A DNA stretch of 64,000 bases from assembly GCA_958296105.1 (NCBI GenBank), contig OY282441.1:2377800-2441799 (forward strand), read 5' to 3'. Each line of letters opens with the position of its first letter. Position 1 is the stretch's first letter. The stretch comes from an uncultured Dehalococcoidia bacterium (GTDB lineage Bacteria; Chloroflexota; Dehalococcoidia; Lucifugimonadales; UBA1123). The notes under the pieces are model-generated. The model saw nothing but the letters and a program-made list of their open reading frames with translations, made no database searches and was not told where the DNA came from. Of this stretch, positions 1 to 64,000 are shown in pieces. The position numbers were made by a program, and so were the translations under genes.

Positions 1-2
1 GA

Positions 3-698
3 TCCGGCGCCGCATTCAAGACCGGCTGGGCAAGCTACGAGGCAGCCCAGGACGTCAAGCGCCAGATGATAGACCGCGCCGCGCTGCTCTGGGAGACCGA
101 CGCCGACCAGATCGAGCTGGAAGGCGGAGTCTTCCGCCACAAGTCCGACCCCGAGCTGAGCATGAGCTTCGCCGACCTCGCCGGCCGCGCCGCCGAGACG
201 GGCGGCCCCATAGTCGGCAGCGCCAACATGGACCCGGGAGGAGCCGGCAGCGCGTTCGCCACCCACATAGTCGATATCGAAGTCGACCCCGAAACCGGCA
301 AGGTCGAAATCCTGCGCTACACCGCCGCGCAGGACTCCGGAACCTCCATCCACCCGAGCTACGTAGAGGGGCAGATACAGGGCGGCGTGGTTCAGGGCAT
401 TGGCTGGGCGCTCAACGAGGAGTACTACATGAGCGACGACGGCCAGATGATGAACACCAGCCTGCTCGACTACCGAATGCCCACCTCGCTCGACCTGCCG
501 ATGATAGACACCGTAGTCGTCGAAGTCCCCAACCCCAACCACCCGTTCGGCGTGCGCGGAGTAGGCGAAGTGCCATTGGTGCCGCCCCTCGCCGCCCTCT
601 CGAACGCCATCTACGACGCCACCGGCGTGCGCATGAGAGAGCTGCCCATGAACCCAGTCGCCGTCGCCAAGGCGATAGAGGAGCATGGCGCGGGGTAG
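3..698 (+). CDS. CoxL-like molybdopterin-binding subunit, C-terminal part (5' truncated by window)
   Basis: The open frame runs in from the left edge and ends with TAG at 696-698. It is the C-terminal part of the large subunit of a xanthine dehydrogenase/CO-dehydrogenase-like molybdenum hydroxylase, which oxidises a substrate at a Mo-pterin centre and passes electrons to FAD and Fe-S subunits. Family features in view are the DIEVDPETGKVEI stretch, GGVVQGIGWAL (the conserved late glycine-rich loop) and a PNPNHPFGVRGVGE motif containing the glutamate position that acts as catalytic base in this family. The form-defining active-site loop lies outside the window, so the substrate cannot be assigned. 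No partner subunits follow it. A second, separate CoxL-like gene lies at the other end of the window on the minus strand. Confidence 0.88.
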   Translation, partial: SGAAFKTGWASYEAAQDVKRQMIDRAALLWETDADQIELEGGVFRHKSDPELSMSFADLAGRAAETGGPIVGSANMDPGGAGSAFATHIVDIEVDPETGKVEILRYTAAQDSGTSIHPSYVEGQIQGGVVQGIGWALNEEYYMSDDGQMMNTSLLDYRMPTSLDLPMIDTVVVEVPNPNHPFGVRGVGEVPLVPPLAALSNAIYDATGVRMRELPMNPVAVAKAIEEHGAG

Positions 699-862
699 GC
701 AGCCCCAAATCGGACTGACAACATGGACGGGGCTGATTCCGCTATACCGAGTCAGCCCCGTTACGCCGTTGACATGACGACAATGATGACACTCGTACTC
801 GCGCAGGCTTATCATTGGTATCGAAAGGAATCGTCCACTGATCGAGCGTGCGGGAGTCAGCC

Positions 863-2422
863 ATGCGCCCCCAGACCATAGGCAGATACCATATCCTCGA
901 CGAGACGGCATCCGGCGGACAGGGATCCGTGTACAAAGCGTGGGACCCGTCGAGCGGACGGGTGATTGCGCTCAAGACTCTGCTCCCGTCCGCCGCCGAT
1001 GATGTGAACGCGGTGGAGCGTTTCAGGCGCGAAGCGCGGCTGACCGAAGAGCTCGACCACCCGAACGTCGTCCGCGTACTCGACTATTGCGCAGATGACG
1101 ACGAAGATACTCGGTTCATCGTGATGGAGTTTCTTCCGACAAGCCTCGCAGATCTGATTCGATCACTTGGGCATCTGCCCATCGGCAGGGCGACAAGCAT
1201 TTGCATCCAAGCCGCACTTGGTCTTCAAGCCGCATACGAGCGCAGGATAACCCATCGCGACGTCAAGCCCTCGAACCTGCTGCTCACTCCGAACGGAAAC
1301 GTCAAAGTAGCGGATTTCGGACTCGCGCGCGCCTCACATCTGGCAACCGTAACCGATAGCGGCGCGGTACTCGGCACCTATTCTTACATGTCTCCCGAGC
1401 AAATACGCGGCGAGCGGCTCGACACCCGCTCCGACATATACTCGCTCGGAGTCGTGCTGTATGAGACACTCACCGGCGCCGTTCCGTTCTGTTCGGAAAC
1501 TTTGCCGAACTTGGCGAGGCGTATTACCGAAGATATCCCCGACTCCGCGCGCTCGAAGCGCTCAAGCGTCCCCAGGGCGCTGGACAGGATTGTCAGTCGA
1601 TGCTTGGCGAAGAGACCGGAAGATCGCTTCCAAACTCCCAGCGAGCTGGCAATCGCTCTGTCGTCCCCGCCTCTGTCGAATCGCATAGCCCTCATAGCTC
1701 TCTACGAGGCGACCGACGGTCCGGGCTGGGACGACAGTACCAACTGGCTGAGCGAAGCGCCACTCTCCGACTGGTACGGAGTGACCACTGACGATGGGGG
1801 AAATGTCACACGAATAGACCTACATGGACACGGATTGCTTGGGGCGATACCGCCCGAGATTGGCAATCTCGCCAATCTCGAACTTCTCGATCTTGGTGAA
1901 AACAGTTTGAGCGGGACGATACCGCCCGAGATTGGCAATCTCACCAATCTCAAATCTTTGCTGCTCCAAGACAATCACTTGCTTGGAGCGATACCGCCTG
2001 AATTGGGCAACTTGACCAATCTAGAAGTCCTAGGGCTTGGTGGAAACAGTTTGAGCGGTGCGATACCGCCTGAGATTGGCAATCTCACCAATCTCGAATT
2101 TCTCTGTCTTGGTTATAACAGTTTGAGTGGTGCGATACCGCCTGAGTTGGGCAATCTGGTCAACCTAAAAGAGCTATTACTTAGTGGAGACAGTTTGAGT
2201 GGTGCGATACCGCCTGAATTGGGCAGTCTAGTCAACCTAATAGATCTATCGCTTGATGGAAACCGTTTGAGCGGTGCGATACCGCCTGAATTGAGCAACT
2301 TGACCAACCTCGGATGGATCTCGATGTCTAACAACAACCTAACTGGCTGCATACCCAAAAGTCTGAAAGACGTGCCTAGTAACGATTTCGACAAACTCGG
2401 CTTGCCATTTTGCGACTCCTGA
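863..2422 (+). CDS. Soluble Ser/Thr protein kinase with C-terminal leucine-rich repeats
   Basis: 519 aa from ATG 863, chosen over GTG 848 because GGGAG sits just upstream and family homology begins at IGRYHIL. Residues about 8-265 are a Hanks-type kinase: glycine loop SGGQGSVY, Lys38 in IALK, HRDVKPSN at about 131-138, DFG at about 151-153, and a YMSPEQ activation-segment end, so it should be catalytically competent. A linker with ALYEATDGPGW, a phrase typical of bacterial LRR proteins, leads into about seven 24-residue repeats of the plant-like form LxxLxxLxLxxNxLxGxIPxE. No transmembrane segment or signal peptide is visible, so kinase and repeats appear to share the cytoplasm. This domain order is the reverse of plant receptor kinases. 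The repeats are close to identical at DNA level with a 72-bp period, which suggests recent expansion. Codon use is less GC-rich than in neighbouring genes. Confidence 0.9.
   Translation: MRPQTIGRYHILDETASGGQGSVYKAWDPSSGRVIALKTLLPSAADDVNAVERFRREARLTEELDHPNVVRVLDYCADDDEDTRFIVMEFLPTSLADLIRSLGHLPIGRATSICIQAALGLQAAYERRITHRDVKPSNLLLTPNGNVKVADFGLARASHLATVTDSGAVLGTYSYMSPEQIRGERLDTRSDIYSLGVVLYETLTGAVPFCSETLPNLARRITEDIPDSARSKRSSVPRALDRIVSRCLAKRPEDRFQTPSELAIALSSPPLSNRIALIALYEATDGPGWDDSTNWLSEAPLSDWYGVTTDDGGNVTRIDLHGHGLLGAIPPEIGNLANLELLDLGENSLSGTIPPEIGNLTNLKSLLLQDNHLLGAIPPELGNLTNLEVLGLGGNSLSGAIPPEIGNLTNLEFLCLGYNSLSGAIPPELGNLVNLKELLLSGDSLSGAIPPELGSLVNLIDLSLDGNRLSGAIPPELSNLTNLGWISMSNNNLTGCIPKSLKDVPSNDFDKLGLPFCDS
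1815..2330 (+). repeat. 72-bp in-frame LRR repeats
   Basis: About seven tandem units encode 24-residue leucine-rich repeats. The phrase GCGATACCGCCTGA recurs about every 72 bp with few changes, so copy number could vary by slippage or recombination. Confidence 0.8.
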
Positions 2423-2693
2423 GAACTTCTTGACAACGTGACAAGCGCTCGCCCAGTTGCCGGGCAGGGTAATCGCATCTGACGCTTGTTTGTACAAGAA
2501 AAAAGAGTCAGGAGTATTTCCGCAGCTGAGTTAGCTTGCGACCAAGTCAGGATTCGCAGCCAACCGCGCAAGTCCTGATAAGATGCCATTGCCCTGCCGC
2601 CAAGAGACCACAACGCCAAGACTTGCCCGGCATCAGTGATACAATAGCCGTCACACACCCAACACCGTCCTCGACCCCAGCGGAGGAGACAGA

Positions 2694-4382
2694 ATGACAA
2701 CTGCAGTCAGACCAGACCTCAAGAAGAAGAGCCGCGTGGTTACCGACGGCCCAGACCGCGCCGGCGCCCGCGCCATGCTGCGCGCCACCGGACTCGGCGA
2801 CGAGGACATGGACAAGCCCTTCGTCGCCATCGGAAACCTCGCCTCGGACGTCACCCCGTGCAACGTCCACCTCGACAGGCAGGCGCGCAGGGTCAAAGAG
2901 GGTCTGCGCGCCGCCAACAGCGTGCCTTTCATGTTCGGCACCATCACCATCAGCGACGGCATATCCATGGGCACCGAGGGCATGAAGGCGTCCCTCGTGA
3001 GCCGCGAGGTCATCGCAGACTCCATAGAGACCGTCACCTTCGGCGAGAGCATGGACGGCCTCATCGTAGTCGCCGCCTGCGACAAGAACATGCCCGGCGC
3101 CATGATGGCCATTGCGCGCTGCAACGTCCCCTCCATATTCGTGTACGGCGGCGCAATACTCCCCGGCAGCTGGAACGGCGAGGATATCAACATCCAAGAC
3201 ATGTACGAAGCCATCGGCGCGTACTCGCAGGGCAAGATAACCCTAGACGAGCTGATCGGCATGGAGCGCGTGGCATGTCCCGGAGAGGGCGCCTGCGCCG
3301 GAATGTTCACCGCCAACACCATGTCTTCCGCTATCGAGGCGATGGGCATGTCCATCCCAGGCGCCGCCTCCGTTCCCGCCATAGACCCGCGCAACGAGCG
3401 GATCGCCTTCGACTCGGGCGCAGTCATGTACAACCTGCTCGAAAAAGACATCGAGCCGCGCGACATAATGACCCGCGAGGCGTTCGAGAACGCCATCCGA
3501 GTCGTCCTCGCCATGGGCGGCTCCACCAACGCCGTTCTGCACCTGCTCGCCATCGCGCACGAGGCGCGCGTTCCGCTCACACTGGACGACTTCGACGCGC
3601 TCAGCCGCACCACCCCCTACATAACCGACCTGCGCCCAGGCGGCCGCTTCGTCATGTCCGACATGGACAAGGTCGGCGGCGTCCCCGTCGTCATGAAGGA
3701 GCTTCAGAGCGCCGGACTCATCCATGAAGACTGCATGACAGTCACCGGCAAGACCGTGGGCGAGAACCTCGCCGAGATCGGCGAGACGGCGGACAACAGG
3801 GTCATCTACTCCATAGCCAACGCCAAGAGCCCCACCGGCGGACTGGTCATACTCAAGGGCAACCTCGCCCCCGAGGGCTGCGTCATGAAGGTGTCCGGCA
3901 CCCAGCGGCTGCGCCACCAAGGCCCCGCCCGCGTGTACGACGGCGAGCGCGCCGCATTCGAAGCCGTCACTCGCGGCGAGATACAGCCCGGCGACGTCCT
4001 CGTACTTCGCTACGAAGGGCCGAAGGGCGGGCCGGGTATGCAGGAGATGCTTTCCGTCACCGGCGCGATGATGGGCACCGGAATAGGGGAGGACATTCTG
4101 CTGATGACCGACGGCCGCTTCTCGGGCGCATCGCGCGGACCGATCATCGGACACGTCGCGCCCGAAGCCGCAGTCGGCGGGCCTATCGGCTTGGTGCGCG
4201 AAGGCGATACCATCTCCATGGACGTCGAATCCAGGACGCTCGACGTCGACATATCCGCAGAAGAGATGGAGCGCCGCCGCCGCGATTGGCAGCCGCCCGA
4301 ATCCAGGCACACCACCGGCGTGATGGGCAAGTACGCCAGACTCGTTTCCTCGGCATCTCTCGGCGCGGTGACGACCGCCTAG
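2694..4382 (+). CDS. ilvD: Dihydroxy-acid dehydratase
   Basis: 562 aa, close to full family length. It catalyses dehydration of 2,3-dihydroxy-isovalerate and -methylvalerate in branched-chain amino-acid synthesis, in the cytoplasm, with an Fe-S cluster. Visible signatures are DVTPCNVHL near residue 60, [11 protein letters not shown] near 123-133 (cluster cysteine), [14 protein letters not shown] near 193-206 (second cysteine), [13 protein letters not shown], and the C-terminal [16 protein letters not shown] lies 6 bp upstream of ATG 2694. It stands alone here, without ilvB, ilvN or ilvC. The 271-bp upstream spacer shows no attenuator or T-box that I could recognise. Confidence 0.96.
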
Positions 4383-4462
4383 AGCGCCCACGCCCACGAA
4401 CACCCACCCCGCAGGGCTTATCTGGAAATAGAGCCAAAGACAGCCAGCACAGGACAAACCCC

Positions 4463-5302
4463 ATGCGCGCAATAGACATGCACGTTCACGTCCCAAGACA
4501 GCCGGGATTGCCGGACATGGCAATCGAGGAGAGCCTGAGACGCTACTTCCGCCTGCGAGACGCGCCCACGCTCGGCGAGGAGCTTGCCGCTCGATATCGC
4601 GAGTGGGACATCTTGGGCGTCGTATTCTCCGTCGACGCCCAGACCGCCACCGGCGACCAGCCCGACACCAACGACTACGTCGCCGCCATCGTCAGCGCCC
4701 ACCCCGACCAGTTCATCGGATTCGCCACCGTCGATCCGTGGAAGGACCGCTGGGCAGTCAACGAGCTGGAGCGCGCCGTAACCGAGCTTGGCTTGCGCGG
4801 ACTCAAGCTGCATCCAATCCATCAGGCATTCTTCCCCAACGACGCGCGCTTCTACCCACTGTATGAGAAGTGCGTAGAGTTGGGAATCCCCCTGCTGCTG
4901 CACTCCGGATTCGCCGCCGCGGGCGTGGGTATGCCCGGCGGAGGCGGGATGAAGCTGAAATACTCCGCCCCGATTCCCCATGTAGATGACGTGGCGGCAG
5001 ACTTCCCCGAGCTCACCATCGTAATGGCGCATCCCGCATGGCCCTGGGTCGAGGAGCAGATAGCCGTAGCCCTCCACAAGCCGAACGTCTTCATAGACCT
5101 CTCCGGCTGGGCCCCGCGCTACATCCCCGACCCCATCATCCGCGAGACCAACACCCGCCTTCAGGACAAGGTACTATTCGGCTCCGACTTCCCATACCTC
5201 CCGCCAGACCGCTGGCTGTCGGGATTCGACCAGCTGGACATCCGCGAAGAGGTCCGCCCCAAGATACTGCTGGAAAACGCCAAGAGAGTTCTGAAGCTGT
5301 GA
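4463..5302 (+). CDS. Amidohydrolase-2 family TIM-barrel hydrolase
   Basis: 279 aa. ATG 4463 is chosen because the protein then begins MRAIDMHVHV, the HxH metal motif near the N-terminus of this family; the frame is open further upstream but carries no homology there. Other family landmarks are GLKLHPIHQAF near 113-123, with a lysine and histidine, LLLHSG near 149-154, VMAHPAWPW near 193-201, and LFGSDFPYLPP near 239-249 with the late Asp. The family includes decarboxylases and hydrolases such as ACMSD-like enzymes; the substrate cannot be told from sequence. It abuts argF tail to tail with no spacer. An unrelated member of the same family lies at 50232. Confidence 0.85.
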   Translation: MRAIDMHVHVPRQPGLPDMAIEESLRRYFRLRDAPTLGEELAARYREWDILGVVFSVDAQTATGDQPDTNDYVAAIVSAHPDQFIGFATVDPWKDRWAVNELERAVTELGLRGLKLHPIHQAFFPNDARFYPLYEKCVELGIPLLLHSGFAAAGVGMPGGGGMKLKYSAPIPHVDDVAADFPELTIVMAHPAWPWVEEQIAVALHKPNVFIDLSGWAPRYIPDPIIRETNTRLQDKVLFGSDFPYLPPDRWLSGFDQLDIREEVRPKILLENAKRVLKL

Positions 5303-6214
5303 CTACGCCAGCAGCTCCGCCAGAATCGCCTTCTGCGCGTGCAGCCGGTTCTCCGCCTGATGAAAGACTATCGACTGCGGATGATCGAGCATCTCCTCCG
5401 AGACCTCCTCGCCTCGGTGCGCGGGCATGTCGTGCATGAACACCGCCCCGCCGTCGGCGCGCTCCATCAGCCTGCCGTCCACGCGGTATTTCGTGAATAT
5501 CCGCCGCCGCTCGTCCGCCTCGTGTTCGTCCCCCATGCTGATCCACACGTCCGTATAGACCACGTCCGCCCCCTCGACCGCCGCCTCCGGCGCTTCCGTC
5601 CACTCCAGCCTCGTCTCCATCTCCGCCGCCCGCCGCTCCGCCACGCGCCACGCGACATCCGGCACCTTGTACGCCGGCGGCGATGCCACCGTGAAGTTCG
5701 CCCCGACCGAGGCGCAGCCGATCGCCAGACTCGATGCGATGTTGTTGCCGTCCCCCACGTACGCCACGTTTAGGCCTGCGAGATCGCCCTTGCGCTCGTT
5801 CATGCTCAGCAGGTCTCCCACCGCTTGGCACGGGTGCGCCAGGTCCGACAGCGCATTGACCACCGGCACGGTCGAATACTCTGCCAGTATCTCCAGACTT
5901 CGGTGGGAAAACACCCGCGCGATGATCACGTCGACCAGCCTGTCCAGCACCCGCGCCACGTCCTCCGCCGGCTCCCGCGTCCCCAGCCCCACGTCCGACT
6001 GGCTCAGATATATGCAGTCGCCCCCCATCTGCTTGACGCCCACCTCGAAGCTGACCCGCGTGCGCAGAGACGGCTTCTCGAACAGCAGCGCCGCCACCTT
6101 CCCGCCCATGACCTTGGGCGTCGCCCCATCTTTCATCGCTCGCGCCTTGCGCACCATCTGCCCGATCTCCTCGGACTCCAGATCCGCCAGCCACAGAAAA
6201 TCCTTGCCTTTCAT
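5303..6214 (-). CDS. argF: Ornithine carbamoyltransferase
   Basis: 303 aa, normal family length. It makes citrulline from ornithine and carbamoyl phosphate in arginine synthesis. The carbamoyl-phosphate motif is KPSLRTR near residue 48, with the second-site HPCQ near 128. The ornithine loop DVWISMG near 219-225 supports ornithine rather than aspartate as substrate. The usual HCLP motif reads HDMP (followed by AHRGEEV), so the cysteine that normally contacts ornithine is Asp. AAGGAGG precedes ATG 6214. It is last in a minus-strand run moaB, trmD, argF, with a possible internal promoter (6235-6240). Confidence 0.92.
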   Translation of the reverse strand: MKGKDFLWLADLESEEIGQMVRKARAMKDGATPKVMGGKVAALLFEKPSLRTRVSFEVGVKQMGGDCIYLSQSDVGLGTREPAEDVARVLDRLVDVIIARVFSHRSLEILAEYSTVPVVNALSDLAHPCQAVGDLLSMNERKGDLAGLNVAYVGDGNNIASSLAIGCASVGANFTVASPPAYKVPDVAWRVAERRAAEMETRLEWTEAPEAAVEGADVVYTDVWISMGDEHEADERRRIFTKYRVDGRLMERADGGAVFMHDMPAHRGEEVSEEMLDHPQSIVFHQAENRLHAQKAILAELLA

Positions 6215-6234
6215 CTGCCCTCCTTTCAGACAGA

Positions 6235-6240
6235 AAATAT
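6235..6240 (-). promoter_or_regulatory. Candidate extended -10 element for argF
   Basis: On the minus strand the trmD-argF gap reads TGCTATATT, a TGn-TATATT extended -10 about 20 bp before the argF start. No convincing -35 is seen. This is inference from pattern only. Confidence 0.3.
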
Positions 6241-6253
6241 AGCAGATACGCCT

Positions 6254-6994
6254 TTACGTCCCATATCCCATCTCCCTCAGCCACTTCCTATCCTCCGCCG
6301 ACAGCTCCACCCCGTCCAGCAGGTCGGGCCGCCTCTCCAGCGTCCGCCTCAGCGACTCCCTCCGCTGCCATCTGGCGACCTCCGCGTGGTGGCCCGAAAG
6401 CAGCACGTCCGGCGCAGCCCAGCCCCTGAACACAGAGGGCCTCGTGTACAGAGGATGTTGCAGAAGTCCGGTGGTGAACGAATCGTTGGCTGCCGACTCC
6501 GCCGACCCCACGACCCCAGACACCAGACGCGACACAGCCTCCATCACCACCATAGCCGCCAGCTCGCCGCCGCCCAGTACATAGTCCCCAATGCTGATCT
6601 CGTCCGTTGCCAGATGCTCGCGCACCCGCTCGTCCACGCCCTCGTAGCGCCCGCAGATCAGCGCCAGCTCCTCGCGCTCCGCCAGCTCCTCCGCCAGCCT
6701 CTGGTCGAACCTCCGCCCCTGCGGGGTCAGCAGTATCACCGGGGACGCCTCCCCAAGCTCGCCCGATTCGCGCAGCGTCTCCACCGCCTCGAACAGCGGC
6801 TCGGGCTTCATCACCATGCCCGGCCCGCCGCTGTACGGGTAGTCGTCCACCGTGCGCCGCCTGTCGTGGGTGAAGTCGCGTATGTCGTGGACGTGGACGG
6901 AGATCAGCCCACGCCTGCGCGCGCGCCCCATGATGCTCTCGCCCATCGGCCCTTCGAACATACCCGAAAACAGCGTCAGAATATGAAACCGCAT
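6254..6994 (-). CDS. trmD: tRNA (guanine37-N1)-methyltransferase
   Basis: 246 aa, family length. It is a SAM-dependent knotted (SPOUT) enzyme that makes m1G37 in tRNA to hold the reading frame. Signatures are MRFHILTLFSGMF at the start, DDYPYSGGPGMVMKPEP near 49-65, ICGRYEGVDERV near 112-123 and the knot motif IGDYVLGGGE near 133-142. A C-terminal helical region begins after LLSGHH near 200. It starts 7 bp after the moaB stop, so the two are probably co-transcribed. Confidence 0.96.
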   Translation of the reverse strand: MRFHILTLFSGMFEGPMGESIMGRARRRGLISVHVHDIRDFTHDRRRTVDDYPYSGGPGMVMKPEPLFEAVETLRESGELGEASPVILLTPQGRRFDQRLAEELAEREELALICGRYEGVDERVREHLATDEISIGDYVLGGGELAAMVVMEAVSRLVSGVVGSAESAANDSFTTGLLQHPLYTRPSVFRGWAAPDVLLSGHHAEVARWQRRESLRRTLERRPDLLDGVELSAEDRKWLREMGYGT

Positions 6995-7001
6995 GTCGCG
7001 C

Positions 7002-7502
7002 CTAGGGGTTGGCGTGAGTTCGCCAGCCCCGGATCATCTCCAGCGCGTGCGGCATGGATCGCAGCGCCACCTCCAGCGTCTCCCGCACCCCGCTGGGGCT
7101 TCCCGGAAGATTCACTATCAGGCAGCCGTTCCGCACCCCCGTCACCCCGCGGCTCAGCATGGCGAAAGGCGTATTCTTCAGCGTCTCCATCCGCATCGCC
7201 TCGGCGATGCCCGGAGCCTCTATGTCTATCACCGCGCGCGTCGCCTCCGGCGTCACGTCCCTGGGTCCGAGACCCGTGCCGCCCGTGGTCACCACCACGT
7301 CCGCCGCTGCCGAGTCGCACCACTCCGCGATCTGGCTCGATATAAGATCCCTCTCATCCGCCACGATTCGCCTGTCCACCAGCTCGAAGCCCGACTCCGT
7401 CATCATCTCCACGATGACGTCGCCGCTGGTGTCGACCCTCTCCCCCTTCGCCCCCGCGTCGCTGATGGTGAGCGCCGCATAGCTGAACGATGTCTTGGTC
7501 AT
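7002..7502 (-). CDS. MoaB/MogA-type molybdenum cofactor biosynthesis protein
   Basis: 166 aa. It belongs to the MoaB/MogA family, which adenylates molybdopterin before molybdenum insertion. The key motif TTGGTGLGPRD plus VTPEAT lies near 88-105, and VNLPGSPSG lies near 139-147. The window carries at least three Mo-pterin enzymes (two CoxL-like, one sulfite-oxidase fold) that would need this cofactor. First gene of the moaB-trmD-argF run, divergent from rsmH. MoaB and MogA are not separable here. Confidence 0.88.
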   Translation of the reverse strand: MTKTSFSYAALTISDAGAKGERVDTSGDVIVEMMTESGFELVDRRIVADERDLISSQIAEWCDSAAADVVVTTGGTGLGPRDVTPEATRAVIDIEAPGIAEAMRMETLKNTPFAMLSRGVTGVRNGCLIVNLPGSPSGVRETLEVALRSMPHALEMIRGWRTHANP

Positions 7503-7759
7503 TTCGCCACTCCTGCAAAAGAACAGTCTTAAGAGTCCACAATATCCCTTGCGCGCAGGTCGGAGTCAGTGGAAACTTGACAGACCTACTGCAAACACCC
7601 TTCACGAGCCGATTCTACGGTTGTTCTTATGTTAACATGGTGGGCAAGTCGAACCGCATACCGAGCGGACGGTAGCCGTGGGCTGCCGCCCGCCCATCTG
7701 CCGCAGGCCGATGACGACATCAGACCCGCCCGCGCGGATGCCAAGAGAGCCATAAGATA
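7503..7759. other. Intergenic region between moaB and rsmH
   Basis: 257 bp between divergent genes. There is no mraZ, which often precedes rsmH in other bacteria. AT-rich patches near 7620-7640 (TTCTTATGTTAACATGG) could hold a promoter for the rsmH side. No RNA gene or riboswitch was recognised. Confidence 0.4.
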
Positions 7760-8707
7760 GTGACAGGTCCAGCCGCTGAGACATCTTCACCCCCGGCGCA
7801 CACCCCAGTGATGGCCGCCGAAGTTCCTTTGGCGCTGTCGACGAAGCCCGGAGGCTCTTATATAGACTGCAATCTGGGCGAAGGAGGCCACACCGAGGCC
7901 ATCCTGAAATCCGCCTACAGCGTCAGCATTCTGGGGATCGACCTAGACTACGGCGCGCTGTCCAGAGCGCAGGACAGGCTTTCACGCTGGGCAGCCCAGC
8001 TGTCCCTGCATCACGGCAACTTCGCGGACATCGCGCTGATCGCCAGAAATCGCCGCTTCTCGCGCTGCGACGGCGTCCTGTTCGATCTCGGCGTCTCGTC
8101 CGCCCAGCTGGACGACCCAGAAAGAGGGTTCAGCTTCAGGTACGACGCGAGCTTGGACATGAGATTCGACCCCGGCGCTCGCCTCACAGCCTACGACATC
8201 GTCAACAGGTGGCCCCAATCCAAACTGGAGTGGATCATACGCGAGCTTGGCGAAGAGCCGCGCGCCCGCAGAGTGGCGGCGGGAATCGTCAGAAACCGCA
8301 GAATCGACACCACCGGCCAGTTGGCAGCCGTCGTCTCCAAGTCGCTCAACTGGCCCATTAGGAGCCGCCGCCACCCCGCCACGCGAACGTTCCAAGCCCT
8401 GCGAATGGCAGTCAACGAAGAGATCTCCAACTTGGAGAGGGGCTTGGCAGGCGCGGTCGAAGCGCTCTCGCGGGGCGGCCGGCTGGTCGTCATCAGCTAT
8501 CACTCCGTAGAGGACCGCATCGTAAAGCGATTCATGCGCGCCTCCGCAGAGATCTGCGACTGCCCACCCAGATTACCCGAGTGCATGTGCGACAAGACGC
8601 CCACGCTCACCCTCCTGAGCAAGGGAGTCATCAAGCCCAGAATCTCAGAGATAAGAGACAACCCCCGCGCGCGCAGCGCGCGGATGCGAGTGGCCGAAAG
8701 GATCTGA
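7760..8707 (+). CDS. rsmH: 16S rRNA (cytosine1402-N4)-methyltransferase
   Basis: 315 aa from GTG 7760. It methylates C1402 of 16S rRNA using SAM. Motifs are HTPVMAAEV near 14-22, the SAM loop DCNLGEGGHTEAIL near 36-49, and GVSSAQLDDPERGFSF near 113-128. GGRLVVISYHSVEDRIVK lies near 238-255. It is the first gene of a shortened division cluster rsmH-ftsA-ftsZ. A 7-bp hairpin follows its stop. Confidence 0.95.
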   Translation: MTGPAAETSSPPAHTPVMAAEVPLALSTKPGGSYIDCNLGEGGHTEAILKSAYSVSILGIDLDYGALSRAQDRLSRWAAQLSLHHGNFADIALIARNRRFSRCDGVLFDLGVSSAQLDDPERGFSFRYDASLDMRFDPGARLTAYDIVNRWPQSKLEWIIRELGEEPRARRVAAGIVRNRRIDTTGQLAAVVSKSLNWPIRSRRHPATRTFQALRMAVNEEISNLERGLAGAVEALSRGGRLVVISYHSVEDRIVKRFMRASAEICDCPPRLPECMCDKTPTLTLLSKGVIKPRISEIRDNPRARSARMRVAERI

Positions 8708-8728
8708 GACCTGCCCACAAAGCAGGTC
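8708..8728 (+). terminator. Hairpin after rsmH
   Basis: GACCTGC and GCAGGTC form a perfect 7-bp stem with a 7-nt loop, starting one base after the rsmH stop. There is no U-tract, so it may be a weak terminator, an attenuator or an mRNA-stability element. Confidence 0.4.
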
Positions 8729-8805
8729 CAACAGAGTTGCACTTTGTTTCTTCCCCCCCATAATGGCTAAAATAAGCGCAGGCAGAGTTCCCAGGGATTA
8801 ACGGC

Positions 8806-10053
8806 ATGACTCAGGATCCGAATACAATGGTGGCGGTCGATGTCGGCACGTCCAAAGTGTGTACCATCGTCGCGCGCCGCGAGGGCGCACAACACGTCCG
8901 CATCCTCTCGCACGGCGTCGTACCCTCAGAGGGACTCCAAAGAGGCAACGTAACCAACACCGCCGAAGCGGGCAGAGCCATCGGCCAGTCCGTCCGCCAA
9001 GCGGCGCAGAAGGCCTCGGCGTCCGTCCGTTCCGCATACGTCGGAATCACCGGCTCTCACGTATCGTTCGAGAACCGGCTCGACAATATCGACTGGGTCG
9101 CCTCGCGGGGCGTCATCACCCGCTCCGACCTCGACAGGGTGCCCCAAACCGTCGCCGCAGCCGGAGAGAAGCCCGGACAACAGGTTATCCACGCCCTGCC
9201 CAGAAACTACACTCTGGACGGACAGAGCGGCATCCGAGACCCTCTCGGAATGCACACCAGACGGCTCGAAGTCGAGAGCCACGTGGTCTCTGCCGAGAGA
9301 TTATTCGTCCGCAGCCTCACCGCCGCCGTGGAAGATACCGGCCTGCGCGTAGAAGCCCTAGTGCTGGAGCCAATGGCCAGCGCCGAGGCCGTGTTGACCG
9401 AATATGAAAAATACACAGGCGCAGTTCTAGTGGACATCGGGGGAGGGACATCGGATATCATAGTATTCGAGCGCGGAGTGGTCGAGTACACCTCGGTTCT
9501 GCCAATCGGCGGATTCCAGTTCACCAACGACATCTGCGTCGCTTTCGAAACCACCTACGAAGCCGCTGAAGCGGCCAAGCTGGAGTACGGCACCACTGAA
9601 CCCGTCACCTACAAAGCCCTCGACGAGATCGTACTGCCCTCACAGGGCCGCAGCGCCCGTACAGTCGCACTGCGAGACTTCTCGCAGCTCCTGCGCGAGC
9701 GCGCAATGGAGGTGGTCAGACTCATCAGGCTGAAGATGATGGAATCGGGCATACGCGATCCGTCCAGCGTGTCAGTCGTACTGACCGGAGGAAGTTCCAG
9801 GCTGCCCGGTTTGGAGGCGATGGCGAGGCGATACTTGGCATCCAACGTTCGGGTCGGCGGCCCCGCGGCGCTGGACGTGCCGCAAGAGCTTCGAGGACCC
9901 GAGTTCTCCACCAGCGTCGGACTTCTCAGATGGGCGATGAACCACCCGGGCGGCGGCCCTTCACGCGCACACACAGGTCACACGGGCCAGGAGGCCGGCG
10001 ACAAGCCCGGCTCGAAGGCTCCCAAAATTTTCCGCTGGCTGTTCCCAAACTAG
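8806..10053 (+). CDS. ftsA: Cell division protein FtsA
   Basis: 415 aa. This actin-like ATPase tethers FtsZ to the membrane. The phosphate-1 motif VAVDVGTSKVCTIVA lies near 8-22, the 1C subdomain follows, DIGGGTSDIIVF (phosphate 2) lies near 207-218, and VVLTGGSSRLPGLEAM (adenosine motif) near 325-340. The last residues KIFRWLFPN form the short amphipathic membrane-targeting helix expected of FtsA. It is separated from ftsZ by 40 bp. No ftsQ, ftsL, ftsI or mur gene lies between rsmH and ftsA. Confidence 0.95.
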   Translation: MTQDPNTMVAVDVGTSKVCTIVARREGAQHVRILSHGVVPSEGLQRGNVTNTAEAGRAIGQSVRQAAQKASASVRSAYVGITGSHVSFENRLDNIDWVASRGVITRSDLDRVPQTVAAAGEKPGQQVIHALPRNYTLDGQSGIRDPLGMHTRRLEVESHVVSAERLFVRSLTAAVEDTGLRVEALVLEPMASAEAVLTEYEKYTGAVLVDIGGGTSDIIVFERGVVEYTSVLPIGGFQFTNDICVAFETTYEAAEAAKLEYGTTEPVTYKALDEIVLPSQGRSARTVALRDFSQLLRERAMEVVRLIRLKMMESGIRDPSSVSVVLTGGSSRLPGLEAMARRYLASNVRVGGPAALDVPQELRGPEFSTSVGLLRWAMNHPGGGPSRAHTGHTGQEAGDKPGSKAPKIFRWLFPN

Positions 10054-10093
10054 AGACAGGCAGCAAAACTCTCAGCGATTCGGGGGAAACGGC

Positions 10094-11185
10094 ATGACAA
10101 CATATCGCGGAGACCAGGAATCCATCGCCCGCATCAAGGTAGTGGGCGTGGGCGGAGGCGGATCCAATGCAGTATCGAGAATGTTCAGGGAGCGCATCCC
10201 CGGCGTAGAGTATATGGTGGTCAACACCGACTCTCAGGCGCTCGTGCGAAGCGATGTGCCGCTCAAGATACGCATTGGCGACCAGCTCACCCAGGGCAAG
10301 GGCGTTGGAGGCATTCCAGAACTGGGCGCAAAGTCGGCCGAAGAGAGCCGCGAAGACCTCTACGAGGTCATTCGAGACGCGGACATGGTCTTCGTCGCAG
10401 GCGGTATGGGCGGCGGCACAGGCACCGGCGCCGCTCCAATCATAGCCCAGATATCCAAGGAGACCGGCGCGCTCACCGTGGCAGTGGTTACCAAGCCATT
10501 CGAGTTCGAGGGACTGCGCCGCATGAGGGTCGCCGACGCCGGCATCAAGCGCCTCAGCGAACACACCGATACCCTCCTCGTCATCCCCAACGAGCGCCTC
10601 CACGTCATCGCCGAGGACGAGATAACCGCCGAAAACGCCTTCAGAATGGCAGACGACGTTCTTCGCATGGGCGTCCAGTCCATCGCCGAGCTCGTAACAG
10701 TCGCCGGAGACATCAACGTCGACTTCGCCGACGTCAACGCCGTGATGCGCGACTCGGGCCCCGCTTGGATGTCCATTGGATGGGGCATGGGCGAACACCG
10801 CGCCCGCGAGGCCGCGCAGCAGGCCATAACCAACCCACTCTTGGACGTCTCCATAGAGGGCGCCAGGGGCGTACTGTTCAACATCACCGGCGGCAGCGAC
10901 CTCAGGCTGTCCGAGCTTCACCAGGCCGCAGAGGTCATTCAGCGAGTCGTGGACCCCGAAGCCAACATCATCTTCGGAATGGTCACCGACCTGAAGATGG
11001 AGAACGAGATCAAACTCACCATCGTCGCCACCGGCTTCCCCACCGGCGACGCCTTCACCGAGCAGGAGGCGCAGATCGACAGGATACTCTCCGAGGCCCT
11101 CGCCAGCGGCGACGAGAGCGACCTGGATCTGCCCCCATTCCTGCGCCGTTTCGGACGCGCTCGGATGCGCACCAACGGCAACTGA
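10094..11185 (+). CDS. ftsZ: Cell division GTPase FtsZ
   Basis: 363 aa. This tubulin homologue forms the division ring. GVGGGGSNAVSRM lies near 15-27, VNTDSQAL near 40-47, the tubulin signature GGMGGGTGTGAAP near 102-114, and the T7 catalytic loop with NVDFADVNAVM near 207-217. The variable linker is short. The C-terminus DLDLPPFLRRFGR is the conserved tail that binds FtsA. A strong GC hairpin follows at 11215-11243. Confidence 0.97.
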   Translation: MTTYRGDQESIARIKVVGVGGGGSNAVSRMFRERIPGVEYMVVNTDSQALVRSDVPLKIRIGDQLTQGKGVGGIPELGAKSAEESREDLYEVIRDADMVFVAGGMGGGTGTGAAPIIAQISKETGALTVAVVTKPFEFEGLRRMRVADAGIKRLSEHTDTLLVIPNERLHVIAEDEITAENAFRMADDVLRMGVQSIAELVTVAGDINVDFADVNAVMRDSGPAWMSIGWGMGEHRAREAAQQAITNPLLDVSIEGARGVLFNITGGSDLRLSELHQAAEVIQRVVDPEANIIFGMVTDLKMENEIKLTIVATGFPTGDAFTEQEAQIDRILSEALASGDESDLDLPPFLRRFGRARMRTNGN

Positions 11186-11214
11186 CGCGCACGCGCCACC
11201 CTCTTGAACGAAAA

Positions 11215-11243
11215 GCGCGGCCGCCTCGTGTGGGCGGCCGCGC
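11215..11243 (+). terminator. Terminator-like hairpin after ftsZ
   Basis: GCGCGGCCGCC pairs perfectly with GGCGGCCGCGC across a 7-nt loop, 29 bp after the ftsZ stop. It is preceded by AAAA but not followed by a U-run; it is the probable end of the division transcript. Confidence 0.6.
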
Positions 11244-11269
11244 CCCGTTCGCGCAGCGTCTAACATCTC

Positions 11270-11625
11270 CCTCCCCTCCAGCACATAGCCCCCTCTCCCT
11301 AGAAGGGAGAGGGTTGGGGTGAGGGTGAATCCTCGCTGGACCATCCCACCCCTTCCACTGCTAGGGTCGGTTCGCGAACCGCCCCTACGCGATCGAGTGT
11401 GAATCTGCTAGACCACACCGTCCCCCCTCCGTAGGTGGGGGAGGGCTGGGGAGATGGTGAACCCGCTCGACCACACCGCCCCTACACGATCGAGGGTGAA
11501 CCCACTAGACCACACCGCCCCTTCGCTTTCGAGTGTGCAACCCGAACCCAACTCGGATATGGGTCAATGTATCCCCTCTCCCTCGAAGGGAGAGGGCTAT
11601 GGTGAGGGTGAATCCGCTCGAATAC
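11270..11625. repeat. Degenerate interspersed repeats in the ftsZ-nrdR spacer
   Basis: The spacer is non-coding and made of two mixed elements. One is a palindrome of the type CCCTCTCCCT-aGAAGGGAGAGGG followed by GGTGAGGGTGAATCC, seen near 11291 and again near 11575. The other is a phrase of the type CCGCTCGACCACACCGCCCCT followed by ACACGATCGAGGGTGAACC, seen in several decayed copies between 11330 and 11530. Together they look like REP-type inverted repeats plus short direct repeats. No ORF with homology was seen. Confidence 0.65.
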
Positions 11626-11651
11626 ACCGTGAAAACACGTGTGTATTACTC

Positions 11652-11681
11652 TTGACTCCCCACAACATATAGTGCTATTTT
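11652..11681 (+). promoter_or_regulatory. Candidate promoter of the nrdR region
   Basis: TTGACT at 11652-11657 and TATTTT at 11676-11681 are spaced 18 bp apart, about 70 bp before the first zinc-ribbon ORF. A NrdR-box-like palindrome lies between them. Confidence 0.45.
11660..11675 (+). promoter_or_regulatory. NrdR-box-like operator
   Basis: The 16-mer CCACAACATATAGTGC matches the published NrdR-box consensus (ACACWATATATWGTGT) at 13 of 16 positions by eye. It sits between the candidate -35 and -10, where a bound repressor would block RNA polymerase. I did not find a clear second box at the usual spacing. Confidence 0.5.
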
Positions 11682-11740
11682 GCACGAGCATCGCAACAGA
11701 TTGCGGTTTTTCATACAAATACTAACAAAAGTACAAAACA

Positions 11741-12020
11741 AGGCACACGCCATGATATGCCCATACTGCGACCATGAGAACACCAAGGTCATAGACTCAC
11801 GCGAGTCTAGGGACGGAGTCCGCCGCTGTCGAGAATGCCTTACATGTGGGCGCCTATTCACCACCTACGAGCGCGTGCAAAGGCACACGCCATGATATGC
11901 CCATACTGCGACCATGAGAACACCAAGGTCATAGACTCCCGCGACTCTAGGGACAGCGTCCGCCGCCGTCGACAATGCCTTGCATGTGGGCGCCGATTCA
12001 CCACCTACGAGCGCGTGCAG
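11741..12020 (+). repeat. 140-bp tandem duplication of the nrdR 5' end
   Basis: 11741-11880 and 11881-12020 are direct, adjacent copies with about a dozen differences. The duplicated segment contains the upstream bases, the start codon and the whole zinc-ribbon coding region of nrdR. The copies have diverged, so this is not an assembly stutter. Confidence 0.9.
11752..11895 (+). CDS. Zinc-ribbon-only NrdR paralogue (truncated tandem copy)
   Basis: 47 aa encoded by the first copy of the 140-bp duplication. It starts [12 protein letters not shown] and keeps both CxxC pairs of the NrdR zinc ribbon (CPYC and CLTC) and the FTTYERVQ end, then terminates at TGA 11893-11895 just after the duplication junction. 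It lacks the ATP-cone that senses dNTP/ATP. Its stop overlaps the start of full nrdR by 4 bp (ATGA), so translational coupling is possible. Compared with the full copy it has RRCREC in place of RRRRQC, which changes the basic patch used for DNA contact. It may be a leader ORF, a small DNA-binding modulator or a duplication scar; all three are inference. Confidence 0.55.
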
Positions 12021-12401
12021 ATGCGAACGACGATGGTTGTCAAGCGTGACGGGCGAAGAGAGGAGTTCCAGCGCGAAAAACTCTACTCCAGCTTGAGCAA
12101 GGCTTGCGCCAAGCGCCCCTTGCCGGTGGGCAGCATCGAAAAGGTAGTCGACGAAATCGAAACTCTGCTCACCGAGCTGAGCCGCGCCGAGTTCACCTCC
12201 CGCGCCATCGGCGAGCTGGTAATGGAGCGGCTCAGCGCCTTGGACCGTGTGGCATACATCAGGTTCGCCAGCGTTTACCGCGACTTCAGAGACATCGAGA
12301 GCTTCAAGCGAGCCATCGACGACATGCTGGATTCGTCGGACGGCGGCGAGCAAACGGGCCCGTGGATCGACCACAAGGCAACCCTGCGTAATACATGCTG
12401 A
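11892..12401 (+). CDS. nrdR: Transcriptional repressor NrdR
   Basis: 169 aa, slightly longer than the usual ~150. NrdR represses ribonucleotide reductase genes by binding paired NrdR boxes when its ATP-cone holds dATP and ATP. The zinc ribbon is residues 1-46 (CPYC, then CLAC, then [11 protein letters not shown]). The ATP-cone follows from [11 protein letters not shown] near 52 to about 140, with the typical [15 protein letters not shown] near 117-131. ATG 11892 is chosen because it opens the zinc ribbon; an upstream in-frame start has no homology. nrdJ, the expected target, lies 1.5 kb downstream past a two-gene insert. Confidence 0.93.
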
Positions 12402-12423
12402 CATGTACATTCCAGAACCTTTG

Positions 12424-12432
12424 TGCTATCAT
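12424..12432 (+). promoter_or_regulatory. Candidate extended -10 element before the HTH gene
   Basis: TGCTATCAT (TGn-TATCAT) lies 35 bp upstream of ATG 12467, and AGGAGTCCTCC, a strong ribosome-binding region, follows at about 12453. It suggests that the HTH/ImmA pair has its own promoter apart from nrdR. Confidence 0.35.
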
Positions 12433-12466
12433 GCTTGATAGAAGCAGTTAAGAAGGAGTCCTCCTA

Positions 12467-13096
12467 ATGAACCCCGTAAAACAATGGCAAATGTTGCGCA
12501 GTAGCCTTAGTTGGTCATATAAAGACTTGGCGGATCGTTTGGGTATGTCCGAAGATTTTATACGCCGTAGCCACGAAGGCAGACAGATCACTCAGGTTGA
12601 ATCCGAGATAGATGACGCATACGTCCGCGGGTTTGCCGAACGATGCGTTGACAGCGTGAGGAAAATCAACCCTAACCTCATGCACATGGATCGCGACTTG
12701 ATGACGGAGTCTTTTATCCGAGAATTCAAGAACGTCCAGGTCCCGTTAGACGCCTTGCCATCTATGGAGAAAGACGTATGTGATCTGAAGTTTACTCTGG
12801 CATCAGGAAGGCAAGTTTCCGGGTCGCTCACGATTGACACATGGAACACACAACTAGCTGTTGTGGCGCGCAAGTTGATTCATCCGACACCTTTGATAGC
12901 CTTCACGTCGGCTCAATCCTCACTCCGAAACACGGAACCCAGCGCCGCGATTCCAAGGGTGAAACAAGCCCTACCATCACCCCCTACCTCTATGAGTTTG
13001 CAAAAGGAAGAATGCCCCAATTGCCACCAGGACTGTTCTGGTCTCTACGCAATACAATGCAGCAGATGCGGATTCCAGTTTAGCCAGAATTGGTGA
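12467..13096 (+). CDS. HTH protein with C-terminal zinc ribbon
   Basis: 209 aa. The first ~45 residues look like an Xre-type helix-turn-helix (WSYKDLADRLGMSEDFIRRSHEG). The middle (about 50-150) matches nothing I recognise. The C-terminus has a CPNC and CSRC pair (about 184-203) forming a probable zinc ribbon. It lies 36 bp before an ImmA/IrrE-type peptidase, the standard pairing in which the peptidase cleaves or relieves the HTH repressor under stress. Codons are less GC-rich than in the flanking nrd genes, which suggests insertion. The target genes are unknown; itself or nrdJ are possibilities. Confidence 0.7.
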   Translation: MNPVKQWQMLRSSLSWSYKDLADRLGMSEDFIRRSHEGRQITQVESEIDDAYVRGFAERCVDSVRKINPNLMHMDRDLMTESFIREFKNVQVPLDALPSMEKDVCDLKFTLASGRQVSGSLTIDTWNTQLAVVARKLIHPTPLIAFTSAQSSLRNTEPSAAIPRVKQALPSPPTSMSLQKEECPNCHQDCSGLYAIQCSRCGFQFSQNW

Positions 13097-13132
13097 CATT
13101 CGATAAATCCGCGCAAGTACACCGAGTCGATC

Positions 13133-13924
13133 ATGGTTCACACGATACAAGAGAAAATAGATAGCCTCGGTTTATCCCGCGTGCTGAATTCCAACATCCC
13201 AGTCGATATTGAGAAAGTCGCCAAATTTCTCGGCGCGGACGCCGTAGTCAGAGCCGATATAGAAGGCGCAGGGATGCTCCTGCCAAGAGGCGATGGACGG
13301 TTCGCAATACTGGTGAACAGTCGCGACAGTCGCGCTAGGCAGAGATTCTCTTGCGCTCATGAAATAGCGCACGCAGTTTTGGATTCTCACGATATCGCAA
13401 ACCGCAGCAGCCTAGAACAGCCTAAGAGAAGTATCGAAAGATACTGTGAGAAATTTGCTTCGCATCTTCTCATGCCCGCCCCTGCGTTTGATGCGTACGC
13501 CCAACAAAGGATGGCGAGTATGAACTCCATAGTGGATTTGGCTGATGTGTTCGATGTTTCCATCCAAGCGGCGGCATTACGTTATGTAGAAACGTTGAGT
13601 GAACCTTGCATTCTCATATGTTCGCAATTCCAACTGGGGAGAACCGGAAATAGGTTGAGAATCAAATGGTCATACGAGACGCTGGCGCGCGCTGAGCATA
13701 ATTCCAAACATTTCATACCAAAAGGCAAGTCTCTAAAGAATCAGGCGATGGAAGTAGCTTACTGGACCAACTCTTTGCAAAAGTCAAATGACGCCTTGGA
13801 TTTGGGATACCGAAGCATTGACGCCTACTCAGAGTCCATGGGATTCGGTTCATCTAACAACAGATTCGTGCTATCTCTTGTTTTTCCAACTAATCGGGGT
13901 AGCACTATGGTATCCGAGTCATAA
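13133..13924 (+). CDS. ImmA/IrrE family metallo-endopeptidase
   Basis: 263 aa. The zinc motif HEIAH is at residues 76-80, preceded by RQRFSCA and followed by a YCEKFASHLLMPAPAF stretch typical of COG2856 proteins (third zinc ligand region, near 103-118). Members cleave Xre-type repressors, as ImmA does with ImmR or IrrE with DdrO. The C-terminal ~110 residues are not recognised and could be a sensor. Second gene of the HTH/peptidase pair; it ends 20 bp before nrdJ, so read-through into nrdJ is likely. Confidence 0.85.
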   Translation: MVHTIQEKIDSLGLSRVLNSNIPVDIEKVAKFLGADAVVRADIEGAGMLLPRGDGRFAILVNSRDSRARQRFSCAHEIAHAVLDSHDIANRSSLEQPKRSIERYCEKFASHLLMPAPAFDAYAQQRMASMNSIVDLADVFDVSIQAAALRYVETLSEPCILICSQFQLGRTGNRLRIKWSYETLARAEHNSKHFIPKGKSLKNQAMEVAYWTNSLQKSNDALDLGYRSIDAYSESMGFGSSNNRFVLSLVFPTNRGSTMVSES

Positions 13925-13944
13925 TCATAATTAGGAGGCGTTAG

Positions 13945-16900
13945 TTGAATTCCAGACCGCGCGACCGCCAAGTCCAGGCAAAATTGCCAGCGGAAGAACT
14001 CTTTGATACGCATGGGGAGTTGAATTCCGAGCCTCAGAATCAGAATCTGATCAGGATGCTGAAGGACGCTGGTGTGACTGATGAGCTTCTCACTCAGGTC
14101 ACCCAGTCTATCGCCGCGCCCGCGTCCAGAGGCGACGACCTCCCCCTGTCCGACAACGCCAAGCTCATTCTGGAGCAGCGCTATCTCAGGAAGGACGCCC
14201 ACGGCAGCCCCATCGAGACCCCCGATCAGCTGTTCCGGAGAGTGTCGCGCGCCGTCGCCCAGGGCGAGGCGGACGCCCTCAGGTCCATATGGGAAGATCG
14301 GTTCTACGACCTGCTGACCTCCCTGAAGTTCTTGCCAAACTCTCCGACCCTCGTCAACGCCGGCACCGGGCGCGGCTGCCTGTCCGCGTGCTTCGTGGTC
14401 ACTCCCGAAGACGACATGGAATCCATCATGTCCGTGGCGCACGACGCCGCGATGATCGAGAAGTGGGGCGGCGGAATAGGCTTCGGATTCTCCAAGCTCA
14501 GGCCGCGCAACGACGTGATAAAGACCACCCACGGCCACGCCTGCGGCCCCATCGCCGTGATGAAACTCTACTCCGCCGTCGGCGCCACCCTCACGCAGGG
14601 CGCGTTCAGGCTCGGCGCGCACATGGGCCAGCTCCGCGACTCGCACCCAGACATCCGAGACTTCATAACCTGCAAAGACGGCGACGACACCCTCCAGAAC
14701 TTCAACATCTCCGTCCAGATTACAGACGCCTTCATGGAAGCCGTCAGAGACGACGCCGACTGGAATCTGCTCAACCCGCGAGACGAGGGCAGCGGCCCGA
14801 TCGACGAGGTGGTCGCCACCGTTCGCGCCCGCGAGCTGTGGAACGAGATCGCCGAATCCGCATGGAAGACCGGCGACCCCGGAGTCGTGTTCATAGACCG
14901 CGTATGGGAAACCGCCCCCAACCCGCAGATGGGGAAGATCGAGACATCCAACCCCTGCGTCACCGGAGACACGCTGGTTTACACTGGAGACGGCCTCGTA
15001 CCCATCAGCGACTTGGTCGGGAACACCCCTGCACTGTCGCTCGACAGTCGTTCCGGCGCCGAGTCCTCATTCGCAATCAAAGTCTGGCAGAGCGGAATCA
15101 AGCCCGTATTCCGGCTGGTGACCAGAGAGGGGTACACCCTCAAGCTGACCGCTGACCACGAGGTGTTCACCAGTCGAGGGAAGATTGCCGCCCACAGCCT
15201 GAAACAGGGAGACCGGATTCGCCTGATCGATCACAAGGGCGGCTTCGGGAGTCTCGGTGACAGGAATCTAGGTCTCGTTCTAGGCTGGCTCACAGGTGAC
15301 GGACATGTCGACGTCAAGCGAGCGGTGCTGAGCTTCTACGGAGACGATCACCAACTAGGCCCGCTCATGGCAGAGGCTGCGCAAACTGTCGTTGTTGGTA
15401 CAGGCCGCAGGCCGACTAGGGTATATCCCACTCGTATGCACGTCACTAGCGCAGGTAGGGGCATGATTCAGTCGTCCCGGTTGAGAGATGCGGTGCGCGA
15501 CTTCGGGCTAACCGAAGACGACTGGCATCACGTCCCCGGCGTCGTATATCAGGGAACCGAAAAGATGCAGCGCGCATACCTCCAGGCACTGTTCGGAGCC
15601 GATGGCACAGTGTCGGGAACCGGCCCGCAGAAGGGCGTATCCGTGCGGCTCGACTCCTCGTTCCCCGAGCTCCTCGAAGGCGTCCAGCGGCTGCTGCTCA
15701 ACTTCGGCATCGCATCCAGAATCTACCTGCGCCGGAACGAGCGCGTTGCATCCATGCCCGACGGCAAAGGTGGGATGAAGGGCTACCACACCATGCCCAA
15801 CTATGAGGTGATCGTAGGCAAGGACAACGTGCGGAGATTCATGGACGAAATCGGTTTCCTGAACGAACGGAAGAACACCCAGCTCCATGATGCCGCCGGG
15901 CGATACGACAAGGGCTTCTACAAGGAGCGCTTCTTCGCAACCTTCGACCGCCTCGAGCCGCTGGGTGAAGAACCTGTGTACGACCTCACCGAGCCGATGA
16001 CGCACTCCTTCGTCGCCAATGGCCTGTGCGTCTCCAACTGCGGCGAGGAGTTCCTCGAAAATTACGGCAACTGCTGCCTCGGCTCCATCAACCTCGATCT
16101 CCACGTCAAAGACGGCGCGTTCGACTGGGACGCGCTCGAAGACACGGTGCGCGCATCCGTCCGATTCTTGGACGATGTCATCAACGTCAACACCTTCCCC
16201 CTGCCCAGACTGCGCGAAGTGAACCTCGCCACCCGCCGCATCGGACTCGGAGTCATGGGATGGGCTGACGCCTTGGTCAGAATGAACCTGCCATACGACT
16301 CCGACGCCGCTCTCGCCCTTGCAGACGAGCTCGGAGAGTTCATGCAGCGAACAGCCTGGGACGAATCCGCCAACCTAGCCCGCGAGCGCGGCCCGTTCCC
16401 CGAGTACGAGCGCTCCGCCCTAAAGCGGCGTGGGCTGCCCCCGGTTCGCAACTCCAGCATCGTCACCATAGCGCCGACGGGAACCATCAGCCGCCTCGCC
16501 GGATGCTCCAGCGGCATCGAGCCGCACTTCGCGCTCGCGTGGTGGTCGAACATCCTCTGGAAAGACCACGAGGGCAGCAGTTCCCGCCTGCTGGACGCCC
16601 CCGCCTCGATTGCCGAGTCGCTCGGCGCGCAGCTGGGAGACGACGCCCGCGTCAGGCAGGCTCTCGAACGCATCGCCGAGAACCCGGACGGCGCGGAAGA
16701 CATTCTGCGCGAGAGCGGTCTGAACCCCGATGTCTACCGCACCGCCATGAACATCAGCCCCGAAGCCCATGTCCGTATGCAAGCCGCATGGCAGAAGCAC
16801 GTCACCAACTCCGTGTCCAAGACCATCAACCTGCCCGCCAGCGCCACCGTCGAGGACGTGCGCGCCGCATACGAGCTGGCATGGAAAACAGGCTGCAAGG

Positions 16901-17553
16901 CGGTCACCGTCTATCGCGACGGCTCCAAGTCGATGCAAGTCCTCGAAACAGGCTCCGAATCCAAAGACGAAGAGGCTGCCGAGGTCATGATAGAACAGCC
17001 GAGACTGCTCGCGCCAAGACAGCGCCCCACGTCCGTCGCAGGCGTCACCGACCTCGTGCGCACCGGACACGGCAACATGTACGTCACCATCACCTTCGAC
17101 GAAGACGGCAGGCCCTTCGAGGTCTTCACCACGCTGGGCAAGGCCGGCGGATGCGACTCCGCCAATCTCGAAGCCGTATCCCGTCTCGTCTCCCTCGCCC
17201 TGCGCTCGGGAATCGACACGGGCGAGATCGTTCACCACCTTCAGGGGATCACCTGCTGCCCCGCGTGGGATGGAGGAACCCTGATACGCTCCGCGCCCGA
17301 CGCCATGTCTCACGCCCTGTCCAACCATCTCCACGCCTCTCATGGCGTGGTCGCCGGACACTCCGAGCAGCGCGCAGCCGCAGTACAGCCCGGTCTGTTC
17401 CTCTCAGAGAGACACGCCAACGGACGCTCGGGCGGCAGCGGAAACGGCGCCAGCCACTCGACCGCCGCCAAATGCCCCAAATGCTCCGGCCGCCTGATTC
17501 CGCAGGAAGGCTGCCTCAACTGCTTGGACTGCGGATACAGCAGATGCGAGTAG
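13945..17553 (+). CDS. nrdJ: Adenosylcobalamin-dependent (class II) ribonucleotide reductase with intein
   Basis: 1202 aa precursor; about 841 aa after intein removal. It reduces ribonucleotides to deoxyribonucleotides using a B12-derived radical. TTG 13945 is chosen: AGGAGG lies 6-7 bp before it. LPNSPTLVNAGTG lies near 132-144, substrate-pocket motifs follow, and NP|CGEE is split by the intein. The C-terminus has the NrdJ zinc ribbon CPKC...CLNCLDCGYSRC that carries the redox cysteines. Being B12-dependent, it needs no oxygen and no NrdB. It is the expected target of NrdR. No cobalamin riboswitch fits in the 20-bp gap upstream; if present it would lie further up. Confidence 0.96.
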   Translation: MNSRPRDRQVQAKLPAEELFDTHGELNSEPQNQNLIRMLKDAGVTDELLTQVTQSIAAPASRGDDLPLSDNAKLILEQRYLRKDAHGSPIETPDQLFRRVSRAVAQGEADALRSIWEDRFYDLLTSLKFLPNSPTLVNAGTGRGCLSACFVVTPEDDMESIMSVAHDAAMIEKWGGGIGFGFSKLRPRNDVIKTTHGHACGPIAVMKLYSAVGATLTQGAFRLGAHMGQLRDSHPDIRDFITCKDGDDTLQNFNISVQITDAFMEAVRDDADWNLLNPRDEGSGPIDEVVATVRARELWNEIAESAWKTGDPGVVFIDRVWETAPNPQMGKIETSNPCVTGDTLVYTGDGLVPISDLVGNTPALSLDSRSGAESSFAIKVWQSGIKPVFRLVTREGYTLKLTADHEVFTSRGKIAAHSLKQGDRIRLIDHKGGFGSLGDRNLGLVLGWLTGDGHVDVKRAVLSFYGDDHQLGPLMAEAAQTVVVGTGRRPTRVYPTRMHVTSAGRGMIQSSRLRDAVRDFGLTEDDWHHVPGVVYQGTEKMQRAYLQALFGADGTVSGTGPQKGVSVRLDSSFPELLEGVQRLLLNFGIASRIYLRRNERVASMPDGKGGMKGYHTMPNYEVIVGKDNVRRFMDEIGFLNERKNTQLHDAAGRYDKGFYKERFFATFDRLEPLGEEPVYDLTEPMTHSFVANGLCVSNCGEEFLENYGNCCLGSINLDLHVKDGAFDWDALEDTVRASVRFLDDVINVNTFPLPRLREVNLATRRIGLGVMGWADALVRMNLPYDSDAALALADELGEFMQRTAWDESANLARERGPFPEYERSALKRRGLPPVRNSSIVTIAPTGTISRLAGCSSGIEPHFALAWWSNILWKDHEGSSSRLLDAPASIAESLGAQLGDDARVRQALERIAENPDGAEDILRESGLNPDVYRTAMNISPEAHVRMQAAWQKHVTNSVSKTINLPASATVEDVRAAYELAWKTGCKAVTVYRDGSKSMQVLETGSESKDEEAAEVMIEQPRLLAPRQRPTSVAGVTDLVRTGHGNMYVTITFDEDGRPFEVFTTLGKAGGCDSANLEAVSRLVSLALRSGIDTGEIVHHLQGITCCPAWDGGTLIRSAPDAMSHALSNHLHASHGVVAGHSEQRAAAVQPGLFLSERHANGRSGGSGNGASHSTAAKCPKCSGRLIPQEGCLNCLDCGYSRCE
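14956..16038 (+). mobile_element. Intein with LAGLIDADG homing endonuclease in nrdJ
   Basis: 361 residues (338-698 of the precursor). It begins at Cys1 (CVTGDTLVYTGDG), right after the extein NP, and ends VCVSN before the +1 Cys of CGEE, the conserved RNR active-site loop and a well-known intein site. Block B-like TADHEVFTSRG lies near residue 398. Two LAGLIDADG-type helices, LGWLTGDGHV and LQALFGADGTV, show an apparently intact homing nuclease. The C-terminal splice motif ends Ser-Asn, not the usual His-Asn. Confidence 0.93.
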
Positions 17554-17617
17554 CCGAAAGCTCTGGGCCTTCAGAGCAGCCTCGCAGACAGATACGCAGA
17601 CTGCGCGCCGCCGCACT

Positions 17618-18127
17618 GTGGCAGATCGCAATGAGCGTACCGTGACACGTCGAGAGCCTGAACGGCCTGAACGCAAAGAGACCAGATCCCCGATCTGGGG
17701 TATTCCACCCCAGTGGATCCAGGTTTACTCGGTTCAGCTGCTGCTGTTTCTAACTCTCGGTTTCGTGTTCATCATCTGGTATGAGGTCGTCCACCAGAGC
17801 GAAGATTCGCTTAGCGAAACGATCTATGAGATCATACGCGGTATAGTGTTGGCGGCTGCCGCGTCTGCGGTGATAAGCTACTATAGTACTGAGGCAGTGA
17901 GGTACACAATGATATTTGCCGGAATGCTGGAAGAACAGTTGAGGCGGAATCGAGAGAGACAGATTGCCGAAGCTGTAGACGAGGCTGTAGCCGTGGCTCG
18001 TGCGGAAGCGCGTCAGGAGGGGCGGGCGGAAACCAACGCGAGGTGGCAGGCGTGGCTCGAACGCAAACTGGAGGCCGAAGCAAACGGCGAACCTTTCAAC
18101 GAGCCTCCCCCGAACCTCTCCGAGTAG
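17618..18127 (+). CDS. Membrane-anchored coiled-coil protein, copy 1 of 3
   Basis: 169 aa from GTG 17618 (GTG 17640 is an alternative aligned with copy 2). Residues about 1-25 are charged, then WGIPPQWIQVYSVQ leads into two hydrophobic segments (about 38-55 and 70-90) separated by an acidic loop. From about 100 to the end it is a charged helix rich in Ala, Glu and Arg, a likely coiled coil (QIAEAVDEAVAVARAEARQ), ending EPFNEPPPNLSE. No family recognised. It may form a membrane-bound oligomer; function is unknown. Copies 2 and 3 follow directly. Confidence 0.6.
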   Translation: MADRNERTVTRREPERPERKETRSPIWGIPPQWIQVYSVQLLLFLTLGFVFIIWYEVVHQSEDSLSETIYEIIRGIVLAAAASAVISYYSTEAVRYTMIFAGMLEEQLRRNRERQIAEAVDEAVAVARAEARQEGRAETNARWQAWLERKLEAEANGEPFNEPPPNLSE

Positions 18128-18194
18128 CGTCGCTGTCTTCGATATACAAGCCCTTCCTGCCGGCCGCACTGCGACAGATCGCAGCGAGCGTACC

Positions 18195-18662
18195 TTGACA
18201 CGTCGAGAGCCTGAACGCAAAGAGACCAGATCCCCGATCTGGGGCATTCCACCCCAGTGGATCCAGGTTTACTCGGTTCAGCTGCTGCTGTTTCTAACTC
18301 TCGGTTTCGTGTTCATCATCTGGTATGAGGTCGTCCACCAGAGCGAAGATTCGCTTAGCGAAACGATCTATGAGATCATACGCGGTATAGTGTTGGCGGC
18401 TGCCGCGTCTGCGGTGATAAGCTACTATAGTACTGAGGCAGTGAGGTACACAATGATATTTGCCGGAATGCTGGAAGAACAGTTGAGGCGGAATCGAGAG
18501 AGACAGATTGCCGAAGCTGTGGACGAGGCTGTGACCAAAGCTGTAGACGAGGCTCGTGCGGAGACCAACGCGAGGTGGCAGGCGTGGCTCGAACGCAAAC
18601 TGGAGGCCGAAGCAAACGGCGAACCTTTCAACGAGCCTCCTCCGAACATCTCTGAGCATTGA
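18195..18662 (+). CDS. Membrane-anchored coiled-coil protein, copy 2 of 3
   Basis: 155 aa from TTG 18195, the position matching GTG 17640 of copy 1; the frame is open far upstream but only by chance overlap with copy 1. It is nearly identical to copy 1 through both membrane segments. It differs in the coiled coil, where EAVAVARAEARQEGRAE is replaced by EAVTKAVDEARAE, so the helix changes by heptad-like blocks. The end reads EPPPNISEH; the stop TGA overlaps the start region of copy 3. Confidence 0.55.
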   Translation: MTRREPERKETRSPIWGIPPQWIQVYSVQLLLFLTLGFVFIIWYEVVHQSEDSLSETIYEIIRGIVLAAAASAVISYYSTEAVRYTMIFAGMLEEQLRRNRERQIAEAVDEAVTKAVDEARAETNARWQAWLERKLEAEANGEPFNEPPPNISEH

Positions 18663-18670
18663 GGTACACA

Positions 18671-18901
18671 ATGATATTTGCCGGAATGCTGGAAGAACAG
18701 TTGAGGCGGAATCGAGAGAGACAGATTGCCGAAGCTGTGGACGAGGCTGTGACCAAAGCTGTAGACGAGGCTCGTGCCGAAGCGCGTCAGGAGGCTCGTG
18801 CAGAGACCAACGCAAGGTGGCAGGCGTGGCTCGAACGCAAACTGGAGGCCGAAGCAAACGGCGAACCTTTCAACGAGCCTCCTCCGAACCTCTCTGAGTA
18901 G
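18671..18901 (+). CDS. Coiled-coil protein fragment, copy 3 of 3 (no membrane segments)
   Basis: 76 aa from ATG 18671 (TTG 18659 possible). It carries only the C-terminal helical half of copies 1 and 2, with the longest coiled-coil block (EAVTKAVDEARAEARQEARAE), and ends NLSE like copy 1. The bases after its stop match those after copy 1, showing that it arose by unequal exchange. It could be a soluble partner of the membrane copies or a remnant. No independent promoter is seen. Confidence 0.4.
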   Translation: MIFAGMLEEQLRRNRERQIAEAVDEAVTKAVDEARAEARQEARAETNARWQAWLERKLEAEANGEPFNEPPPNLSE

Positions 18902-18982
18902 CGCTGCTGTCTTCGACATACAAGCCCTTCGCGCCGGATTATGACGACCTGGATCCGCGCTCCGTACCTTGTTGGAATCGCG

Positions 18983-18988
18983 TATAAT
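18983..18988 (+). promoter_or_regulatory. Candidate -10 box before the pdxA-like gene
   Basis: A perfect TATAAT lies 42 bp upstream of ATG 19031. No good -35 stands at 16-18 bp, so this is a partial promoter call. Confidence 0.35.
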
Positions 18989-19030
18989 TTAGATTGTAGA
19001 ACCCACTCCCGACTACGGAGAAGCATAGCA

Positions 19031-20035
19031 ATGACCGAACGCCCTCTGGTCGCCATCACAATGGGCGACGCCGCCGGCATCGGAGCCGAAGTCACCGCCA
19101 AAGCCCTTCAGGATGAGTGGGTCTATCGGAAGTGCCGTCCCTTCGTGGTGGGCAGCGCCGCCTTGATGAACGCGGCCCTCGACCTGATGGGCGCACCCAC
19201 GAGAGCGCGAGCCGTCCACGACGTGGCGGACGCGGCGGGACGGTTCGGCTCCATAGACGTGCTGGATCTCGAAAACCTCGACTTCTCCCAGATAGAATAC
19301 GGCGTGGTGTCACCAGTAGCCGGGCGCGCCTCGGTGGAGTGGATACTTCGGGCCGGTGAGCTTGCCGCCGCCGGACAGGTCGCCGCCATAGCCACCGCCC
19401 CGATCAACAAGGAGGCGTGCAGCCTCGCCGGCTACAAAGACATCGGCCACATGGAGATATTCCAGAGTCAGACCAGCGCGCCCAACGTGGCCACCATGCT
19501 CATGGCGCGCTCCCTCAGAGTCGTTCACCTCACCACGCACCGCTCCCTGCGCGTCGCCTGCGACTACGTTACCAGAGACAACGTGCTGAGCAAGATAGCG
19601 CTCACGGACGAGTGCTTCAGGAGGTGGGGGTTCGACAGCCCGCGCATCGGCGTCGCCGCACTCAACCCGCACGCCTCTGATGGCGGGCTGCTCGGCGACG
19701 AGGAGGCCAAACAGATCGCGCCCGCAGTCGAAGACGCGCGCGCCGCCGGCATAGACGCCGCCGGCCCCGTACCCGCAGATACCATCTTCAACCAGGCCAT
19801 CGACGGCAGGTTCGACGCAGTCATAGCCATGTACCACGACCAGGGACACATCCCCATAAAAGTTCACGACTGGGCAAAGAGCGTTAGCGTCAACCTCGGT
19901 CTGCCGTTCGTCAGGACGTCCGTCGACCACGGAACCGCGTTCGACATCGCCGGAAAGGGCGTCGCCGACGCCGAGAGTATGCTGGAAGCCATTCGAGTAG
20001 CCGTCTCACTCGCAAGCGACTCGATTCTCCCCTGA
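19031..20035 (+). CDS. PdxA-family NAD-dependent phospho-hydroxyacid dehydrogenase
   Basis: 334 aa. ATG 19031 is chosen because homology begins MTERPLVAITMGDAAGIGAE; an open frame upstream has none. Metal-site histidines appear in DIGHMEIFQ near 138-146, HLTTHRSLR near 165-173 and MYHDQGHIPIKV near 267-278. NPHASDGGLLGDEE near 215-228 is family-typical. The YHDQGHIP form resembles the PdxA2 subgroup, which acts on four-carbon acid phosphates such as D-threonate or erythronate 4-phosphate, more than classic pyridoxine PdxA. No pdx neighbours are present, so the generic name is safer. Confidence 0.85.
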   Translation: MTERPLVAITMGDAAGIGAEVTAKALQDEWVYRKCRPFVVGSAALMNAALDLMGAPTRARAVHDVADAAGRFGSIDVLDLENLDFSQIEYGVVSPVAGRASVEWILRAGELAAAGQVAAIATAPINKEACSLAGYKDIGHMEIFQSQTSAPNVATMLMARSLRVVHLTTHRSLRVACDYVTRDNVLSKIALTDECFRRWGFDSPRIGVAALNPHASDGGLLGDEEAKQIAPAVEDARAAGIDAAGPVPADTIFNQAIDGRFDAVIAMYHDQGHIPIKVHDWAKSVSVNLGLPFVRTSVDHGTAFDIAGKGVADAESMLEAIRVAVSLASDSILP

Positions 20036-20242
20036 GCCTCATGCCCATCACAAGTTGATTTTGCAAGACGATCTCCAACCGCCGTGGATTCGCGCCCCGC
20101 TTGGGATACGACGTCGCGTGTCGTGACCGACCACCCGCCCTGTCCTGTATATCTATGTGCATCTATATGAAAATTGCCGGAAACTATGCTGTGGCCCCTC
20201 TCCATACACGGGAAGATAGGGCGGTGTGAGGATGACACGAAC

Positions 20243-21043
20243 ATGAAGATCGCATTCGTCGGCGGCGGAGTTATGGCAGAAGCCATCATCAAAGGCATAG
20301 TGGCCGCAAACGTGGCGGACGGCTCCGACATCAGCGTGGGCGAGCCGGCCGAGATGCGCCGCTCCCACCTCGAAGACACATACGGCGTCCGCGCCACCGT
20401 CGACAACATGGAAGCGATGAAGGGCGCGAGCCTGACCGTCCTCGCAGTCAAGCCGCAGACGCTTCCCCATCTGTACCCCGATCTCAGGGGCAGACTGTCC
20501 GGGGACAACACCATCGTATCCATCGTCGCCGGAGCCACCATCAGCGCCCTCACGTACGGACTCGATCACGCCCCGATCATTCGCGTCATGCCCAACACGC
20601 CGGCGCAGATAGGCGCGGGGATCACGATGTGGACGGCGTCCGAATATGTGCCGGCTCAGACCGTCGAGGCTACTAGGTCCATCGTCCGAACGCTCGGCGA
20701 GGATATCTACACCGATGACGAGAACATGATCGACATGGCAACCGCCCTCAGCGCCAGCGGCCCCGCCTACGTGTTCCTGTTCATAGAGGCGCTGATCGAC
20801 GCGGGCGTCTATCTCGGACTCGCGCGCAACGTCGCCCGGCAGCTTTCCCTCCAGACCGTCCTAGGCAGCGCTCAGCTCATCAGGGACACCGGGATACACC
20901 CCGCCGAGCTGAAAGACATGGTCACGTCCCCAGGCGGCACCACTATCGAGGCGATCAGGGCATTCGAGGACGGACGCTTTCGCGCCCTGATCTTCAGCGC
21001 CGTCGACGCCGCATACCAGAAATCCAAGGCGTTGGGGGGATAG
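20243..21043 (+). CDS. proC: Pyrroline-5-carboxylate reductase
   Basis: 266 aa, family length. It carries out the last step of proline synthesis, using NAD(P)H. The N-terminal Rossmann motif is MKIAFVGGGVMAEAII. AVKPQT lies near 75-80, IIRVMPNTPAQIGAG near 113-127, and the substrate-binding helix GPAYVFLFIEALIDAG near 173-188. The signature TGIHPAELKDMVTSPGGTTIEAI lies near 218-240. It is followed 3 bp later by yggT, a common pairing. Confidence 0.95.
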   Translation: MKIAFVGGGVMAEAIIKGIVAANVADGSDISVGEPAEMRRSHLEDTYGVRATVDNMEAMKGASLTVLAVKPQTLPHLYPDLRGRLSGDNTIVSIVAGATISALTYGLDHAPIIRVMPNTPAQIGAGITMWTASEYVPAQTVEATRSIVRTLGEDIYTDDENMIDMATALSASGPAYVFLFIEALIDAGVYLGLARNVARQLSLQTVLGSAQLIRDTGIHPAELKDMVTSPGGTTIEAIRAFEDGRFRALIFSAVDAAYQKSKALGG

Positions 21044-21046
21044 CCA

Positions 21047-21310
21047 GTGAACGACTTCCTGATCCGATTCGTGGACATCTTGGTGACTGTCCTGTGGATA
21101 GCCATATTGGCCAGGGTGCTAGTGTCCTGGATACCTGTTGGACAGGACAGCCCATTCATGCCCTTGGTTCGCGTAATCTACCAGATTACCGAGCCGATCC
21201 TCGCGCCCATCCGCAGGCTGATACCCAGCTTGGGAATGCTCGACCTTTCGCCCATGATCGCCATTATCCTGCTCATGATCGTCCAGCAGATCGTAAACAG
21301 AGCGCTGTAA
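21047..21310 (+). CDS. YggT family membrane protein
   Basis: 87 aa from GTG 21047. It has two hydrophobic helices (about 5-28 and 65-85) with the family middle motif RVLVSWIPVGQDSPFM and ITEPILAPIRRLIPSLGMLDLSPMI. YggT proteins are small inner-membrane proteins of poorly known role, often next to proC. It lies 3 bp after proC and converges with a DUF167 gene. Confidence 0.9.
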   Translation: MNDFLIRFVDILVTVLWIAILARVLVSWIPVGQDSPFMPLVRVIYQITEPILAPIRRLIPSLGMLDLSPMIAIILLMIVQQIVNRAL

Positions 21311-21317
21311 TCGCCTG

Positions 21318-21587
21318 TCATGGTCGCAGCCTTCGGGCCGTCTCTCCGCTCTCCATACCATGGATTCGGACGACCTTGTCGCGCGATGCGTGGCCGCGAA
21401 CGATCGACACTCTGGACTTGGACACCCCGAGCCGCTTCGCCAGCAGACGCGCTGCGGCTTCGTTCGCCCTTCCCCTCTCCGCCGCGGCGGTAACGCGCAC
21501 CCTGACCGTTCCGTCGCCAGACACTTCGACGGCGTTGCGCCCAGACTTCGGATGAACTCGTATGTCGATGTCCGCCGAGCCTATCAT
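21318..21587 (-). CDS. DUF167 (YggU) family protein
   Basis: 89 aa. Family hallmarks are the IRVHPKSGRNAV N-terminus, VRVTAAAERGRANEAAARLLAKRLGV in the middle and VSIVRGHASRDKVVRI near the end. YggU-type proteins are small cytoplasmic proteins of unknown function usually found on the same strand as proC and yggT. Here the gene is reversed and overlaps the end of an SDR gene by 4 bp. Confidence 0.88.
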   Translation of the reverse strand: MIGSADIDIRVHPKSGRNAVEVSGDGTVRVRVTAAAERGRANEAAARLLAKRLGVSKSRVSIVRGHASRDKVVRIHGMESGETARRLRP

Positions 21588-22342
21588 GCGTGCGCCAGCG
21601 CGCCGCCGTCTATGAAGAAAGTCTGCCCGGTGACGAAATCGCAGGCGTCAGAGGACAGATAGACCAGCAGCGCTGCCAGATCGTTCGGATGCCCCTTGCG
21701 GCGTGAGGGCAGGTAGCGCACCAGAAGCTCCCGCAGATCGTCCTCAGACGGCTCCTTGGTGGACATCCACCCCGCGCCGATCCCATTCACGCGGATTCCC
21801 TGCCGCCCCCACTCCAGGGCCAGCGATGAAGTCATCTGGTGTATCGCGCCCTGCGCGGCGCACACGGCAACCGAGTTCCACAGCCCGCGCTGAGACAGGG
21901 CCGATCCGATGTTGACGATGCGCCCGCCGCCCCGCTCCAGCATCAGCCCGCCCACCGCTCGGCACGCCAGAAAGACCGACTTGACGCTGAAATCCATGAA
22001 TCGCTCCCACTCGTCCTCCGTGATTCGTTCGAACCGCTTCCCGAACTCAGCAGTGGCGTTGTTGACCAGAATATCCACACCGCCCAGCTCGCCGAGCGCG
22101 CCCGCGGCCATCGCCTCCACACTGGCCGCATCCGTCAGGTCGGTCTCTATCGCCGCCCCCCTTCGCCCATGCGACTCCACCGCCGCCACGCCCTCGGCCA
22201 TGTCGGACGCCTCTGAGCCAGCCACCGCCACGTCCGCGCCCGCCTCCGCCAGCGCGCCCGCCAGATACGGCGTCCAGCCCCTGCTGTCGGCTGTGATAAT
22301 CGCCTTCTTGCCCGTCAAATCCCACTCGCTCGGTATCGCCAT
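21584..22342 (-). CDS. SDR-family protein lacking catalytic Tyr/Lys
   Basis: 252 aa from ATG 22342, with GGGGTGA 8 bp upstream; GTG 22354 is an alternative. The short-chain dehydrogenase fold is clear: a Rossmann start DLTGKKAIITADSRG, VNNATAEFG near 90, a NIGSALSQRG segment and a C-terminal DACDFVTGQTFFIDGG. Two key features are abnormal. The usual TGxxxGxG is ADSRGWTPYL, and the YxxxK catalytic pair is replaced by Val and Gln (VCAAQGAI). It may bind a nucleotide but is unlikely to act as a normal SDR. Overlaps the DUF167 gene by 4 bp. Confidence 0.8.
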   Translation of the reverse strand: MAIPSEWDLTGKKAIITADSRGWTPYLAGALAEAGADVAVAGSEASDMAEGVAAVESHGRRGAAIETDLTDAASVEAMAAGALGELGGVDILVNNATAEFGKRFERITEDEWERFMDFSVKSVFLACRAVGGLMLERGGGRIVNIGSALSQRGLWNSVAVCAAQGAIHQMTSSLALEWGRQGIRVNGIGAGWMSTKEPSEDDLRELLVRYLPSRRKGHPNDLAALLVYLSSDACDFVTGQTFFIDGGALAHA

Positions 22343-22354
22343 AATCTCGTTCAC

Positions 22355-22437
22355 CCCATTCTTTCTGATATTCCCGTCGTTCCCGCGCAGCCGGGATCCC
22401 GGGGGCTGCTGGTAACGCGCTTTCCCCCAAATCGCCA
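22355..22437. other. Spacer with a short inverted repeat
   Basis: The phrase TTCCCGCGCAGCCGGGATCC is a REP-like inverted repeat, resembling the CGTCATTCCCGCG elements seen in many genomes. No coding potential was seen. Confidence 0.4.
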
Positions 22438-22745
22438 GCGGAATCTCCGGCGCGTGGCCCCTGTGTCATCGGCATATCCCGCGCCCACGGGTTGCCTTGA
22501 ACTGTCAGCGGCATTTCCGGCGCGTGGGCCCCCCTGTGTCATCGGCACATCCCGCGCCCACGGGTTGCCTTGAACTGTCAGCGGCATTTCCGGCGCGTGG
22601 CCCTGTGTCAGCGGCATATCCCGCGCCCACGAGCCGCCTTGAATTGTCGTCGGAATCTCCGGCGCGTGGGGGCCCCTGTGTCATCGGCATATCCCGCGCC
22701 CACGGGTTGCCTTAAACTGTCAGCGGAATCTCCGGCGCGTGGCCC
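22438..22745. repeat. Four and a half tandem 69-73 bp repeats
   Basis: Units begin at 22438, 22508, 22581, 22650 and 22723 (partial). Each unit runs from GCGGaATcTCCGGCGCGTGG through a variable C/G run to CTGTGTCATCGGCATATCCC, then GCGCCCACGGGTTGCC and TTGAACTGTCA. There are no unique spacers, so this is not a CRISPR array. The last unit enters the 3' end of the adjacent SDR gene and supplies its final residues and stop codon. Confidence 0.9.
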
Positions 22746-23533
22746 GTGGGCGCGGCGCCTCCGGCGAGGCCGCCTCCGTCTATGACGAACACCTCCCCGT
22801 TCATGTAGTCGGACGCCCCAGACGCCAGAAACACCGCCACCGCCCCCATCTCATGCGGATGACCCACCCTTCCAACCGGGATGAACTCGCCCCTAGGAAG
22901 CGTGAGCCGTGACTCGTCCGTACCCGTAGTTGGGATGAACCCCGGCGCTATGCACGTGCTGGTGATCCCGTAGCGTCCGAGACTCGTGGCGAGGACGCGC
23001 GTTAGCTGGACGATGCCGCCCTTGCCCACGCAGTACATATAGTTGTCTCGCCCGCCTCGGTATCCGAACCCGGAAGACACGTTGATTATCTTGCCCCCGC
23101 CTCTCTCCACCATGTGCTTCGCTATTGCGCGCGCGCAGTAGAACGCGCTGGACATGTTGACCTCGATACCCACGCGCCAATCGTCGTCGCTGATCTCCCA
23201 AATGGGTATCGCCCCTTGCCCCCTGACGATCCCCGCGTTGTTGAGCAGCACGTCCACCTTGCCCATCTCGCTTATCGCCGACTCCATGAGGCTGGCGACC
23301 TGCGCCGTATCGGTCACGTCCGTGGATATCGCCACCGCTCGGCGGCCCATCTCCCGCGCCTCCGCCGCGACCTGCTCGATTGGCCCCGTCCTGCGAGCCG
23401 CTATCACCAGATCGGCGCCCGCCCGCGCCATCGACAGGGACATCTCCCTGCCGAGACCGGTGCCGCCGCCCGTTATCACAACGCTCTTGCCCTCGAGGCT
23501 GAGCTTCTCTTCCAGCATCTCGTTCGTCTCCAC
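22712..23533 (-). CDS. SDR-family oxidoreductase with repeat-derived C-terminus
   Basis: 273 aa. A classical SDR: VVITGGGTGLGREM near 17-30, LLNNAGIV near 95-102, catalytic Ser in NVSSGFGYRG and Tyr/Lys in YCVGK near 168-172. It is an NAD(P)-dependent oxidoreductase of unknown substrate, in the family of glucose/gluconate-type dehydrogenases. The expected end is near VIDGGGLAGGAA; the last ~10 residues (GHAPEIPLTV) and the TAA are read from the neighbouring tandem repeat, an odd natural extension. Confidence 0.88.
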   Translation of the reverse strand: METNEMLEEKLSLEGKSVVITGGGTGLGREMSLSMARAGADLVIAARRTGPIEQVAAEAREMGRRAVAISTDVTDTAQVASLMESAISEMGKVDVLLNNAGIVRGQGAIPIWEISDDDWRVGIEVNMSSAFYCARAIAKHMVERGGGKIINVSSGFGYRGGRDNYMYCVGKGGIVQLTRVLATSLGRYGITSTCIAPGFIPTTGTDESRLTLPRGEFIPVGRVGHPHEMGAVAVFLASGASDYMNGEVFVIDGGGLAGGAAPTGHAPEIPLTV

Positions 23534-23602
23534 TTGGCTAAAGTCTTAGGATCGAGTTACGATCCACCGCCCGATTCCGCAGCGGCCCGCGCCCCGCGTA
23601 CC

Positions 23603-24379
23603 TCATACCTGCGAAGTCACCTCGCCCGCCGTCACAGTCACCCTGCCGCCATCCGCCCGAAGGAGAACCAAGCTGCCCTGATCGTCCACCGACTCCGCCA
23701 GCCCTTCGAACGTTCGCTCCTTCCAGCGAAGCTGAATATGCCTGCCCAGAGTATCCAGCGTCGCCGTCCACTCGGACGTCAGCGCCTCTCCGCGCTTGAC
23801 CCGAGCGTACCACGCGCCAAGATTGCTCAGCATCGTCTCCAGCGCCGCCTCGCGCTCGAACTCCCGTCCGGCAACGGAGCGCAGGCTTGCGGCAGTCTCC
23901 GCTATCTCGGGGTGGGCGGACACGTCCAGGTTCACGTTCAAGCCGATGCCGACCAGAGCATGATCCAGCTCAGCGCCCTCGAACTCCGTCTCCACCAGTA
24001 TTCCGGCCAGCTTCTTGCCGCCCACGCGCACGTCGTTCGGCCACTTCACCGTTGCGCGCGCGCCGGTAGCTTCCTCGACCGTCTGATGGACCGCTAGCGC
24101 GGCGGCCATGTTCACGAAGGGAAGCTGCCCTTGCTTGGGGCGCAGCAGCGCGGTCAGATAGAGATTCTGAAGGGGAGGGGAGACCCATCTGCGGTCGAAC
24201 CTGCCCCGTCCCCTGTTCTGCTCCTCGGCGATGACCACCGCGCCCTCGGCCTCGCCCCGCTTCGCCATATCTCTGGCGACGTCCATCGTCGAGCCGACCG
24301 ACTGGCGATAGTGGATGCGATGTCCGACCGGCGAGTTCGCCAACGCCGCCCGCACCCGATCTATGTCGAGAACCTGCAT
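23603..24379 (-). CDS. birA: Biotin--[acetyl-CoA-carboxylase] ligase
   Basis: 258 aa. It attaches biotin to carrier proteins via biotinyl-AMP. The catalytic loop GRGRFDRRWVSPP lies near 56-68 and KWPNDVRVGGKKLAGILVE near 111-129. There is no N-terminal helix-turn-helix, so it is the monofunctional, non-repressor type. A small C-terminal domain follows. It begins 3 bp after the upstream deazaflavin-type gene, so the two are probably co-transcribed. Confidence 0.94.
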   Translation of the reverse strand: MQVLDIDRVRAALANSPVGHRIHYRQSVGSTMDVARDMAKRGEAEGAVVIAEEQNRGRGRFDRRWVSPPLQNLYLTALLRPKQGQLPFVNMAAALAVHQTVEEATGARATVKWPNDVRVGGKKLAGILVETEFEGAELDHALVGIGLNVNLDVSAHPEIAETAASLRSVAGREFEREAALETMLSNLGAWYARVKRGEALTSEWTATLDTLGRHIQLRWKERTFEGLAESVDDQGSLVLLRADGGRVTVTAGEVTSQV

Positions 24380-24382
24380 GAT

Positions 24383-24769
24383 CTAAGCCGAGACCGGAAC
24401 CAGCTCTGCCAGCTTGCTGCCGCGCACCCACGATTCGACGTCCATGCCCTGCCCCTGCCTGAACGTCGACTGCGCCCGAAGTCTGGTGAACACGTCGCGC
24501 CTCTCCGCCTCCTCGACTATGGGTCTGGCAGTGACCTGCCTATCTGCGTTCGAGATATCCCCCAGGTGCTTGAGATGCAGCGTCACCTGTGGATTGGCTG
24601 CGAGATTCGCGTACCAGCTTCGGCGTCCTGGCGAAGCCGCTAGGATGATCTGACCGTCCAGCAGGTGACACCATATCTCGATGCGCCGCGCCCTGCCGCT
24701 CCTGCGCCCGATGGTGGTGATGTCCACCACCATGTCGATGCTCAGCTCGTTCGAGTCACTGCCGCTCAT
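24383..24769 (-). CDS. Deazaflavin/FMN-binding nitroreductase-like split-barrel protein
   Basis: 128 aa. It resembles the DUF385/Ddn group: TTIGRRSGRARRIEIWCHLLDG near 18-39, ASPGRRSWYANLAANPQVTLHL near 45-66, then a helical tail. Ddn-type proteins bind F420 and reduce varied substrates; some relatives bind FMN. LLM-type enzymes in this window (42170 and 47428) belong to families that can also use F420. The cofactor is not proven by sequence. Confidence 0.75.
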   Translation of the reverse strand: MSGSDSNELSIDMVVDITTIGRRSGRARRIEIWCHLLDGQIILAASPGRRSWYANLAANPQVTLHLKHLGDISNADRQVTARPIVEEAERRDVFTRLRAQSTFRQGQGMDVESWVRGSKLAELVPVSA

Positions 24770-25184
24770 GTGATTCCCCCTTGTTCATGCCGTAGTTCGC
24801 CATGACCCATACTGTAACACAGCCAAGAAAGGATCCCCCGCGCATCCTCCACCCCGACCCCGACCCGCAGAACCGCCCGATCAAGACCTCGCCAACTCGG
24901 ACTGCTTCAGCGTCTCCGCAGTCAGCTTTTTCACGAGCGGTTTGGGGCGCATCTGCCTTCTAGGGGATAGATTGCATCGACTCTCGTCTGTACTCTTCTA
25001 GGAAAGGTTCGATTTCGCCAGTCAGATAGTACCTCAGCCATGCAAAATCACCCTCACTTTATGGGACTGCCAGCTTACCACAGATTGCCAAATCAGGGCT
25101 GATCCGTATTCCCTCACAGTTTGCCCTCTGCCGCGCTCACTGTTAACATCTGAGCTATCCGCAGTTCCACGCAGGAGGCAAACC
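24770..25184. other. 415-bp spacer without a clear gene
   Basis: No RNA gene or repeat was recognised. On the minus strand near 24963-25055 a short frame could encode a gene tail reading GDFAWLRYYLTGEIEPFLEE before a stop, which may be a decayed remnant. GTTAACAT near 25141 could belong to a promoter for the next gene. Confidence 0.3.
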
Positions 25185-25511
25185 ATGATCTACGAATACC
25201 GCGTCTACGAGGCCGCCCCCGGCAAGCTCGAAGCCCTCAACGCCCGATTTCGAAACCATACGCTCGGCATATTCGAGCGACACGGCATCGAGAACATCGG
25301 CTACTGGACAGTCGCCGTAGGCGACTACTCCGACCGACTCATCTACATCATCGCCTTCGAGGACGAGGCCCACCGCGAGCGAGCGTGGGCAGACTTCCGC
25401 GCCGATCCTGAGTGGAACAAAGTCCGCGCCGAATCCGAAGCGGACGGCGCTCTGGTGGCGAGAGTCTTCAACTCGCTCCTGTCCCCAACGGACTACTCGC
25501 CACTCAAGTGA
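25185..25511 (+). CDS. NIPSNAP family protein
   Basis: 108 aa, a single alpha-beta barrel (ferredoxin-like) domain. It begins MIYEYRVYEAAPGKLEALNARF, has HTLGIFERHGIENIGYWT near 25-42 and ends with the ERAWADFRADPEW motif. GGAGG precedes the ATG. NIPSNAP proteins are common next to catabolic genes in this kind of genome; the exact role is unknown. It precedes a hydantoinase-type gene by 139 bp. Confidence 0.88.
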   Translation: MIYEYRVYEAAPGKLEALNARFRNHTLGIFERHGIENIGYWTVAVGDYSDRLIYIIAFEDEAHRERAWADFRADPEWNKVRAESEADGALVARVFNSLLSPTDYSPLK

Positions 25512-25650
25512 GCTGCTCGGTCGCCAGCTCCGCGACGGGCGCGGACGTATGCGGTCTTCCAGCCTGCGCGAACCGCCGTGAGGCTTCGGAACGCGCAGAC
25601 TTGCGCACGCGCCGCAAGTCCCTGACCACCCATCGCCAACCACTGCGCGC

Positions 25651-27762
25651 ATGACATCCAACCCCAAATACAACATCTCCGTCGACATAGGCGGCACCTT
25701 CACTGACGTGGTCGTTCAGGACACCCGAAGCGCCACGCTCTGGACGGCCAAGACGCCCTCCACGCCCGCAGACCTCGCCGCCGGGTTCATGGACGGCGTT
25801 CGTCAGGGCATGAGACAGGCGGGCGTAGCGTCCTCCGAAGTCTTGCGCCTGTTCCACGGCACCACCATCGCCACCAACGCCGTCATCGAGCGCAGACCCG
25901 CGAACATAGGGCTGCTCACCACCGCCGGCTTCAAGTACGTCCTCGAAATCGGCAGACACGACATCCCGCGCGGCAACAACATCTACGGCTGGATAAAGCC
26001 CGAGCGCCCCGTGCCGCCCAGCCGCATATTCGAGGTGTCCGAGCGCCTCGACCGCGCCGGCGAAGTCCTCACCCCGCTGGACGAGGATGGGTGCAGGGCG
26101 GCGGCGCGCGCGCTGCGCGACATGCGAGTCGAGGCCGTCGCCGTCTGCTTTCTCTACTCGTATGCCAACGACTCCCACGAGCGCCGCGCCGCCGAGATCC
26201 TGCGCGAGGAGCTGGACGGCGTCCCCGTGTCCCTCTCCTGCGAGGTGCTGCCGCAGTTCAGAGAGTTCGAGCGCACCGTGGCCACTGCCCTAAACGCCTA
26301 CGTGATGCCGCGCGTGGGACGCTACCTGTCCAGTCTCGAATCCGCGTCTCACCGCGAGGGCATACGCGCCCCGCTGTTCATAATGAAGTCCAACGGCGGC
26401 GTCACCAGCGCAGACCTCGCCGCGCGCCAAGCCATCCACACCGTCCTATCGGGTCCGGTCGCCGGCGTCATGGGCGCGAACCGCGCCGCAGCCGACGCCG
26501 CCCACCCCAATTTCGTATCTCTGGACGTCGGCGGCACCAGCGCCGACATATGCCTCGTGCGCGGCGGACAGCCCGAAATGACCGTCGAGCGCAGCATCGG
26601 CGGCCTGCCCCTCCAGCTTCCCATGCTCGACATAACCACCATAGGCGCGGGAGGAGGCAGCATCGCGCGCCTATCCTCGACAGGCGCGCTCGTCGTGGGA
26701 CCAGACAGCGCCGGAGCCGACCCCGGCCCTGCCTGCTACGCTCTGGGCGGATCCGCCCCCACCGTCACAGACGCGCGCCTAGTCCTTGGCCATCTCCCTC
26801 CCCACCTTCTGGGCGGCGAGATTCGGCTCGACGCCGACCTTGCCCGCGCCGCTATCCGCAACTCGATTGCCGAGCCGCTGGGATTGAGCGTCGAGGACTC
26901 CGCCAGCGGGATAATCGAGATCGCCGACAACAACATGGCAGGAGCGATGCGCGCCGTCTCCATCGGACGCGGCTTAGACCCCAGGGACTTCGCGCTAGTC
27001 GCGTTCGGCGGCGCCGGACCGCTCCACGCCTGCGCCCTCGCCTCGCTGCTCGGCATGGAGACAGTCATCGTGCCGCCCACCCCCGGCGTGCTGTCCACCT
27101 ACGGACTGCTCTTTACCGATCTTCGCAACGACTACGTTCGGACGCGCCTCCACACGGGCGCGCCGTCCGTATCCGACGTATCCTCCACCTACCGGCGTCT
27201 CGAACGCGAGGCTGCCGAGTGGCTCGCGCGCGAGTCCGTCCCCGAACCCTCCCGCGAGATCACCAGGTCCGCCGACCTGCGCTACCAGCATCAGGGCTGG
27301 GAGATCACCGTGGACGTTCCCTCGGGCGCCGTCACCCGCGCCACACTCGACGACATGATCTCCAACTTCCACCGCCTGCACGAGCGCCTGTACACCTATA
27401 ACCTGCCCCACCAGACGGTCGAGCTGGTCAACCTCCGCGTAACCGCCACGGGCAGACTCCCCCGCGCCGCCGTTCGTCCCGATTCCCATTCCCCCGCTGC
27501 CTCGACGCGAGAGGTCGGGAGAGAAGCCAGCTCGTCGCAGACCCGCAAAGCCATGTTCCCCGCAAGCGCAGGCTGGCAGGACACCCCGATCCACCACCGC
27601 CAAGACCTCCTCCCGAGCATGACGCTCACAGGCCCAGCCATCATCGAACAGCGAGACACCACTACCCTTCTCGCCCCGGGCTGCGCCGCGAGCGTGGACA
27701 CCCGCCACAACCTGATCATCCGCTCGGAGCCGCTTGTGAAAATTCCCTCTCCCGCGATGTAA
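25651..27762 (+). CDS. Hydantoinase/oxoprolinase subunit A family protein
   Basis: 703 aa. Belongs to the HyuA/ATP-dependent acetone-carboxylase beta-type family. The N-terminal ATPase motif is ISVDIGGTFTDVVVQD. FHGTTIATNAVIER lies near 69-82, the FIMKSNGG segment near 243, LDVGGTSADICLVRGG near 291-306 and GAGGGSIARLSS near 330. VAFGGAGPLHACALA near 450-464 and a C-terminal beta domain follow. These enzymes hydrolyse cyclic amides or carboxylate substrates with ATP. The usual partner HyuB is absent downstream. Confidence 0.9.
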   Translation: MTSNPKYNISVDIGGTFTDVVVQDTRSATLWTAKTPSTPADLAAGFMDGVRQGMRQAGVASSEVLRLFHGTTIATNAVIERRPANIGLLTTAGFKYVLEIGRHDIPRGNNIYGWIKPERPVPPSRIFEVSERLDRAGEVLTPLDEDGCRAAARALRDMRVEAVAVCFLYSYANDSHERRAAEILREELDGVPVSLSCEVLPQFREFERTVATALNAYVMPRVGRYLSSLESASHREGIRAPLFIMKSNGGVTSADLAARQAIHTVLSGPVAGVMGANRAAADAAHPNFVSLDVGGTSADICLVRGGQPEMTVERSIGGLPLQLPMLDITTIGAGGGSIARLSSTGALVVGPDSAGADPGPACYALGGSAPTVTDARLVLGHLPPHLLGGEIRLDADLARAAIRNSIAEPLGLSVEDSASGIIEIADNNMAGAMRAVSIGRGLDPRDFALVAFGGAGPLHACALASLLGMETVIVPPTPGVLSTYGLLFTDLRNDYVRTRLHTGAPSVSDVSSTYRRLEREAAEWLARESVPEPSREITRSADLRYQHQGWEITVDVPSGAVTRATLDDMISNFHRLHERLYTYNLPHQTVELVNLRVTATGRLPRAAVRPDSHSPAASTREVGREASSSQTRKAMFPASAGWQDTPIHHRQDLLPSMTLTGPAIIEQRDTTTLLAPGCAASVDTRHNLIIRSEPLVKIPSPAM

Positions 27763-27892
27763 GAGGGTTAGGCTGAACTCCCGCGCCTCCAGCGCGCGCT
27801 GGATGGCTGAAGACGCTCCGCCCCTTGCCTCTCCCCCGTCCATGTAATACGCTTGCGCCAGCTCGCAACGCCGCTCGGACAGGAGGCTGCCC

Positions 27893-28288
27893 ATGAGCGT
27901 TACCCTTCGAGAAGCCCAGCAGATGATCGACGCCGCCATCGCCAAGGCGCAGGAGCTTGACATCAGGATCAGCGTAGCCGTCTGCGATGCGGGCGGGCGA
28001 CTCGTCGCATTCTCCAGAATGGACGGCGCGATCTGGGCAGGAGTCTACAGCAGTCAGGACAAGGCAGTAATCGCCGTTGCCTTCGGACGCCCCAGCTACG
28101 AGATACGCGCGCGCGCCGGCAGCCCGATAGTCATGGACGTCCCCGCAGATGCCAGCGAAATGGTACCCATGTATGGGGCGCTTCCCCTCATTCGAGACGG
28201 AGTTCCAATCGGCGCGTGCGGAGTGGGCGGCGGCACTATCCATCAAGATGATATATGCGCCGTGGCCGCCGTCGAAGCCGTATCCTGA
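27893..28288 (+). CDS. GlcG/HbpS (DUF336) family protein
   Basis: 131 aa. Family motifs are AQQMIDAAIAKAQELDIRISVAV near 8-30, DAGGRLVAFSRMDGA near 32-46 and GGVPI-like RDGVPIGACGVGGG near 104-117. HbpS-type proteins bind haem and others are linked to glycolate or diol use. It sits between the HyuA-like gene and an SDR, all on the plus strand, so a catabolic role is plausible but unproven. Confidence 0.88.
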   Translation: MSVTLREAQQMIDAAIAKAQELDIRISVAVCDAGGRLVAFSRMDGAIWAGVYSSQDKAVIAVAFGRPSYEIRARAGSPIVMDVPADASEMVPMYGALPLIRDGVPIGACGVGGGTIHQDDICAVAAVEAVS

Positions 28289-28392
28289 TCACAGCATCGG
28301 ACGCGCCCCGTCCCTGTCCCTCTGCTTGGAAGCGTCCCGAGCGGCGCATCTAGCCCATACCCTGAACCCCAGCGCCGGAGGAGGCCCAAAAC

Positions 28393-29139
28393 ATGAGACT
28401 CGAAGGAAAGACCGCCATCATCACCGGAGCCGCGAGCGGCATGGGCGCTGAGGAGGCGCGGCTGTTCGCCAGAGAGGGCGCCAGCGTGGTGGTCGCCGAC
28501 ATAACCGAAGACGGCGAGGCAGTCGCCCGCCAGATCGAAGACTCCGGCGGCGAAGCGATCTTCGTACACACGGACGTCACCAGTCAGGAGTCTTGGGACA
28601 ACCTCGTACAGCTCACCATAGAGCGCTATGGTGGAGTCGACATCCTCGTCAACAACGCCGGCATCAGCAGCGGCGCATACGCCGACCCGCTGGACATCGA
28701 GGGCTGGACGCAGATCATGGACATCAACGCCACCGGCGTATTCCTCGGCACTCGCGCCGTCGTTCCCGTCATGCGCGAAGCCGGCGGCGGCTCCATCGTC
28801 AACATCTCGTCCATCATGGGCTTCGTGGGCGGCGAGGGCGGACACCCCGCCTACCACGCATCCAAGGGCGCGGTGCGCATCTTCACCAAAGCCACCGCCG
28901 TCAGGTACGGACCGGACGGAATCAGAGCCAACTCCATCCACCCCGGCTTCATGCCGCCCATGAAGTCATCGAGGCACAGGCCCGCCTCCGATCGCGACGA
29001 ACATATCAGGCTAACCCCGCTCAGACGCGCCGGCGAGACCATAGAAGTGGCTTACGGCGTCCTGTTTCTCGCATCGGACGAGGCTTCGTTCGTCACCGGA
29101 ACCGAGCTAGTCATAGACGGCGGCTTCATCGCGCGCTGA
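28393..29139 (+). CDS. SDR-family oxidoreductase
   Basis: 248 aa, canonical length. TGAASGMGAEEAR near 12-24 binds NAD(P), VNNAGIS lies near 87-93, Ser in NISSIMGF near 136-143 and YHASK near 155-159 complete the catalytic set. The C-terminal GTELVIDGGFIAR is normal. Substrate unknown. GGAGG lies upstream of ATG 28393. Confidence 0.92.
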   Translation: MRLEGKTAIITGAASGMGAEEARLFAREGASVVVADITEDGEAVARQIEDSGGEAIFVHTDVTSQESWDNLVQLTIERYGGVDILVNNAGISSGAYADPLDIEGWTQIMDINATGVFLGTRAVVPVMREAGGGSIVNISSIMGFVGGEGGHPAYHASKGAVRIFTKATAVRYGPDGIRANSIHPGFMPPMKSSRHRPASDRDEHIRLTPLRRAGETIEVAYGVLFLASDEASFVTGTELVIDGGFIAR

Positions 29140-29160
29140 GGCGCGAGGAGCGACAGCCGC

Positions 29161-30093
29161 CTATATCTCGCCATACGCCCACGCCCTGACCAAGTGATGG
29201 GCTATGGCGAGCGGCTGCGGCACCGCCAGATCGCGGCTGCGCCCTTCCAGCGCGGCGATGACGGCATCGCGCTCGAACCAGCGAACGTCCGTCATCTCCT
29301 CCGCGTCCATCCGGATCTCCGTAGTCGCCGCCTCTGCGTGGCAGCCGATCATCAGAGACGAAGGAAACGGCCACGGCTGAGACGAGTGGTAGCGCACGTT
29401 CTTCACCTCTATACCCGCCTCCTCCCTGACCTCGCGCGCCACCGCCTCCTCTATCGACTCGCCCTGATCCATGAACCCGGCGAGCGCGGAGTACATCCGC
29501 ATACGCGACAGCCGCCCGCGCGACTGACCCAGCAGACACCGATCCCCGTCATGGACCAGCATGATCGCCACCGGATCGGTTCTGGGGAAGTGTTCCGCTC
29601 GACAGCCCGCGCACTGGCGCACGTGTCCGCCTCGCCCCATCTTCGTCCTCTCGCCGCAAACCGAGCAGAAGCCATGCCTCGCGTGCCAGTCGAGCTGCGC
29701 CCGCGCCTGCGCGATGATGCCTGACTCGCCCCCGCTCACTATCGGCGCCGCCGATCTCGCGTCCACGAACCTGATGGAAGCCTCGTTCCTCAGCCGCGCC
29801 GCCGCGCCGCTGGACGCCGGAACATGAATGGCGAAGTGCGCCACTCCGTCCGACAGCCCCAGGAACACAGGCTCACCCTCGATTCCGAACCATCTCACGT
29901 CCCTGGGACTCATCCAGCTGAGCGTCGGCTTGCGCTCGTCGCTCAGCGGCACGTCCAGCTCCGGCATCACCAGCACCTTGCTGTCTGGGTCTGCTGCCCT
30001 GTCCGCCAGCCATTGGCTGTCCCGCCGCTCCCGGTCGCCCCTGTCCAGCGGATTGTCTGCGAATATGTGTGGCTTGTATGGCATGTATGGCAT
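29161..30093 (-). CDS. nudC: NAD+ diphosphatase / NADH pyrophosphatase
   Basis: 310 aa from ATG 30093 (MPYMPYKPHIF), the last start that does not overlap the upstream gene. NudC hydrolyses NAD(H) and can remove NAD caps from RNA. The zinc ribbon CSVC...CAGC lies near 158-182. The Nudix box GFMDQGESIEEAVAREVREE matches GX5EX7REUXEE near 224-243. The NudC-specific SQPWPFPSSLM motif lies near 258-268. It follows the enolase-superfamily gene by 16 bp. Confidence 0.95.
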   Translation of the reverse strand: MPYMPYKPHIFADNPLDRGDRERRDSQWLADRAADPDSKVLVMPELDVPLSDERKPTLSWMSPRDVRWFGIEGEPVFLGLSDGVAHFAIHVPASSGAAARLRNEASIRFVDARSAAPIVSGGESGIIAQARAQLDWHARHGFCSVCGERTKMGRGGHVRQCAGCRAEHFPRTDPVAIMLVHDGDRCLLGQSRGRLSRMRMYSALAGFMDQGESIEEAVAREVREEAGIEVKNVRYHSSQPWPFPSSLMIGCHAEAATTEIRMDAEEMTDVRWFERDAVIAALEGRSRDLAVPQPLAIAHHLVRAWAYGEI

Positions 30094-30109
30094 GTGGATC
30101 CCCGCTTCG

Positions 30110-31261
30110 CTATGACCAGTTCGTATCCTGCATCGAGGCGATGGAGCCGAGCGCCGGCCGCCAAACGGCGGCGTCATCGCGCCACGGATTGGCTTTCACC
30201 CACCCCTCATCCACGTCCACGCCCAGCCCCGGCCCCTGCGGAAGCGGCAGGAATCCGTCCTTCTGCTCCGGGAAGCTGCCGAAGCAGACGTCTTGGAACC
30301 AGGGGTGAATCCCGCCCTCCTGAATCATGAAGTTCGGCACACAGGCGTCCAGATGCAGCGAGGCGATGGTGCAAAGCGGCCCATATGGATTGTGCGGCTG
30401 GAAGCCCACGTAGTGCGCCTCTGCCATTGCCGCTATCTTCTTCAGCTCCAGAATGCCGCCGCCCTGAACGATGTCCGGCTGGATCATCGCCACGATCTGC
30501 CGACTCAGCAGGTCGGCGTAGTCCCACTTCGTGTACAGGCGCTCGCCGGTTGCGATGGGAATGGACACCGACTCCGCCACGCGCTGGAGCGCGTCTAAGT
30601 TCTGCGGCGGCACCGGCTCCTCGTACACGAACGGACGATACGGCTCCATGGCGTTTCCGATTCTGATGGCGTCCGACGGCGCAAGCCGCCCGTGAACCTC
30701 GACCAGCAGCTCCACGTCGTCGCCGACGGCTTCGCGCACGGCTTCCAGCTTCTTTATAGCGTTGCGCTCCGCCTCTATGGGGATGAACAGGCCGCGATGG
30801 TCGAACGGGTCTCCCTTCAGCGCGGTGATGCCCTGCTCCGTGAAGCTCAGCGCGCGCTCGACCGCAAGCTCCGGCGTGGCGCCGTCCCAGCGACCATAGC
30901 ACCAGATACGCTCGCGCATCGCCCCGCCCAGCAGCTCGTACACCGGCGCGCCCAGCGCCTTGCCCTTGATGTCCCACAGCGCGATCTCGATGCCGCTGAT
31001 CGCAGACATCTGTACCACGCCGCCCCTCACGTGGAAGTGGTGATAGAGCGTCTGCCAGTGCTGCTCGATTCGCCCCGGGTCTTTGCCGATGATCTGCTCC
31101 CCGAACTCCTCGACCATCGTGGCAACCGCCAGCGGCCCGGACGTAGCCTCCCCCCAGCCCGTTATCCCCTCGTCCGTCTCGATCTTGACGAACATGTAGT
31201 TCCGCGCCCCGAACGGCGTGTCGTTGGAAACGGGAACGGGCGTTACGGATGTGATCTTCAT
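30110..31261 (-). CDS. Mandelate racemase/galactonate dehydratase-like enolase-superfamily enzyme
   Basis: 383 aa. N-terminal capping domain, then a (beta/alpha)7-beta barrel. GITALKGDPFDHRG near 141-154 carries the lysine region. Metal-site segments are VEVHGR near 192, VYEEPVPPQN near 216-225 and TGERLYTKWDY near 242-252. QPDIVQGGGILELKKIA and FQPHNPYGPL carry the late acid and His. These motifs resemble D-galactonate dehydratase and related sugar-acid dehydratases more than true mandelate racemase. Upstream of nudC on the minus strand. Confidence 0.85.
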   Translation of the reverse strand: MKITSVTPVPVSNDTPFGARNYMFVKIETDEGITGWGEATSGPLAVATMVEEFGEQIIGKDPGRIEQHWQTLYHHFHVRGGVVQMSAISGIEIALWDIKGKALGAPVYELLGGAMRERIWCYGRWDGATPELAVERALSFTEQGITALKGDPFDHRGLFIPIEAERNAIKKLEAVREAVGDDVELLVEVHGRLAPSDAIRIGNAMEPYRPFVYEEPVPPQNLDALQRVAESVSIPIATGERLYTKWDYADLLSRQIVAMIQPDIVQGGGILELKKIAAMAEAHYVGFQPHNPYGPLCTIASLHLDACVPNFMIQEGGIHPWFQDVCFGSFPEQKDGFLPLPQGPGLGVDVDEGWVKANPWRDDAAVWRPALGSIASMQDTNWS

Positions 31262-31444
31262 GGGCAGAGACTCCTCTTTCTTGGGATTTCCATGTGGATA
31301 TTCAACGCTTCGATTAGAGACTTCAGCACTGACTCGATTAGCGCGATTACCGATTACAACAACCGCGCTGGATTATCTTGATGACTTCTATGGAGAATTG
31401 GCAAACTCGGATTGGTGGATGCCCAGCGCAGCCTAGACAAGGCT

Positions 31445-32008
31445 TTACCCCTGCATCCCGAACACTTCGCTAACGTTCACTGTGAACCCCGCCAGTACCG
31501 CCGATGTGAACGACTCCCCCTCTCCGTAGGTCCCCACGATCTCGAAGAGACCGCCATCGCTGAGCCGCAAGATCGCCATAGTAGACAAGTCCACGTCCGC
31601 CATCCAGTACTCCTTGACGCCGTGCCTCTCGTACATATCTCGCTTGTACCCCCGATCTCGCTCTGCGGTGGATGGCGAGAGTATCTCGACTACCAGATCC
31701 GGCGCGCCGTGTATGGCGTCTTCCGTGATTACATGCGCCCTCTCCTTCGAGACGAACAGGATGTCCGGCTGCACTACGTCCGTGTCCGAGAACACTACGT
31801 CCGTCGGGGCGAAGAACACCTCGCCCAAACTTCGCTCATGGTTGAAATGGCTCATCCGCCAACCTAGATTGGCTTGCGTTCTCTGATGCGTGGTGCGCGG
31901 CGCGGCTGCCAAGATCAACTCCCCGTCCATCAGCTCGCAGCGCATATCCTCCGGCGTCTTGCGATAGTCCCCATACGTGAGCTTCACTCTCGGCTTTTGC
32001 GCCACCAT
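31445..32008 (-). CDS. Uma2 family nuclease-fold protein, copy A
   Basis: 187 aa from ATG 32008. Uma2 (DUF820) proteins have a PD-(D/E)xK nuclease fold. Visible are CELMDGELIL, QPDILFVSKERAHVI, GAPDLVVEILSPST (acidic pair) and RDRGYKRDMYERHGVKEYWM (lysines). Function in the cell is unknown; the family is often amplified. The block after APRTTHQR (residues 44-62) differs from the other copies and reads TQANLGWRMSHFNHERSLG. It ends GMQG where the others end VFGV. It is last on the minus strand of four tandem paralogues. Confidence 0.85.
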   Translation of the reverse strand: MVAQKPRVKLTYGDYRKTPEDMRCELMDGELILAAAPRTTHQRTQANLGWRMSHFNHERSLGEVFFAPTDVVFSDTDVVQPDILFVSKERAHVITEDAIHGAPDLVVEILSPSTAERDRGYKRDMYERHGVKEYWMADVDLSTMAILRLSDGGLFEIVGTYGEGESFTSAVLAGFTVNVSEVFGMQG

Positions 32009-32118
32009 TTTCGATCTCCTCACCCAGCCTGCCGCCGTCGATCGCCATGCGCGTTACACTTAGGCGCGCGCCTGCCCGCCTGCTTGCCACAACCTGCTAT
32101 GGTCAACCGCCATGCGCT

Positions 32119-32676
32119 TTACACCCCAAACACCTCATCGACATTCAGCGCGAACCCCGCCAGCACCGCCGACGTGAACGACTCCCCCTCTCCGTAGGTC
32201 CCCACGATCTCGAAGAGTCCGTCCGCGCCTAGCCGCAAGGCCGCCACCGTCGCCAGATCCACGTCCGCCATCCAGTACTCCTTGACGCCGTGCCTCTCGT
32301 ACATATCTCGCTTGTACCCTCGATCTCGCTCTGCGGTGGATGGCGAGAGTATCTCGACCACCAGATCCGGCGCGCCGTGTATGGCGTCTTCCGTGATTAC
32401 ATGCGCCCTCTCCTTCGAGACGAACAGGATGTCCGGCTGCACTACGTCCGTATCCGAGAACACGACGTCCGTCGGAGCGGTGAAGACTTCGCCCAAGTCT
32501 CGCGCTTCCGCGAATCGGTGCATCCGCGCCCCCATTCTAATCTCCGTTCTCTGATGCGTGGTACGCGGCGCGGCTGCCAAGATCAACTCCCCATCCATCA
32601 GCTCGCAGCGCATATCCTCCGGCGTCTTGCGGTAGTCCTCATAGGTGAGCCTCACTCTCGGCTTTTGCGCCACCAT
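32119..32676 (-). CDS. Uma2 family nuclease-fold protein, copy B
   Basis: 185 aa. Same domain as copy A and nearly identical outside residues 44-62, which here read TEIRMGARMHRFAEARDLG, and outside a smaller variable patch near 146-156. The acidic pair and lysine of the PD-(D/E)xK core are kept. The spacer to copy C is only 45 bp and matches the spacer between C and D, so whole units were duplicated. Confidence 0.85.
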   Translation of the reverse strand: MVAQKPRVRLTYEDYRKTPEDMRCELMDGELILAAAPRTTHQRTEIRMGARMHRFAEARDLGEVFTAPTDVVFSDTDVVQPDILFVSKERAHVITEDAIHGAPDLVVEILSPSTAERDRGYKRDMYERHGVKEYWMADVDLATVAALRLGADGLFEIVGTYGEGESFTSAVLAGFALNVDEVFGV

Positions 32677-32721
32677 TTTCGATCTCCTCGCCCAGCCTGC
32701 CGCTGTCGATTGCCATGCGCG

Positions 32722-33279
32722 TTACACCCCAAACACCTCATCGACATTCACCACGAACCCCGCCAGCACCGCCGACGTGAACGACTCCCCCACTCCGTAA
32801 GTTCCCACGATCTCGAATAGACCACCATCGCCTAGCCGCAAGATCGCCATAGTAGACAAGTCCACATCCGCCATCCAGTACTCCTTGACGCCGTGCCTCT
32901 CGTACATATCTCGCTTGTACCCCCGATCTCGCTCTGCGGTGGATGGCGATAGTATCTCGACTACCAGATCGGGCGCGCCGTGTATGGCGTCTTCCGTGAT
33001 TACATGCGCCCTCTCCTTCGAGACGAACAGGATGTCCGGCTGCACTACGTCAGCGTCCGAGAACACTACGTCCGTCGGCGCGAAGAACACCTCGCCCCAA
33101 TCTCCGTCCTTGACGAACTGACCGATAATCAGTCCGAAATCGAACTGTACCCTCTGATGCGTGGTACGCGGCGCGGCTGCCAAGATCAACTCCCCATCCA
33201 TCAGCTCGCAGCGCATATCCTCCGGCGTCTTGCGGTAGTCCTCATAGGTGAGCCTCACTCTCGGCTTTTGCGCCACCAT
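32722..33279 (-). CDS. Uma2 family nuclease-fold protein, copy C
   Basis: 185 aa. Its variable block (VQFDFGLIIGQFVKDGDWG) is identical to that of copy D, while its second variable patch (LSTMAILRL) matches copy A. This mosaic points to exchange between copies. Core catalytic residues are kept. Confidence 0.85.
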   Translation of the reverse strand: MVAQKPRVRLTYEDYRKTPEDMRCELMDGELILAAAPRTTHQRVQFDFGLIIGQFVKDGDWGEVFFAPTDVVFSDADVVQPDILFVSKERAHVITEDAIHGAPDLVVEILSPSTAERDRGYKRDMYERHGVKEYWMADVDLSTMAILRLGDGGLFEIVGTYGVGESFTSAVLAGFVVNVDEVFGV

Positions 33280-33324
33280 TTTCGATCTCCTCGCCCAGCC
33301 TGCCGCCGTCGATCGCCATGCGCT

Positions 33325-33882
33325 TTACACCCCAAACACCTCATCGACATTCACCACGAACCCCGCCAGCACCGCCGACGTGAACGACTCCCCCTCTCCA
33401 TAAGTCCCCACGATCTCGAAGAGACCGCCATCGCCTAGCCGTAAGACCGTCACTGTCGCTAGGTCCACGTCCGCCATCCAGTACTCCTTGACGCCGTGCC
33501 GCTCGTACAGATCTCGCTTGTACCCCCGATCTCGCTCTGCGGTGGATGGCGAGAGTATCTCGACTACCAGATCGGGCGCGCCCCGTATGTTGTCCTCCGT
33601 GATGACGTGCGCCCTCTCCTTCGAGACGAACAGGATGTCCGGCTGCACTACGTCAGCGTCCGAGAACACTACGTCCGTCGGCGCGAAGAACACCTCGCCC
33701 CAATCTCCGTCCTTGACGAACTGACCGATAATCAGTCCGAAATCGAACTGTACCCTCTGATGCGTGGTGCGCGGCGCGGCTGCCAAGATCAACTCCCCGT
33801 CCATCAGCTCGCAGCGCATATCCTCCGGCGTCTTGCGGTAGTCCTCATACGTGAGCTTCACTCTTGGCTTTTGCGTCACCAT
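33325..33882 (-). CDS. Uma2 family nuclease-fold protein, copy D
   Basis: 185 aa, first of the four in transcription order. It shares the residue 44-62 block with copy C, and its second patch (LATVTVLRL) is closer to copy B. It has small unique changes (MVTQKP start, EDNIRG, RDLYERHG). A good AAGG ribosome site lies before ATG 33882. Confidence 0.85.
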   Translation of the reverse strand: MVTQKPRVKLTYEDYRKTPEDMRCELMDGELILAAAPRTTHQRVQFDFGLIIGQFVKDGDWGEVFFAPTDVVFSDADVVQPDILFVSKERAHVITEDNIRGAPDLVVEILSPSTAERDRGYKRDLYERHGVKEYWMADVDLATVTVLRLGDGGLFEIVGTYGEGESFTSAVLAGFVVNVDEVFGV

Positions 33883-33934
33883 TTTCGGCCTTCCTGAGCC
33901 GCCATCACTCTAACCACCAATCACCAGCCACTGA

Positions 33935-34900
33935 TTAGTACCACTTCGCCTTGTCCACCACGTTGTTCAGCGGCTCCCCGTTGGCGAAACGACGCGCATT
34001 TTCGAGGATGATCCGGAAGCGCCGCTCCGGGATGTTCTCTGCATCCGCGACGGCCACGTGTGGAGTGATCAGCACGTTGGGCAGTCCCCACAGCTTGTGA
34101 TCGGACGGCAGCGGCTCTTGCTCGAACACGTCCAGCCCCGCCCCCGCGATCTCCCCGGACTCTATCGCGTCCGCCAGATCGTCCATCCTGCACACCATCC
34201 CCCTGCCGATGTTGATGAAGTACGCCGTTGGCTTCATCAGACGGAAGCGGCGAGCGTCGAACGTGAACTCCGTCTCCGGCGTGTGCGGCACGGTGGTAAT
34301 CACGAAGTCCGCCCTCGGCAGCGCCTCGTTCAGCTCGTCGGGCGTGTGGAATTCCACGTATGGCAGGTCGTACTCCGGGCGCGGATCCACGCCGATGACC
34401 TCCATGCCCACTTCATGGCACAGCCGCGCCGTCTCGTGGCCTATGCCGCCCACGCCGTTGATCAGCGCCGTCGCGCGAGACAGATCTATGTATGGCGATT
34501 TGCGCGCGCCCTTGTCCCACTCGCGCCGCCGCTGCGCGTCCACGTACCACGGCAGCCCGCGCGACAGCGCGAATACGAACATCATAATGTGGTGCGATAT
34601 GTGGTCGAAGTAGATGCCGCGCGGATTGCATATCGTCAGCGGATGCTCGATAAGCTCCGGGTAGTAGTAGCCGTAGAATGGCCCCGCATCCGGGTTCTGC
34701 ACCCATCTCAGCTTCTCTGCCGCCTCCAGCGCGGCAGGCGGCACCCATCCGTACACCGCGTCCGCGTCCCGTATGGCATCCATCGCCTCCTCGTCCGTCT
34801 CCGGCGAGGCGACCTCGTATCCCGGCTCCGTATCCGCCAGACGCGCCGCGAACATTCGCCTGTCGTCATCCTGCGGCGGCATGAACACGAACTTGGGCAT
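33935..34900 (-). CDS. D-2-hydroxyacid dehydrogenase family protein
   Basis: 321 aa from ATG 34900, with GGGAGG 8 bp upstream (GTG 34906 also possible). NAD-dependent fold: NGVGGIGHETARL near 147-159 binds NAD; catalytic Arg in INIGRGM near 229-235, Glu in DVFEQEPLP near 255-263 and His in ITPHVAV near 278-284. Such enzymes interconvert 2-keto and D-2-hydroxy acids. It follows a small ORF with a 2-bp gap. Confidence 0.9.
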   Translation of the reverse strand: MPKFVFMPPQDDDRRMFAARLADTEPGYEVASPETDEEAMDAIRDADAVYGWVPPAALEAAEKLRWVQNPDAGPFYGYYYPELIEHPLTICNPRGIYFDHISHHIMMFVFALSRGLPWYVDAQRRREWDKGARKSPYIDLSRATALINGVGGIGHETARLCHEVGMEVIGVDPRPEYDLPYVEFHTPDELNEALPRADFVITTVPHTPETEFTFDARRFRLMKPTAYFINIGRGMVCRMDDLADAIESGEIAGAGLDVFEQEPLPSDHKLWGLPNVLITPHVAVADAENIPERRFRIILENARRFANGEPLNNVVDKAKWY

Positions 34901-34902
34901 TG

Positions 34903-35151
34903 TCACTCCCTCCCTTCGAGCAGCTCGACCAGTCCATTAGCCAAACCAAGAGCTCGCCAAACCGCAATATCTCCAATTGCCGTCGGCGGATCCGCGTCGG
35001 CGCTGATCGAAAGCTCGACAGTCTGATCATCCACGTCGTTCACCTCCCAAGCCTTTGGCTTTTCAGGCACTCGGATTGTATCAGAATACCCAAGCCCGGA
35101 AATGCGAGACGCCGCCCCATGCGCCTTCGCTTTGTGATAACATTCACTCAC
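34903..35151 (-). CDS. Small uncharacterised protein
   Basis: 82 aa, or ~58 aa if translation starts later. The C-terminal part (PKAWEVNDVDDQTVELSISADADP, then AIGDIAVWRALGLANGLVELLEG, residues 33-80) looks like a compact folded domain rather than a chance frame. It is closely coupled to the downstream dehydrogenase (stop overlaps the alternative GTG start). No family recognised; the exact start is uncertain. Confidence 0.45.
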   Translation of the reverse strand: MSECYHKAKAHGAASRISGLGYSDTIRVPEKPKAWEVNDVDDQTVELSISADADPPTAIGDIAVWRALGLANGLVELLEGRE

Positions 35152-35177
35152 GACAACCCGACGGCGGAGGAACGAAC

Positions 35178-36503
35178 ATGAAAAACGGCGCCACCATCAA
35201 AGACCGCTACGACCTTCCCCTGACCACCGACTCCCAGGCGGCTGCGGACAGCTACGTCGAGGGACTCGACCGCTTCCTCGCCCAGATATACGGCTCGGAG
35301 CAGGCGCTGGCGCAGTCCATCGAGAGCGACGACGGCTTCGCGCTCGCCCACGCCATAACCGCGCTTCAGCAGATGTACCGCAACGAGACGGCGCAGGCGA
35401 AGGAGACCGCCGCCCACGCCAAGAAGCTGGCCGTCCGCGCCACTAGGCGAGAGCGCCAGCAGGTCGATGCCATCGGCCTGATGATCAGCGGCGACGGAGC
35501 GAAGGCGCTCAGGCTCGTCCGCGATCACCTCGAAGACTTCCCGCGAGACATGCTCATGGTGCGCCTCGCCAGCAGGCTGCTGATCCTCGGATGCAGCGGC
35601 GCGGGCGTCCCCAACTTCCCCGAAGAGCTGCTGAGCATACTAACGCCTCTCGAATCGAAGTACGGAGACGACTGGGCATTTCTCGGACAGTACGCCTTCG
35701 CCCACCACGAGACCGGCCAGTTCGGCGACGCCGGCGAGTACGCCCAGCGCTCGCTCGACATTCGCCCGGACAACGCCAACGCATCCCACTCCGTCGCCCA
35801 CGTCTTCTTCGAGACGGGCGACCTCGACAGCGGCTCCGACTTCCTGGGCCAGTGGCTCGAAGGATACGACGAGCGCGGCCCGTTCAACGTGCATCTGTCA
35901 TGGCATCAGGCGCTGTTCCAGCTCGCCACCGGCAGACCCGAGAACGCCGTATCGCTGTACGAGAGCGCCATTCGCCCCTCCGTTATCAAGAAGAATCTCG
36001 GCTCGCTCGCCGACAGCGCCTCGCTCATGTGGCGCATGAGGCTGTACGGAGACGGACAGCCCGGCCCCTGGGACGAAGTGCGCGAGATCGCCCTTCCCGC
36101 CGCCGACAAGCCCGGCCCAGCCTTCCGAGACGCCCACGCCGCGCTCACCTTCGCCGGCGGCGGATTCGGCGAGCAGATGAACCAGATGCTGGACGGACTC
36201 ACCCGAGCCGCCGTCGACGGTAGCGCGCTGGCGTCGGAAGTCACCCTGCCCCTCGTGAAGGGCATAGACGCTTTCGCGCACGGCGCATACGAAGACGCCG
36301 CCGACCATCTGGACGGACTGGTGGATAAGTTGCCCCGAATCGGAGGCAGCCACGCCCAGCGCGAAGTCTTCGAGGACACGATCCTAGAGTCCTACATCCG
36401 CGCCCAGCGCTTCGACAAAGCCCAAGACCTGCTGACCACCCGCCTAAAGCGGCGCACGTCCGTCAGAGACGAGCTATGGCTGACGAGGACGGCGGGGGAG
36501 TAG
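35178..36503 (+). CDS. Tetratricopeptide repeat protein (TTC38-like)
   Basis: 441 aa from ATG 35178 (MKNGATIKDRYDLPLTT), with GGAGG 8-12 bp upstream. It is all-helical with TPR-like pairs along its length, for example AFAHHETGQFGDAGEYAQRSL and SHSVAHVFFETGDLDSG near 175-220. The N-terminal arrangement resembles the TTC38 family, which occurs in bacteria and animals and has no known biochemical role. No signal peptide. Confidence 0.82.
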   Translation: MKNGATIKDRYDLPLTTDSQAAADSYVEGLDRFLAQIYGSEQALAQSIESDDGFALAHAITALQQMYRNETAQAKETAAHAKKLAVRATRRERQQVDAIGLMISGDGAKALRLVRDHLEDFPRDMLMVRLASRLLILGCSGAGVPNFPEELLSILTPLESKYGDDWAFLGQYAFAHHETGQFGDAGEYAQRSLDIRPDNANASHSVAHVFFETGDLDSGSDFLGQWLEGYDERGPFNVHLSWHQALFQLATGRPENAVSLYESAIRPSVIKKNLGSLADSASLMWRMRLYGDGQPGPWDEVREIALPAADKPGPAFRDAHAALTFAGGGFGEQMNQMLDGLTRAAVDGSALASEVTLPLVKGIDAFAHGAYEDAADHLDGLVDKLPRIGGSHAQREVFEDTILESYIRAQRFDKAQDLLTTRLKRRTSVRDELWLTRTAGE

Positions 36504-36686
36504 GGGAATGATCTGACTCGAGGCTCCCGCCGGACATGGGAGCGCCTGCCTGCCGAGTCCACTGCACTGGTCGCCCTCCATTCGGTGGACTTCGCCGGGG
36601 GAACTCTGAAATCCTAAAATTCGCGGCGGTTGCCGGCCGCCCCTCACCATTTGATTTGCCAAACTCTTCTAACGGAGGTCATAACC

Positions 36687-37538
36687 GTGATCCTCAGCGG
36701 CGACGAGATTCTCAAGAGGCTGAAAAATGGCGAGATATTCAAAGCTGGGAGTTGGGATGAGAGCGCCCTTAAAGAAGCCTCGTATGCACTGAGAATCGCC
36801 CCGGATGGATTGATGGTCGAGGAAGAGAGCTACCCTCCCGGGAAAAAGTTTCCGAGAGAGTACATCGAGATCGAGCCGGGAAGGATAGCCGTTCTGTCCA
36901 CTGTGGAACGTTTGAACATGCCGGATAACTTGGTGGGCAAAATTGGAGTTCGGCTTGACCAAGCATTGCAAGGCGTGACTGGACTCATGGGCATCCAAGT
37001 CGATCCGCTTTACGGGAGCGGTGAGGACGATGAGCGTCTTTTTATAAGAGTGGCCAACTTGGGCAACGAACCAGTAAGACTCTTCCCCGGTGACCAAGTA
37101 TTCACCTTTGAGCTTCATGAACTGAAAGGAAAGATTGGAAGCCCGCCACATAGGGATCCGATGTGGCACCGAATCACTCGTCGCTTGTCCAACCAGAACA
37201 AATCGAGCTGGACATATATAACTCGTGTCAGATCCGATCTGACGGCTGAAACCGAGAAGGTTAGACACACATTTCAGCCCATAGTGCTGTTCGGTGTGTT
37301 CTTGGTTGCGGTGACGATTCTGGGCGTTGCGATTTCCCTCATTCTGAGCGTTCGTGATACCCCCCAGCTCGAAGTGCCAAGCTGGGTGACCAATTGGGGC
37401 TGGATCCTGTTGTATACTCTAAGCGTGGCAACGCTTTCGACCGCCCTTGTGGGAGTTGCAACTTTTTTACAGTCAACAGCACCTCTCTTTTCTCGAAAGA
37501 GGCGGAGGGATAGAAAGAGGCGGGGGGATGGAGATTAG
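36687..37538 (+). CDS. dUTPase/dCTP-deaminase-fold protein with two C-terminal membrane helices
   Basis: 283 aa from GTG 36687, with GGAGG 8 bp before it. Residues ~1-150 resemble Dcd/dUTPase: EASYALRIAPDG near 30-41 matches the SSYDLRLG position, then VGKIGVRLDQALQGV, GIQVDPLYGS near 102-111 and VANLGNEPVRLFPGDQVFTFEL. The catalytic Glu expected in TLELxN is not visible (RLFIRVAN), and the Dcd Asp is Ala. It therefore may bind nucleotides without deaminating them. Two hydrophobic helices follow, about 198-222 and 238-261, then a very basic tail. Codons are less GC-rich than the flanks. It converges with the MazG gene 44 bp away. Confidence 0.75.
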   Translation: MILSGDEILKRLKNGEIFKAGSWDESALKEASYALRIAPDGLMVEEESYPPGKKFPREYIEIEPGRIAVLSTVERLNMPDNLVGKIGVRLDQALQGVTGLMGIQVDPLYGSGEDDERLFIRVANLGNEPVRLFPGDQVFTFELHELKGKIGSPPHRDPMWHRITRRLSNQNKSSWTYITRVRSDLTAETEKVRHTFQPIVLFGVFLVAVTILGVAISLILSVRDTPQLEVPSWVTNWGWILLYTLSVATLSTALVGVATFLQSTAPLFSRKRRRDRKRRGDGD

Positions 37539-37582
37539 CGTTAACATGAACCATGAAGACGGATATCGGCGCTTGTGAGCTG

Positions 37583-38473
37583 TCAGCCTGCCAGCTCGAT
37601 TGTGCCGCCCTTCAATTCGGCTCGAATCCGACCCGACCGACGAGCGCGAACTTCCCGCCAAAGCTCGAATCCCACTATTATGGCTCTTTCCCACTCCCCT
37701 TCGCTGCGGCATCCCACTTCGAGATGTGCGGTCATCTCTTTGACCATGCGGAGCAATTCGTAGCTGACTTCTGTCGCTCCCTCCAAGAAGTTCCGGCGTT
37801 CTGCATAGCTGAACACCATCATGGCGATTCCTTCCTCGATGACTATTGCGCGACCGCCGTCCTCCACTTCGTCTATCTTAGGGTCACTCTTTCTCTTTCG
37901 CTTCATCAGCGCGCGCAGTGTTGGAGACCATCCGAGTATGGCGGCGTAGGACAGATGAAATACGTCATGGAACCGGTATCCATCGTCTTCGAGTCGATTG
38001 TCTCGCAGAGGATCTCCGGTTTTGACACCGTTGACGACCATTACAGCCCTCTTGCCCTCCTCTTGAGATATTGACACGTCCATTCGGCGAGGAAGCTGCT
38101 CTTCCGGTGGGAAGTCCTCATCGAACAGCCTTCGACTACGTTCCCTGTCATCCGCAGAGCGCCACCTGTCCTTGGTCTTGTCGAGGTTGTACTTGGCGAT
38201 GTCCTCAAGAGCAAGTCCATGCTTGGTAGCCACGTTGGAGATATACCATAGAAGGTCGCCCAGCTCTTCCTTGACTCGCTCGGGAAACAGCTTGTACGAA
38301 TCGCCGTCCCTGAGCCATTTCTTATGTTCACTCAGAAGCTCTCCGGCTTCGCCAGCCAGTCCGAGCAGCGGTACGAGAATGCTTCGAGAATCGGATGTGA
38401 TCATCCCTTTCTCAGGATGCTGGTCCGTCTGCTTGGCAAAGTGCTGGTATTCATTGAGTTCCATGAAGCTCAC
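37583..38473 (-). CDS. MazG-type nucleotide pyrophosphohydrolase with C-terminal domain
   Basis: 296 aa. The MazG core spans about 30-105: GLAGEAGELLSEHKKWL then ERVKEELGDLLWYIS carry the metal-binding EExxE and ExxD acids. MazG proteins hydrolyse (d)NTPs or alarmones to the monophosphate. Residues ~130-290 form a second domain (HDVFHLSYAAILGWSPTLRALMKRKRK in the middle), which resembles the MazG_C region known from base-modification gene sets. Its start overlaps the Nmad2-like gene stop by 4 bp (ATGA), so the two are translationally coupled. Confidence 0.85.
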   Translation of the reverse strand: MSFMELNEYQHFAKQTDQHPEKGMITSDSRSILVPLLGLAGEAGELLSEHKKWLRDGDSYKLFPERVKEELGDLLWYISNVATKHGLALEDIAKYNLDKTKDRWRSADDRERSRRLFDEDFPPEEQLPRRMDVSISQEEGKRAVMVVNGVKTGDPLRDNRLEDDGYRFHDVFHLSYAAILGWSPTLRALMKRKRKSDPKIDEVEDGGRAIVIEEGIAMMVFSYAERRNFLEGATEVSYELLRMVKEMTAHLEVGCRSEGEWERAIIVGFELWREVRARRSGRIRAELKGGTIELAG

Positions 38474-39069
38474 GTCCAGTCCGTTGGGGTGCCGCAGTAG
38501 CCAGTCTCAGTTTCTTGAAGAGACATGATCCACTTCACGAATTCATCGACTAGAGGGGGCGGGAATTTACACTTGTGGCCCCGAGATGCATGAACACATT
38601 CCCTGAGTGACTTGGGTACCAAAGGCCCGCTTCCGCCGAAGTATACGAAATCGTCGCTAACGAGCATTCGGTCCACAGATGTATCCCTGCACAAGTTGAG
38701 GGGGTTGGGAGAGCCGTTGTCACAGCTGTGATGGGAGTCGGCCTGGTGCCACCGGCTGTTGACTTCATCCCATCGATATATATTGTCTCCGGACGCTTCT
38801 CTCTTGCCTGCGTGCCGATTGGGGCGTTTGTCTCGGAAACGCGGGTCGTTCCAGTAGTCATTCAACGACAGTATTTCCCCGACGCGCATGGCATAGACCA
38901 AACGTCCACCTCGCTTTTTTGCTTTCGATCCCGTGCCTACTACCCAGTCTCCGACTGAGGCCCCCTTTCTGATCTTTGGCTTACACGTAGCCAGTGTGCA
39001 GTAACCGTAGAAAGGATTGGGCGCGAATCCGAAATCCCACGCTACCACATATGAGTATAGTCTCTTCAT
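38470..39069 (-). CDS. Nucleotide modification associated domain 2 (Nmad2)-like protein
   Basis: 199 aa. It begins MKRLYSYVVAWDFGFAPNP, then FYGYCTLATCKPKIRKGASVG and DWVVGTGSKAK, the features of the Nmad2 family, a domain described computationally beside modified-base or nucleotide-processing genes. The mid region has a conserved-looking DNIYRWDE segment and paired His residues (HHSCD). No enzymatic activity has been shown to my knowledge. It is first in a two-gene operon with MazG. Codon use differs from the metabolic genes around it, consistent with transfer. Confidence 0.8.
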   Translation of the reverse strand: MKRLYSYVVAWDFGFAPNPFYGYCTLATCKPKIRKGASVGDWVVGTGSKAKKRGGRLVYAMRVGEILSLNDYWNDPRFRDKRPNRHAGKREASGDNIYRWDEVNSRWHQADSHHSCDNGSPNPLNLCRDTSVDRMLVSDDFVYFGGSGPLVPKSLRECVHASRGHKCKFPPPLVDEFVKWIMSLQETETGYCGTPTDWT

Positions 39070-39081
39070 GCGCTGCGCTCA

Positions 39082-39114
39082 CCTGCAGGAGTGCCTAGGC
39101 GATAGACCTAGGCG
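39082..39114 (-). promoter_or_regulatory. Two palindromes in the Nmad2 leader
   Basis: CCTGCAGG at 39082-39089 and a hairpin GCCTAGG-N7-CCTAGGC at 39093-39113 lie 13-45 bp upstream of the Nmad2-like start. They may be operators or an RNA hairpin; read on the plus strand the hairpin is followed by TTTCATTTT and could instead be a terminator. Confidence 0.35.
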
Positions 39115-39258
39115 CTTTCATTTTGTGCCACCTTGATTGAGTAAATAGTAAACTAGAACTTCAGTTCTGTCAAGCACGGTAACAACCACTGTGATCCCTC
39201 CGTCCTCTATTGTATCATAGTGGCCGACGACCACATCCGCGCTCATCGGGAGTAAGAC

Positions 39259-39609
39259 ATGCCAGTGATAGACCACAGCGCCCAGCCCATGCCGCAGCCT
39301 GTAGACAAGATCAGCTCGCGCGACATGATATCCACACTGCACGGCGCAGAATCGCTCTCCATCTCAGAAATCATCGTACAGCCCGGCTTCGAGGGCAGGC
39401 TGCACGCCCACGAGTCCGACCAAGCCATGATGGTCGTCGAAGGCTCCATACAGTTCGTGGTCGGCGACGAGGTTCGCACCGTGCGCTCCGGATACACCAT
39501 GCTCGCCCCTCCCGGCGTCCCGCATCGGCTGATCAACAACACGTGGGTCGCCGCGCGGATGCTGGCGATCCACCCCACGAACGAGCTGGAGACGACGTAT
39601 CTGGACTGA
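39259..39609 (+). CDS. Cupin-domain protein
   Basis: 116 aa, a single small beta-barrel. Motif 1 is GRLHAHESDQAMMVVEG near 51-67 (His and Glu/Asp metal ligands) and motif 2 is PPGVPHRLIN near 88-97 (His). It probably binds a metal and a small ligand; function unknown. ATG 39259 directly follows GAGTAAGAC. Confidence 0.87.
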   Translation: MPVIDHSAQPMPQPVDKISSRDMISTLHGAESLSISEIIVQPGFEGRLHAHESDQAMMVVEGSIQFVVGDEVRTVRSGYTMLAPPGVPHRLINNTWVAARMLAIHPTNELETTYLD

Positions 39610-39757
39610 CGCGAATCTCTATTGGCGATCTCCAAGCCGCAGACCCCGACGGATCGGCGCGGACCGAGACGCCGCCGCCCAGCCCATCCTGCGCATCTGT
39701 GGACATCTATGTAAAATTACGGTGAACTATTACCAGCCCAACACGCAGAGGTTACAC

Positions 39758-40858
39758 ATGGCGACCACACCCCCCCAGACCGACCCGCAGCCGCAGCTGA
39801 TACCCACCAACGCAGGAGGCAGGTCGTTCGCCGCGCCCCCTAGGTCGCTCCAGTCGGCGGTCACGCCCACCGACCTGTTCTACGTGCGCAACCACTGGAA
39901 GGGCGCGCCCGAGATAGACGCGGATTCGTACCGCCTCGCCGTCGACGGCGAGGTCGCGCGCAGCCTGTCGATGACTCTCGACCAGATCAAGCAGCTCCCA
40001 CACAGGCGCTACCAAGCCACCTTCGAGTGCTGCGGCAACGGCCCCATTCCCGAATACTGGGTCAAGCAGACCCGATCCGTCATGGAGCGCGTCACCGGAC
40101 ACGGCATCATGGGCAACGCCGAGTGGGTCGGCGTGTCGGTGTCGGACGTTCTCAATCTGGCAGAGATAGGCCCCAGCGCCGTGAATGTCCTGTTCGAGGG
40201 CGCAGACCACGGCCCGGATGAGGTAGTCGGAGACCCGGCGGAGGTCACTTACGAGCGCAGCCTTCCCATGAGCAAGGCGCTCCACCCCGACACCATGCTC
40301 GCGTGGGAGATGAACGGCGAGCCGCTCACCCCCCTGCACGGCTACCCGCTCAGGCTGGTCGTGCCAGGATGGTACGGCATGTGTTCCATCAAGTGGCTCG
40401 TGGGCGTCCACGTCCTCGACCACGAGTTCGAGGGCTTCTATCAGATCGAGCGCTACCGAGTGATGAACGGCCCGGACGCCGACGAGTTCTACACCTACCT
40501 CACAGGGCAGAAGGTCAAGTCCATCATCACCGACCCTGCGCCCGGAGACGAAGTGCCGGTTGGCGACTATGTGGTGTCCGGCGCGGCGTGGTCAGGCGAG
40601 AACGACGTAACCCGAATCGAGGTCAGCTTGGACGGCGGCGAGACGTGGACGGACGCGCGCGTCACCGTCCCGCGCAGCGGCTACTCGTGGACGCGCTGGG
40701 AGTGCGACTGGACGATCCCCGCGCCCGGACGCTACATCCTCATGTCCCGCGCCACCAACGACAGGGGAGAGACCCAGCCCATGGAGTTCCCCAACAAGTG
40801 GGACGGCATGGGCTACGGCAACAACATGGTCTTCCGCCACGAAGTGGAGGTGGTGTAG
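39758..40858 (+). CDS. Sulfite-oxidase-fold molybdopterin enzyme
   Basis: 366 aa from ATG 39758 (GTG 39722 possible). It has an N-terminal Mo-pterin domain: DLFYVRNHWKGAP near 37-49, the Mo-ligand cysteine in ATFECCGNGP near 87-96, and GADHGP near 151-156. WYGMCSIKWLVGVHVL near 208-223 is the family substrate-pocket stretch. A C-terminal Mo-co dimerisation domain (about 255-366, VTRIEVSLDGGETWTDA) follows. No Tat signal is seen, so it is likely cytoplasmic, unlike periplasmic SorA. It may oxidise sulfite or a related compound. It needs the moaB pathway. Confidence 0.9.
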   Translation: MATTPPQTDPQPQLIPTNAGGRSFAAPPRSLQSAVTPTDLFYVRNHWKGAPEIDADSYRLAVDGEVARSLSMTLDQIKQLPHRRYQATFECCGNGPIPEYWVKQTRSVMERVTGHGIMGNAEWVGVSVSDVLNLAEIGPSAVNVLFEGADHGPDEVVGDPAEVTYERSLPMSKALHPDTMLAWEMNGEPLTPLHGYPLRLVVPGWYGMCSIKWLVGVHVLDHEFEGFYQIERYRVMNGPDADEFYTYLTGQKVKSIITDPAPGDEVPVGDYVVSGAAWSGENDVTRIEVSLDGGETWTDARVTVPRSGYSWTRWECDWTIPAPGRYILMSRATNDRGETQPMEFPNKWDGMGYGNNMVFRHEVEVV

Positions 40859-40988
40859 CGGCAGGGCGGCAAAGCCCCAAGTATGACCCCAAACCCCATT
40901 TACTCCAACCGCCGCCGTGTGTTCACATCTCTTGCGTGCGCGCATCCTTAGCGCGCGCGCAACAGCCCCTGTGTTGGAGAACAGCCTC

Positions 40989-41408
40989 ATGGTAGCAGTC
41001 AGAAGAGTCATTGGAGTCATAGTCGGCATTATCGGCCTCGCCGTGCTGATCAACTTCGTGTTCAGCCCGTTCTACGAGGACAGCGTGGACATAGGCCAGG
41101 TTTGGAGCGCCCTCAACTGGTTCATGGCTTTCGGAGTCATAGTCGCCATCGGCGTCGCCTTTCACGTCAGAAAAGAGTCCGAAGAGCGCGGCGAAGTGGA
41201 TATCCGCCACGTCTGCGCCATGCTCATGTTCTACACAACGCTGATGCTGGCGATCTGGTTCTTCTGGAACTGGTTCGACGATCTCACAGTGGGAGACGAA
41301 GGCCAAAGCCAAACCCGCCTCAACTACTGGTCGCTCATAAACCCGCTGTTCATCGTGATGATGGGCGTGGTCAGCGAGCGCCTCGTAAACAGCGGCAAGG
41401 AAGGGTGA
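40989..41408 (+). CDS. Small integral membrane protein
   Basis: 139 aa from ATG 40989. Hydrophobic helices lie at about 5-25 (VIGVIVGIIGLAVLINFVF), 42-60, 78-98 (CAMLMFYTTLMLAIWFFW) and 118-132, giving four predicted spans. The family was not recognised. It follows the sulfite-oxidase-fold gene by 130 bp on the same strand and could be a membrane partner; that is conjecture. Confidence 0.65.
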   Translation: MVAVRRVIGVIVGIIGLAVLINFVFSPFYEDSVDIGQVWSALNWFMAFGVIVAIGVAFHVRKESEERGEVDIRHVCAMLMFYTTLMLAIWFFWNWFDDLTVGDEGQSQTRLNYWSLINPLFIVMMGVVSERLVNSGKEG

Positions 41409-41429
41409 CTGGGTGACTGCCCGCCCCGC

Positions 41430-42173
41430 TCACCCCTGCGGCTTCCGCAGCTCGTAGATGATGAAGTTCGGAGCGCGGTATTCGTCATCGAAAGCCGGGT
41501 TTTCTGCGAGCTGCTCGGCGGAGGGCGTCGGCTCCGACAGCCCTTCCAGAACGAACCCGGCGCTCAAGAACGCCGATACTTGGCTCGACAGCGTCCGGTG
41601 CATGTTTACGAAAGCCTTTCCCCACCACGTGAACTCACGCGGCCCCTCGTCCGTGTACCTGTCCAGCGCGTAGAACAGCTTTCTGCCGCCCTGAGTGATC
41701 CACCCCATCGGAAGCGCGCTCCGCATGGGGTGGACATTGCATACCACGAATCGACCGCCCGGCCTGAGAACCCTGAACGCCGCCCTGATAGAGGCGCGAT
41801 AGTCGAGCAGGTCCACCAGCACGATGTAAGACACCGCCAGATCGAAGCTGTCGCTTTGGATGCCTGCCAGATCTTCGGCGTCGCCGATCAGATAGCGCTC
41901 GCCGCCCACCGCCAGACTGCGCGCCCTTTCGACCAGCCCTTCGGTGAGATCCACCCCCGTCGCCTCCGCCCCAAGCTCCGCCAGCGCACGGCTGAACCTG
42001 CCCTCGCCGCAGCCAATGTCGATGACGCGCCTGCCCGAAACGTCTCCCAGCGCGTCCAGCATCCACGAATCGAGCATCCCCGTTCTGACGCGCTGATCCT
42101 GCCCAATCCAGTTATGGACCGACTCCGACCATTGCGCTCGCAGACGCTCTCTCAGAGACGAAGCCTCTCTCAC
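41430..42173 (-). CDS. SAM-dependent methyltransferase
   Basis: 247 aa, class I methyltransferase. Motif I is VIDIGCGEGRFSRALAELG near 50-68, acid motif ATGVDLTEGLV near 70-80, and post-motif DLAVSYIVLVDLLDY near 112-126. [15 protein letters not shown] is motif III. The substrate is unknown. Its start overlaps the upstream LLM gene stop by 4 bp (ATGA). Confidence 0.88.
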   Translation of the reverse strand: MREASSLRERLRAQWSESVHNWIGQDQRVRTGMLDSWMLDALGDVSGRRVIDIGCGEGRFSRALAELGAEATGVDLTEGLVERARSLAVGGERYLIGDAEDLAGIQSDSFDLAVSYIVLVDLLDYRASIRAAFRVLRPGGRFVVCNVHPMRSALPMGWITQGGRKLFYALDRYTDEGPREFTWWGKAFVNMHRTLSSQVSAFLSAGFVLEGLSEPTPSAEQLAENPAFDDEYRAPNFIIYELRKPQG

Positions 42174-43318
42174 CCTTCTTCACCCCCGAAATGCGGCATC
42201 ACCTCCGCGGCGAACAGCCTGATCTGCTCCATGAACTCATCGCGCGGCATACCCTCCGCCCAGTGCAGAATCACGTGTTCGAGGCCGGGATACTTGCGCT
42301 CCACGTCCTTGAGCATGGCGACGAAGTCCTGCGGCGGGCCGCATACCCAAGCCTTCTGCTGAACCCCGTCCTCGATGAATGGCGTCCGCGCCGGCGCGCC
42401 GGGCGTCCCCCACGTGCGCCCCAGCTCGTCCGCGTATCGCACGAACCCGAATGGCGCGAACCACTTGTAGCGCTCGTCGTGATATGGACGCAGACGCTCC
42501 ATCGCCTCCCGCTGGCTGTTGGCAAGATAGAAGCCGAGTCCGAGCGCCAGGTCTTCGCCGAGCGCCAGATCCCGCCCGCGCTCGGCATTGGCTTCACGGA
42601 AGCGCTCGAATATCCCCTCGACCAGCGTCTCGCCCGTCAGCGCGACCACCCCCTTTATGCCCCTCTCCGCCATGAAGTCTATCGTGCGCCCGCTCACTAT
42701 CGGCTGCCACATCTCGACTGGAAGATGCTTCGGACGCGGAACCAGCGTCACATCCTCTAGGTCGTACCCGCGATACTCCACCTTGGGCGGAATCGTGTAA
42801 CGCTTTCCCCGATGCGAAAAGCTCTCCTCGTTGAAAGCCTTGAAGATAACCTCCATCTGCTCCTCGAACAGCTCGCGGTTCGCGTCGTTGTCGATCACCG
42901 GAGCGCCGAACGTCTCCACCTCGCGGCTGTGATAGCCCCGTCCGACCCCGAAGATGATGCGCCCGTCCGTCAGGATGTCCGCCAGCGCGTAGTCTTCCGC
43001 CAGCCTCAGCGGATGCCACATCGGGACTATGTTGAACGCGCAGCCGAACTTCAGCCGCGCCGTCCGCGCCGCCAGATGCGTCCCCAGCAGGATGATGTTG
43101 GGGATGCACTCGTAGCCCTCGCGCTGAAAGTGATGCTCCGCCATCCACAGCGCGTAGAAGCCCAGCTCGTCCATCAGCTGCGCCGCCTGCGCCGCCGTGT
43201 CCAGGCTCTCCGCCAAGCGGTGGCTGGGGTAGCGCCTGCCGTCCGCCGGCGCGCCGTCTATCCCCACGTCTTCCAGATCTATGTTGCCAACGTAGAGTAC
43301 CGAGAAATGTTTGATCAA
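42170..43318 (-). CDS. LLM-class flavin-dependent oxidoreductase
   Basis: 382 aa from TTG 43318; GGAGG lies 8 bp upstream and the usual luciferase-like N-terminus (HFSVLYVGNIDLEDVG) begins there, while upstream codons have no homology. Bacterial luciferase-like TIM barrel: ALWMAEHHFQREGYECIPNIILLGTHLAARTARLK spans about residues 50-85 and DGRIIFGVGRGY lies near 117-128. These enzymes use FMN or F420 to oxidise organic substrates. Overlaps the methyltransferase gene. Confidence 0.88.
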   Translation of the reverse strand: MIKHFSVLYVGNIDLEDVGIDGAPADGRRYPSHRLAESLDTAAQAAQLMDELGFYALWMAEHHFQREGYECIPNIILLGTHLAARTARLKFGCAFNIVPMWHPLRLAEDYALADILTDGRIIFGVGRGYHSREVETFGAPVIDNDANRELFEEQMEVIFKAFNEESFSHRGKRYTIPPKVEYRGYDLEDVTLVPRPKHLPVEMWQPIVSGRTIDFMAERGIKGVVALTGETLVEGIFERFREANAERGRDLALGEDLALGLGFYLANSQREAMERLRPYHDERYKWFAPFGFVRYADELGRTWGTPGAPARTPFIEDGVQQKAWVCGPPQDFVAMLKDVERKYPGLEHVILHWAEGMPRDEFMEQIRLFAAEVMPHFGGEEG

Positions 43319-43424
43319 GTCGCTTGCCTCCGACGGATTGACTGACGCGATATATGATAGCGCATCGAACGCTTGGCTATCTGCGTTACAATGGGGGAAA
43401 CATCCAAACCGAGAGGCGAAGGAC

Positions 43425-44069
43425 ATGCCCAGCAGGGACGAGGCGCTGAGACTGCTCCGCGAGCATAGGCGGACGCTTGCGGAACGCTTCGGCATAGTGG
43501 AGATCGCGCTGTTCGGCTCCACCGCGCGAGACGAAGCCACCGAGCGCAGCGACGTCGACCTTCTGGCGAAGTTCGACCGCCCGTCTAGCTCGATCCGCAG
43601 CCTCGAAGCGCAGTCTTATCTCGAATCCGTATTCGGGCGCTCGGTGGATCTGGCGACGGAAGAGGTGCTGAGAAGCGAGCTGCGCCCGTATGTGGAGGAA
43701 GACATAGTGAAAGGTCCGATATCCGACGTGGGACGAAGGGGCAAGGACTGGACAATCTACGCGCGAGACATGATCCGATTCGGAGAGACCGCGCTGGAGT
43801 ACACGAGCGGCATGGAGCGCGCCGAGCTCTTCGCCGACAGACTCAGGTACGATGCCACGCTGCGAAATATCGAGCTCATTGGCGAAGCCGCGACGCACAT
43901 TCCCGATGAAGTCCGCGCCGCCAACCCCGATATAGACTGGGGCGGCATAATCGGCGCCCGCAATCGCATAGTTCACGGATACCTCAGCATAGACGAAGAT
44001 ACTGTCTGGGATATCATACGCAGGCGCATACCTGAGCTGCTGCCGATGCTCCGCCGCATGAACGAGTAG
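43425..44069 (+). CDS. Fused MNT nucleotidyltransferase-HEPN protein (MntA-HepT fusion)
   Basis: 214 aa from ATG 43425. Residues 1-95 are a minimal nucleotidyltransferase: GS at 31-32 and DxD at 43-45 (GSx10DxD). Residues ~105-214 are a HEPN domain with R179-x4-H184-x-Y186 (RNRIVHGY), the RNase motif plus the Tyr that MNT antitoxins AMPylate. In most bacteria these are two overlapping genes, antitoxin mntA and toxin hepT. Here one open frame joins them through EEDIVKGPISDVGRRGKDW with no stop or frameshift. The fusion should be self-neutralising in cis. A strong terminator hairpin follows. Confidence 0.88.
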   Translation: MPSRDEALRLLREHRRTLAERFGIVEIALFGSTARDEATERSDVDLLAKFDRPSSSIRSLEAQSYLESVFGRSVDLATEEVLRSELRPYVEEDIVKGPISDVGRRGKDWTIYARDMIRFGETALEYTSGMERAELFADRLRYDATLRNIELIGEAATHIPDEVRAANPDIDWGGIIGARNRIVHGYLSIDEDTVWDIIRRRIPELLPMLRRMNE

Positions 44070-44125
44070 GTGGAGAATCGCAAAAGTCCGCTCTCGGATC
44101 ATATACGGGGCGGCGGCTTGCCCTG

Positions 44126-44147
44126 AAGATTGCGCTTTCGCAATCTT
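44126..44147 (+). terminator. Terminator hairpin after the MNT-HEPN gene
   Basis: AAGATTGCG pairs with CGCAATCTT over a CTTT loop (9 bp, perfect), followed by ATGTATTTT. Confidence 0.7.
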
Positions 44148-44166
44148 ATGTATTTTCCCGATTTGG

Positions 44167-44195
44167 TTGCCCGCCACACGATAACATAATACAAT
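44167..44195 (+). promoter_or_regulatory. Candidate promoter of the DsbA-like selenoprotein gene
   Basis: TTGCCC at 44167-44172 and TACAAT at 44190-44195 are 17 bp apart and lie 43 bp before ATG 44239. CATAAT at 44185 is an alternative -10. Confidence 0.4.
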
Positions 44196-44238
44196 CCATC
44201 TATCGGCAGCCCATTAGCGAACCAACCGGGAGGGAATT

Positions 44239-44880
44239 ATGGCAGACCAAGTAAAGGTCGATGTCTGGTTCGACTACGCTTGACCCTGGGTCTACAATGC
44301 AGCCGTGTGGCTGGATCAGGTAAAGGCGGAGTACGGAGACGATCTGGACATCAACTGGCGACACTTCTCGCTCGAACAGATCAACAGCAGGAGCGGCCCC
44401 GACTGGAAGGTCTGGGAGCAGAAGGACCTGCGCGAGGCGCGCGCGCTTCTGGCGTCTGTGGCGGGCGAGGCAGCCAAGCGACAGGGCGACGCGGAGGCGT
44501 TCGACCGCTTCCATCTCGCGCTTCTTACGGCGCGACACGCCGGCGGGCGCGTGCCGCTCAACCAAGACGAGCCGCTAATCGAGATAGCCGAGCAGGCGGG
44601 CCTCGATGTCGAGCGATTCAAGAAAGACCTCGACGACCCTGAAATCCTCGCCGCGGTGGTCGCCGACCACGAGGCGGCTACCACTCAGGAGAACGGCATC
44701 TTCGGAACGCCCACGTTCCTGTTCGAGAACGGCCACACCGCCTACATGAAGACCTTCATCCCGCCCAAAGAAGAGGCGGTCGAGGTGTTCGACAGCTTCG
44801 TATCCCTGTTCGGGAGCCGAACCTACGTGGGCGAGATCAAAAGCCCGCAGCCCCCGTGGCCAAAGGGCGCGCTGGATTAG
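44239..44880 (+). CDS. DsbA-family thioredoxin-fold oxidoreductase, probable selenoprotein (UGA = Sec15)
   Basis: 213 aa if UGA 44281-44283 is read through. ATG 44239 has GGGAGGGA 3 bp upstream. The first 14 codons read MADQVKVDVWFDYA, then UGA, then PWVYNAAVWLDQV. In DsbA/FrnE-like relatives this site is Cys (FDYxCPWC/V), so UGA replaces exactly the redox Cys. The rest is a full DsbA-like protein: helical insert ~50-140, then GIFGTPTFLFENG (cis-Pro loop) near 154-166 and a normal end. The body shows no other damage. A SECIS-like hairpin follows the UGA. If not Sec, the gene would be a single-stop pseudogene or would start at GTG 44305 without its active site. Confidence 0.8.
44281..44320 (+). 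promoter_or_regulatory. Candidate bacterial SECIS element
   Basis: Right after UGA, an inner stem CAGCC/GGCTG (44300-44304 with 44309-44313) closes a GTGT loop with G first, and an outer stem CCTG/CAGG (44285-44288 with 44317-44320) frames it. The loop starts 21 nt after UGA, within the 16-37 nt expected for SelB-dependent bSECIS elements. Confidence 0.65.
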
Positions 44881-45054
44881 GAGCGATCAGCGCGAGCGAG
44901 CGTAACATTCTCGCCGCCAAGCGATAGCTCTCATCGTCGCCAGCATGGGATCGCCAATAGACGCCAGCAGTGTCATTGGCTCCTGTGCCGGCGACGTGTC
45001 CCAGACTGGCTCGCGCTTCCGCCAATAGCCTTGGCGTTCACTCGAACGTCAGCG

Positions 45055-46095
45055 CTAAGCCGTCAGAACCAGCTTCCCGAAGAAGTTCCTGCTCTCCATC
45101 ACCTCGTGCGCTCGCGCGGCGTCTTCGAGCGGGAACGTCTGGTGAATGATCCCCCGTATGCGTCCGCGCCCCGCCATTTCGACTATCTGGCGCATATCCT
45201 CCTTGCGCCCCATGAACACCCCGAACACTGTCTGATAGCGCGTGAACATCATCCCCATCTGAAGCTCGGCGCGGTATCCCGTAGTCACTCCGCAGATGCC
45301 GTAGCGCCCGCCCACCGCCAGCGACCTCGTGGCGGCGGGCCAGAACTCCGCGCCCACGTGGTCCAGCACCACGTCCACCCCGCGCCCGTCTGTTATCTCC
45401 CTGACACGCTCGGCGATGTCCTCCTCCGAGTAGTCGATCACGTGATCCGCGCCCAGCTCAGCCGCCCGCGCCGCCTTCTCCGCCGTGCTGGTGGTGGTGA
45501 TCACCGTCGCGCCCGCCACGCGCTTGGCGACCTGTATCCCCGCCGTGCCGACCCCCGCAGACGCCGACAGCACCAGCGCAGTCTCCCAAGACTTCAGCGC
45601 CCCCTTGCGAACGAGTATCGTCCAGCTGGGCAGGTACACTGTGGGCAGAGACGCCGCCTCCTCGTAGGAGAGGCTGTCCGGTATCGCCAGCGCGCTGGTG
45701 GACGGCACGCCCACGTACTCCGCGTAGCTGCCGCTGCGAGAAGAACCCAGCATCCCCGAGTTCTCGCAGAACTCATCCTCGCCCGCAGAGCAGTATCTAC
45801 ACTGGCTGCACGTCATACGCGGATTGACCACCACGCGCTCCCCCGCCTTGCGCCCCCTGACCTCCGACCCAACCTCGACTATCTCGCCCGCCGCGTCGCC
45901 CCCCAGAATGTGCGGGCTGTCGAAGTTGCGCCGCCGCGTTCCGCGCACGCCCGCGCGGGTGTACACGTCCAGCCGATTCAGCGCCGCCGCGCGCACGCGC
46001 ACCTTCACGTCGTTCGGGCCGATCTCCGGCTCCGGCTGATCCCCGTAGCGCAGTACATCCGCGCCCCCATGCTCGGTCATGTAAACGGCTTTCAT
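45055..46095 (-). CDS. Zinc-type alcohol dehydrogenase / quinone oxidoreductase family (MDR)
   Basis: 346 aa medium-chain dehydrogenase. GroES-like N-domain with ALNRLDVYTR near 38-47; structural-zinc cysteines CSQCRYC...C near 97-111 are complete. The NAD(P) domain has VLSASAGVGTAGIQVAKR near 172-189. The catalytic-zinc His of GHE is not evident (ILGGDAAG), as in zinc-poor quinone oxidoreductases. Reduces or oxidises an unknown carbonyl or alcohol. Stands alone. Confidence 0.88.
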   Translation of the reverse strand: MKAVYMTEHGGADVLRYGDQPEPEIGPNDVKVRVRAAALNRLDVYTRAGVRGTRRRNFDSPHILGGDAAGEIVEVGSEVRGRKAGERVVVNPRMTCSQCRYCSAGEDEFCENSGMLGSSRSGSYAEYVGVPSTSALAIPDSLSYEEAASLPTVYLPSWTILVRKGALKSWETALVLSASAGVGTAGIQVAKRVAGATVITTTSTAEKAARAAELGADHVIDYSEEDIAERVREITDGRGVDVVLDHVGAEFWPAATRSLAVGGRYGICGVTTGYRAELQMGMMFTRYQTVFGVFMGRKEDMRQIVEMAGRGRIRGIIHQTFPLEDAARAHEVMESRNFFGKLVLTA

Positions 46096-46314
46096 GCGCT
46101 CTCCTCTGTCTGTGAGTGAATTGGCGTCCTCGGTATGTTCAGGCTGGGAAGCGTCGCCAAGCTGCCCTTGCCCCTCGTTCGGATGTCGTGATGTGTCTGC
46201 GTCCCTCGTTCGCCATGCTGACGTCGAGCAGCCCGCCTTTCTGTAGGAATCGGTTTTCTCGCAGGTGATGGACAGAATGCGAGGGCGCGCCGCCGTGACC
46301 GCCGCCCGTCCGAG

Positions 46315-47388
46315 CTATACTGTGCGCCGCCGCCTTCTGGCGCGTCCGCTTCGCTCGTTCCGCCGGCTGTCGTGCCGCTCGTGGCTGCTCTGGATGAGCT
46401 TCGACAGGGCGCTGGTCGCCGCCGCATTCAGGTTCGCGCTGGGTCCGGGAAACAGCTTCTTCACGCTCAGCCCGTCCAGCGTCCCGATGTGATCGACTGT
46501 CTGCCCCCGAATTCGACCGATCTTCGACTTGTCATGGGACAGTATCACGGCGCGGCTGATTCGCAGCCCGCCGCGCCTCGAAGCTCGGCGCGGCGCGCGC
46601 TCGCGCAGGAAGGCTTCGAGATGTTCGACTGCCCCGTTGACCTGCGCGCTGGGCGATCTGCCGCCCCGATCCTCCAGCGGCGTTCCAGACTCGACTAGGT
46701 TGCCGTAGTTGTCGTACTTGTCGAGCTTCCATTCGTCCCCATTGACGAACGCCGTGCCGTTGCTGTACTTGATTTCGAGCGCGCACACGCCGAGCGGCCC
46801 CACCAGAACCCGGTCTATCTCGCCGCCCGGCCCCCGATAGCCGGATAGCAGCGTCCACTCGTCGCCCAGCCTTTTCGACAGGTGTTCCGACACCCTGCGC
46901 TCCCCCTCGCTGCCAGCCTGCCACACCCTGCGCTCGCTGCTCGAAGCCGCCTGCGTCGGTCTCTTCGGCTTGGGCAGCCTGCCTTCGATGCGCTTGCGCG
47001 ATGGAGGCTTCGGCGCGCGGGGAAAGGAGAGCAGCAGCATGAGCGCGAGCGCCGCGGGAATGGACGGCGCCGCCAGCGCCCACTCTCCGAGTATGTCCGG
47101 ATCCGACAAGAGCTCGTTCCAAAAGCCTGCGGCTGCGGCGGCTGCGACCAGTATCGCAATGACGAACAGGCGCGGCGCGTACCTCTGCCCCCGACTTTTC
47201 GATCTCCACACTTTCATCCTGCGTTCGTACTTCGCGCGCGCGTCATCGTACACCTTTCGCGCGCGCTCGCTCCTGCGCTTCGAGTCTCGCTCGTACCTCG
47301 ATAGCGCGTCCTCGTACTCCCGCCCACTCCTGCCGTCCTCTTTGGCGATCATGTCGCCAGTGTGGTCGGAAAGAACTATGGTCTTCAC
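46315..47388 (-). CDS. NERD-domain membrane protein
   Basis: 357 aa. Residues ~20-65 are a charged coiled coil (YEDALSRYERDSKRRSERA). Two hydrophobic segments follow at about 72-92 and 103-122. The NERD (nuclease-related) domain lies about 160-275: GSEGERRVSEHLSKRL, GGEIDRVLVGPLGVCALEIKYSNG with the D...ExK-like triad, then a variable tail. The Arg-rich end is unusual. NERD proteins are suspected DNA-processing nucleases; some occur in defence loci. No partner gene recognised. Confidence 0.8.
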   Translation of the reverse strand: MKTIVLSDHTGDMIAKEDGRSGREYEDALSRYERDSKRRSERARKVYDDARAKYERRMKVWRSKSRGQRYAPRLFVIAILVAAAAAAGFWNELLSDPDILGEWALAAPSIPAALALMLLLSFPRAPKPPSRKRIEGRLPKPKRPTQAASSSERRVWQAGSEGERRVSEHLSKRLGDEWTLLSGYRGPGGEIDRVLVGPLGVCALEIKYSNGTAFVNGDEWKLDKYDNYGNLVESGTPLEDRGGRSPSAQVNGAVEHLEAFLRERAPRRASRRGGLRISRAVILSHDKSKIGRIRGQTVDHIGTLDGLSVKKLFPGPSANLNAAATSALSKLIQSSHERHDSRRNERSGRARRRRRTV

Positions 47389-47427
47389 CCGGGCCCTCCT
47401 GTCCGCTCGCCCGCCGCGCCGCTGCCC

Positions 47428-48378
47428 TTAGACCCGCGGCCTCACCTCCTCCGCGAACCGCTCCATCAGCGCCACCGTATCGTCCAGCCCCGCCGCTTGG
47501 AAGTTGAGCATCAGGTGATTGACGCCCAGCTCCTCCAGCCGCTTCATGTCGTCCGCCACCACGTCGGGCGTCCCCGTGAGCAGCCTGCGCTCGCCATCGA
47601 CCACCTGCGCTTGGGTGTCATCGTACCAGTTGACGCTGTAGGCGAAATCCATGCGCGCCGGGTCTCTGCCCGCCCTCTCAGCGTGTCCCAGCACTCTGGA
47701 CTTGTACCCCGCGAACTGTTCGAGAGTGCCAACGGGGAAGCGCGGGTTGCTGCATATCGGATACCATGCGTCTCCCAGCTGCCCTGCCCTTCGCAGCGCG
47801 GGCGGGCTTTCGCCGCCGATCCACAGCGGCGGGTGCGGCTGCTGAACAGGCTTGGGCGCGAAGGCGATGTCGGAGAAGCTGGCGTAGTCGCCCTCGAACG
47901 AGGGCGTATCGCTCGTCCACAGCTCCCTGAACACGCGCAGATACTCGTTGCCCACCGCGCCCCGCTCCGCGTATGGCGGCGCGCCGATCGCCTCGAACTC
48001 CTCCTCCATCCAGCCCACGCCGCAGCCCACTATCAGCCGCCCGCCTGAGAGAACGTCTATCGTCGCCAGCATCTTCGCCGTCAATACTGGGGCGCGATGC
48101 GGCAGTACCATCACGGAAGTCAGCAGCTTTATCTTGGAAGTGACGCCCGCCAGATAGCCGATCGTAGTCAGCTGCTCCATGTACTCCCCAGACTGCGAGC
48201 TGGTGAACTCGCCCGTCTCGTTGTACGGATAGATCGAGTCGATGTCGTTCGGCACCACGATATGGTCGCTGACCGTCACTATCTCGAAACCCAGCTCTTC
48301 GCCCTTCTGCGCCAGCGCCACCATGTTTTCCACCGAAGCCAGCGGCCCGCGGCTTGGCGCTCCGAATCCAAACTCCAT
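47428..48378 (-). CDS. LLM-class F420-type oxidoreductase
   Basis: 316 aa luciferase-like TIM barrel. MEFGFGAPSRGPLASVENM at the start, VSDHIVVPNDID near 37-48, KIKLLTSVMVLPHRAPVLTAKMLATIDVLSGGRLIVGCGVGWM spanning about 80-122 and PPLWIGGESPPALRRAG near 183-199. These features are typical of F420-dependent LLM enzymes, though FMN use is not excluded. Downstream of an alpha/beta hydrolase on the minus strand. Confidence 0.88.
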   Translation of the reverse strand: MEFGFGAPSRGPLASVENMVALAQKGEELGFEIVTVSDHIVVPNDIDSIYPYNETGEFTSSQSGEYMEQLTTIGYLAGVTSKIKLLTSVMVLPHRAPVLTAKMLATIDVLSGGRLIVGCGVGWMEEEFEAIGAPPYAERGAVGNEYLRVFRELWTSDTPSFEGDYASFSDIAFAPKPVQQPHPPLWIGGESPPALRRAGQLGDAWYPICSNPRFPVGTLEQFAGYKSRVLGHAERAGRDPARMDFAYSVNWYDDTQAQVVDGERRLLTGTPDVVADDMKRLEELGVNHLMLNFQAAGLDDTVALMERFAEEVRPRV

Positions 48379-48438
48379 GTCATTCTCCTTTAGTGACTGA
48401 GATCATCCCAAACACCCTATATTCGCGTGTGGCGCAAG

Positions 48439-49308
48439 TCAACGCTGGAAGATGAAACTCCGCAGCGCATCGAAGTACGCCTCGCCCCCAACCGCCACCG
48501 TGTCGTTGTGGCTCGCGCCTCGAATCCGAAACAGGCGCTTCGGCTCGGACGCCGCCTCGTACAGCCGCTCCGCCATCTCGAACGGCACGATCTCGTCGCG
48601 GTCGCCGTGCAGAATCATCACCGGCGACCGAACGCGCCCGATCTTCGATTCGGAGTCGTAACGCGCCTCGATGAACGGCAGCGTCAAGAACGAGGGAACG
48701 CCCGGATGCGTCACCTTCGCCATGCCCTTGACCGAGCTGAACCCCGATTCGAGGATCACCCCTCTCACCCTGTGGCGAGTCGCCATCTCCACCGCCACCC
48801 CCACGCCCAGCGAGCGACCGAACAGCACCACGTCGCGCTCTGCGTCCAGCCCCCTGTCCGAAACGAGGTGGTCGATAGCGGCCTCCGCGTCCATGTACAG
48901 CCCCTTCTCGGACGGCCTGCCCTCGCTCAGACCGTACCCCCTGTAATCTATGATGAACACGCCCACGCCAAGCCGCTCGCGCATCATCAGGATGTTCTCC
49001 ACCCTGTGGCCTATGCTGCCCGCGTTGCCGTGAAACCAGAGCGCCGTCGCATCGCACTCGCCCGGAACGTGCCAGCCGTGTATGCGCGTCCCGTCCGATG
49101 CGCTCAGGAACACGTCCTCGTATGCCAGCCCCACGTCCGCCGGAGTCGTCGTGAGACCGGTTTCGGGAAAGTAGATCAGCATTCGATCCAGAATCAGCAT
49201 CTGCCTCACCAGCGCCGCGGCGATTACGAGAACCGTCAGCGTCCACGCCCAGCGTCGAGCCACCCTGAGAAACCCGCCCCGCCGACGGTCTAAGCGGACC
49301 TCGTACAT
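48439..49308 (-). CDS. Alpha/beta hydrolase with N-terminal membrane anchor
   Basis: 289 aa. A hydrophobic anchor lies near 18-37 (WAWTLTVLVIAAALVRQMLIL). The hydrolase fold has oxyanion HGNAGS near 93-98, nucleophile FGRSLGVG near 158-165, an acidic HGDRDE near 231-236 and catalytic His in GASHND near 262-267. It resembles the BEM46/YqkD-type membrane-anchored hydrolases of unknown substrate. Divergent from the SDR gene at 49457. Confidence 0.85.
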   Translation of the reverse strand: MYEVRLDRRRGGFLRVARRWAWTLTVLVIAAALVRQMLILDRMLIYFPETGLTTTPADVGLAYEDVFLSASDGTRIHGWHVPGECDATALWFHGNAGSIGHRVENILMMRERLGVGVFIIDYRGYGLSEGRPSEKGLYMDAEAAIDHLVSDRGLDAERDVVLFGRSLGVGVAVEMATRHRVRGVILESGFSSVKGMAKVTHPGVPSFLTLPFIEARYDSESKIGRVRSPVMILHGDRDEIVPFEMAERLYEAASEPKRLFRIRGASHNDTVAVGGEAYFDALRSFIFQR

Positions 49309-49344
49309 GAGCCGACTTTAGCACGTACCCCCAACGCGGACAAC

Positions 49345-49353
49345 TGCTATAAT
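49345..49353 (+). promoter_or_regulatory. Candidate extended -10 promoter for SDR
   Basis: TGCTATAAT (TGn-TATAAT) lies about 100 bp upstream of ATG 49457. No strong -35, as expected for extended -10 promoters. Confidence 0.45.
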
Positions 49354-49456
49354 CATCCCCAGCCAACAGTCCCGCTCCTCACACCTGCCGCCCCAGACGC
49401 GAGCGCAGGGGCGCGCGGACTGAGCGGACTGAGCAGACTGAAAGGAGTATCCAGCT

Positions 49457-50227
49457 ATGCGTTTACAAGACAAGGTAGCCCTCGTCACCGGCGCGGCGCA
49501 CGGGGTCAAGGGCGAGCTGATGGGCTTCGGAGGCGCGTCGGCTTGGCTGTTCGCCGAGGAGGGCGCGAAGGTGATGCTGACCGACATAGACGTCGAGTCC
49601 GGCGAGCGCACAGCAGCCCAGATGCGCGAGGAGGGCCACGACGCAGCCTTCCGAAGGCTGGACGTCACCCGCGAAGCCGACTGGAAGGCAGCCGTCCAAG
49701 CCACCATCGACGCCTACGGTCGCCTCGATGTCCTCGTCAACAACGCCGGAACCGGCGGTCGTCCCAACGTGGAGGAGACCACCGAAGAGATATGGCAGGG
49801 GCAGATGGACGTCCACGCCAAGGGCGTATTCCTCGGAACCAAGCACGCCATCCCCCACATGCGCGCCGTCGGCGGCGGCTCCATAATCAACATCTCCTCC
49901 ATCTACGGACTCGTCGGCAGTTCGGGGTCCACCGCATACCACGCCGGCAAGGGAGCGTCGCGCATCTTCACCAAGTCCGCCGCCGTCCAGCTCGCCAAAG
50001 ACGGCATCAGGGTGAACTCGGTGCATCCGGGGTTCATACACACCCCCATGACGGACGCGGGGGTCAACACCGAGCAGCGACGAAGATTCATGCTCGACCG
50101 CATTCCGATGGGTCGGATAGGCAGCGTAATGGAGATCGCGCGCGGCATCCTGTTCCTCGCGTCTGACGAGTCCTCGTACATGACAGGATCGGAGCTCGTC
50201 ATAGACGGAGGAATGACCGCGCAGTAG
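49457..50227 (+). CDS. SDR-family oxidoreductase
   Basis: 256 aa. The catalytic set is complete: VNNAGTGG near 95, Ser in NISSIYG near 141-147 and YHAGK near 160-164. The glycine motif has an insert (TGAAHGVKGELMGFGGASA), which departs from the common TGxxxGxG spacing. Normal C-terminus GSELVIDGGMTAQ. Followed 4 bp later by an amidohydrolase, probably one operon. Confidence 0.9.
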   Translation: MRLQDKVALVTGAAHGVKGELMGFGGASAWLFAEEGAKVMLTDIDVESGERTAAQMREEGHDAAFRRLDVTREADWKAAVQATIDAYGRLDVLVNNAGTGGRPNVEETTEEIWQGQMDVHAKGVFLGTKHAIPHMRAVGGGSIINISSIYGLVGSSGSTAYHAGKGASRIFTKSAAVQLAKDGIRVNSVHPGFIHTPMTDAGVNTEQRRRFMLDRIPMGRIGSVMEIARGILFLASDESSYMTGSELVIDGGMTAQ

Positions 50228-50231
50228 AGAC

Positions 50232-51059
50232 GTGGCTTTCGACTTCCACACACACGTATTCCCGCCCGATGTTCGGCGGCGGCGCGAGATTTGGCTCGAC
50301 CGCGACGCCACCTTGTCCGAGCTGTTCGCCGACCCAAAGGCGAAGATGGCGTCTGCCGAAGACCTGATAGAGGCGATGGAACAGGACGGCGTCCACCGCT
50401 CGGTGGCAATGGGCATCGGCTGGACGGACGCCGGACTCGCGCGCGAGTCCAACGACTACCTCATAGAGGCGGCGGCGCGGTATCCGGGCAGAATCGTCCC
50501 CTTCTGCTCCGTGAACCCGGGCTTGGGCGCAGCCGCCGCCAACGAGGTGGACCGCTGCGCGCGGCTGGGCGCTCGCGGAATCGGAGAGCTGCATCCCGAC
50601 ACGCAGAGGCTGGACTACTCCGCCATAGAGCCGATCCTGGAGGTCGCAGACGCGCATTCCCTCGTCATAACCACCCACTCCTCCGAGCCTGTAGGCCACG
50701 CCTACCCCGGCAAGGGTACGGCAACCCCGCAGACCCTCATGCGCCTCATAGAAGCTGCGCGCGACTATCGGAACGTCAGGATAGTGTGCGCCCACTGGGG
50801 CGGCGGACTGCCCTTCTACGCGCTGATGCCGGAGGTGCGAGATGCGCTGTCGAACGTCTGGTTCGACACGGCGGCATCCCCGTTTCTGTACACGCCCAGC
50901 GTGTTCGCCGCCGTCGCAAGCATCGTCGGAGCGGATAAGATCCTCACCGCGAGCGACTTCCCCCTGATCCGCTTCCGCCGCATCCGCCGCCACGTGGAAA
51001 GAGCCGGGATGCGCCTCTCCGACTTCTCAGGAGATGGCCCGCTTGCCGTCGGACGTTAG
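50232..51059 (+). CDS. Amidohydrolase-2 family TIM-barrel hydrolase
   Basis: 275 aa from GTG 50232, 4 bp after the SDR stop. AFDFHTHVFPP at the start holds the HxH metal motif; RGIGELHPD lies near 117-125, TTHSSEPVGH near 148-157, VCAHWGGGLP near 185-194 and LTASDFPL near 237-244 (late Asp). Substrate unknown; many relatives are decarboxylases. Its last ~30 bp overlap the 3' end of the convergent MFS gene. Confidence 0.86.
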   Translation: MAFDFHTHVFPPDVRRRREIWLDRDATLSELFADPKAKMASAEDLIEAMEQDGVHRSVAMGIGWTDAGLARESNDYLIEAAARYPGRIVPFCSVNPGLGAAAANEVDRCARLGARGIGELHPDTQRLDYSAIEPILEVADAHSLVITTHSSEPVGHAYPGKGTATPQTLMRLIEAARDYRNVRIVCAHWGGGLPFYALMPEVRDALSNVWFDTAASPFLYTPSVFAAVASIVGADKILTASDFPLIRFRRIRRHVERAGMRLSDFSGDGPLAVGR

Positions 51060-52277
51060 CGCCAGCCCGCCGTCCCGCCGCCTCTCGCGCACCGCGAACG
51101 TGGCAGCCGCCGCGACCGCCGTCAGCCCAAGCATCAGGAAGAACGCCCCGTCGTAGCTGCCCGTCGCATCGAAGATCATCGCCCCAGCCAGCGCCCCGGC
51201 TCCGCCGGCGATCTGATGCGCCATGTTGATCAGCCCGCTAACCGCGCCGAGCTTGGACGCCCCGAACACGTTTCGCGCAAACACCACCGTCAGCGGCGCG
51301 GTGATCGTAAAGCTGAACCCGTACAGCAGCGCGAACGCCGCAATCGCCGCCGCGCTCTGAAAGAACGGGATGAACCCAAACAGCCCCACCCGCAGCGCGA
51401 AGCACAGCAGGGTTGGGACTTTCGCGCCCATCCTGTCTGCCATCGCCCCCGCCGCCAGCACCCCCGCCATCGCCGCCACCCCCATGAACGCGAGCATGTT
51501 GCCCGCGAACGCTTGGCTCACCCCCTGATCCTGCGCGAACGCCACAACGTGAGTCGCCACGAAGAAGTCCTGCGCGCCGCAAACCGAGTACAGCCCAATC
51601 AGCATCCAGAAGTCCATCGAAGACAGTACGGGCCGGATGCTCCGCTCCTGCCGCTCGCTCCGTCCGGCTTCCCCCGAAGCGGTATCGCCGCTCGGCGGGC
51701 GAGAGCGCACCGCCAGCAGAGCCACCGGAACCGCGATGAGACTGACCGCCCCCAGAATGGCGTACATGCTGCGCCAGCCAATCGTCTTCAGAGACGAAGA
51801 CAGCAGCGCGATGATCACCAGCTGCCCCGTGCCGTTGCCCGTAAGAGCCACGCTGGACGCCAAGCCCGCGCTGTTCGGAAACCAGCGGCTCATCAGCACA
51901 CTGACAGGCGCGACCGACGTAGCCGCGAAGCCGATGGCGTACAGCCCGCCGTACAGCGCGAACACCTGCCACGCCGCGTTGACGCCCCCCATCAGCCCAA
52001 GCCCAGCCGAGCCTATGAGCGCGCCCGTCGCCATCACCATGCGGATGCTGTATCTGTCTATCAGCCGCCCCACCACTGGCATGGCAAAAGCCGAGACGAG
52101 CATGAACATCGTGAGCGCAGATGACAGCCCCGACCTGCTCAGACTCAGGTCTTCGGTCATTGGCGCCAGCGCCAGCCCGAAGGCGAACCTCATGCCGGCG
52201 CTGAAGAACAGCATGACGAACCCCGCCGCCAGAACGACGTGGGCGCGATTCCACCGGCGAACGAGTCTATGGGACAT
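51027..52277 (-). CDS. Major facilitator superfamily transporter
   Basis: 416 aa from ATG 52277 (MSHRLVRRWNRAHVVLAAG). Twelve hydrophobic spans are apparent, with the loop 2-3 motif VVGRLIDRYSIRM near 68-80 and a central loop (RSERQERSIRP) between the two halves. The arrangement resembles OFA/monocarboxylate-type MFS permeases for organic anions. Convergent with, and slightly overlapping, the amidohydrolase. Confidence 0.9.
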   Translation of the reverse strand: MSHRLVRRWNRAHVVLAAGFVMLFFSAGMRFAFGLALAPMTEDLSLSRSGLSSALTMFMLVSAFAMPVVGRLIDRYSIRMVMATGALIGSAGLGLMGGVNAAWQVFALYGGLYAIGFAATSVAPVSVLMSRWFPNSAGLASSVALTGNGTGQLVIIALLSSSLKTIGWRSMYAILGAVSLIAVPVALLAVRSRPPSGDTASGEAGRSERQERSIRPVLSSMDFWMLIGLYSVCGAQDFFVATHVVAFAQDQGVSQAFAGNMLAFMGVAAMAGVLAAGAMADRMGAKVPTLLCFALRVGLFGFIPFFQSAAAIAAFALLYGFSFTITAPLTVVFARNVFGASKLGAVSGLINMAHQIAGGAGALAGAMIFDATGSYDGAFFLMLGLTAVAAAATFAVRERRRDGGLALTSDGKRAIS

Positions 52278-52343
52278 GAAGGCTATACCATACTCTTCGA
52301 TGCAGGATGAAAATGACAAGTCCGATCTCGGAGCCGCGCGCCG

Positions 52344-52570
52344 TCAGGATTATATATGTCACGCTTGCGCTGGGACGCTTCCACACGCGCGCGCCGGATG
52401 CGGACGCCTGCGCGCACGCGCTATCAGGCCTGCGCGCACGCGCTTATCAGGATTGTATGCCACGCTTGCGCTGGGACGCTTCCACGCGCGCGCGCCGGAT
52501 GCGGACGCCTGCGCGCGCGCCGTCAGGATTGTATGCCACGCTTGCGCTGGGACGCTTCCACACGCGCATG
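52344..52570. repeat. Three tandem GC-rich repeats (103, 76 and ~48 bp)
   Basis: Copies start with TCAGGATT at 52344, 52447 and 52523, each with CACGCTTGCGCTGGGACGCT then TCCAC, then runs of GCGC. They lie between divergently placed gene ends and encode nothing recognisable. No unique spacers, so not CRISPR. The rest of the 52278-52762 spacer holds a terminator hairpin. Confidence 0.75.
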
Positions 52571-52707
52571 GGCAGGATGGCGACGCAGAGGCAGCTGCTC
52601 CAGCGTGGATATCTGCGCGAGGCTTGGGAAGACGTCCTGCGCTCCGCGTCTCAGGCGCGTCTCATGGGAAGACGCCGCCGTCGGAGTGACCATCGCCGAC
52701 GCGAAGA

Positions 52708-52730
52708 GGGCGGGCCCCAAATGCCCGCCC
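52708..52730 (-). terminator. Terminator-like hairpin after the 52763 gene
   Basis: GGGCGGGC pairs with GCCCGCCC over a 7-nt loop, 33 bp beyond the stop of the minus-strand TPP enzyme gene. No U-run. Confidence 0.5.
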
Positions 52731-52762
52731 CCGCCTTTCGTCTCGCCTTGTACGCTCCCCGC

Positions 52763-54409
52763 TTACCGCCAGTACCTCGAAATGTTCTCCTCTTCCTTCG
52801 ACTTCATCTCCAGCAGCGCCGGCCTTCCCTCTTGGTTCGCCGCCAGCGCGCGCTGAATCGCCGGCGCTATCTCCGCTGGGTCGCTGACCTTCTCGCCGTA
52901 TGCGCCCAGCCCCCTGGCCACCTCTGCGTACTCGCCGCCCAGCGCGTTGCTGTTCCAGCGCTCCGTGGCGTATGGCATGTGGTCGTAGTAGTGGGTCATC
53001 ACGCCGTTGTTGAGAACCACCGTCAGAATCGGGAGCTCCGAGCGAGAGGCAGTCTCGATGTCCAGTCCTGCCATGCCGAACGCGGCGTCTCCCATGACGT
53101 TGACGACCTGCTTTTCCGGCTGCGCCATCTTCGCGCCTAGAGCCAAGCCGAGTCCGTATCCCAGCTGAGTGGATTTGCCCCAGCCTATATAGTTGCGCGG
53201 CGTCACGGCTGGCCAGAACGGTACGATCTGCTCGCGCGGATAGCCGGAGTCGTGCGTTATGATCGTCTCCCGAACGTCCACCGCCTTCATCAGCTCGGTG
53301 AACACGCGGTACGGGCTGATGGGTACCTCGTCCGAGTCGAGAGACGGCGACCACTCCGCCATCCACTCCGCCCTGACCCTTGCGATCTCGTCGCGCGCGC
53401 CGTGGACGTCGCCCCGTCCATGCTCGCCGAGCTGGCTCTTGGCCTCCTCGATCATCTGCCGCAAGACCACTTTGGCGTCTCCCACCGCGCCGTAGTCCGC
53501 GCGATAGTCCTTGTTCACGTCCTCGGCGCAGTTGGTGGAGTGGGCTATCGCCACGCCCGAGGGCATTGGCGCGTTGAAGTTCGAGATCGTGAAGCTGGTT
53601 CCCATGCCCAGCACGAAGTCCGACTTCTCCAAGAAGCGCTGGCACATCAGCGTGCCGGAAGACGCCCCCGTTCCCAGCGATAGGGGATGGTCTTCAGGGA
53701 AGGCGCTCTTGCCCGCCAGCGTGGTCATCACCGGAACGTTGACCAGCTCGGAAAGCTCCACCAGCTCGTCCGTCGCCTCCGCGTACATCACGCCCTGCCC
53801 GGCGTTGATCACCGGAGCGTCCGCCGCCAGAAGCGCGCTCACCAGATCTCGAACGTCCTCGGGGCTGGCGCCCGACTTGAACGGCTTGATCGGCTTGTAG
53901 CCGTCCACCAGCGCATCGGGAATATCCCGCATCATCACGTCGCGCGGAAGCTCCAGCAGCGCCGGGCCTAGCCGCCCATGCTTCAGCTGGCTGAACGCCA
54001 TGCCCATTAGCTCCGGGATCCGCTCGACCACGTTGACCAGCGCCATCCACTTGGTGATGCCCGCGTAGTTCTTGACTGCCTCGAAGTTGGGGTGGACGTC
54101 TTGGCGGTCGGAAGGCTGACCTCCCGGCAGGCACAGGATAGGCACAGAGTCAGCGAACGCCTGCGCCACCCCGCCGAAGGCGTTCTCCGAGCCGGGCCCT
54201 GTCTGCATGGTGAACACGCCTATCGTGTTGCCGTTCTTGATGCGGCTGAACCCGTCCGCCATGTTGACCCCGGCGCGCTCCTGCCGCGACAGGATGGGGC
54301 GTATGCCCTCTCTTGCGCAGGCGTCTATGAGGCTCTGCGCCGGAAACGCCGCTATCCACTCCACGCCCTCTTTCTTCAGAATCTTCGCTACTGCTTGGTC
54401 TCCGTTCAA
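52763..54409 (-). CDS. Thiamine-diphosphate enzyme, acetolactate-synthase-like
   Basis: 548 aa from TTG 54409; AAGGAG lies 8 bp upstream and the family start LNGDQAVAKIL aligns there. Three-domain TPP enzyme. The catalytic Glu lies in SRQERAGVNMADGFSR near 40-55. The TPP-binding segment GDAAFGMAGLD...LNN near 450-480 has Ala in place of the second Gly of GDG. No regulatory small subunit is present, so true acetolactate synthase is not proven; decarboxylase or carboligase roles are possible. Confidence 0.85.
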   Translation of the reverse strand: MNGDQAVAKILKKEGVEWIAAFPAQSLIDACAREGIRPILSRQERAGVNMADGFSRIKNGNTIGVFTMQTGPGSENAFGGVAQAFADSVPILCLPGGQPSDRQDVHPNFEAVKNYAGITKWMALVNVVERIPELMGMAFSQLKHGRLGPALLELPRDVMMRDIPDALVDGYKPIKPFKSGASPEDVRDLVSALLAADAPVINAGQGVMYAEATDELVELSELVNVPVMTTLAGKSAFPEDHPLSLGTGASSGTLMCQRFLEKSDFVLGMGTSFTISNFNAPMPSGVAIAHSTNCAEDVNKDYRADYGAVGDAKVVLRQMIEEAKSQLGEHGRGDVHGARDEIARVRAEWMAEWSPSLDSDEVPISPYRVFTELMKAVDVRETIITHDSGYPREQIVPFWPAVTPRNYIGWGKSTQLGYGLGLALGAKMAQPEKQVVNVMGDAAFGMAGLDIETASRSELPILTVVLNNGVMTHYYDHMPYATERWNSNALGGEYAEVARGLGAYGEKVSDPAEIAPAIQRALAANQEGRPALLEMKSKEEENISRYWR

Positions 54410-54487
54410 TGTGTGGTCTCCTTGACTTTCGATGTTTCGGTGATGAGGAGTTTGCAAAGGGAATTATACGGCAAACTTGACACGACG

Positions 54488-55735
54488 CTAAATCGCTACC
54501 CCCATTTCATGAAGTCGGGCAGCCAAGTATTCCTGGGGCCTGACCCCCTTGATTCGGTTGCAATGACCGCAGAGCAGTTGCAGGTTCTCCACATGGTCAG
54601 TCCCTCCCCGCGCCTGTGGGATGATATGGTCAACTTCCATATGCCTGAACTCAAATCCAGTCCGACAGCCTCCGCATCTGCCCTCCTGCTGCCCGTAGAG
54701 AACGTGCTTGTTCTTCCGGTAGTTCTTGGGTGAATCAATGTCCGTGCGGCGTGGTATGTCGGTTCTCGCCGTAACTAGGCGGTTGTGAAACAGACTGCCC
54801 ATGGTGTCGGCAAGGCGTATATTCACCAGTTCTACGGCCTTTTCGGACAAGTCAATCCCCACCCATTGCCTGCCCAGATTCTCAGCCGCTACGCAGGCTG
54901 TGGCGCACCCACAGAAGGGGTCAAGAACCATATCCCCCTCGTTGCTAGACGCCTCGATGATCCGCTCCAACAGTGCGAGTGGCTTCTGTGTCGGGTAGCC
55001 TACGCGCTCCTTGGATTGCGGGTTAGTGACAGATGATTGCCCAATTGTCCAAACATCATCCGCTTTCTTGTCATAGTATGTCCGATAGACAGGCTTACCA
55101 TCTGGTCCGCGTTCAGGGACTACTTTCCCTAGCTCTTTGCTCCATATGCGCCCCCCCCGTTTTCTAGGCTTATCCAGTGGTATGCGAACATGATTGAACG
55201 TAAACGGAGCGGCGGCATAGAAGAAGATGATGTTGTGGTTGTTAGCGAATCGCTTCACATTGCCTTGAAAATTGTCCGGGAAGTGCCAGACCAATTCATT
55301 CCGAAAGTTACCTTGCCCCCATATTGCGTCCATGAGAATCTTGAGGTAGTGGCTTGCGGTAGGGTCGCAGTGCAAATAGATACTGCCAGTCGGCTTGAGA
55401 ACGCGCCGCATTTCGAGTAGGCGCACAGCCATCATGGTCAAGTAAGATTGCATACCCTTGCCATGCGTAAGGCTGGACGTATTGAGTAGGTTCGCAATGG
55501 CGGGTTCTTCATCGGCTATCAGCCCCATCCAAGCAACGTCTAGGTCCGAGAGCGTCCATGTGTCCTTGAACGCCGCGCCCGCCGCCCTACTTCCCACAGG
55601 GGCGGAGTAAGTTCGGTTGGAATTGAACGGCGGATCGAGATACATCAGGTCGACGGTCTCAGAGTTCATGCCCCTAAGAATATCCAGATTGTCGCCCGTC
55701 CAAAGCGTCCGGCTGACGAAATTCATGTCTACCAT
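54488..55735 (-). CDS. DNA methyltransferase fused to an HNH nuclease
   Basis: 415 aa. N-terminal beta-class DNA methyltransferase: GDNLDILRGM near 14-23, catalytic DPPFNSN near 34-40, and SAM-binding DPFCGCATACVAAENLGRQWVGID near 265-290. Residues ~345-400 form an HNH nuclease: CGGC, VDHIIP, a central Asn in ENLQLLC and HCN, with a second CxxC (CGHC) for zinc. The two activities in one chain could form a restriction-modification unit or a modification-dependent enzyme. No separate specificity or restriction gene is near. Codons are less GC-rich than neighbours. Confidence 0.88.
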   Translation of the reverse strand: MVDMNFVSRTLWTGDNLDILRGMNSETVDLMYLDPPFNSNRTYSAPVGSRAAGAAFKDTWTLSDLDVAWMGLIADEEPAIANLLNTSSLTHGKGMQSYLTMMAVRLLEMRRVLKPTGSIYLHCDPTASHYLKILMDAIWGQGNFRNELVWHFPDNFQGNVKRFANNHNIIFFYAAAPFTFNHVRIPLDKPRKRGGRIWSKELGKVVPERGPDGKPVYRTYYDKKADDVWTIGQSSVTNPQSKERVGYPTQKPLALLERIIEASSNEGDMVLDPFCGCATACVAAENLGRQWVGIDLSEKAVELVNIRLADTMGSLFHNRLVTARTDIPRRTDIDSPKNYRKNKHVLYGQQEGRCGGCRTGFEFRHMEVDHIIPQARGGTDHVENLQLLCGHCNRIKGVRPQEYLAARLHEMGVAI

Positions 55736-55909
55736 ATCACTCCTCTCTCACTGACAAGGTTAGGTCGCAATCAAGTTTGCATAGCACAGACGCTTGCCAA
55801 CGCCGCCCCGCATCTGGTCTATCGTGTCCATAGGGCGGTCGTTGTACCGCTCTCGAATTCGACGTCGGCTTGGCGCGCGCAGGAAGCGGCGCTCAGTATC
55901 CCCGTACTC

Positions 55910-55966
55910 GTCCGCTGCGGCTTTCGCCCGCTGCGGCTTTCGTCCGCAGTGGCTTTCGTCCGCAGT
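55910..55966. repeat. Short tandem repeats (CTGCGGCTTTCGTCCG type)
   Basis: About three 15-18 bp units lie between the methylase-HNH and the NHL genes; no coding role is apparent. Confidence 0.6.
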
Positions 55967-55978
55967 GTACGCGGTCCT

Positions 55979-56866
55979 TCAGCGTATCCGCGCGAACTTC
56001 TGAAGACGCTGCCCCTCCAGCACCTCGCCGATGTACATGTCGCCGCGCGAGTCCACCGCCACGCCGTGCGGCGCCCAGAACTGCCCCGCATCGTGCGAGC
56101 GCTCGCCGCCCCACTGCGCCAGTATTTCGCCCTCGCTGTCGATTATCGTGACCCGCCCCTGAAGCTCCGGGACGTATATCTCGCCCTCCGGCCCCACGTG
56201 CAGGTCCGTAGGCTGCCTGAAGCCCGTGAACATCTCTTGGAACTCCCCATCTTGGTCGAACACCTGCACGCGGTCGTTCTCGCGGTCGCACACCAGCACC
56301 ATGCCGTCGTGATCCAGCCCGATGCCGTGCGGCAGGTGGAAGTCCCCCGGGTTGACCTTGCCCGGCAGCCCCCACGACAGTATCAGCGAGCCGGTGGCGT
56401 CATACCTGTGTACGCGGCTGTTGCCGTAGCCGTCCGAGATGAAGATGTCGCCCTCGTTCGAGACGGCGATCCCTGTGGGCAGGTTGAACGGCCCGGCTGC
56501 TTTCGGCACCGGCTCCGCGTTCGTGGTGTAGCCGGTCTCCGAGGCTCTGCCCGTGCCGATCCTCAGAACCTCCCTGCCGTCCAGCGTGTACTTCTTCACC
56601 AGATGAGCGTCGCGGTCGGCAAGGTATACGCTGTCGTCCGGGCCGATGTGGATGCCGTGCGGATTGGCGAACGTCTCGTCCCACGCGCCCAAGAAGCCGC
56701 CCGCGCTGTCGAACACCATCACCTGATGGGAGCTTCGGTTGTAGGCGTAGACGTTGTCGCCACTGTCCACCGCGACCCCCGCCACCTGGTTCCATTCGTA
56801 GCCATCGGGCAGGTCTCCCCAGCCCTCTGCCAGCTCGTACTGAAAATCGCCGCTTCCATACGCCAT
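55979..56866 (-). CDS. NHL-repeat beta-propeller protein
   Basis: 295 aa from ATG 56866 (MAYGSGDFQYEL), where repeat homology begins. It has about six NHL-type blades, each with a phrase such as GVAVDSGDNVYAYNRSSHQVMVFDSAG, HGIHIGPDDSVYLADRDAHLVKKY and HGIGLDHDGMVLVCDRENDRVQVFD (each spans about 25 residues). The class resembles the propeller of peptidyl-alpha-hydroxyglycine lyase and of 6-bladed lactonases; catalytic residues were not assigned. No signal peptide. Confidence 0.85.
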   Translation of the reverse strand: MAYGSGDFQYELAEGWGDLPDGYEWNQVAGVAVDSGDNVYAYNRSSHQVMVFDSAGGFLGAWDETFANPHGIHIGPDDSVYLADRDAHLVKKYTLDGREVLRIGTGRASETGYTTNAEPVPKAAGPFNLPTGIAVSNEGDIFISDGYGNSRVHRYDATGSLILSWGLPGKVNPGDFHLPHGIGLDHDGMVLVCDRENDRVQVFDQDGEFQEMFTGFRQPTDLHVGPEGEIYVPELQGRVTIIDSEGEILAQWGGERSHDAGQFWAPHGVAVDSRGDMYIGEVLEGQRLQKFARIR

Positions 56867-57112
56867 GCCCTGACCCTCCAATGCGCAGAACTGTGAAATA
56901 CGAGACGCCCACTCCGAAGCCCCGATTCGCCGCGTACTATACTGTTGTGACGCTTGCACGGTCAAGCGGCGCGGTCTCGCCATCGGGCGCGCCTCACGAT
57001 GCGCCGTCCCGAATCCGCACGCAGACAGACAGGGTGGACGGAATGAGTATCTGCGGAATCCCGTTCGCCCATGTGAAGATCCAAACGTGAAGATCGAACC
57101 CCTCGCCCTCCG

Positions 57113-58777
57113 CTACACCGCCCCGTCTATCGAAACGTCCAGCACTGCGGGCTTGCGCGATTCCAGCGCCGCATCCATGGCGGGGACGATCTCAGACGGG
57201 TCGGCGATGCTCCGCCCATAGACCCCCATCGCCTCCGCCATTCCCGCAATGTTCATCGGAATCGGAAAATCCATCGCCATGTACTTGCTGCTCGGGCTCT
57301 CCTCCCCGAGGATATCCCTCTTGTACACGTTCATGTTCAGCTTCAGAATGCGGTAGGCGCGGTTGTTGCAGATCACGTACACCACGGGGATGTCGTATGT
57401 CGCCGCCGTCCACAGAGCCTGAACGGTCATCATCGCGCTTCCGTCCCCGATGACGCCGACCACCGGCCTGTCCGGATTCGCCAGCTTCAGCCCTAGGGTT
57501 CCGCCCATGCCCCAGCCCAGCGCGCCGCCGCGCTCGCCGAACACCGTACCCGGCTCATCGAACGAGAGCGCGGCGTGAATGGCGTCCCGAGTCGTCACGG
57601 AGTCGTCCGCTATCAGTGCGTCGGGCGGCAGCGCGCGGCTCACCTCGTACATCATGCGCTCTGCGGACATTGGAGACGTGTCCCACCTGTCTTCCAGCCG
57701 CCGCCGCTCCGCCGCCCTCGCCGCCGCGCTCCACTCTGCCAGACGCGCCGCGCGTCCCTTCGCCGCCTCCACGTCTCCCCCGCTCATGTCAGCTTCCAGC
57801 GCATCGGCAAGGCGCGCCAGACCTGTCTTTGGGTCGGCGATGATGCCGATGTCGGTCGGCTCGCTCTTGCCGATTTCACGAGATGCCTGATCCATGTGTA
57901 TCAGCTTCACGCCTGCCCCAAGCGCGCGCCCGGAGAAGTGGAAGAAGCCGCTGAACACGTTGGTTCCCACCGCCAAGACCACGTCCGCGCCTGCGAACAG
58001 CTTCCTGCCAGCCGGCGAGACCGGAGCCGAGCGCCCCATGAACTGCGGATGCCGCGTGGGAAAGTTCATCTCCGAGTACGCGGACGAAAACACCTTCGCC
58101 CCGAGCGTCTCCGCCACCGCCACCGCCTCGCCCACGCCGCCCGACTGCGCCAGCCTGTCGCCGACTATCATAACGGGGTTCTCCGCGACGGACAGCATGG
58201 CGCTGGCGTCCGCGACGGCTTGCGCGTCCGGCGCCGTCCTGAAGTAGCCGCGAGCGGAGGGCATTATCTCCACGTCCGCCCCGTCGTCCAGCGCGTTCGC
58301 AGAGAAGCCCAGATACACGGGCCCAGTCGGAGGCGTCTTCGCCTCCGTGAACGCGCGGCGCACGACCGAGGGGATCTGCTCGGGGTGAGTGACCTCCGCG
58401 CTCCACTTGGTGAACAGCCTCGTCATCTCGTCTAGCTGCGTTCGCCCCTCCGCCAGCTTTCGCACGTCCTTGTTCGCGCTCGTAACGACCATCGGAGTGC
58501 CGCCCTCTTTGGCGTTGTGCAGAAGGCTGATGCCGTTCGCCAGCCCAGTCTCTATGTGAAGGTTGACGAAAGACGGCTGCCCCGTCGCTCTCGCGTAGGC
58601 GTCCGCCATCCCCATCGCCGCCCCCTCCTGAGTCGTCAGGACGTACTCCAAGTCGGGATAGTCTTCGAGCGCGTCTAGGATCGCCCCCTCGCTGGTGCCG
58701 GGGTTGCCGAAGATATACCGCGCCCCCTCCGCTCTCAGCATCTCCATCAAAGCGCGCTTGCCCGTCATGTACGGCAT
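57113..58777 (-). CDS. Thiamine-diphosphate enzyme, benzoylformate-decarboxylase-like
   Basis: 554 aa from ATG 58777 (MPYMTGKRALMEML). Catalytic Glu in LTTQEGAAMGMADAYAR near 45-61, TPP/Mg motif VIGDGSAMMTVQALW then ICNNRAYRIL near 430-470, and FGERGGALGWGMGG near 398-411. The shape fits the benzoylformate-decarboxylase and related 2-keto-acid decarboxylase group. A mandelate pathway cannot be claimed from this alone. 46 bp separate it from the NHL gene's far spacer; likely separate transcripts. Confidence 0.86.
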   Translation of the reverse strand: MPYMTGKRALMEMLRAEGARYIFGNPGTSEGAILDALEDYPDLEYVLTTQEGAAMGMADAYARATGQPSFVNLHIETGLANGISLLHNAKEGGTPMVVTSANKDVRKLAEGRTQLDEMTRLFTKWSAEVTHPEQIPSVVRRAFTEAKTPPTGPVYLGFSANALDDGADVEIMPSARGYFRTAPDAQAVADASAMLSVAENPVMIVGDRLAQSGGVGEAVAVAETLGAKVFSSAYSEMNFPTRHPQFMGRSAPVSPAGRKLFAGADVVLAVGTNVFSGFFHFSGRALGAGVKLIHMDQASREIGKSEPTDIGIIADPKTGLARLADALEADMSGGDVEAAKGRAARLAEWSAAARAAERRRLEDRWDTSPMSAERMMYEVSRALPPDALIADDSVTTRDAIHAALSFDEPGTVFGERGGALGWGMGGTLGLKLANPDRPVVGVIGDGSAMMTVQALWTAATYDIPVVYVICNNRAYRILKLNMNVYKRDILGEESPSSKYMAMDFPIPMNIAGMAEAMGVYGRSIADPSEIVPAMDAALESRKPAVLDVSIDGAV

Positions 58778-58869
58778 GGAACACCTCTGAATACGAATAT
58801 GATTGGAACGACAGCTTATCACAGCAGACGACAGCGCGCCCCGACGATCCGCCGCCGCCGCGCCCCGCT

Positions 58870-59757
58870 CTAGTCCCCGACCAGATTCACGATCCGCTCG
58901 ATCGCCTCGTCTCGGAAGCGATCCAAGTCGTCGGCGTCCTTGAGCAGCGCGCCCAGCGTCTGCTCCACCGCGCCCCTGTCGAGGCGGTCATAGTGCAGTA
59001 TGACCATCGCCTTAGCCCAGTCTAGGGTTTCGGAAACGCCCGGCGCCTTCTCCAGCCCAGACTCGCGCGCCTGCTCGACGAACCTGCACACCTGACGCGC
59101 CAGCCTTTCGTCTATGCCCTCGACCTTGCGCCGCACTATGCGCAGCTCCTTTTCGAGGTTCGGGTAGTCTATCCACAGGTACAGACAGCGTCGGCGCAGC
59201 GCGTCCGACAGGTCGCGCGTGCGGTTGGACGTGAGGATGACGAGCGGACGATGCTTCGCCCTGACCGTCCCCATCTCCGGGATGGTCACCTGGAACTCCG
59301 ACAGTATCTCCAGAAGGAACGCCTCGAACTCCTCGTCGGCGCGGTCTATCTCGTCGATGAGCAGAACGGGCGGCTTGTCCGGCTGCGTCAGCGCCGACAG
59401 CAGCGGCCTTTCCAGCAGGAAATCACGGCTGAAGATATGCTCCTCGCGCTGTTCGGAGGTGCGCCCGCTGCCCTCGTCCATCCTGATCCACAGAAGCTGC
59501 TTGGCGTAGTTCCACTCGTAGAGCGCGGTTGAGACGTCCAGACCCTCGTAGCACTGGAGGCGGATAAGCCGCGTGTCCATGAGCTGCGCCATGACGTTGG
59601 CGATCTCCGTCTTGCCCACTCCGGCGCGCCCCTCGATCAGCAGCGGACGCTCCAGCGCGCGCGCCATGTAGATGGACGTGGCGATAGACGGATCCGCCAC
59701 GTAGTCGCGCTCGTCCAGCTCGCGGAGTATCTCCCTTATGGGGTCGGGGTCAGACAC
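58870..59757 (-). CDS. MoxR-type AAA+ ATPase
   Basis: 295 aa from GTG 59757 (VSDPDPIREIL); upstream in-frame ATGs overlap the preceding ORF. Walker A is EGRAGVGKTEIA near 42-53 and Walker B VLLIDEIDRAD near 130-140; sensor 1 ILTSNRTRDLS follows near 172-182. MoxR ATPases remodel partner proteins with a VWA-domain protein. CoxD of aerobic CO-dehydrogenase maturation is of this type, and a CoxL-like gene lies 2 kb upstream. The usual CoxE-like VWA gene is not seen. Confidence 0.85.
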   Translation of the reverse strand: MSDPDPIREILRELDERDYVADPSIATSIYMARALERPLLIEGRAGVGKTEIANVMAQLMDTRLIRLQCYEGLDVSTALYEWNYAKQLLWIRMDEGSGRTSEQREEHIFSRDFLLERPLLSALTQPDKPPVLLIDEIDRADEEFEAFLLEILSEFQVTIPEMGTVRAKHRPLVILTSNRTRDLSDALRRRCLYLWIDYPNLEKELRIVRRKVEGIDERLARQVCRFVEQARESGLEKAPGVSETLDWAKAMVILHYDRLDRGAVEQTLGALLKDADDLDRFRDEAIERIVNLVGD

Positions 59758-60034
59758 GTTCCGGCTTGATCGGCAGACGCTCGACGTCTTCCACGTCGTC
59801 TGTGATGTCATCGTTCCCCAACCGGCCTTCATGGAAGTCTTGGCGAAGGCTGGCTGCGTCGTCGAACGACCCGTCTGTCTCCCGCTCGCCGGACAGCGCG
59901 ACTACGTCGTCGGCGCTGAAAAGCGCCGCGTGTCTGCTGCGCCTCCACCCATGCCGCTCGCCTTCGGCCTGCCGTATGAAGCGCTGACCGGTGTTTATCT
60001 GGCTGATGTCTATGTGGAATTCCGTAGCCGCCAC
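59750..60034 (-). CDS. Small uncharacterised protein between methylase and MoxR
   Basis: 94 aa (MAATEFHIDISQINTGQRF..., ending PIKPERV). It overlaps the methylase stop by 25 bp and its own stop overlaps the MoxR start. The sequence is polar and acidic near the end; I do not recognise a family. Its place directly after an Eco57I-type methylase would suit a restriction gene, but it is far too short for one, so it may be the decayed N-terminus of a nuclease. Confidence 0.4.
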   Translation of the reverse strand: MAATEFHIDISQINTGQRFIRQAEGERHGWRRSRHAALFSADDVVALSGERETDGSFDDAASLRQDFHEGRLGNDDITDDVEDVERLPIKPERV

Positions 60035-61650
60035 TGCGCCTTCCCGTCCGCTCGGTCCGCTCGATGAACTCTGGCATCATCATATTCTGCCGCGTCACCG
60101 CGCTTCAAGCCCTCGAACCAAGTTTCGACGTATTCGGGCGGCGCGCCGGACTCCTTCATAAGATCCAATGCTTCCTCCATGCGCTCGGACGGTATCGCGT
60201 CCAGCGTTTGCGGAGACGGTACTAGGGCAGTGTTCAGATCGTTCGGCTCGAATTTGTTCAGACGGTCGCCGTACCTTCTGGCGGAGAGGGATACGATCTC
60301 CCGCCCCGTTTGGGATGAGAAGTACAGAAAGAGATGATCCACGTATTCCGCGCCGTTCGTGTTTGGCTGAAAGCCGTGGAAGCACGTCAGGTTCAATGCG
60401 CGGGACAGATTCCGTATGATCTTGTATCCGAACCTCGAAAAGACCCCCACCAGCAGCGGATACGGCTCTCGGCTTTCGACGCTGTACCAAGGGTTTCGGC
60501 TGCGAGTTATGAATCTTTGGCTGTACCCCTCGCCCTCTCCGAACCGTATGTAGGCGCTGGCTTCCTCGGACGGCTGTCCGCTGACATCGAACAGAAGCGC
60601 CCGCTCGTCGCGCTCCGCCAGCCCGTTGTAATCTTCATCGGAGAAGAACGGAGTCCGAATCTGCGCGCTCTTGGTAATGCACGGAGTCGTTTCGTCTTCG
60701 CCAAGTCCCAGCTCCCTTGCGCGGGACGGTCTGAGCGCGAAGAACCCGTTCGCCCCCGTGGCTATGCCCCTGATGAATCTTCCGTAGTGTTCGAGCGCGA
60801 CTGTCTCGGCGGCGTTGACGATTGGCGAATCGTCCTCGAAGTACGGCAGCCACTTGGCTTTCGGGTTCAGGTTGGAGTGGGGAGCTTCCGACGTGGGCGC
60901 GCCCTCCAAGATGGAGTCGAGCGAGTCTAGGGACTTCACCCTAAAGAATTTCACGCCGCAGAACCTCTTGGCGCTATCGTACAGGATGATCCCGACGGAA
61001 GTCGTCGCATCCGGGAATACGTCCTTCTCACAATCGAGCCTGACTATCGCTTCCAGGTGGCATTCGGCTATCAGCCGCTCCTTGACCATCGCCCCGTAGC
61101 CCGTGTTCAGGAATTCCAGCGGCATGATGTACGCCAGCCTTCCGCCCCGCGCAAGCTCGGATAGAGACTTGAGCAGAAAAGCGGACGCCGCGTTGGTGTA
61201 GCCCGACAGTCTGAAGCCCAGCTCTCTCTCGAATTTCTCGAGTACAGCCTCCCTGTTCGTGAACTTCTGAAAGCGCATGTACGGCGGGTTGCACACGATG
61301 TTGCCGAACTTCCGGCCCCAAGAGAGCAGATAGTCTTCTTCGCGCGCGTCCGCTCCGCGACTGGATGCGCAACCTCGCCAGTAGCTCAGGACTTTGGGAT
61401 CGACTTCGCTGCCCGTGAAGACAGCGTCCGCGTCTGCGGGCATGGCGTCCAGAAAAGCGCCCAGTCCAAACGCGGGGTCGTGGATGCCGCCCTTGCCCGA
61501 TTCCAGAATCCACCGAACCATGAACCGCGCGACTGCGGGATGAGTGAAGAACTGCCCCAAAGCCCTGCGGTGAGTGTAGGGTACGGTTTGCAGATAGCCC
61601 GCGTCGAGAGACCCCATCTCAGGATGCCGTCCCCGTTCGGTCAGCGTCAT
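60010..61650 (-). CDS. Eco57I-type DNA N6-adenine methyltransferase
   Basis: 546 aa. LGQFFTHPAVARFMVRWIL near 31-49 is the gamma-class start, IHDPAFGLGAFLDAM near 56-70 the SAM motif and VCNPPYMRFQKFTN near 118-131 the catalytic NPPY. YTNAASAFLLKSLS and LPLEFLNTGYG-like IMPLEFLNTGYG follow. The C-terminal ~250 residues form a probable target-recognition region. Methylases of this group occur alone or with a restriction enzyme; no complete nuclease gene is adjacent. It sits between coxL-like and MoxR genes. Confidence 0.88.
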   Translation of the reverse strand: MTLTERGRHPEMGSLDAGYLQTVPYTHRRALGQFFTHPAVARFMVRWILESGKGGIHDPAFGLGAFLDAMPADADAVFTGSEVDPKVLSYWRGCASSRGADAREEDYLLSWGRKFGNIVCNPPYMRFQKFTNREAVLEKFERELGFRLSGYTNAASAFLLKSLSELARGGRLAYIMPLEFLNTGYGAMVKERLIAECHLEAIVRLDCEKDVFPDATTSVGIILYDSAKRFCGVKFFRVKSLDSLDSILEGAPTSEAPHSNLNPKAKWLPYFEDDSPIVNAAETVALEHYGRFIRGIATGANGFFALRPSRARELGLGEDETTPCITKSAQIRTPFFSDEDYNGLAERDERALLFDVSGQPSEEASAYIRFGEGEGYSQRFITRSRNPWYSVESREPYPLLVGVFSRFGYKIIRNLSRALNLTCFHGFQPNTNGAEYVDHLFLYFSSQTGREIVSLSARRYGDRLNKFEPNDLNTALVPSPQTLDAIPSERMEEALDLMKESGAPPEYVETWFEGLKRGDAAEYDDARVHRADRADGKAQWRLRNST

Positions 61651-61760
61651 GTCTCTTGCCGACGGTATCGTATGCAGGTCGGGTTTGCGCAGCTGTCAGA
61701 AATGTTCTGCCCAGTGCCGAGTACACACTTTCCCGCCGCGATGATTCGGCTGCTGTTCAG

Positions 61761-61801
61761 CCCACTGACCCGCAGCTTGGCGTGCCTCTGGGGTCAGTGG
61801 G
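61761..61801 (-). terminator. Hairpin between the CoxL-like gene and the methylase
   Basis: CCCACTGACCC pairs with GGGTCAGTGGG (11 bp, perfect) over a 19-nt loop, just downstream of the CoxL-like stop on the minus strand. It probably ends the CoxL transcript and isolates the methylase. Confidence 0.6.
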
Positions 61802-61822
61802 CGTTCATGTACGCAAGCCGAT

Positions 61823-64000
61823 CTAGCCCTGCATCGCCCGCCACACCTTTTCGGGCTTGGCTGGCATGTTCATGTGCTTGATGCCGAATGGCGACAGCGC
61901 ATCTATGACCGCGTTCATCACGGCGGGAGAGGCGGCTATGGTTCCCGTCTCGCCCGCGCCCTTGACACCCAGCGGGTTCGTGGGCGATGGCGTCTCCGTC
62001 CGAGCGGTGATGATGGATGGCACCGAGTCCGCCGTCGGGATGGCGTAGTCCATCATGCTGCCTGTGACCAGCTGCCCAGACTCGTCGTATACGCCCTCCT
62101 CCGTCAGCGCCTGCCCCACGCCCTGCACCACTCCGCCGTGAACCATGCCCTCCACGATCATCGGGTTGATGACGTTTCCGACGTCGTCCACCGCCACGTA
62201 CTTCTGAAGCTCGACCTCGCCCGTGTCGCCGTCGACTTCCACCACGGCGATGTGAGTGCCGAACGGCCAAGTGAAGTTCTGCGGATCGAATATGCTCACC
62301 GCTTCCAGCCCCGGCTCCGTCCCTTCGGGCAGGCTCTCGTACCAGTACGCCGCCAGCGCGACCTCTTGGAAGGTCTTGGCGTTCGCGGGCGCGCCCTGCA
62401 CGAAGTACTGGCCGTTCTCAGCCACCACGTCTTCGGGCGCTGCCTCCAGCAGGTTGGCGGCTATCCGCTTCGCCTTGTCCTGTATCTTCTCGATGCTCAT
62501 GTGTATGGCGTTTCCGCCGCATACCGCGCTGCGCGAGCCGAACGTGCCGGTTCCCATCTGAACTTTGTCCGTGTCTCCGTGAACCACCTCCACGTCTTCC
62601 ACTGCCACCCCGAGCTCTGCCGCCGCCAGCTGCGCGAACGTGGTGTCGTGTCCCTGACCGTGGCTGGATGAGCCGGTGAACACCGTCACCTTGCCGGTGG
62701 GATGCACCCGCACCAGCGCGCTCTCCCACACACCCGCGCGCGCGCCGAGCGTGTACGCCACAGCAGACGGCGCCATGCCGCATATCTCCACGTAGGTAGA
62801 GAGGCCGATGCCCAGATGCCTGCCCGCCTCGCGCGCCGCCGCCTGCTCGGCGCGGAAGTCTTCGTACCCCACGAGATCCAGCGCGAGGTCCAGCGCCGCC
62901 TCGTAGTTGCCGCTGTCGTATATGACGGTCGTGGCGACTTCGTATCCGTCCTCGAACGGCGGAATCAGGTTCTTGCGCCTCACCTCCGCCGGGTCCATCC
63001 CGATCTCGGCGGCGTAGCGGTCCATCATCCGCTCGACCAGATACGTCGCCTCCGGCCGCCCCGCTCCGCGATAGGCGTCCACCGGCGTAGTCGTCGTGAA
63101 CACGCCCGTGACCTTGCACTGTACGCTGTCTATCTTGTACGGACCTACGAGCATCAGCCCGAACAGGTAGGTCGGAATGGCGGGGGCGAAGGTGGAGAGG
63201 TACGCGCCCATGTTCGCGTAGACGTCCGTCCGAAGCCCGCTGACGTTGCCCTCCCTGTCCCCGACGATCTCGACCTCGCCCACGTGGTCGCGCCCGTGCG
63301 TGGTGGCTAGGTAGTTCTCCTGCCTGCCCTCGATCCACTTGATCGGCCTGCCCAGATGCTTGGCGACCACCGAGGCGATGACCTCCTCGGCGTACAGGTA
63401 CAGCTTGCAGCCGAACCCGCCGCCCACGTCCGGCGCGATGACCCTGATCTGATGCTCCGGGTGACCCGTGACCAGCGCCAGCAGCAGCCGAACCAGATGC
63501 GGAATCTGCGTAGACGTATAGACAGTCAGATGGTTGGTGCCGGGGTTGAAGTCGGCGACCACGCCGCGCGGCTCCATCGGGTTGGGGATGAGACGCTGAT
63601 TGACGATGCGCTCGGTCACGCGCACATCCGCGCTCGCCGCCGCCGCGTCGAAGTCTCCGCCGCCCACCTCCCACTCGAAGGCGATGTTGTTCGGCGCGTC
63701 GTCGTGAACCTGCGCCGCTCCGTCCTGCACGCCCGCCTCCATGTCGACCACGGCATCGAGAACGTCGTAATCGACCTCGATGAGCGCCGCGCCGTCCGCC
63801 GCCGCCTGTGGGCTGGTGGCGACCACCGCCGCCACCGCATCGCCCACGCATCTCACCTTGTCCACCGCCAGCGGCGGGTGCGGCACCTCCTTGGTATCCG
63901 GCACCACCCAGCCGCAGATAAGCGAGCCGAGCTGATCCGCGAGGTCCGCGCCGGTATAGACCGCCACCACGCCATCTGCCGCCGCCGCCGCTGACGTGTC
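61823..64000 (-). CDS. CoxL-like molybdopterin-binding subunit, form II (5' truncated by window)
   Basis: At least 725 aa; the frame is open to the right edge (DTSAAAAADGVVAVYTGADL at the visible start), so the true start lies beyond. Large subunit of a molybdenum hydroxylase. IKWIEGRQENYLATTHGRDH lies near 210 of the visible part, and the active-site loop AYRGAGRPEATYLVERMMD near 295. AYRGAGR marks form II rather than the AYxCSFR of true CO dehydrogenase, so the substrate may be an aldehyde or N-heterocycle. NPLGVKGAGETG near the end holds the catalytic Glu. Full C-terminus present. Confidence 0.93.
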   Translation of the reverse strand, partial: DTSAAAAADGVVAVYTGADLADQLGSLICGWVVPDTKEVPHPPLAVDKVRCVGDAVAAVVATSPQAAADGAALIEVDYDVLDAVVDMEAGVQDGAAQVHDDAPNNIAFEWEVGGGDFDAAAASADVRVTERIVNQRLIPNPMEPRGVVADFNPGTNHLTVYTSTQIPHLVRLLLALVTGHPEHQIRVIAPDVGGGFGCKLYLYAEEVIASVVAKHLGRPIKWIEGRQENYLATTHGRDHVGEVEIVGDREGNVSGLRTDVYANMGAYLSTFAPAIPTYLFGLMLVGPYKIDSVQCKVTGVFTTTTPVDAYRGAGRPEATYLVERMMDRYAAEIGMDPAEVRRKNLIPPFEDGYEVATTVIYDSGNYEAALDLALDLVGYEDFRAEQAAAREAGRHLGIGLSTYVEICGMAPSAVAYTLGARAGVWESALVRVHPTGKVTVFTGSSSHGQGHDTTFAQLAAAELGVAVEDVEVVHGDTDKVQMGTGTFGSRSAVCGGNAIHMSIEKIQDKAKRIAANLLEAAPEDVVAENGQYFVQGAPANAKTFQEVALAAYWYESLPEGTEPGLEAVSIFDPQNFTWPFGTHIAVVEVDGDTGEVELQKYVAVDDVGNVINPMIVEGMVHGGVVQGVGQALTEEGVYDESGQLVTGSMMDYAIPTADSVPSIITARTETPSPTNPLGVKGAGETGTIAASPAVMNAVIDALSPFGIKHMNMPAKPEKVWRAMQG

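Follow-up and report, generated by a model that had tools for sequence, protein, structure and literature searches.

The gene at positions 44239 to 44880 of the window, that is, of the whole 64-kb stretch of DNA analyzed here, is almost certainly a genuine selenoprotein gene, whose UGA codon at residue 15 would be read as selenocysteine (Sec) with the aid of an in-frame SECIS hairpin. The codon itself, the Sec machinery of the host, conservation, Cys/Sec exchange among relatives, loss of the hairpin along with Sec and the predicted fold strongly support this reading, and from them we infer the actual insertion of Sec. The host genome is a 3.18-Mb single contig belonging to Dehalococcoidia/SAR202. 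The features on which the analysis is based are as follows.

44228..44234, + strand: Shine-Dalgarno-like GGGAGGG, 4 nt 5' of the ATG, read directly.
44239..44880, + strand: predicted selenoprotein gene with a 213-residue DsbA-fold product, Sec at residue 15 and zero cysteines (Pfam DSBA, E 1.7e-17; AlphaFold2 mean pLDDT 94.4).
44281..44283, + strand: UGA codon, assigned to Sec15 within D12-Y-A-U-P-W-V18 by direct reading and from the codons of relatives.
44297..44316, + strand: putative in-frame SECIS hairpin, with a 5-bp apical stem (44300-44304/44309-44313), loop GUGU (44305-44308), a mismatch and an outer stem of 2 bp (44297-44298/44315-44316).
44701..44718, + strand: cis-proline loop FGTPTF, residues 155-160, with F155, G156 and P158 invariant; the cis conformation is taken from the fold family.

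By direct reading, the frame begins with ATG at 44239, carries an in-frame TGA as codon 15 and is otherwise open until TAG at 44878-44880, and its translation with UGA as Sec starts MADQVKVDVWFDYAUPWVYNAAVWLDQ... The original prediction of a clean frame with a good ribosome site, broken by a single UGA, was thus borne out: GGGAGGG is in place, and the TGA is the sole stop before TAG. In a blind six-frame scan of the 64-kb window, 44281-44283 was the only UGA with coding-like sequence on both flanks. The mechanically called open reading frame begins at GTG 44305, and translation might therefore be thought to start there and to yield a 191-residue product without Sec, the upstream part being untranslated. 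A product begun there would, however, lack strand 1 as well as the loop of the active site; moreover, the 14 codons upstream have a Shine-Dalgarno sequence and the alignment-invariant D12, and the GTG itself sits in the hairpin loop. We regard this start as extremely improbable.

Conservation of the codon was followed through the relatives of the host. Exactly one TGA was present in the orthologue of each of the 8 family genomes (65-100% identity), the query protein was matched in 187 of 250 same-order genomes, with one TGA in most of the matches listed, and homologues were matched in 71 of the order's 97 genera. Among 90 orthologues extracted by sampling across the order, codon 15 was TGA in 85, TGT (Cys) in 5 and nothing else, and the motif D-x-x-[U/C]-P-[WFY]-[VA] was common to all 90. 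Additional Cys forms, with TGC or TGT, were found in two small-genome genera of the same order and widely through the phylum, and TGA forms were also found in other orders and classes. The in-frame UGA, open on both flanks, therefore aligns with the Cys of homologues, as predicted from the window sequence for the redox Cys, and the alternation of Cys and UGA expected in an alignment of homologues was observed. The first tree placed the five Cys genes among Sec genes and needed two changes, and with wider sampling the state switched about eight times on the tree. Two genomes of the set have adjacent duplicate Sec DsbA genes (G069:C239 and G070:C318) with TGA in both copies, and a search for phage copies of the gene found none. 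A distant DsbA-fold Sec candidate in the same order (L192, in G047) has the motif UPWC, of the UxxC type, and a strong hairpin past its UGA.

These data bear on the possibility that a nonsense mutation truly inactivated the gene, or that assembly turned a TGC, TGT or TGG into TGA. The standard bacterial code, in which UGA is a stop, is in keeping with that possibility, but the TGA is kept in all eight family genomes and across the order, the frame downstream is open with strongly conserved residues, TGT is the only alternative codon in the 90 genes, and the Sec machinery is complete. The orthologues showed no other nonsense change at or near the site, and a miscalled TGC or TGT can be set aside because independently assembled relatives have the same TGA, which excludes sequencing error. 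Judged by conservation of the sequence over dozens of species, the pseudogene or error reading fails and may be considered refuted, with a negligible probability.

The search for sel genes, set beforehand as a test by the original prediction, found every component in the one host genome: tRNA-Sec (66 bits, UCA anticodon), SelA (E 3.7e-130), the C-terminal winged-helix domain of SelB (E 5.8e-13, in a 620-residue frame) and SelD (E 1.7e-113). SelD has an in-frame TGA of its own, in the context CAG-U-ASKF, so at least one further gene of this genome is expected to have UGA decoded as Sec; the SelD UGA lies at L122:1531-1533 (G000:C1, about 539.7 kb), and a hairpin with a GGA loop lies 27 nt past it. 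Order-wide, 207 of 247 genomes gave a tRNA-Sec and 201 of 250 a SelA. The genome G142, which is 97% complete, has TGC in the gene, with no tRNA-Sec match and no SelA match listed. In two other genomes of the order (G095 and G096, 1.3-1.4 Mb), the gene is a Cys form, SelA is missing from the matches listed and tRNA-Sec gave only a weaker hit (E about 2e-9); their Sec system is possibly decaying. Because UGA is reassigned in some lineages, readthrough, or reassignment in which a suppressor tRNA inserts Trp or Cys, was also considered. Wherever UGA is replaced at this site, however, the codon is one for Cys (TGT/TGC) and in no case one for Trp or any other amino acid, the hairpin disappears once TGA becomes TGY, and tRNA-Sec, SelA, SelB and SelD are all present, while a single coding-flanked UGA in the 64-kb window argues against genome-wide reassignment. 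We consider this explanation very improbable, if marginally less so than a downstream start or a pseudogene, and decoding as Sec is the reading pursued below.

The apical stem-loop at 44300-44313 reads C-A-G-C-C / GUGU / G-G-C-U-G. A hairpin beginning 21 nt after the UGA, with a 4-nt loop, had been predicted; it is the loop, GUGU, that begins at that spacing, and the 5-bp stem begins at 16 nt. The published bSECIS model (PMC13188914) specifies a loop of 3-9 nt, a stem of at least 4 bp, a G at loop position 1 or 2, a UGA-to-loop distance of 16-37 nt and a minimum free energy of -7.5 kcal/mol or lower. The hairpin here agrees with the model in its GUGU loop, 5 bp, 21 nt and -9.5 to -10.3 kcal/mol, by a rule that discriminates weakly. 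The published rules were rejected as a discriminator, being too permissive: when such genes are shuffled synonymously, 62% of the shuffles still pass, and a hairpin in a single gene therefore proves little alone. Folding of the 50-nt stretch was similar to that of shuffles (z 0.08), and the 25-nt core folded better (z -2.5; 5 of 200 shuffles). Taken singly, the hairpin of the window gene gives modest support, and a search of the window against Rfam returned zero family matches.

Stronger evidence came from comparison of the relatives. Synonymous codon identity was 0.63 over codons +4 to +11 past the UGA, compared with 0.40 beyond +20. In TGA genes, the segment +12..+45 had a mean folding energy of -9.7 kcal/mol versus -6.6 kcal/mol in synonymous shuffles, and the corresponding values for TGT genes were -2.6 and -2.2 kcal/mol. 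The loop lies 21 nt past the UGA in most genes. RNAalifold gave no consensus structure for all 85 Sec sequences because the stem register moves by one nucleotide between clades, and pairing was counted register by register instead. The pair +21/+30 was G-C in 71, A-U in 8 and G-U in 5 of the 85 Sec genes, so that it was paired in 84 of 85, versus 77.4 in shuffles, with 0 of 1000 shuffles as high, the shuffles ignoring relatedness. The pair switches between G-C and A-U: replacement of Ala by Thr in the 5' strand of the stem is accompanied by a synonymous CTG to TTG change in the 3' strand. Across 114 genes, 90 of 92 Sec forms had the hairpin and 19 of 22 Cys forms lacked it; the exceptions were the Sec genes L070 and L084, without a hairpin by the criterion used, and the Cys genes L180, L181 and L141, with one. 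For six independent Sec/Cys pairs, the hairpin went with Sec in 5.6 on average and the opposite way in 0.0 (median p of the sign test, 0.031). The comparative data, rather than the lone hairpin, exclude chance, and they are good evidence for a role of the hairpin in UGA decoding. With TGA in 85 of 90 orthologues, sel genes in the host and a hairpin that tracks the codon, the proposed Sec15 of a UPWV center is well supported. Sec forms outside the order (L127, L128, L131, L132 and L140) have GGUCUU or GGUCUG apical loops, the window lineage having GUGU; those loops presumably resemble the SECIS loop of E. coli fdhF.

The Pfam DSBA domain (PF01323) was recognized over residues 7-166, spanning the UGA, with 64.3 bits against a curated cut-off of 25.6, and fold matches indicated a thioredoxin fold with a helical insert. 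AlphaFold2, with Cys modeled in place of Sec, likewise gave a confident DsbA fold. Invariant residues are D12, U/C15, P16, L45, H144, F155, G156, P158, K171, P175, E199, K201, P203, P205, W207 and P208. The protein is without any Cys, and the family in the order is without a conserved Cys anywhere but site 15. V18, which occupies the position of the resolving Cys of DsbA, is V, or A in a few cases, in all 90 orthologues, so that the CxxC or UxxC of a classical DsbA is replaced by UPWV. No signal peptide was visible before strand 1; since the N-terminus begins directly at this strand, the single-domain product is probably cytosolic.

The best match among solved structures was DR2335 of Deinococcus radiodurans (PDB 7dk9; C24S mutant, 7dka), with Z 23.2 and rmsd 2.0 over 193 residues at 31% identity. 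DR2335 has one conserved Cys, at the position matching Sec, and its function is without experimental data (PMC8945050); like the window protein it has no partner Cys, but its active site is CPYA, with Cys, and that of the window protein UPWV, with Sec. The next fold match, at Z about 18, was Rv2466c of Mycobacterium tuberculosis, from the nitroreductase family PF22234, mycothiol-dependent by its Pfam name; Rv2466c carries a further Cys in its active site (C22, the residue mutated in entry 5xur), which the window protein lacks. The window protein scored 24.1 bits (E 4.5e-5) for PF22234, below the curated cut-off of 27, and 25.4 bits for the Rcas_1661 family (seleno)lipoprotein NF041057, against an NCBI cut-off of 190. 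A selenoprotein that works as a conventional disulfide-forming or isomerizing DsbA, with the second Cys supplied by a partner, would agree with the Pfam DSBA domain and the DsbA fold. However, CxxC and indeed any Cys are absent, a signal peptide is not apparent, the motif is likewise CPxV in close Cys homologues from the phylum, and the single-Cys DR2335 (Z 23) and Rv2466c (18) rank above periplasmic DsbA proteins (about 15). This function is unlikely, and the DsbA-like oxidoreductase of the original prediction holds for domain and fold, not for a disulfide-forming DsbA.

A mono-selenol enzyme, comparable to the single-Cys DR2335, is expected instead of a CxxC DsbA, because the protein has no Cys and its relatives have no resolving Cys (UPxV/CPxV). 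SelB carrying Sec-tRNA(Sec, UCA) would decode UGA 44281-44283 as Sec because it recognizes the hairpin 44297-44316 within the coding sequence. Sec15 would then be the sole active-site chalcogen, situated at the N-terminal end of helix 1 and opposite the cis-Pro loop F155-G156-T157-P158-T159. Its selenolate would most likely attack an electrophile such as a disulfide or peroxide, and the selenenyl intermediate would most likely be resolved from outside, either by a low-molecular-weight thiol or by another protein acting as partner, because the resolving Cys is missing (UPWV). Such a mono-selenol cycle with an external thiol, suggested by the absence of Cys, is the mechanism with the best support and a serious possibility, somewhat short of probable. 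More tentatively, the protein may be an old, widespread, Cys-free mono-selenol DsbA-fold enzyme of the SAR202-type order, with a chemistry, such as small-thiol-dependent reduction of peroxides or organic electrophiles, that is undescribed for any DsbA-family protein. No redox partner emerged from the gene neighborhoods of sampled relatives and of the window's genus. In 17 of 21 neighborhoods of sampled relatives outside this genus, the gene lies directly 5' of an rnc-like (RNase III) gene, and in several of these an ftsY-like gene comes next, the rnc- and ftsY-like names coming from sequence reading, not profile search. In the window's genus, the gene adjoins a zinc-binding dehydrogenase. Directly upstream of the predicted selenoprotein gene in the window, one frame (43311-44069, + strand) combines a nucleotidyltransferase (PF01909) with a HepT-like ribonuclease (PF01934), apparently a fused MntA/HepT-type toxin-antitoxin pair.

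Proteins of this kind are already known, as a UxxV DsbA was reported in 2008 and a DxxUP form was cataloged in 2026. The 2008 Global Ocean Sampling (GOS) selenoproteome lists "DsbA 3" (Table 2) as a pfam01323 protein with UxxV, five selenoproteins in three samples and 72 Cys homologues (PMC2398784). Compared by motif, it shares with the window gene the Pfam domain, UxxV (here UPWV) and the existence of Cys homologues; "DsbA 3" consists of five metagenomic sequences, whereas the window gene is accompanied by the full Sec machinery in its genome and was traced through an order. Table 1 of the 2026 catalog lists a "DsbA-like protein form 2" with DxxUP (MDP6049977.1, with PMC5029168 as the reference given) and provides no taxonomy or distribution for it (PMC13188914). 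PF01323 and DxxUP fit D12-Y-A-U15-P16 exactly, in a match by motif, not sequence. At this motif level, the window protein belongs with the UxxV DsbA selenoproteins, having PF01323, D-x-x-U-P and V three residues after U (DYAUPWV). DsbA-like form 1 from the Sargasso Sea (PMC1088965) also has Sec in a DSBA-domain protein and a bacterial SECIS, but is UxxC with a resolving Cys, unlike the UxxV window protein. In the open-access literature, searched mostly by titles and abstracts, we found no report of the order-wide distribution, the total absence of Cys or the repeated Sec/Cys exchange with hairpin loss. Of the open-access papers searched, none mentioned SAR202 together with a selenoprotein and two mentioned it together with selenocysteine, and titles and abstracts gave no evident report of this protein under Dehalococcoidia, Chloroflexota or Chloroflexi.

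The sequence comparisons show a predicted selenoprotein that occurs widely across the SAR202-type order, a large group of bacteria whose members are mostly uncultured. Annotation that allows UGA no role but that of a stop would put the start of the gene too far downstream, GTG 44305 being one such site, and lose the active site. The UxxV DsbA subfamily gains a taxonomic home, full genome context and a deep alignment, and the use of Sec by SAR202-type bacteria becomes testable. The family, in which Sec and Cys were naturally exchanged about eight times with loss of the hairpin, offers material for studying the origin and decay of SECIS elements.
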